64,000 bases of DNA from positions 1,612,001-1,676,000 of the forward strand of contig JBBELK010000052.1 in the NCBI GenBank assembly GCA_037783545.1, given 5' to 3'. The notes beneath the pieces were generated by a model that had not been told where the DNA came from, made no database searches, and worked only from the letters and a program-made list of their open reading frames with translations. The stretch's first letter is position 1, and each line of letters begins with the position of its first letter. Shown here piece by piece: positions 1 to 64,000 of the stretch. The position numbers and the translations under genes were made by a program. The DNA is from Henricia sp. BOLD:AAB3569. Lineage: Eukaryota > Echinodermata > Asteroidea > Spinulosida > Echinasteridae.

Positions 1-18878
<18,878 letters not shown>

Positions 18879-19543
18879 GTTGTTAGTTCATCTAAAATTT
18901 CACATTTGGTGAAAAATCCCTTGGACTTGGCCTAAATCGATGACTGCGCTGCAACCGATGTCACATAATTATCATGGATATCGGTCACTTCGCCCCATGT
19001 CTCGTTCGTCCAGCCGGCCCAATGCACTTCGCCCCATTGTAATCGGGTGCGCACGTGCACCAAAGATAGTACGCCCTCTTGGGGAGAGCTCGAGCAAGAG
19101 TCGCATTAGACTGGTCCCCTGTCCATGTGCGCTACGCTGCTCTCGCTATACAAGGACCACGGTAGACTGGTTCCCGTCCACATATTCCACACAGGAGAAT
19201 ATAAGGACAGGTAAAGGGCGCTACATCTTGATCTGTAATTGGTCGTCTTTGCGCGTGCGCATTGTATTTTTTATATTTAAAAATTGGCCAAGCCCTTTGC
19301 TTTAGGCAATGTACTTTATTTACATAATTGGATATGTTCGACACGCACGGCCAAGTTACAAATGTCAATGCAAAATCTGCGCACTTACTTAAAAAAATAA
19401 ATAATAATAACCACGTGACGGGCAGAATTCTGCCCGTCATGGCTGGCCTTTACCGATCCCTATATTTTCGCAATAAGCGAACCAATCTATAGGGATCGGG
19501 AACCAATCTAGGACCACGGACGTATATATAAATTATATATACG

Positions 19544-20554
19544 TCTGTTAAGACCGGTCTATAATTATAGCCCGCTTGCAATATCGTTGTCTTGAAGTTA
19601 GACCAGTCTTAAAATTTAAGCCCGCGGCGAGCTGGCTATAATTTTTGGACACCGCGCTACATCTCGTAATTTCAAATGAAAACAGACGAACAAAACGCAC
19701 ATTGTGCCCATTAGAGCATTTTTAGTGTTATTTGATAACTTTCGCGGTCAGTTTCTCTGCAAAAACTGCACCACACAAGCGTCATCAAGTGGCTTCGTGA
19801 GGACGTTTGTTTGGCTTGAAATCACGCAAGTATAGTCGGCCGGCTGCATCACTTTCCGTTAAGATGTGCGTGTTTTTCGGCTGGCGCAGCCGGCCGTACC
19901 TGTGATGATCTGTTTTTGAGCGATTCTGCGAATAAAACCATTATAAATCAAATTAAAGAAAGACATCAACAAACTCATCCGAAAAAAATGTCAGCTTTGT
20001 CAAATGTACCACGTTTAAAAAAACCATGAAAATCCATATGCATTTTCCTGGTCTTAGCGGGGTGTTTCAAATATTCGTTCTCAGTTGATCGGGTACTATG
20101 TGGCTTGCGTCATGCACTCTGTGGCGCACATTATTACTGCGTGTGCGCGCGATCCATAAAAATGCATCGCGTTGGAACACGCACACGGAGTATACACAGC
20201 GCCCATGCATTTTGGACCGCGTAGATGCGAACCAAAAATAAGTAAATCGTTTGCAAACGATCTAAATAATTTCATCTTTACGGATTATTTTCTGGTAAAA
20301 TTATATCATTTTGAGCGAAAACCTTTCATTGGGTAGTTGCTATTAATTCAATCTTTACTTTCAGAACTTTTCCCCTGTAAACTCGCCGATTACTTTTTGG
20401 GGTCATTGCAAATGATCACTGGGCCTTTAAGTTAGACTGGTTTATTGCAATGGGCTAAACCAGTGACTAAGCTGAGACTGGCTAAGTTGGACAGCCGGCT
20501 ATAAAAGACGGGTCTTAGACCAGTGGCTAAGTCGATTTTATTGCAATCCGCCCC
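19544..20554. mobile_element. Element with TTGCAATCCGCCCC end, partial left end
   Basis: Shares its whole body with 62286-63819 (ATAGCCCGCTTGCAATATCG, CACATTGTGCCCATTAGAGC, CTGGCGCAGC, GACTGGTTTATTGCAATGGG). The left terminal part is lost or rearranged next to a TATATA palindrome (19520-19543). It is interrupted by the 19903-20430 insertion. Confidence 0.65.
19903..20430. mobile_element. Nested element, GATGATCTGTTTTTGAGCG family
   Basis: Absent from the homologous place in 62286-63819, where CAGCTGTACTTCAG continues straight into TTAGACTGG. A second copy lies at 55551-56013. Internal blocks TCAACAAACTCATCCGA and ACGATCTAAATAATTTCATC are shared. Confidence 0.65.
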
Positions 20555-20838
20555 AGTATGCTTATTTGGTCCTGACAGCAATTTTACAGGCATATCTTTT
20601 GCTGTTGTCGATGGAAAAATACCGCTGCTGCCGCCGGCGCCGCTGTTATTTTCCACACATTGATCGCGTAGCGCGCGCGATGCCAAATGGAACGAAGGCG
20701 CGCAACACGCACGATGTAGTATAGTCTTGATGCAAGACCGAATTTACCGTTGTAGTTCGCGATCCCCGCGCTCACTGTTTATTTCAGCCGCTAGAGGGCG
20801 TACCTACACTCGCGACGTGCTCGAAACACAGACATATA

Positions 20839-21305
20839 GGCTGCGTTCGGGCGTGCAGTTCTCGTTACTCGGGAGTAATGCGTGCGCATTGCACTCGGGT
20901 CACATCACGCGAACGGCAAGTACGCAGTCCGCGTGCGCGAATAGCAATCAATGAAGATGGCCGTCTCTTGCCATCACTGCACAAAAACGCCGTTTCACTG
21001 CTCACAAGAAACTGAGGAAATACAGGCCATAAGTCGTGAGAACCTTTGATGCCGTCCAAAACAAACCTCAGTGAGTTGTTGTTTCAGTTATCCAGTTGAC
21101 ACGTTTAGCAAATTCACCAACAATCCAACCTATATCTCGCCATAATCGTACAAATCACATGGCATTCGTCAGGAGTAAGAGCACACTCCCCATTTGTTGG
21201 GGAGTACCGAGAGCGTACTCTCATTGACCCGAGTGTCGTTATTCTTGCCGTTCGCGCGCGCAGGAGTATACTCGTGTTAACACGAGTACACGCCCGAACG
21301 CAGCC
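20839..21305. mobile_element. Inverted-repeat element, GGCTGCGTTCGGGCGTG ends
   Basis: 467 bp; GGCTGCGTTCGGGCGTG and its perfect complement at the right. Subterminal ACTCGGGAGTAATGCG and CGTGTTAACACGAGTA. Inverted, interrupted second copy at 23093-26421. Confidence 0.8.
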
Positions 21306-21414
21306 AAAGAAAACCTTTTTTTTGTATTTCAGGTGCGCCCTCTGGCGGCCAATGGTGAATAGTCTATGTACATCGTGTATTGCGCGCAAAAAGGCAGTCT
21401 TTCCGAAAGACTAT

Positions 21415-21720
21415 AGGCGGATTCACACTGTCGCGGAAAAATCACACTGTTCCATTGGTTTGTACACAAACTGGTTTGCCGCTTGTGCGCGGCCTATCGC
21501 GACGCGCAGAACGTTTTGAGCTGGGTCAAAGTTCAAATTTGTTGAACTTTGACCGCGGGGCGCTGACCTTTCCAACGCGCAGCCAATGAGGTATCAGAGA
21601 AGCCCCAAGTTACCAGAGTGGAATTTTCTATTTTTGAATAACCGGCGATTGGGAGCTCACATGCAATGCGGTGAGCGCAGCGCGAAAGTGTGATTTTTCC
21701 GCGATAGTGTGAACGCGCCT
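21415..21720. mobile_element. MITE, GTTCACACTAT ends
   Basis: 306 bp; ends AGGCGGATTCACACTGTCGC and GCGATAGTGTGAACGCGCCT; internal GGTCAAAGTTCAAATTTG palindrome. A left-end fragment of the same family lies at 45439-45508 in GALT intron 5. Confidence 0.7.
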
Positions 21721-21865
21721 TAACGATGTAGTTGTGTCTGCGTATTGTAAACACCCCATTCTTCTAAGCGCCTGCTTGGCGCTTGCGCAAACCGTGACAC
21801 AGCCCTTTAAATTTGCATAAACATCCAGGAATTCCTGGATTTTTATGCAAAACATGGCGGCGTGT

Positions 21866-22255
21866 ATCCCCCTGTGTGATTGAAGATATGCATGATTAAA
21901 ACCAACCTGAGCAAAAACCAGCTCCGTAGTTCGTCTAACTTTTGAGAAAACAGTCAAAAAAGGGTTTGCAGTAATTTTGCCCCAAAACCACTTCGCCCTT
22001 AACCATTTCGCCCTGAACCACGGCCTGTACACGCGAAGTGGTTTTGGGGCTACGTAGTGTTTGGACGAAGTAATTTGGGGCGAAATGGCACTTGGGCGAA
22101 GAGGTTTGGGGGCGAAATGAATTTTCGTCTCATGAGACGAAAACTAATTGTTTTACTCATTTCTCAAAGACTATAGCACTTCAGAAAAAATCATTTCAGG
22201 GGAAGTTTTCTACGGTCATCATGCTTATATTGTGTAAGTTAGGCGTAAATCTGTG
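21866..22255. mobile_element. Foldback element, CTTCGCCCC family
   Basis: Same order of blocks as 6345-6690; right part TCGTCTCATGAGACGAAAAC followed by ACTCATTTCTCAAAGACTAT. Confidence 0.65.
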
Positions 22256-22274
22256 AACATTTCTAATTTTTGGT

Positions 22275-22647
22275 GGGGTACCGTGGCCGAGCGGCTTAGG
22301 TCATTGACTCGCAATCATAGGTGAAAACTTGGGGTTGCAGGTTCGAACCTCCCCACGGCTACGGTACCTGTGCCCTTGGGCAAGGCACTCAACCACACTT
22401 GCTCCATCCTTCGGAAGGGATGTAAAGCCGTTGGTCCAGTGTGTTAGGTAGGCCTAATATGGAAACGCACTCTAAAGATCCCAGAGCATTCTTTCGTGAA
22501 GAGCAAGGGGGATCATCCCCGGTGTCTCTGGCCATTTCTAATTCTAATTCTTCATGGGTTTCCTCACGCTTGCGAGTGACAGTGCAATGAGCACTATTGA
22601 GGAATCCTTGGTATGAATACCAGAAAGAAATAATAATAATAATAATA
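22275..22647 (+). mobile_element. tRNA-derived SINE, family A, full length
   Basis: Best copy: tRNA-like head GGTACCGTGGCCGAGCGGCT (A box) and GCAGGTTCGAACCTCC (B box), body CTTGGGCAAGGCACTCAACC, CTTCGGAAGGGATGTAAAGC, CAGAGCATTCTTTCGTGA, then ATGAATACCAGAAAGAAA and a (TAA)n tail of about 17 bp. 373 bp. Confidence 0.85.
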
Positions 22648-22955
22648 TGGCCTACTGCAATCATGTATAATGCCTTTAATTCAGAGTGAGGCGAACCCTG
22701 TTGTAAATATACAAACAGTGCACAAAGTTATTTGTCATGCGCAGCATGCAGCCTTTTCAGCAATAATTCGGCAGAAATACCTTAGTACTAGATTAGCAAC
22801 ATATTATGTGGGCAGTTGAAAGAGTTCTTCAGCAAAAACTGTTCGGAGAACTTCAGACGGGGTTATTTATGGAAATCCAGCGCAAAGATAAAGAAAAACA
22901 TAAGGTAGCGACTTGGAAATCCGTGACGTCATCAGCCGCGCAGTCGTGACACTAA

Positions 22956-23087
22956 GGGCGTGTTTGTTTCGGACGAATCCGCCGACCCCGATCTGCGCAG
23001 ATGGTTCAGCGCTATGCATAGTTGAATCTAGCTGAACCATCTGCGCAGATCTCGGGATCGGCGGATTCGTCCGAAACAAACACGCCC
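22956..23087. mobile_element. Palindromic MITE with TAA duplication
   Basis: 132 bp; GGGCGTGTTTGTTTCGGACG pairs with its complement at the right end, and the arms continue through CTGCGCAGATGGTTCAGC. Flanked by TAA on both sides, fitting the TWA target of Harbinger-type elements. Confidence 0.75.
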
Positions 23088-23092
23088 TAAAA

Positions 23093-26000
23093 GGCTGCGT
23101 TCGGGCGTGTACTCGTGTTAACACGAGTTATACTCCTGCGCGCGTGAACGGCAAGAATAACGACACTCGGGTCAGTGCGAGTATGCTCTCACTACTCCCC
23201 AACAAATGGGGAGTGTGCTCGTACTCCTGTCAAGTGTCGTGTGATTTGTACGAAGATGGTGGAGTATGGGTGGGATTTTTGGTGAATTTGCTCAACGTGT
23301 CAACTCAATAACTGAAACAACAACTCACTAATGTTTGTTTTAGACGGCATCAAAGGTTCTCACGACTTACGGCCTGTATAAGCCTTATACGTATCTGGCG
23401 GCCATCTTGAAAATAGCGCCACCATTCGACTTGTTGGAGACAGTCAAAGGGAACACTTTGGCTGCTGGCGCTCGTGGATTACGCACGTTTGTATGGTCAT
23501 AACAAATATTAGGTAGGTTTATTGCCAGATTTTGCAATTTATGCTCATTGTGCATGCCTTTTGTGCCAATTTTTGAGTTTGTACGGTAATATAGAAGGAG
23601 TAAAAGCAAATTTTATCGACTCATTTTTTGTAATTTAGACAGAAACATGGATCAAACAAATAGTTGTTTTGCCCGGTTCCGCAAACGAAAATTGTCCGAG
23701 GCGCCCGGCCGCACAAAAACCTACTTTTATGGAAAGGTAATCAGCCAGAAATATCCGGAATTTATTCAGCTATCCAAGACACTAAACATTTTTATAACAA
23801 TCGGTTGGAAAAAAATGCTTCCGAGCAATTTTTAGAGGTAGGAAGATTGCCCGGTTCCGCAAATAGCGCCTTAGCATATAAAGTCTTGTAGCTGCACACG
23901 ATCACGACAACACGTGTGCGACCTGAATGATGAAGCATACAATTTGCTATTTATTTTTTTCAGATTCCAGTTGTATAGACCGACAGCATAGCTACTTCTA
24001 ATGGAGAGATAAACATTATTACCCTTAAGACGAGTTGGTTTGATTAAAGAATTTCATACAACATATATTACGGTCAAAGAATAAAAAATCTGTCAATAGA
24101 AAAACTAGACAATGTTCCTCCAACGTTGCTTTTAAATTTATTTTAGAGTGCTGTTATATACATGTGTCGGAACATTTTAAAACTTTCAACAGCTACAAGA
24201 CACATATTACATTCCATTTATACTGTTGGTGACCGTTTCTTGATTTATAAATTCTGTTAATGTGTCTCTTTATCTTAAAGGAGCATGACCAGAGTTTCTG
24301 GAAAATAGTTTTCGATGTAACTTACCAATATTATCAAGTAACTCCCATACACACCTCCCATGTCCCAAAAACCCGAAAACATTCGCGATTTCCAGTAAAA
24401 AATTGAACAAAACTATCGTCGGCCTTCAGTGATAAACGTTGATACTGGAAAATTAGTTTACAAATAATCGGTGGATTTTCGACGATATCCTCGGAAATAT
24501 GCGGCCAAGAAGCACGGGAGTTTCAGTTTCGTAATCAGAAAAATATAACGGATGTTATGATATAAAAATCTCATGACCCATAAGAAAAGTCCCGGGGAGT
24601 TATGGGTAAAAAAAAGTGATCTGGTCACACTCCTTTAAATCAAACATTTTACATAGTTCGACATAATACACGGTACTAATATGATACTCTACGCTTTGTT
24701 TTCATGCATCGTTCATTGTTGCAGCGTGCATTTGTTTCTATTTTTCTTTTGTTATAGCCAGAGGTAAATTGTTTTCATTTCATCCAATTGGCCTTTTGAG
24801 TGTTACATTTGCATAGCCTCCACATAGCAACAACATTTTTGTCTGGTGAAGTAGATAATTAGTGTACATGACTACATGTATAAAAATGAAGTATTCATGT
24901 AAACATGCAAATGGCTAATTCAGCATCTTCCCCATGTTTTGGGAGTGAAAATTTCTACTGATAATATCTCTAAAAATGCAGGAAAGCAGTTGCACCAAAT
25001 CCTGATGATGTTCGGTATTCCTCTGCAATGATGGTCTGGAATAAAACAGAGATAAAGCATGGATGAAGTACAAGTTTAGGCTACATGACTTGCTAAAAAT
25101 AACCAGCATTATATAGTTGTTAAAATCCCTGCATTTTGGCAACCCCAAAGTCGCCACCAAATCTGAATCTGATAGATATTTAGTTGGCAAAGCCTCCATC
25201 AGGAAACATCACAGTATTTTTTTACAAAAATGATAAAAAAGCAAATTAAGTTTCAGGAAAATCCAGAGGAATCACATCCCGGCAAAATGCACGAGTTTGA
25301 AATGAAGCAATGACCATTCTGAGCTACCGTGACACGCGCACGAGCGTGCACACGACCGCCATGTCGGAAATACAAGACTTTCTATATGCTAAGGCGCTAT
25401 TTGCGGAACCGGCAAACTTTTGCGAAACCGGGCAATCTTCCTACCTCTAAAAATTGCTCGGAAGCATTTTTTTCCAACCGATTGTTATAAAAATGTTTAG
25501 TGTCTTGGATAACTGAATAAATTCCGGATATTTCTGGCTGATTACCTTTCCATAAAAGTAGGTTTTTGTGCGGCCGGGCGCCTCGGACAATTTTCGTTTG
25601 CGGAACCGGGCAAAACAACTATTTGTTTGATTCATGTTTCTGTCTAAATTACAAAAAATGAGTCGAAAAAATTTGCTTTTACTCCTTTTATATTACCGTA
25701 CAAACTCAAAAATTGGCACAAAAGGCATGCACAATGAGCATAAATTGCAAAATCTGGCAATAAACCTACCTAATATTTGTTATGACCATACAAACGTGCG
25801 TAATCCACGAGCGCCAGCAGCCAAAGTGTTCCCTTTGACTGTCTCCAACAAGTCGAATGGTGGCGCTATTTTCAAGATGGCCGCCAGATACGTATAAGGC
25901 TTATTTCCTCAGTTTCTTGTGAGCAATGAAACGGCATTTTTGTTAGTCTTGGCTCCAAGACCTTCGTGTTAGTTTTTGTTGTTGCTATACAGAATTCCCA

Positions 26001-26421
26001 CAGCGCGCGATGAACAGTGCGCGAAACTATTGAGGGCGTTTTTTCATACATTTTAATCGATTATTTGGTGTATTCGTAGCGGTAGTACGTATTCGTTGCA
26101 CTGGTATCGATACCAGTGGTGCATACGATACTGGACCTTCTAACTGGGTCCAAATCCACACGTACGACAGTCCAAATACAAGTACTTGAAGTGCGCCCTC
26201 TATTGGGCATGCAATTAAGTGTGCTCACATGAACGTGTGACAAACACAGACAGTTAACGTCTTTAGTAAAGACGTCATTTTTGTGTGCAGTGATGGCAAG
26301 AGACGGCCATCTTTACTGATTGCCATTCGCGCACGCGGACTTGCCGTTCGCGTGATGTGACCCGAGTGCAATGCGCACGCATTACTCCCGAGTAACGAGA
26401 ACTGCACGCCCGAACGCAGCC
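23093..26421. mobile_element. GGCTGCGTTCGGGCGTG element, interrupted copy
   Basis: Same ends as 20839-21305, opposite orientation. Its two halves flank a 2.5 kb insertion. The empty version (CAGGCCATAAG beside AACTGAGGAAATACAGGCC) is seen in the 20839 copy at about 21015-21030. Confidence 0.8.
23381..25901. mobile_element. 2.5 kb element with about 0.5 kb terminal inverted repeats
   Basis: Ends AGCCTTATACGTATCTGGCG and complement; TA at the borders. Left arm about 23381-23891, right arm about 25374-25901, nearly identical, except that the left arm lacks 19 bp between short direct repeats. Both arms carry a 60-codon frame starting MDQTNSCFARFRKRKLSEAP and, on the other side, a shared CGACTTGTTGGAGACAGTCA. 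The 1.5 kb centre is AT-rich with no transposase-like frame, so it is non-autonomous. Superfamily not assigned. Confidence 0.8.
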
Positions 26422-26683
26422 CTATTGTTCAAATCGGCTAAAACCTTTTAATTAAAAAAATCAAACAGTGATATGAAGTGCAGAGCCATTTCCTATATAT
26501 GCAACTGACAAAGATTGACGTAATAACTTCGGCTTTTCACTGGCACACCAATTTTGAAAATGACAGAAAAGCCAATCATGTATATAGACCCTATTCACCA
26601 GTGGCCATGACAGGAGGCAGGTTTTCCAATTTGAGCGACCTTGGACAGTCACGTGATATTTCAATTAACTCCAGGTACCACCT

Positions 26684-27115
26684 ATGGTGACGAATTTCAT
26701 TACGCTTTAGTTTGCCCTTACTTTAATAAGGATCATACTCATGTGAAGAAATATTACTGGAACAGACCAAGCATGCTGAAGTATGATCAGTTATTTAATG
26801 TACAGAGTAATACACAGTTAACCAGTCTTGCAAAATGTCTAAAAATAATTATGTCTAAATTTCTCTAAATATTTCTTTTGTTTATTTAGTAGACTTGTAT
26901 TTGACACAAACTTGCCATTTTATAAATACAATTACATGTAAATATACTTCACTTTGTCAAAGTTTAATCTCGTATTTAGTTATCTAGTGTTTACAAATTA
27001 GTTTACCGTTAGTTAATAGTATTGTTTATGCTGTATTTAACTGTATTGTTAGCTCTCATATACCCTGGTCGGGGTCGTAGAGTTGAATAAACCAACCAAC
27101 CAACCAACCAACCAA
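26684..27115 (+). mobile_element. 5'-truncated non-LTR retrotransposon (LINE) 3' end with AACC tail
   Basis: The sequence interrupts lectin unit 1 between CCAGGTACCACCT and CTCTGCTGAGGAG, which are contiguous in units 2 and 3. It begins within the last part of a reverse-transcriptase reading frame (GDEFHYALVCPYFNKDH, then KYYWNRPSMLKYDQL and LAKCLKIIM, then a stop), a pattern common at the C terminus of CR1/Rex-like LINEs. It ends AGTTGAATAAACCAACC with about seven AACC repeats. Dead on arrival by truncation. The exact clade is uncertain. Confidence 0.75.
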
Positions 27116-27117
27116 CC
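27083..27117 (+). repeat. (AACC)n microsatellite
   Basis: About seven AACC units forming the LINE tail. Confidence 0.9.
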
Positions 27118-27674
27118 TCTGCTGAGGAGCGTGCCGTTTGTGGGTATGGCCAAATTAGTTCTCGGTAGCGACCGACGACAAAATTTACACAATGTGACAA
27201 ATTAAGCGTTAAGCGGGGTCATAGCAACCGCACGCACATCGATTACCATTTTCGTGCCGTCTCCCATTATTATTTCGTAGGCAAAGGTTTAATTTATATA
27301 TATATTTTTTTAATTTGTTATTTGTTGGGGTGTCACTTGCAAGGAACGCCGTCTATATGATCGGAGATACATTATGCAGCCGTTTGTAATACGCAGTTAC
27401 TATACTAAAATGGCATTTGGGAGTACGAAGTAACGAGAACCGTCGGTAAAACCACCATATACAAGAGTATTGCCACAGTCCAGATAGACAGCAACATTTT
27501 TAATCCAGTGTCGTTTCTTGTGAAGGAAAATTTTCAAAACTGCTTCTAGCCTCAACTGAGGAAATCCTTTTTTTCCCGTTGGTTGGATTAGCCGTATTTA
27601 ATACGAGCATTTTACAAGTATAATTACGGATTGTACCTTTTCAAGTCAAGATTGTTCACTGTGAAAACACCACA

Positions 27675-28391
27675 ATGATCAGCTACTACGTCAGCATTGT
27701 TATCGCGTTGCTTCATCTGCGTCAGATCATCTCGCTGCAGAGTTTTCCCATGTGCCCACCCGGATGGCTACTGGCTGGCAAGTCCTGCTGGTTGGCCGTT
27801 CCTGACGAGCTCAACAAAATCCAAGCCCAGGAGAAGTGTCAACAGATGAACGGCAACTTGCCTGTTCCTAACTCAAAAGCCGAGAACGACTTTCTTTTCA
27901 GGTTCTTTAAAGAGTCCTGGCCAAATGCAAGGAGAAGTTTGTGGCTGGGATGTACCACTGCACCAGCCAACAACATGCTTGTGTGTCCTGAGGGTACGTG
28001 CCTTGGATACCATCCGCATGTCATCAAATCAGGCAACCCCGATGAAAGCTGTTTGTTGATGAGTAAAAATAACGGTTGGTTCGAAAGTGACTGTCATCAG
28101 TGGAGGCAAACCATATGCCAGCGCCCTGCCTTGAGATTTGCCTCAACCCTTCTGTGCTCTGCTGTCCACACCGGAAGCTACTGCCTACAGGACCACACCA
28201 TCTCAACCACTCAGACCAAAACCCCCATGCAGTGCTGTCTTGCCTGCTTCAAGGATCCCAAGTGCCACTCCTTCAACCTATCATGGGAGACGTGCCAGCT
28301 CAACAATGTTACCATCTCGCAGGTAGATCAAGGCAAGCACCTAGACCGAGCACATCAGCATTGCGGTTATTTTGAAATGAACTGGGTTTAA
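27675..28391 (+). CDS. Secreted C-type lectin-like plus PAN/apple-like protein, copy 1
   Basis: A single open exon of 238 residues. The N terminus (MISYYVSIVIALLHLRQI) looks like a signal peptide. A C-type lectin-like domain follows, about residues 25-150: it opens with MCPPGWLLAGKSCW, has the core WLGC and ends with ESDCHQWRQTICQ. Residues about 155-238 resemble a PAN/apple module: LLCSAVHTGSYC, then CCLACFKDPKCHSFNLS and CQLNN, ending in CGYFEMNWV. The calcium/sugar motifs EPN and WND are not present in normal form (WFESDC stands where a WND motif would be), so sugar binding is uncertain. AATAAA lies at 28551-28556, about 160 nt after the stop. Such proteins are usually secreted recognition or adhesion factors; a role in immunity is inference. 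It is the first of three tandem copies and looks intact. A non-coding upstream exon cannot be excluded. Confidence 0.82.
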   Translation: MISYYVSIVIALLHLRQIISLQSFPMCPPGWLLAGKSCWLAVPDELNKIQAQEKCQQMNGNLPVPNSKAENDFLFRFFKESWPNARRSLWLGCTTAPANNMLVCPEGTCLGYHPHVIKSGNPDESCLLMSKNNGWFESDCHQWRQTICQRPALRFASTLLCSAVHTGSYCLQDHTISTTQTKTPMQCCLACFKDPKCHSFNLSWETCQLNNVTISQVDQGKHLDRAHQHCGYFEMNWV

Positions 28392-28550
28392 GAATTCGCA
28401 TTATGTGTCGTTATTGGCGTTGGTGGCCTCCTTTGGATAAAGGGATTTGTTTCTTTGACGAAACAGACTTGAGTATTGTTGTGCAGAAGTGTTAAACTCA
28501 ATGGCTTCTGTCAAGTGTTGAACGCATAGTAGGTGTTACAAATTTCTGGG

Positions 28551-28556
28551 AATAAA
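28551..28556 (+). promoter_or_regulatory. Poly(A) signal, lectin copy 1
   Basis: AATAAA within a block conserved in all three units (GAACGCATAG then AATTTCTGGGAATAAA). Copy 2 keeps AATAAA at 33293-33298; copy 3 has ATTAAA at 38083-38088. Confidence 0.6.
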
Positions 28557-28914
28557 AATTAAACTGTTCGTATATTGAGTATTACACATGTATACGTGTG
28601 GACATAGTGGGCATGTATAAAGTCAGTGTACCTGAAAGTTGAATTTATCGAAATATATTGACTGTCACAATGTTTAGTCCGTTTAGGCGGATTTTTTGTT
28701 TTAGGTTTGTGTGTGCTTTGTAGAAGTTAGTTTCGTTTATTTTTGGAAACAGTTCAGCCTATTATAATTGTACTGGTGTAATGTCTTAACTTTGAAAGTT
28801 AAAACAACCTGCGCTCAACACTGTTAGTTAGGCTTTCTGTGAATGAAACTGTTCGTATACATTTTTTGAGACATTGACAAAAGTCTAGTTATGTTGTGCC
28901 CTAGTTCTAGTTAT

Positions 28915-29142
28915 GTTGTAGTCGAGTCCATCACAAGTCTATCGCAAGATAGACTTAACATATCCACCACAAGTCCCTGGGTCTTATTTCAAGTCACAAG
29001 CTTTTCAAATGAACTCCATGCTTGCAACACAGGCATTCTTTTGTGCGTGTTCATCCTTTGCTTCTTGTAACTGGACTTATGACGGACTTGTGCGGGACTT
29101 GTGATTTTATCGGCCAAGGACTTGTGATGGACTCGACTACAA
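28915..29142. mobile_element. CGAGTCC foldback element in lectin unit 1
   Basis: Ends GTTGTAGTCGAGTCCATCAC / GTGATGGACTCGACTACAA, inner ACAAGTCC repeats. Unit 2 has the empty site (GGTCTAGTTATTGTATAGATG, 35702-35724); unit 3 has the element at 38390-38915. Confidence 0.75.
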
Positions 29143-29654
29143 TTTTATGCATGTAATTATTTATTCACGCGAGCGTATTTTAGCATGTATTTTTAAATCG
29201 CACCACCATCAACTGTGTTTTACAACAGCAAATTATTGACCAAATGAAAGTTGAGAGGAAATGTGAACATTAAAGCCCCATACATTATTTGCAGCTACCC
29301 AAAAATGTTACTTTACGAGTTGACAAGAAAAAAAACGACCAAAAGTGTTGATAGCAATGGTAACAAACACCACATGAATTTTTTTCCCGCGTAAAATTGT
29401 ATACCTTTGTGGGAGAAAGTTTTAAAAAGTTGTCTGCAGACACAACTTTTTTACCATTCATTTATACACAAATAACATGCATGGATTTTTTTCAGGTTTT
29501 CTAAAGGTATTACTGCATCTTTATTTGGCTACAATTTATACAAGGCAGTTTTCTCCACATGGGCTTTTAATTACGAGTGGAAATAACGACGTTTTTAACA
29601 GTTTACCAATCATGTATATCTATCTTTAAACCGAGACTCTTGGCACAGTTATAT

Positions 29655-29799
29655 AGACCGTATCGAATAGCTGCCATCTTGTGGGGCATTTTTTGTTACT
29701 TAAACTGTTCAACGATGTAAGCACAATATGTGCAACCATGCATGTCCTCAAGGAAAAAAGAAACTGCCCCACAAGATTGCGGCTCTTCGATATACGGTA
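29655..29799. mobile_element. Palindromic MITE, AGACCGTATCGAATAGC family
   Basis: 145 bp with arms AGACCGTATCGAATAGC and GCTCTTCGATATACGGTAC; centre CATGCATG. Copies at 57001-57143 and 61014-61157. Confidence 0.7.
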
Positions 29800-29894
29800 C
29801 ATAGGCAGCTACTCTGAGCTGTGAATGTCAGTGATGTTACGCCCTCTGGTTTATTTTAAAACCAATTTTTTTCTTGATGTTGCAGGGCACAGTA

Positions 29895-30162
29895 TAGACT
29901 GGTCCCCTGTCCACATATTTACTCCCCCTGTGTCACAGTTTGGAAGAAAGTAGTGCTGCTGCAATTTCATTACACAACGCTTTATACGAAATTGCACTAC
30001 ATTCTTCTAAGCGCACTTGGCGCTTGCGCAAACTGTGACACAGCCCCGTTAATTTGCATAAACCTCCAGGTATTCCTGGATATTTATGCCAAACATGGCG
30101 GCGTGTACCTGTCCTCATATACGACGAAGGGGAAGTAAATATGAGGACAGGGGACCAGTTTA
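29895..30162. mobile_element. TAGACTGGTCCCC element with 9-bp duplication
   Basis: 268 bp; ends TAGACTGGTCCCCTGTCC / GGACAGGGGACCAGTTTA; GGCACAGTA repeated on both sides (29886-29894, 30163-30171). Unit 2 keeps the empty site (CAGGGCAAAGTATGGAATAG). Related fragments at 19109-19215 and 21755-21865. Confidence 0.85.
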
Positions 30163-31067
30163 GGCACAGTATGGAATAGAATATTTGGTATGACGAGATA
30201 TCAGTTTTTAATTTAGCATTCTGAGATGTCTTTATATTAAGTTCCCTATTAAATTTGCACATTTACGTGTATTCTATTGTGTATACAAGCCGATTACCAA
30301 TTTGGACGATCATACTTTTGTTCCAAAAACATATCCTGTAGCCAACACCGTCTTGTATGGTGATTAGCCTAGTCCATGCAGTGTATTTTCAAACACATAT
30401 GAACTGAAATGAATTATGTTGTAATGATTCCCTATGGGGTCTGGCTCTGACCCAGTCATATCTTTCACAAAGAAATAGCCATCTTTAACCCTTCAAAATG
30501 TTCTTGACAAGCGTGGACTCTGTTCACTTCTTGGACACTGTATTTCAAAGAACAGCAGTAGCCCACTAATCCATTTTTACTCAATACATTAAGGAAATTG
30601 TTGCAAATGACATACTAAACAAACCAAGCAAACCAATAGGGCCTACATTTCATCATAATCAAGAATCCACAGAAATGTACACCAACGTTTGTATACACAA
30701 GTCTATAGAGAATTCCTCTGTTAGTTTGCAACTGAAACACTGATAGTTTGCAACTTTGCGGTACTCTCTGTGTTTGTTGCGATGATATGGAAAACCAGGC
30801 TTGAGAACTGTGTTCAGATTGCGATCGTTACGAGAAAAAAAACCCACGAAAGACACAGCTAAATCCTATTTTTTCCCCATGCATGATAGCCTAAAATTTA
30901 GACAGATAAGTGGTAGACATATACATAAACCTCACAGCTTATTATATAACTTGGGATGAGAGAAAAATTGTAAGGGCCTTTTCGGGATTCGACCCAGAGA
31001 CCTCTGACTCACCGGGCAGGTCCGCGGGTTCGAAGCCCTGTAAGGCCCTTGCGATTTTCCTTTCATC

Positions 31068-31182
31068 CAGTGACGGATCCAGCCTTATTAAAATACAGGA
31101 ATACAATGTATCTCAGGGAGCTGTAGCCCCCGCTTTCCCTTTGTATTCCTGTTTTTAATGAGGCTGGATCCGCTACTGTCAT
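31068..31182. mobile_element. Palindromic MITE, GCGGATCCAGCC type
   Basis: AGTGACGGATCCAGCCTTAT at the left and AATGAGGCTGGATCCGCTAC at the right; arms AATACAGGAATACAA and complement. It interrupts a family C SINE (head about 30970-31055, tail 31183-31230). Confidence 0.65.
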
Positions 31183-32225
31183 CCCAAGTTTGGTTATTTA
31201 ATTTCAACGGTGATTAGGCACCATGCCAGATAATGCGTTCGTTAGCTTATAATATCACTAAAACTGACGAATATACACTCCAGAAACACAAACACAATTT
31301 TATGAAAATATTAATTATTGATCAGAACATTGAACTCTTCTGCATGGAGAATGAAATAGCTCATCATTAGGCAACTGCTCGAATTCGGAGCCGTAGTCGA
31401 AAATTAAAAGTCATCCAAAGAAACATAGGGTTGTCATGGTAATTGACTCTAAATATTGAGTCTTTGGCTAAAACCTTTCATTAAAAAAGAAAACAGTGAT
31501 AGGCTACTCTTTAAGTGCAGAGTCGTTTCCTAGGCAACTGACAAAAGAACTTCAGCTCCTCGATCACTGGCATACCAATTTTGAAAATGATAGAAAAGCC
31601 AAACATGTACATGTATATAGACCCTCTGCACCAGTGGCCATGACAGGATGCATGTTTTCAGATTTGATCGACGGAGAGCCATGCACGGTCACGTGATATT
31701 TCAATTAACTCCAGGTACCACCTCTGCTAAGGAGTGTGCATTGTGTGTGGGTATCATGGCCAAATTCATTCTCAGTAGAGACCGATTATTAAGCGTTAAA
31801 CGGCGCGCACATCGATTACCATTTTCATGCCGTCTCCTATTATTATTTTCTAGGCAGGCCGTTCTAATTTAAGTTAGAAGCTTTCTTTTTTGTTGAAAAT
31901 TTGGGTCACTCGCAAGGAACGCCGTCTATAGCAGTCTGAGATACATTATGAAGCCGTTTGTGATGACCGAATAAATACGCAGTTACCAACATTGCATTTG
32001 GGAGTATACGAAGTAGCGTGACAAGCTAACGATTGGCGTAAATCCACCACACGAGAGTATTGCCACAGTCCAGACAGCAACATTTTAAATCCAGTGTCGT
32101 TTCTTGTGAAGACAAATTCAGAACGGCTCCTCAAAGGAAATATTTTCCCGCCGTATTTAACACAAGCATTTATATTACGAATTATACCTTTTCAAGTCAA
32201 GATTGTTCACTGTGAAAACGCCACA

Positions 32226-32951
32226 ATGATCAGCTACGTCAGCATTGTTCTCGCGTTGCTTCATCTGCGTCAGATCAGCTCGCTGCTGCAGAATTTTCCA
32301 ATGTGCCCACCCGGATGGGTACTGAGTGGCCAGTCCTGCTGGTTGGCCGTTCCTGGCCAGTTCAACAAAATCCAAGCCCAGGAGAAGTGCCAGCAGGTGA
32401 ACGGTAACTTGCCAGTTCCGAACTCTGAGGCCGAGAATGACTTCCTCACAAGGTTGCACAGAAAGTCCTGGCCAAATGCAGAGAGAAGTGCCTGGCTAGG
32501 TTGTACCATTGAACCACCAAATGACATGATCAGGTGTCTTCGTGGTACATACCTTGGGTTCCATCCGCGAATCGTCGCATGGGCTATCCCCACAGATCGG
32601 TGTCTGTTCTTCAGGAAACAGGGCACTAGCGACTGGTTCGTCAGTGACTGCGACCGCTGGAGGCACACCATATGCCAGCGCCCTGCCTTAAGATTTGCCT
32701 CGGCCCTTCTGTGCTCTGCTGTCCACACCGGAAGATACTGCCTACTGGACCACACCATCTTAACCACTCAGACCAAGACCGGCACCATGCAGTGTTGTCT
32801 TGCCTGCTTCAAGGATCCCAAGTGCCACTCTTTCAACCTGTCAGGGGAGACGTGCCAACTCAACAATGTCACCATATCTCAGGTAGATCAAGGCAAGCAC
32901 CTAGACCGAACATGCCAGGATTGCAGTTACTTTGAAATTAAGTGGGCTTAA
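32226..32951 (+). CDS. Secreted C-type lectin-like plus PAN/apple-like protein, copy 2
   Basis: 241 residues, single exon, same architecture as copy 1: signal peptide MISYVSIVLALLHLRQI, lectin-like domain (MCPPGWVLSGQSCW, SAWLGCTIEPPNDM, FVSDCDRWRHTICQ), then the PAN/apple-like module (CCLACFKDPKCHSFNLSGE, CQLNN). The frame is open upstream to 32094, but I chose the ATG at 32226 because it matches the copy 1 start and directly precedes the signal peptide. The 5' context (CACTGTGAAAACGCCACA before ATG) is shared by all copies. Poly(A) signal AATAAA at 33293-33298. The lectin-like domain differs from copy 1 at many residues, including charge changes around the variable loop, while the PAN part is better conserved. 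The 3' flank is interrupted from 33323 by a 2 kb inverted-repeat element. Confidence 0.82.
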   Translation: MISYVSIVLALLHLRQISSLLQNFPMCPPGWVLSGQSCWLAVPGQFNKIQAQEKCQQVNGNLPVPNSEAENDFLTRLHRKSWPNAERSAWLGCTIEPPNDMIRCLRGTYLGFHPRIVAWAIPTDRCLFFRKQGTSDWFVSDCDRWRHTICQRPALRFASALLCSAVHTGRYCLLDHTILTTQTKTGTMQCCLACFKDPKCHSFNLSGETCQLNNVTISQVDQGKHLDRTCQDCSYFEIKWA

Positions 32952-33473
32952 GATTTGGTTTTGGTAAGAGTTGAGAAGTTGATTAAATGTGTTTTCCTTT
33001 CAAATGACTCATCAAGCATCGGTAATTGCAGATATGATGGAAAAACCCAACTTTTTGAGTGGGAAAAAATTAAGATTTTGTGAGGAAACAAAATGTTCAG
33101 CCTGTCATATATTTGTTTCTTCGACGCAACAGACTTGAGTAGGCCTAATGGTTGTACTCACATATTTCAATAACACAGTCGTTTCCTATCTTGTTGTTAA
33201 TAGAAATCTGTAGTTGTACTGAAGTGTTAAATTCAATATTATGGCTTCCATCTAAAGTGCTGAACGCATAGCAGATGTCATACATTTCTGTGAATAAAAA
33301 CGCAACTCTTCGTATAGTATTAGGGGCCGTCCATAAAGGACCTACGCATGGAATGATGACTTTTTAGAACACCCTCCCCCCTACGCATGGCGTACGCAGT
33401 GGCTCCAACCACCCCCCCCCCCCCTCCCCACCCCCTCCCCTGTACGCATACGCATTCCATATATACCTGGGTA

Positions 33474-34951
33474 TGGTGCCCTCACACAATAGCGATCACC
33501 AGTTGCGTATGGTTGCGAATAAAAAATAGTGTCATAAAAAAAACACGCAACTAATAGGTTTTATAGGTTTGAAGTACGCAACAACCACGCAGGTGATCGC
33601 AGACACACGCAGACTAAGTTCAGAAATTTTGAACATGTTCAATAATTCTCTGCGAATGCCTGCGATCAATTTATACGCAACAGGGACGCAACAGGTACGC
33701 TACGCACGCAACACGATCGCAACACGATCGCAACAGGTACGCAACTCATAAGTTATGAACGCAGGTGATCGCAGGTCCAAATTTGAGGTATCTGGCCAGG
33801 TTTTGGTATAGCGTACAAGTTGCGAATGTGTTGCGTACCTGTTGCGATCATGTTGCGTGTGTAGCGTACCCCCAACCTATTGTGCGTATTCCCAGCATAT
33901 CACCAACCTATGCCCTGCGTATCCAACCTATTAGTTGCGTGTGAGTTGCGTGTTAGTTGCGTACTACATGCGTGTTGAGAAATGGTATAAATGTGGGCCT
34001 TTTCTAGATCGGTGTCAATTGTTGATGGACCTCCGAGGTGACCACATGAAGATACCTCTTGCTGTTATTGGACATCAGTTTAATCTGGTCAATTTAGCAC
34101 TACAACGCAACTAGCACGCAGGTCCAACGCAACTTGTAAGTTTTAAACGCAACTCAAATCCAACTCGTAAGTTCTGCACGCAACTCACACGCAACTCGCA
34201 CGCAACTAGTACGCAGGTATTGGGGGATCATAAGTAATTCAGTTCGCAACCCGCCCGCAACCCACCATCCTCTTGCAACAGTGCCCCTTTAACGCACTCC
34301 CTAACTCCTGCGTACAGTGGCCCTGTTGAAAAAGGCCCCATTTGGCGGTGGGACTAGCGACAGAAATCTTGTCGCCTCTGCTGGACCAATCAGGACGCTT
34401 GCAGTGCATTGCAGCACGATTGCAGGCATTCAAATGTAACGCGCGCAGATTGTAAACACCGTGCATGCATGTGATACATGTACTCGGTAATGCTGGCCGT
34501 TGTCTGCGTCGGCGATTGGCTGCTATTTAAAGCATACTGGGGAATCCGTTCCATATTACATTCGTCAGCATGCATCCCTGTTATTAATGTGAACAACTCC
34601 GGAGTAAATAAGGTTCGTCGTTTAAAGGTTTGGTAGGAATGGGACAGTCATAAGGAACGGAACCAAATACAATTTCTGGAAAGTATAGAAATTGTTTCTT
34701 TTCGGCATAACATGACCGAATTAATTAAATTACATCAAAATGACTCGGGCGTGAGTTGGCTCAAGACAACAGCCGGCTCGCTCCCAACCCATACGCAACC
34801 CACACGCAACTCACACGCAACCCATAGGTTGAATAGGTTAGAAATTGACAAAATTGTTGATTTGGGTTGCGTTTGGTGCGTATACAATTGTTTTTTTTTT
34901 TACACGCAACTCGTAGGTCTTAGCATACGCTATGGTGTGAGAGCACCATAA
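33474..34951. mobile_element. ACGCAAC-rich foldback element
   Basis: Ends ATGGTGCCCTCACACAATAG / complement of TATGGTGTGAGAGCACCAT. Between them are dozens of ACGCAAC or GTTGCGT units, in mixed orientation, at 33500-34265 and 34788-34930, often alternating with CAGGTACGC, CACGATCGC or ATAGGTT. A CATCCT element (34266-34783) is inserted in the middle. Confidence 0.7.
34266..34783 (+). mobile_element. CATCCT element, copy without its right end
   Basis: Matches 43292-43885 from CATCCTCTTGCAACAGTGCC to CAGCCGGCTCGCTCC, then switches to the ACGCAAC-rich sequence of the surrounding element. The last about 95 bp are missing. Confidence 0.8.
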
Positions 34952-37185
34952 ATGGTTCAGTATATAGGCATGTAGTGCTATACACGTACCGGTGTACACT
35001 ACTAGTACGATTCGCATGTCGCCTCCAAAGTCTGAAATAAATGAGATTTATTTTGCATTTGTTTAAACTTAAAATGACATCAAGCATCAGTAACTGCAGA
35101 TTTAATGGAAAAACCTAATTTGAGGAGTGAGAAAAATGTGAGATGTGTGAGAAAAATGTGTGGCCTGTCTAATATGTTTTGTACATAAGGTCTAAAGCCA
35201 TGGTCAACTTGTCCATCATTTCCCGATTTACTAAAAGCAGATTTTCGATTTGCGTACATATGCATTAGCTTGGACCCCTCTCTCCCCCTCCCCCACCCCC
35301 TGTACGCATGGTGTACGGAATGTCAACAACAACCCCACCCCTCCCCCTCCGTGCGTACGTACTTTATGGACGGCCCCTTATCTGTGGAATTAGTGGGCAT
35401 ATAGTGGACATAGTAAGTTTACTTGAATGTTGATTTTATCGAAATTTGTTGAGATATTGACAATGTTTAGTCCGTTTGGGCAGACATTTTGTTTTAGACT
35501 TTTGTGTGCATTGTGGCCTTAAGGCGTAGTTTAATATAAGTTAGCTTCGTTTAATTTGCGAAACAGTTCAGCCTTATAGTTTTACTGGTGTCTTAACTTT
35601 GAAAGTTAAAACCATGCGCTCATTAACACTGTTAGTTAGGCTTTCTGTGAATCAAACTGTTCGCATACAGAGTGATGTGGCATTTTTGAGACATTGACAA
35701 AGGTCTAGTTATTGTATAGATGTAATTATTTATTCACACTCGCGTATTTTAGCATGTATTTTGAAATCGCACCACGATATTAATTGTGTTGTACAATAGC
35801 AAAATATTGACCAAATGAAAATTGAGAGGAAATGTGAACATTAAAGCCCAATACATAATTGGCAATTACCCAAACTTTTACTTCACGAGTTGATAAAAGA
35901 AAAAAAAGACAGCAATGGAAACAAACACCACGTGATCCAAAATTCCCTCTTGATGTTGCAGGGCAAAGTATGGAATAGAATATTTGGTATGACGAGCTCA
36001 GTTTTTAATTTAGCATTCTGAGATGTCTTTATATTAAGTTTCCTATTAAATTTGCACATTTACATGTATTCTATTGTGTACAAGCCTATTGCCAATTTAG
36101 ACGATCATGCTTTTGTTCCAAAAACATATCCAAGCTAGCACTGTCTTGTATGGTGATTATTTTAGTCCATGCAGTGTATTTTTAATTCTGTTGTAAAGAT
36201 TATCCTATAGGGTCTGGATCTGACCCAGTCCTATCTTTCACAAAGAAATAATAATCTTTAACCCTTCAACATGTTCTTCACAAGCGTGCATGCGCTCTGT
36301 TCACTTCATGGATGGACCATATCGTTAAAGACAACTTTATAAAAGACACTATACATTTCAAAAGAACAACAGTAGCCTACTAACCCATTTTGACTCAGCA
36401 CATTAAGGAAATTGTTGCAAATGACATACTAAACAAAACTTTTCATAAAAAAGCAAACAGTGATACTCTTTAAGTGCAGAATCGTTTTCTATAGGCAACT
36501 GACGAAACTTCGGCTCCTCGATCACTGGCACACCAATTTTAAAAATGATAGAAAAGCCAAACATGTACATGTATATACACCCTCTGCACCAGTGGCCATG
36601 ACAGGAGGCATATTTTCAGATATGATCGACGGAGAGCCATGCACGGTCACGTGATATTTTAATTAACTCCAGGTACCACCTCTGCTAAGGAGTGTGCATT
36701 GTGTGTGGGTATATCATGGCCAAATTCATTCTCAGTAGAGACCGATTATTAAGCGTTAAACGGCGCGCACATCGATTACCATTTTCATGCCGTCTCCCAT
36801 TATTATTTTCTAGGCAGGCCGTTCTAATTTAAGTTAGAAGCTTTCTTTTTTGTTGAAAATTTGGGTCACTCGCAAGGAACGCCGTCTATAGCAGTCTGAG
36901 ATACATTATGAAGCCGTTTGTGATGACCGAATAAATACGCAGTTACCAACATTGCATTTGGGAGTATACGAAGTAGCGTGACAAGCTAACGATTGGCGTA
37001 AATCCACCACACGAGAGTATTGCCACAGTCCAGAGAGCAACATTTTAAATCCAGTGTCGTTTCTTGTGAAGACAAATTCAGAACGGCTCCTCAAAGGAAA
37101 TATTTTCCCGCCGTATTTAACACAAGCATTTATATTACGAATTATACCTTTTCAAGTCAAGATTGTTCACTGTGAAAACGCCACA

Positions 37186-37915
37186 ATGATCAGCTACGTC
37201 AGCATTGTTCTCGCGTTGCTTCATCTGCGTCAGATCAGCTCGCTGCTGCAGAATTTTCCAATGTGCCCACCCGGATGGGTACTGAGTGGCCAGTCCTGCT
37301 GGTTGGCCGTTCCTGGCCAGTTCAACAAAATCCAAGCCCAGGAGAAGTGCCAGCAGGTGAACGGTAACTTGCCAGTTCCGAACTCTGAGGCCGAGAATGA
37401 CTTCCTCACAAGGTTGCACAGAAAGTCCTGGCCAAATGCAGAGAGAATTGCCTGGCTAGGTTGTACCATTGAACCACCAAATGACATGATCAGGTGTCTT
37501 CGTATGTGGTACATACCTTGGGTTCCATCCGCGAATCGTCGCATGGGTTATCCCCACAGATCGGTGTCTGTTCTTCAGGAAACAGGGCACTAGCGACTTG
37601 TTCGTCAGTGACTGCGACCGCTGGAGGCACACCATATGCCAGCGCCCTGCCTTAAGATTTGCCTCGGCCCTTCTGTGCTCTGCTGTCCACACCGGAAGAT
37701 ACTGCCTACTGGACCACACCATCTTAACCACTCAGACCAAGACCGGCACCATGCAGTGTTGTCTTGCCTGCTTCAAGGATCCCAAGTGCCACTCTTTCAA
37801 CCTGTCAGGGGAGACGTGCCAACTCAACAATGTCACCATCTCGCAGGTAGATCAAGGCAAGCACCTAGACCGAGCACACCAAGATTGCGGTTATTTTGAA
37901 ATGAACTGGGTTTAA
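37186..37915 (+). pseudogene. Lectin-like/PAN copy 3, frameshifted
   Basis: Almost identical to copy 2 from well upstream of the ATG to about 37820. It has 4 extra bases (ATGT) after the codon for Arg at about 37504, so the frame shifts in the middle of the lectin-like domain and reading ends about 30 codons later. The rest of the domain and the full PAN-like part lie in another frame (37598-37915). A Trp in the copy 2 motif DWFVSDC is Leu here. The last 80 bp and the 3' flank follow copy 1 rather than copy 2 (ends EMNWV, as in copy 1). The poly(A) signal is the ATTAAA variant at 38083-38088. Either this is a recent pseudogene or the 4 bp are an assembly error; the sequence alone cannot decide. 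Confidence 0.78.
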
Positions 37916-38389
37916 CAATTCGATTTTATGTGTCGTTATTGGCGTTGGTGGCCTCCTTTGGATAAAGTGATTTGTTTCTTTGACAAAACAGACTTGAGTA
38001 TATAGTTGTGCTGAAGTGTTAAACTCAATGGCTTCTACCGAAAGTGTTGAACGCATATAGTGGATGTTATAAATTTCTGTGAATTAAAATGAAACTCTTC
38101 GTATTGAGTATTTACCTGTGGACATATATAGTGGGCATGTATAAAATCCGTTTACCTGTGAGTAAAATTTATCGAAATATATTGACAATGTTTAGTCCGT
38201 TTAGGCGGATTTTTTTGTTTTAGGTTTTGGTGTGCATTGTGGCTTTGAGGCGTACTTTATTATAAGTTCAAATAAGCCCAACATTGTTAGTTAGGCTTTC
38301 TGTGAATGAAACCGTTCGTATGTACAGATGATATGTGATGCCTGGACATTTTTGAGACATCGACAGAGGTCTAGTTATGTTGTGCCAGG

Positions 38390-38915
38390 GTTGTAGTCGA
38401 GTCCATCACAAGTCCACCGCAAGTCCCTGGGTCTTAAAGGTACACACCGGCCTACTGTTTACATGATTTAGTGATGTAGCAGCATTGACAATACTTTTTT
38501 GACTTATAAATATTGGGGGGAAATCAGAGTTGAATTTGATGCAGTTCTGCAGTAAGAAACTTTCATGCGGCTGGACACAAAACTAACTCGCAAGACCATG
38601 TGACTTTTCGGAACCAGAATCTGGTTCCGAAACGTCACGTGACCTTGAATTTTTGAAAAATGCTCAAAAACGGTCAAATTTTACGGCGTCTTTTCAGGAT
38701 ATATCTAATTTACTCTGGAAATCGCTTCAGAATAATGTATGCATTTCGAGCCCAAAATAGCCCAACAAAGCCGGTGTGTCCCTTTAATTCAGCTATATTC
38801 AAATGAACTCAAACAAAGGTACTATTTTGTGCGTGTTTATCCTTTGCTTCTTGTTACTGGACTTATGACGGACTTGTGCTTTTATCGGCCGGACTTGTGA
38901 TGGACTCGACTACAA
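38390..38915. mobile_element. CGAGTCC foldback element in lectin unit 3, interrupted
   Basis: Same ends as 28915-29142; carries the TTAA element 38438-38783 inside. Its presence in units 1 and 3 but not 2 is a marker for the history of the array. Confidence 0.75.
38438..38783. mobile_element. Inverted-repeat element, ACACACCGGC ends, TTAA target
   Basis: 346 bp, ends AGGTACACACCGGCC / GCCGGTGTGTCCCT, TTAA on both sides. Inserted in the 3' flank of lectin unit 3; unit 1 has the empty site (GTCCCTGGGTCTTATTTCAAG). It is itself nested in the CGAGTCC foldback element at 38390-38915. Confidence 0.85.
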
Positions 38916-39518
38916 TTTTATGCATGTAATTATTTATTCACGCGAGCGTATTTTAGCATGTATTTTAAAATCGCACCACGATCAACTGTGTTTTAAAACA
39001 GCAAAATATTGACCAAATGAAAGTTGAGAGGAAATACATTATTTGCATTTACCAAAAATTTTACAAACATCACATGATTTTTTTTCCGTGAAAAACTGTA
39101 CCTTTGCGGGAGAAATTGCTAATTAAAAGTGTTTTTTCTTTAAGTTGTCTGCAGACAACTTTGTTACCACTTATTCATACACAAAAACCATGCATGGATT
39201 TTTCAGGTTTTTTTTCTACAAGGCGGTTTATCAACATGTTATACATGTACTGTTTTCCAACCACGTACATGTAATACACCTATCAATTGTTTTCCCCACC
39301 CCTCCCCGCCCCCCGCGCTGCCCCACCCCTAAGTGGGGTTTGGTCACGTTTTTCATGCCCCAGGGTGGGGCTTTTGGCCCATTTTCTGTGCATTTTTTGC
39401 GCATGTTTTGCACCCGAGGGTGGGGATTTTTGTCACCTAAATGTTGCCCCAGGGGTGGGGATTTTGTCACGCAAAAAGTGACAATCTCCACCTTTTAGGC
39501 GGGGTAGCCCGGGGAGTG

Positions 39519-39632
39519 GGGGTGGGGGGGAGGATTGGGGGGGGTGGGGGGTGGGTGGGGGGTGGGGGGTGGGGGGTGGGTGGGGGGTGGGGTAGTGGGG
39601 GGGTGGGGGGATGTGGGGGGGGGGGGGGGAGT
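39519..39632 (+). repeat. G-rich tract (GGGGTGGG), potential quadruplex, upstream of GALT
   Basis: Over about 110 bp the plus strand is almost only G with isolated T or A, with many runs of 4 to 10 G. It ends about 240 bp before the GALT ATG (39871). Preceded by CCCCAGGGTGGGG repeats (39300-39460). Confidence 0.8.
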
Positions 39633-39870
39633 GTGTGGTGCGTGGACAATTATTGATAGTGCATAACATAGAGTTGCTTACGGTTTATACAACTCTATGG
39701 TGCATAATAATGTCTTTGGTCTAGAAGCGCCCTCTTTCGTTTGGTTGTTGGTAATAAATGATTGTAGGCGGCCGACTTAGAACAAGTCTAACTTTCCAGC
39801 TGATCGTGCGGATTCGTGCCCCTACGTGTCTTTCCTTCCTCCATGGTTTATTATAAAAATTCATCTGATC

Positions 39871-51831
<11,961 letters not shown>

Positions 51832-51996
51832 GTGGTGATCAAGAAATTTATACTAACAAAACCACCTCTGGGTCATGCTGTACCGCATTATTTATTATTC
51901 CTAAATACCTTAGACAGTTTACGCATCCCTATTGGCTGAGAGCACGTCACATGGCCTTTCTTAAACGGACGATAAAGCCCGGCCGGCCAATCTTAA

Positions 51997-52189
51997 GCCT
52001 GCCGCACACCTTTACGATTTACCGGATAATCGGATCACCGGACCACTTACCGGAAAGGTGTGCGCTGAAACAATTCGGGACGGTTTGACCGCACACCATA
52101 GACCGGAGCAAATCAAACTTGTTTGATTTTTTCGGATCCGATGGTCCGGTGTCCGATGGGCCGGTAAATCGCAAAGGTGTGCGGCGGGC
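51997..52189. mobile_element. MITE, GCCTGCCGCACACC ends, TTAA target
   Basis: 193 bp; TTAA on both sides; ends GCCTGCCGCACACCTTTACG / GCAAAGGTGTGCGGCGGGC. Arms continue through GATTTACCGG. Lies 166 bp after the GALT stop codon, perhaps in its 3' UTR. Confidence 0.8.
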
Positions 52190-52493
52190 TTAAAACACTT
52201 TCTTGCGTGGCCTGCGTTTGTGCCTACGAAAGCAAAAGGTGCACACGCCCGAAAGCAAAATGTGCAAAGTACCCCGTCGTGTGCGTGCGTGTACAACATG
52301 CCTGCATTAAACGTAACGCGCGCGCGATTGAACACAAACAAATTGCCGCAAGGCTAGCAGTTTAAACAAACAACGCAATGCATACAAAAAAATACAATGC
52401 ACAATGTGGCGAAACGGCAGGCAAATTTTGTTGAGTTTGACTGATTTACACAAAAATGTAATTATGAATGGGAATAAAAGTGGGTTTGGCCAA

Positions 52494-52624
52494 ACAGGCT
52501 CGTCAATGCGTGCGCGAGGCAAAATTTGTGCCACGGAATATGCAGTTCCATTGCAAAGGCATATTGAGCTGCGTATTTCGTGGCACGAATTTGGCCTCGC
52601 GCGCGCATTGATGAGTCTCTGCCT
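52494..52624. mobile_element. Palindromic MITE, GCTCGTCAGCAATGC family
   Basis: Arms as in the other three copies, right side ends at TTAA (52625-52628), left side slightly eroded (CAAACAGGCTCGTCAATGCG). Confidence 0.65.
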
Positions 52625-52776
52625 TTAAGAAAAATGCAAGTTCAGTATTGTACCTGTAATCACTTCACATCATACATGTACGTTGCATAATTAGATGTGT
52701 CACAAGGTACATAATCAAGTCACACTGAGTCACAGCATGTTTTGCCAAAGGTCATTATACATTAAAGGTCCATTGT

Positions 52777-52825
52777 ATCATCATCATCATCATCATCATT
52801 ATTATTATTATTATTATATTATTAT
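52777..52825 (+). repeat. (ATC)n and (ATT)n microsatellite
   Basis: Simple repeat that is the tail of the split SINE, read here on its complement. Confidence 0.9.
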
Positions 52826-52963
52826 TTCTTCTTTCTGGTACTGAAACCAAGGATTCCTTGAAAGCGCCCATTGCACTGTCACTCGCAAGCGTGATAGGAA
52901 ACCCATGATGAATTAGAAACGGCCAGAGACACCGGGGAATCCCCTTTTGCTCTTCACGAAAGA

Positions 52964-53556
52964 CATCCTGAGATATAAGGGAATTTCCACTCTGCAAAGC
53001 GACGTAACAATACCCTGAGGAAACACACGCAAATCTGTGGAGTGAGCCGGCTGTTGTCTTGAGCCAAGTCACGCCCGAGTCATTTTGATGTAATTTAATC
53101 AATTCGGTCATGTTATGCTGAAAAGAAACGATTTATATACTTTCCAGAAATTGTATTGGGTTCCGTTCCTTATGACTGTCCCATTCCTACCAAACCTTCA
53201 AACGACGATCTTAATTTACTCCGCAGTTTTTCAAATTAATAACAGGGATGCATGCTGACGAATGTAATGGAACGGATTCCCCAGTATGCTTTAAATAGCA
53301 GCCAATCGCCGACGCGGACAACAGCCAGCATTACCGAGTACATGTATCACATGCATGCACGGTGTTTACAATCTGCGCGCGTTACATTTGAATGCCTGCA
53401 ATCATGCTGCAATGCACTGCCAAGAGGCCTGATTGGTCCAGCAGAGGCGACAAGATTTCTGTCGCTAGTCCCACCGCGAAATGGGGCCTTTTTCAACAGG
53501 GCCACTGTACGCAGGAGTTAGGGGGTGCGTTAAAGGGGCACTGTTGCAAGAGGATG
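52964..53556 (-). mobile_element. CATCCT element, 9-bp duplication, nested in SINE
   Basis: 593 bp; short ends CATCCTGAG / AAGAGGATG; 9-bp duplication CACGAAAGA (52955-52963 and 53557-53565). Inverted copy of 43292-43885. Interior shared: AGCCAATCGCCGACGCGGAC, TAGCAGCCAATCGC, ACTGTTGCAAGAGGATG. No coding potential seen. A 9-bp duplication is usual for MULE-type elements, but the family is unassigned. Confidence 0.85.
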
Positions 53557-54073
53557 CACGAAAGAATGCTCTGGGAGTGCATTACCTAACACACTGGGCC
53601 AACGGCTTTACATCCCTTATAAAGGATGGAGCAAGTGTGTTTATATTAGTGCCTTGCTCAAGTGCACAGGTACCGCAGCCGGGGCGAGTTTCGAACCCGC
53701 AACCCTAAGTTTTCACCTGTGATTGCGAGTCGCCAAAACCAACCGGCCACGGTACTTCCCACTTGGCCAGTTGCAAAGATCCAACAAATTCACTTCACGA
53801 GAAAAACAGTGTTGATTTTAATGGTAACAAACACCACGGTCCGGGCACGTGATTTCGTTTCTGTTTCTGTCCATGATAGTACTTTTTGTAGGAATTTAAC
53901 AATAGGAACATAACTATGGTATTGATGAATTAAGGATAAATTGTCATATTTATTGTATTTAACAGCATTCCATAAGTTATTATTTAGGTGTGGGTTTAAT
54001 TTAAAAAAATAAGTATGAAGTTTTTTGTCCTAGTCATTTTGCTCAATATTTAAAACTCTTCGTTTGGACTATT

Positions 54074-54322
54074 GGGTCTTTCTATAAATTAGGGGTCCAA
54101 TGTTGGTGTCCCCCGTTACAATTTACATCTTGTTTTTGTAAATTCAGGACACATTCTTTAAATACTTTTCATCTCAAAGAGTGAGTAAATAAAGTACAAT
54201 TCATACAAAATGGTTTAAAATTAAGCCATTTTAATGATTTTTGTACGAAAAATTACACATATCGGGTGTAACAGGGGACACTAAATGTCACACTTTTGGA
54301 CCCCTAATTTATAGAAAGACCC
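54074..54322. mobile_element. Palindromic element, GGGTCTTTC ends
   Basis: Ends GGGTCTTTCTATAAATTAGG / CCTAATTTATAGAAAGACCC, 249 bp. The first nine bases match those of 58288-58708. Confidence 0.7.
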
Positions 54323-54451
54323 TTTTCTGTTTTATAGATAAATAAAGAATATATTGGTGATCACCTAAAGTTGATGACCTACATCACATACAACCATGGA
54401 GGTAGGAAAAGTCCATGATACAACAAACAAATTCTTGTAAAGGCAGAACAC

Positions 54452-54850
54452 ATGATTGGTAAACCGTTACAAATGGTTTTATCTCTCTCTGTGTTATACT
54501 GATTGAAGATATGAATGATTAAAACCAACCTGAGCAAAAATCAGCTCCGTACCTTGTCTAACTTTTGAGAAACAGTCAAAAAAGGCTTTATGGTCACTTC
54601 GCCCCGAAACACTTCGCCCCGAAACACTTGGTTTTGGGGCAAGGTGGCTTTTGGGGCGAAGTAGTGCAGGGCGAATAGTTTTAGGGCAGAGTGAATTTTC
54701 GTCTCATGAGACGAAAATTTATTGTTTTACTCATTTCTCAAAAACTATAGCACTTTAGACAAAACAATTTCAGGGGAAGTTTACTACCGTCATCATGTTT
54801 ATATTGTGTAAGTTATGTGTAAATCTGTGAACATTTCTGATTTTCGAGAT
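54452..54850. mobile_element. Foldback element, CTTCGCCCC family
   Basis: Third copy, same blocks (CACTTCGCCCCGAAACACTT, GGGGCGAAGTAGTGCAGGGC, TCGTCTCATGAGACGAAAAT). Ends not sharply defined. Confidence 0.65.
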
Positions 54851-55550
54851 TACCAACGTGTTATAATTTTAACTAATCTATATTTTCCAAAAGAGATGCT
54901 TGACAAAAAATTTGAAAATCCATTTAAAACAATTTATTGAAAGTGCTACAAATAATAAATTGTTACATTCAGTAACCATCGTGAAGAAAATGAAAGTATT
55001 TTTGTAGTAAATTTTGTATAAGCCACTGCAGTACATGACTAATTGTTTGGCTATCTGAAATTCAACTTATAAGTTGTTGAATGCCTTTAAAGGTGTATTA
55101 TATGGACATTTTGTGATTTCTTGCATTTGTATATTAAGTTGGCTATTGTGTTTAAAGAAAATGAATTTCAAATTAAAGGGAAAAAAAAACACTTGCTTGG
55201 AATTATCGTCTCATTTAATACCAAATGCCACCTATATTGCCCGATGCAATATTACTTGTTTTCAAAGACGACAATTAATTTTGATGATAAACTTTGAAAC
55301 CAATGTGGCTATGTGCTGCGTCATATTTAAAATTTCGAAGGGGAAAATATGATGTCAACCGTGTCTATGGAATCTTAGCAGAATTTGCCAATTTAATTAT
55401 CGAAAATCCATAGTCAATGACATGGCCTGTCATGCAAAAAAATGCATGTTGCAACCGCTGTTGTTGACTTATTATAAGATGGATTTTCCGAGAATTATAT
55501 GGACACATTCTGCCAGAAATCCATAGGCACACACAAGTTAAAAGCCTGTA

Positions 55551-56013
55551 GATGATCTGTTTTTGAGCGATTCTGCGAATAAAACCATTATAAATCAAAA
55601 GAAAGACATCAACAAACTCATCCGAAGAAAAAAACATTTTCCTGGTCTTGGCGGGGTGTTTCAAATATTCGTTCTCAGTTGATCGGGTACTATGTAGGTT
55701 GCGTCATGCACTCGGTGGCGCATATACTGCGTGTGCGCGCGATCCATAAAATCGCATCGCGTTGATGGAACACGCACACGGAGTACACAGCGCCCATGCA
55801 TTTTGGACCGCGTAGATGCGAACCAAAAATAAGTAAATCGTTTGCAAACGATCTAAATAATTTCATCTTTACGGCTTATTTTCTGGTAAAATTATATCAT
55901 TTTGAGCGAAAACCCTTCATTGGATAGTTGCTATTAATTAAATCTTTACTTTTCCCCTGTAAACTCGTCGATTACTTTTTGGGGTCATTGCAAATGATCC
56001 ACTGGGTCTTTAA
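55551..56013. mobile_element. GATGATCTGTTTTTGAGCG element, second copy
   Basis: Near-identical to 19903-20430 with small gaps. TTAA-like borders (GTTAAAAGCC left, CTTTAAGG right) and weakly complementary ends suggest a TTAA-targeting family. Confidence 0.6.
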
Positions 56014-56763
56014 GGTTCTCAAGAACCATCAGACGAAGTTTGGGGGAAATTGGGCAGCACTTTTTTTTGCGCGAGCAACCATATTGCTAAATCGCGCTTC
56101 TACCGCCTATTATATGTATCTCCATAGTTCTGGTTCTGTGAGGTAATTAGAAATTACAGCTGGAGATAGACACCTGTCCATAGTGCCAGCCCACCGGACA
56201 AAGGGTGAACATCCGGGGAAAATGCAGGCAAGTTTCCTTTACATTAAACGTGCATTATTATGCCAAATTGCTGACTCGCATACATACATACATGGCCTTG
56301 TCTTTTTATACAAGCTGGTGCTGTCAGTTGGCAGTTTCTGATGCAGCTGGTACACAAAAGAGATTTTAAAGCCCGTTTTATTCCATGTGATAAACAAGGA
56401 GACAGCATTTTTTTTCATTCGAGAGTATGCTGGTATACATGTATATTTATAACCATGAAATGCACCTTACATTGTTACAAAGAACAGGAAGTATATGACC
56501 CACTGAAAAGCGGATGCTTCACAAAGGATGACAACTAACTGCAGCATTGGCTTTGTAGTATTGGTGCCACCATTTTGTCCGAAAACTGGGCAAAATGAGG
56601 GGTTTTTTTTGCGTACAAATCCTTTCAGGATCCCAATGGCAATTATACCTACATGTAGCACGATATGTGGCGAAGGTACTTTCCCACCCACTCCTCCTCA
56701 ACACACTATAAATTCCCTTTTGTTAACTGCAATACCGTCTTTCAATACCACCAATTGGTTTTA

Positions 56764-56935
56764 TACATGTAGCTCAATTGATAGGGCGTCTGCACGTTAA
56801 GCAAAAGATTAAAGGTCCGCGGTTCGATTCTCAGTGGAGCCAAGTTGTTTTTCACTGCATCCAGATTTACCAAACACATGGACATCTGTCCACTTTTGTT
56901 TCAAATTAATTCACCCCAGCAGCCCTGGGGTGAAT
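56764..56935 (+). mobile_element. tRNA-derived SINE, family D, full
   Basis: Head ACATGTAGCTCAATTGATAG, B box GTCCGCGGTTCGATTCTCAG, GGAGCCA, then TTTTTCACTGCATCCAGATT and CAAATTAATTCACCCC. Its far end forms a short palindrome (ATTAATTCACCCCAG / CTGGGGTGAATTAAT). Confidence 0.7.
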
Positions 56936-57000
56936 TAATTTGAAAAACAAAAAAAATCTCATTTTTGACAAAAGAAACCATCATAAGAAAACCAGTCTAT

Positions 57001-57143
57001 AGACCGTATCGAATAGCCGCCATTTCGTGGGCACCTTTTGTTACTTAAACCATTCAACAATGGAAGCACAATATGTACAACCATGCATGTCCCCAAGGAA
57101 CAAAGAAACTGCCCCACGAAATGGCGGCTATTCGATACGGTCT
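57001..57143. mobile_element. Palindromic MITE, AGACCGTATCGAATAGC family
   Basis: Best-preserved copy: both arms AGACCGTATCGAATAGCCGC and complement are perfect; TAT/ATA borders. Confidence 0.8.
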
Positions 57144-57220
57144 ATATAGGCTTAAAACTTCACAGAAGGAACTCAACTCTGAATAACAAACCGCATCAAG
57201 ATTTCTTAGTATCTCTCACG

Positions 57221-57226
57221 TTTATT
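57221..57226 (-). promoter_or_regulatory. Candidate poly(A) signal of the minus-strand acidic-tail gene
   Basis: AATAAA on the minus strand in a GTCAATAAACG context. If used, the 3' UTR of the gene ending at 61995 would be about 4.8 kb. The interval 57230-61990 is AT-rich and has fewer repeats than the surroundings, which fits, but this is inference. Confidence 0.25.
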
Positions 57227-57229
57227 GAC

Positions 57230-60200
57230 TACAACAAGTCCCACAGACCTACTGTTGTGACTACATGTACAGTGTATGTATAAGAAATCTAAATAATTTA
57301 AGAAAATATGGGAGAAAAAAAAAAGAAGATACAAAGGTTTTGCTAAAACTCGAGTCTATCACTTGATTCTATTCACAGACGGCTAATAATAATCACTGGT
57401 TAACAGAGACAAAACATTTTCCAAAACGGAGTTGCACGAAGATTGTTCAGAAAAGTATTGTGAAGCAGAAATTTAAGTGTACATACATATTGGAAGATGG
57501 CAGTTATCTTAGCGATTTTTTTCAAAGGTATTTGCGGTGACCAATTTGCTTTTTTTTGGTTTAAATTAAGCGCACTGCCATACTAATTTACATGTGCCCC
57601 AAAATTAACTGCCCAAGTAAAACTCTACTGTATTTTGCTGAACTTTTTTGCCCAGAAACGAAGAATATTCACAAGCAACGTAATTCTTAATCAATGCGCT
57701 TTCATGAAGCTCAATTAAGATTGCTTTATAGACGATGTGCCCTATGATGTCACAACAAACCAAAAACATGCCCGGCGTTATGCGCAAGCATCATGTTTAG
57801 GAATGAGGTCGCATGCCAAATCATTTTTGAATTTTGTGACCTTTGGCATCATTACCAAACCAAATTCATGCAAAACAGGATGCGTGCACATACGTGACAA
57901 ATTTTCAACAGAGGGCGCTTTAGATATAAACAAAGAGCACATCATCTTTATTTTAGATTTTTAAAAAAAAAAGTTTAATTGCTGGGTTTGGGGATTTTAA
58001 TACCTCAGATAAAGCAACCGCCTAATTAGACATTCTTCTTGTTGTTTAGCTACCAAGGTGTTCGATTATTATTTCTTATGGGAATTTACACCATTTTCCA
58101 TCTACTGCAAACATGTGGCAAAGGCTGCACTTTTTAGCAATAACATAATTTTTGTAGACCTGACAAAATTGCCATTCTATTTTTCAATCTATTTCTGGTA
58201 AAAACAAAAGGATCATATTAAACCACCATGACACCACTAACATCGTACAGTATAAAAACGGACCACATTACAGTGTAGTTCTGAAATGGGTCTTTCCACA
58301 GTAATGGGGTACATTTGAAAAATAAGTCAATACTTCCTTTTAGATGTCTTTAGTTTATCCCAAAATTTACTGTTCTCAGTTGATAACTTTTTCCCAAAAA
58401 GGTAAGAAATTGCTGCCACAACATGCATTTTTTAAAAGCTTGTGTACAAACTTTCCTATTACGTATGTAACGTGGACAGACCATTTTGTGAAATTTTTTT
58501 CTGTCTTTGTTACAAACGTAATAGGAAAATTTGTGCACGGGGTTTTCAGAAATGTATGTTGTATGACGATTTTTCTTACTCCTTCGTGAAAAAGTTATTT
58601 CCTCAGTTTAGCTGGATAATTTCAAGATAAAATTAAGACATTTGAACTGAACTGGGACCCAAGATCTTGTATGTCACAGAAATGTACCCCATTACTGTGG
58701 AAAGACCCAAATATGAACATCACTTAAGCATCATCTCTTGCTTTGTGCCAATTCTATTTTCATTGAAACATCGGTATTAAAAACAAGCATGCCTCTGTAT
58801 TGCAAAGTGCAGAGCAAAATAAAAATAAGAGATTTGCTTTTTCACGAAAACCACTTATGGATTTTTAAACAAATTTGGATAAAGAAAATGCAATTTGTGT
58901 GCTTTAGGTCAAAGGTCTGATTGTTTGCTCGAACACATCCCCAATGAATACTCGTACAGTATTCTTACGAGCCATACATAATTAGCAATATTAAAAATGC
59001 AATAGTGCTAAAAACTTGGGTGAGTCCCCACATAATATTCAATATGCATCATTTGCCAGCTTAATCACATTTTTGTGCTAACAGTAATTGGCTTTATCTT
59101 GCATAATTAGCAGAAATCATCCGTTGTAAAACTTGTGTTTAGTACAAAAAATTCTGTGCGTTAGCCGTGATAGAAGTTTATATCAATAACAGTGTATTTT
59201 GAAATGCTTTCTATATTTTTTTTTGTTGTTGCCATTTTAGTATTTATAACTATAAAGTGATTGGAATTTCAACTCGTACAACTGGACCCAACCTAACAAA
59301 TTTAACGTTGTCATTATGAGGTACAGTATATTTACAAATAAAATACAAAAGAAAACGGAACCGGGAACGCATTTCAAATGTTTCTATATCCTATTTGTAC
59401 AAGGCAGGGATTCTCTAATTAAAACGTTAATGATTTCTGGACAAATCACAGGTTGCAGAATGATAACGTCACACATCCAAGTTCAATAACCAGTGATTTC
59501 TGATTAATTTTAGTGCCTTATTCAAATATTATTCATTATTTTGTGAAATTGTTAAGTTCCCCACAGACCACATGGTTTCGAGTGCGTGGGGTCATCATCT
59601 TGAGTAAAATAAAACAAGTATAAAGCCTATTTACAATTCCAACTGCATACATGTATGTGTGCACAACACGTTTTGGCTAACAGTTGCAACAAGCAACCTA
59701 TGTCGTCACAGTACACTGATCAGAGACATTTGTGGCCAGATTTTCTTATTTTAAATGATAAGACAATTGAAGCACAAAGTGTTTGTCCCTTAAGATGGCC
59801 CCTTGTGCAAAGGCTCTATTGTTGAATGTACAGAACAGTTCAAGTTACATGTACTCTTCAAATAAAAAAAACGTATACATTTACATGTACAGGCCTCGTG
59901 TTATAAAAATAAGGGCCAGGTCTCACCTGCACAGATTTTGTTCAAATCTCGAAAGGCCACTGAGGCCAACTGGAGGGGCACCATGGCCAACTTTGTTCCA
60001 AATCTGTACAGTACATGTACAAGTCTCATGAAATTTAAGAGGATATGGCATGTTGGCATCGGAAGGTGTATATCTTGAAGGGGCATCAGGGCCAATTCAG
60101 CTGGGTAAGAGACTCCCTTTTAATGCAAGAAAAAGAACTGTACATGTAGGTCTGGTAACTTGTACCCCGATTGACTTGTGTTCATTTGTCTACTGCGTTT

Positions 60201-60355
60201 GTCAAAGTCAAATTGTGATGGGCACATACATGTGTATGCTCTTTGGAAAAGTAAAAAGGCTTGTTAATAAAATAAAAAAATTAAAAATCAAACAAGGTGA
60301 AAATATCCAATTTTGTTTTTGTAATTTCTCAACCATATCACCATTAAAGTACTGA
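57230..60355. other. AT-rich stretch with few repeats, possible long 3' UTR
   Basis: No coding frame of note. Apart from the palindrome at 58288-58708, I see no terminal repeats. Could be the 3' UTR of the minus-strand acidic-tail gene. Confidence 0.3.
58288..58708. mobile_element. Palindromic element, GGGTCTTTCCAC ends
   Basis: Ends GGGTCTTTCCACAGTAATGG / CCATTACTGTGGAAAGACCC with inner arms ACAAACTTTCCTATTACG and complement. Distant relative of 8579-8986 (same end sequence and spacing). Confidence 0.7.
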
Positions 60356-60359
60356 CCAT

Positions 60360-60813
60360 GACCCCGTTCTCACAAGAGAAATCGCTTTGTTCGACAAAGA
60401 TTAGTTAATTATCCTTAGTTAATGAAGCGTGCGTTCACATCTGTCTTAATGAAGATCGAACTGAGATCGAATGAAAAGTGGTACCGTACACATTATAAGC
60501 GACCGCTAATGAAGAAAGGATGAAGCTGTGGGAGGTCGTACATGCGCGTTTTCCAGTGGCGGATCAAAAACAACGCGCTTGTGCAACCAGGCCTGCCAAA
60601 TTGCTTCGTCGAACGAAGGGAGCGTTCTCATTACAAATTTGCTTCATTGAGTGAAGCGATTTCTTCATCGAATGAAGCGACGTCTTCGTCGAATGAAGCT
60701 ATTTGCTTCATCGAATGAAGCTATTTGCTTCATCGAATGAAGCGATTCTAATCAGGAAAACTCTTCTTCGAATCATTGTCGAACGAAGCGATTTCTCTAG
60801 TGAGAACGGGGTC
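60360..60813. mobile_element. Inverted-repeat element, GACCCCGTTCTCAC ends
   Basis: Ends GACCCCGTTCTCACAAGAGA / TCTCTAGTGAGAACGGGGTC. The right third is a tandem of GCTTCATCGAATGAAGC-type units (60640-60750). Confidence 0.75.
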
Positions 60814-61013
60814 CATGTCACCTTTAAAGCACTAAACTTCATATTATACAATGGCTCTTCAAAGACAACTGGAACATAAATGGCGAGATCAAAGCTGAGA
60901 AATTACAAATCGGATAACAGACTACTAAAGTGTGAACGTCAGTTGCCACGGTAAATGAGTCTATACACATTGGCTGATTAGTTTAAAGTGTCAACTACAA
61001 AACCACAGCGAAT

Positions 61014-61157
61014 AGACCGTATCGAATAGCCGCCATTTCGTGGGGCAGTTTCTTTGTTCCTTTAGGCCATGCATGGTTGCACACATTTTGCTTCCATTGT
61101 TCAACGGTTTAAGTAACAAAAGGTGCCCCACGAAATGGCGGCTATTCGATTTGGTCT
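61014..61157. mobile_element. Palindromic MITE, AGACCGTATCGAATAGC family
   Basis: As 57001-57143 but with the centre inverted (GGCCATGCATGGTTGCACAC). Lies within the presumed 3' UTR region of the acidic-tail gene. Confidence 0.75.
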
Positions 61158-61994
61158 ATAGTCCAGTGATTTTAGTGCAAACCAATTATCCTACGTATGG
61201 CAATTTTCATGGAGAACTCAACTCACTGAACGAGCACACCCGGGGCCAATGTCATGGCGCTGCTAAGCACAAAATGTTGCTTCGGATAGAGTTTATTTCC
61301 TTCGTAAAAATGGGTTACCAGCCAAAATTGTTTGTCAAATTGTGTTCTTAGCAACAGTAGCAGTCAAGACATCACATACGATTTTGGATGGCAACTAATT
61401 TTTGCGAAATAAAGTTATATTGTCCGTCGTTCTCAGCAAATTTGATTCTTTTTCTCCGTAAGCATTTAACAAAAAAACATCATACATTGTATTTTAGACA
61501 TTGGCAACCCTGTGGAAAATGCCGTTTTTACGCCTTGCTGTGAGTTGAATTATTGGTAGATTGACGGTAATTGTGCGATAACTAAACGTTGGTCGATTTA
61601 TTTTGTTGATGTCTCATTTAAAAGCGAATAACTTTGTTTATAAAAAAATTTTTTTTTTTTTTTTGAGGTGCCACACCGAAAATGCATGGACAATACATGT
61701 ACATTTGTGCTCAAGGAAATTGACCCCAGCACACCCAAATGGAAGCCATGAAATTACCACACACAAGATAGCCAGTCATCTACCTCACTGTATAAATCAT
61801 TATAATGTAGACCCATAACCTTAACAATGAAACAAATCTGACATACTCACTTAAGTACTGTGTATCCAATGGATATTTTCACCCGAATGTACCCACCCGA
61901 TCCGCCCATCCCCCCCAAAAAACAAAATAATAAAAAAAACCATGAATAAACTAGATACAAAAAGTCCACAGAGGCTTTCTTAGTGAAGCCAACA

Positions 61995-62229
61995 TCACGA
62001 TTCGCCGTTTCCAGAGTCATCTTCGTCGTCGTAATAACATTCCTCCTCTTCCTCCCCGTCGTCGTAATCGCCATCATCTGCGTAATCGTCGTCCTCGTAG
62101 AAGTCCGTCAAGTCCTGGGAGCCGTGTAGCGGGGTCTGTGTCTTGGGCTTGATGCAGTATTCTTGCAGGGTGATGGGCACGCTCACGCCGTCCTTTTCTG
62201 CCTCGGCTTTGGTCCGCGAGACTTGCCTC
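61995..62229 (-). CDS. Last coding exon of an unrecognised protein with acidic C terminus
   Basis: Read on the minus strand, a pyrimidine-rich acceptor (CTCTCGCCCAACAG) precedes an open frame of 77 full codons to a TGA at 61995-61997. It starts in mid-codon, so at least one exon lies upstream (to the right). The protein begins RQVSRTKAEAEKDGVSVPIT, continues LQEYCIKPKTQTPLHGSQ, and ends in a strongly acidic tail rich in D, E and Y (DDGEEEEECYYDDEDD) closing with GNGES. The high GC content and codon-like third positions contrast with the AT-rich surroundings, which supports real coding. I do not recognise the family and assign no function. No upstream exon was found between 62230 and 64000; that stretch is largely one repeat element, which would then lie in an intron. 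Confidence 0.68.
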
Positions 62230-62285
62230 CTGTTGGGCGAGAGAAAACAGTGATTTAAAATGGTGTTTACAGGTAGTCAAGATAT

Positions 62286-63819
62286 GGGGCGGATTGCAAT
62301 ATGCGGTCTAAGACCAGTCTATAGGCTTAGCCGGCTAATGCGGCGTCTGCTAAGACCAGTCTATAATTATAGCCCGCTTGCAATATCGTGGTTTAAAATT
62401 TAAGACCGTGACGAGCAGGCTATGATTGATAATAGACCGATTGCGCGACTGATGTTTACATGTCTTCAAGTGACGCCTAGTGGGTATTACGCCACCTAAA
62501 CTTTCACGTGCACAGTAGTGTATTAAGCTGTGCAACTGCAGCGTGAACATAATATTCGGAATATCTACACAATAAAATTTACATGAGCGGAAAGAGGATT
62601 TCATGTAGTTTCTTGGGGTTTATGGTTTATAGAAAGATAATGTCAAATATTTTGACATCAACGAGAGAGGTTTTACTTAGCCGATTGTGTTTGTGTGTGG
62701 TACGTAGTGTGTGTGCGCGTGCGCGCGTGACCTATTTTTGTGTGAATATGAGCGCACGCGCAGTGCACTCATTTGAATGAGAAAATTACTTTACATTTTT
62801 GTACATGACAAATTCATATGTGCCCAGACACCACTAAAGACTTTAAAAAAAGCTTGAGAACATTTTAAACTTTCAACTAGCAAGGCAATCACGCAAACGA
62901 TCCTGCATGGATAAAAGACGGGATCTTGAGCGAGCTGACGATGTTTTGGTGGAATATTTGAATAAAAAAAAGTTAGTACGATGCAATTACAACTTTATTA
63001 AGTTGATACAAGCCGTAAATACATATTTTGCAAAGTTTTAAAAATAACTCGCACAAGGTAATTTGATTTGCAGTAAGTTGAAGGCACAGATAAGCGACCG
63101 ATTTACCGTTTGCAAAACGGCCACAAATCACGGTGGATCTCGTTCAGTCTCGTGGTAAATCAGTTTAAACTTTGCCGATCAGAACATGACGGCACGATAC
63201 TGTGGAGGATGCCATGTTTGTTGATATTTCATATCCACTATAGGTCACGTGACTCAGAGGGCACAATCGGTCTATAGAGCTTCTGCACCAGTGGCCATGT
63301 CAGGGGCAGGTTTTCTTATTTAAATGATGTAACAATAGAACCACAAAGCACCTACTCATGCATGATGTAAAGTGACAATGTGATTGCCCCCTGTCATAGC
63401 CGCCGTGCAAAGGCTCTATTGGTCTATAAGTCTTGGACACTACGCTGCATCTTGTAATTTTTGCTGAAAGAAGACAAAGTGTTGTGAACAGAACGCACAT
63501 TATGCCCTTTGGTGCCTTTTTAGTGCTATGTATTTGATAATTTTCACAGTCAGTTTCTTTGCAAAACCTGTGAAAGTGCATGCGCCATCAAGTGTCTTCG
63601 TGAAGATGTTTGTTTGGCTTGAAATTATGCAAGTATAGCTGGCTGCGTCACTTTCCATTAAGGTACTGTATGTATGTTTTTCAGCTGGCGCAGCTGTACT
63701 TCAGTTAGACTGGTTTACTGCAATGGGCTAAACCAGCGACTAAGCCTAGACTGGCTAAAAAAAAAAAAACAGACCGGTCTTAGACCAGTGGCTAAGTCAA
63801 TTTTATTGCAACCCGCCCC
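62286..63819. mobile_element. Inverted-repeat element, GGGGCGGATTGCAATA ends
   Basis: About 1.5 kb with ends GGGGCGGATTGCAATA / TTATTGCAACCCGCCCC and many GGTCTTAGACCAGTGGCTAA / CTAAGACCAGTCTATA subterminal repeats in both orientations. No coding frame. Probably lies in an intron of the minus-strand acidic-tail gene. Confidence 0.7.
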
Positions 63820-64000
63820 AGTCTACCAGGGACAATGACAGACAGTCAGAGACACAGATCATAAATTTCACTCGGAGACCAGTGGTCATTTTTATGCAAC
63901 TGCGTAAGGCAGCCCACTTGTACGATTATTTATTGCATCAGTTGTAAACTGTGGACCTTGGACTGTACCGTGAAAGAGCGGTTTTGTGGCCGTATGAGTC

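What the first reader, a model, noticed from the sequence alone, without database searches (positions are those of the whole stretch)
37186..39240. Third lectin unit is a mosaic of copies 2 and 1
From about 36450 to about 37820, unit 3 is almost identical to unit 2. Between about 37822 and 37846 it switches: CACCATCTCGCAG as in copy 1 (copy 2 has CACCATATCTCAG), the C-terminal EMNWV of copy 1, its 3' UTR start (TGTGTCGTTATTGGCGTTGG) and the CGAGTCC element that copy 2 lacks. This shows unequal crossing-over or gene conversion with a breakpoint inside the PAN-like domain.
Basis: seen in the sequence. Interest (0 to 1): 0.72.

Follow-up and report, generated by a model that had tools for sequence, protein, structure and literature searches.

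The report
Gene-conversion mosaic in tandem lectin genes
Three neighbouring lectin-like genes in an echinoderm genome have exchanged sequence: about 1.2 kb of the third copy matches the second almost perfectly while its tail is a different, older version, and a four-base insertion breaks that third copy, which is a clean but ordinary case of gene conversion between duplicates.

Summary
The mosaic is real. Unit 3 matches unit 2 at 36661-37839 with 5 substitutions in 1173 aligned sites and 2 small indels, then switches to the unit-1 type between 37834 and 37840. (1) The near-identity also has a LEFT edge, at about 36623-36679; further left units 2 and 3 differ at 58 of 655 sites. The tract is two-ended, which fits gene conversion better than a single unequal crossover. 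(2) After the switch unit 3 still differs from unit 1 at 64 of 633 sites (summed), so the tail was not freshly taken from copy 1. It is best read as unit 3's own old tail, with unit 2 the likelier donor of the body; direction is only moderately supported. (3) A 4-base insertion at 37502-37505 shifts the frame inside the lectin domain, so front and EMNWV end are in different frames. The 'CGAGTCC element' is an arm of a dispersed inverted-repeat element. The family is large (133 matches, some several per copy), and other copies show possible exchange. A new instance of a known process; low to moderate interest.

The parts
26440..30623 (+). unit 1 with its downstream spacer (intact 238-aa C-type lectin + PAN-like gene, CDS 27675-28391)
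30624..31469 (.). 846-base stretch before unit 2 that has no match before unit 3; holds an about 110-base dispersed repeat (31066-31178)
31470..36437 (+). unit 2 with its downstream spacer (intact 241-aa gene, CDS 32226-32951)
31703..32875 (+). unit-2 side of the conversion tract (likelier donor)
36435..39211 (+). unit 3 (mosaic; gene broken by a frameshift)
36661..37839 (+). conversion tract in unit 3: 5 substitutions in 1173 aligned sites and 2 indels against unit 2; left edge within 36623-36679, right edge between 37834 and 37840
37502..37505 (+). 4-base insertion that shifts the frame inside the C-type lectin domain; it completes a 6-bp inverted repeat with a 3-base loop
37186..37593 (+). 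open frame left from the unit-3 start codon: 135 codons and a stop, lectin domain cut short
37490..37915 (+). second open frame (141 codons) with the rest of the lectin domain, the PAN-like part and EMNWV; out of frame with the first
37840..38378 (+). tail of unit 3 (end of CDS, 3' UTR, spacer), of the unit-1 type but about 10% diverged from it
28915..29142 (.). the same inverted-repeat element in unit 1; missing from unit 2 at about 35711

Best explanation
Three head-to-tail copies of a secreted-looking C-type lectin/PAN-like gene with one uninterrupted frame arose by older tandem duplication. Later, interlocus gene conversion (non-reciprocal copying during repair of a break in one copy on the template of its neighbour) replaced about 1.2 kb of unit 3, from the 5' noncoding part to the middle of the PAN-like part, with unit 2's sequence. 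Unit 3 kept its own older, unit-1-type tail and its own left flank. Unit 3 then took a 4-base insertion, probably by a template switch at an imperfect palindrome, which shifted its frame: it is now most likely a pseudogene. Shown: the tract, both edges, the frameshift, the flanking differences. Inferred: the mechanism, the direction (unit 2 to unit 3), the order of events, secretion, the absence of introns.
For: Two edges: inside 36661-37839, 5 of 1173 sites differ between units 2 and 3; in the left flank 35962-36660, 58 of 655 (Fisher 2.4e-21); noncoding sites alone inside the tract 2 of 523 against the same flank (2.4e-13). Right edge: 1 of 199 against 64 of 81. Right of the tract, units 1 and 3 share an inverted-repeat insertion that unit 2 lacks, and spacer b favours 1+3 at 15 sites against 3 and 4. 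Direction: the noncoding difference of units 1 and 3 is 95 of 499 in the tract and 89 of 765 outside (p 3e-4), as if the tract were foreign to unit 3. Of the 5 tract substitutions, unit 3 alone is changed at 3, unit 2 alone at 1, and at 1 all three differ. The 4-base insertion gives the hairpin GTATGT-GGT-ACATAC; 3 of 256 4-mers at that point give a stem as long.
Against: Direction is weak: units 1 and 2 show a like rise inside the tract when the doubtful 3' UTR alignment of unit 2 is left out (95 of 499 against 87 of 659, p 0.007), though not when it is kept (159 of 860, p 0.83). Left of the tract units 2 and 3 are also each other's closest (18 sites against 6 and 10), and spacer a is ambiguous (19, 20 and 7 sites), so there was probably more than one event. 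The tract is long: passages of PMC3924818 give most means as 50 to several hundred bp, with one rodent data set above 1 kb, and say that conversion is much rarer at about 80% identity; overlapping events are possible. The hairpin test was thought of after seeing the insertion. No reads were available.
Confidence: 0.68

Rival explanations
1. Gene conversion in the reverse direction: unit 3's body was copied into unit 2, before unit 3 was broken.
For: The tract edges are equally well explained. Across the right edge the unit 1-unit 3 difference stays low (14 of 185 before, 3 of 73 after) while unit 1-unit 2 rises (14 of 185 to 12 of 73).
Against: The C-terminal end is more divergent in comparisons with other copies too (for example unit 1 with the copy at C52:1416717, identity 165 of 183 before and 56 of 72 after), so the rise for unit 2 is what an unexchanged pair would show. 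The noncoding difference of units 1 and 3 is higher in the tract than outside it.
Confidence: 0.2
2. A single unequal crossing-over between misaligned units made a fused unit 3.
For: Tandem, same-orientation units of 4-5 kb make it possible; the right edge alone would look like this.
Against: A crossover would bring unit 2's left flank along. It did not: 58 mismatches in 655 sites, and the 846-base stretch before unit 2 is absent. With a two-unit start the fused unit would lie between the parents, not at the end (inference).
Confidence: 0.07
3. Assembly artefact: a haplotype switch or misjoin inside the 1.2-kb near-identical stretch.
For: The stretch is 99.6% alike, and the assembly does hold artefacts: the same mitochondrial match lies three times on contig C955 and once on C2104.
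Against: Units 2 and 3 lie on one contig of 2.93 Mb with distinct flanks and carry differences inside the stretch. No second copy of the locus appeared among the candidates scored (150 of 314, 40 of 7442).
Confidence: 0.05

Closest known systems
Sp185/333 (SpTransformer) immune gene clusters of the purple sea urchin (PMC5103432 and PMC1988830, passages read; PMC5491942, start of abstract in the listing)
   Same: Clustered, similar, small echinoderm genes for which the authors propose gene conversion, recombination and mispairing; hybrid genes predicted.
   Different: Not lectins; two exons; flanked by short tandem repeats; the authors report almost no pseudogenes, whereas unit 3 here is broken.
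GOT1 paralogs of the copepod Tigriopus californicus (PMC3728101; abstract read)
   Same: Conversion between duplicates leaves a mosaic of high- and low-divergence stretches; in a second gene pair conversion has not kept each copy functional everywhere.
   Different: An enzyme gene, shown with population samples; here a single assembly.
Quasipalindrome template-switch mutations (PMC7202029, PMC3820800, PMC8604942; search listing with start of abstract)
   Same: A mutation that makes the arms of an imperfect inverted repeat more alike.
   Different: Here a single case, with no replication assay.

Membership tests
Interlocus gene conversion tract | stretch of near-identity between paralogs, bounded on both sides by ordinary divergence | tested here: met
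   5 of 1173 inside and 58 of 655 on the left; 11 of 73 in the tail coding part on the right
Interlocus gene conversion tract | flanks of the recipient unchanged (no exchange of flanking markers) | tested here: met
   left flank and tail of unit 3 differ from unit 2; the 846-base stretch is absent
Interlocus gene conversion tract | non-reciprocal transfer with known donor | tested here: inconclusive
   unit 2 to unit 3 favoured, but regional rate differences confound it
Unequal crossing-over product | one breakpoint, with everything on one side taken from the other copy | tested here: not met
   second edge at 36623-36679
C-type lectin domain gene (Pfam PF00059) | match above the curated cut-off | tested here: met
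   unit 1 42.4 bits, unit 2 31.3 bits, first frame of unit 3 25.1 bits over less than half the profile, cut-off 22.6
PAN domain (Pfam PF14295, PF00024) | match above the curated cut-off | tested here: not met
   PAN_4 20.6 (unit 1), 16.4 (unit 2) and 18.6 (second frame of unit 3) against 27; PAN_1 18.5 against 21.4, in unit 1 only
Functional lectin gene (unit 3) | one open frame from signal peptide to C-terminus | tested here: not met
   stop after 135 codons; the rest is in another frame

The most novel reading that the evidence does not exclude
A large C-type lectin/PAN-like family in this echinoderm is kept diverse by repeated short exchanges between copies, also between copies 222 kb apart on opposite strands (unit 1, codons 86-121 in unit-2 numbering, follows the copy at C52:1416717), so that lectin domains are shuffled by germline conversion, as proposed for Sp185/333.
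Probability: 0.3. Interest if true: 0.45.

Novelty: new member of a known kind. Interest (0 to 1): 0.2.

Why it matters
It is a sharply bounded, fairly recent conversion tract with both edges, a broken copy and intact neighbours, in a lectin family of an echinoderm. It offers a test of whether conversion spreads or repairs lectin variants, as has been proposed for sea-urchin immune genes. By itself it is an ordinary event in tandem duplicates.

Tried and rejected
Single crossover: rejected as a one-event history by the left edge. Copy 1 as a recent donor of the tail: rejected by 64 differences in 633 sites (summed). Another haplotype of the locus in the assembly: none among the candidates scored (150 of 314; 40 of 7442). 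Direction by distance alone: left open; I left unit 2's 3' UTR out of the unit 1-unit 2 figure because 32960-33110 is partly not homologous, and one search gives both versions. Reading the CGAGTCC element as a part of the lectin units: rejected, it is the arm of an element with 39 other places among the 40 candidates scored of 1715. Whether the 846-base stretch before unit 2 was gained there or lost before unit 3 was not settled. Domain-wise synonymous rates of units 1 and 2 are uneven (0.51 in the lectin domain, 0.22 in the PAN-like part before the switch, 0.06 in the signal peptide), on small counts. Literature: gene conversion + C-type lectin + tandem duplic + echinoderm gave 1 paper, on big defensins; C-type lectin + PAN domain + sea star gave 0; gene conversion + lectin + sea urchin + gene family gave 20, 12 listed; C-type lectin + expansion + sea star genome gave 0. 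The family-wide run test was made on four clusters picked by eye from the list, with open frames of at least 220 aa only (27 frames); column shuffles do not allow for uneven rates or selection, so it is suggestive only. Eight other open frames of the window were scanned against Pfam; 1 of 8 matched.

Full report
What was checked. Self-comparison of the window shows three head-to-tail units on the + strand: unit 1 from about 26440, unit 2 from about 31470 and unit 3 from 36435. Units 1 and 2 each hold one uninterrupted gene (238 and 241 aa) with a C-type lectin domain above Pfam's cut-off and a PAN-like part below it.

The mosaic. Aligned base by base, units 3 and 2 differ at 5 of 1173 aligned sites and two small indels over 36661-37839. 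A two-part fit to the sites of types 2=3 and 1=3 in 36661-38121 puts the break there with a log-likelihood gain of 104: 1 of 199 sites of the 1=3 type on the left and 64 of 81 on the right.

The second edge. Left of the tract the similarity of units 2 and 3 falls: a fit places the change at 36623 (2-lnL range 36623-36679), with 57 mismatches of 617 on the left and 6 of 1211 on the right. Noncoding sites alone show it: 2 of 523 inside, 58 of 655 in the flank. The 846 bases that precede unit 2 (30624-31469) have no match before unit 3. A single unequal crossover would have carried unit 2's left flank along, so gene conversion is the simpler reading. The length, about 1.2 kb, is above most estimates of mean tract length (50 to several hundred bp; one rodent data set above 1 kb; passages of PMC3924818), so overlapping events are possible.

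The tail. After the switch unit 3 differs from unit 1 at 3 of 73 (coding), 25 of 202 (3' UTR), 28 of 212 and 8 of 146 (spacers) sites, 64 of 633 in all. That is far more than 5 of 1173 in the body, so this tail was not freshly copied from unit 1. Units 1 and 3 share the inverted-repeat insertion whose arm holds CGAGTCC; unit 2 lacks it at about 35711. The element is dispersed in the genome (39 other places among the 40 candidates scored), and in unit 3 a further dispersed repeat sits inside it (38502-38788). Not all blocks agree: spacer a gives 19 sites for 1+3, 20 for 1+2 and 7 for 2+3, and 36435-36677 favours 2+3 (18 against 6 and 10). The array has therefore probably seen more than one exchange.

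Direction. If unit 2 was the donor, the tract should be foreign to unit 3. The noncoding difference of units 1 and 3 is 95 of 499 inside and 89 of 765 outside (p 3e-4). Units 1 and 2 show a weaker rise of the same kind when unit 2's doubtful 3' UTR is left out (87 of 659 outside, p 0.007) and none when it is kept (159 of 860, p 0.83). I favour unit 2 to unit 3 and do not regard it as shown.

The broken frame. Unit 3 has four extra bases at 37502-37505. Its frame from the start codon ends after 135 codons; the rest of the lectin domain, the PAN-like part and the EMNWV end lie in another frame. The insertion makes a perfect 6-bp inverted repeat with a 3-base loop, where unit 2 has a best stem of 3; 3 of 256 four-base words at this point would reach that length. 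This resembles quasipalindrome template switching (PMC7202029 and PMC3820800, search listing and start of abstract). The three coding substitutions in the tract all change an amino acid (S to I, A to V, W to L). Unit 3 is most likely a pseudogene, so the chimera is of historical and not of protein interest, unless the four bases are one allele only or an error.

Surroundings. The genome held is 740.7 Mb in 2104 contigs, and the window is C52:1612001-1676000. Its mitochondrial COX1 reads as expected with AAA as Asn and AGA as Ser (judged by eye on recalled motifs), which is the echinoderm code (recalled). The mitochondrial matches on C955 repeat every 16,221 bases. A frame that I recognise as ND1 lies on the opposite strand before COX1, which fits the 4.6-kb inversion of starfish against sea urchins (passage of PMC3308324, which also groups brittle stars with starfish in gene order). 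Hence an echinoderm, probably a sea star; the species is not known. The lectin query has 133 matches at E 0.001 or better in this genome (150 of 314 candidates scored; some copies give several matches, unit 3 among them), many in single open frames.

Wider mosaicism. The copy at C52:1416717-1417418, 222 kb away on the other strand, shares a stretch of the lectin domain with unit 1 (unit-2 codons 86-121). There 31 of the 32 sites at which unit 1 agrees with just one of the two follow that copy and not unit 2; sites where unit 2 and that copy agree against unit 1 were left out; 0 of 500 shuffles reach this. Synonymous differences there are 4 of 24.5 sites, against 17 of 36.3 just before it. In four other clusters, 22 of 81 pairs of copies have a shared run longer than in each of 300 column shuffles. 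Such tests do not allow for uneven constraint, so I take this as a lead, not a result.

Verdict. The best explanation is gene conversion in tandem duplicates, with a frameshift in one copy. This is a known kind of event, and conversion has been proposed in echinoderm gene clusters before, for Sp185/333 (passages of PMC5103432 and PMC1988830).

Noticed in passing
window 27930-28036 (unit 1; unit-2 codons 86-121) and L025 (C52:1416717-1417418, minus strand): Unit 1 shares a lectin-domain stretch with a copy 222 kb away (31 of 32 deciding sites against unit 2), while their signal peptides agree at only 33 of 75 bases: a possible second, ectopic exchange.
   Followed up: partly
whole genome; clusters on C69, C164, C293, C46 (L038-L051): Large family of C-type lectin/PAN-like genes with single open frames (133 matches), in clusters with signs of exchange (22 of 81 pairs). 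If introns are truly lacking, an old retrocopy may have been the founder (inference).
   Followed up: partly
window 41909-42217: Exon of galactose-1-phosphate uridylyltransferase (PF01087, 59.5 bits) downstream of the array.
   Followed up: no
window 31066-31178: About 110-base repeat that matches on both strands (near-palindromic), with dozens of places in the genome, inside the 846-base stretch before unit 2.
   Followed up: no
C955 (matches at 7592, 23813, 40034) and C2104: The mitochondrial COX1 match appears three times at a spacing of 16,221 bases on contig C955 and again on C2104: a probable assembly artefact of a circular molecule.
   Followed up: no
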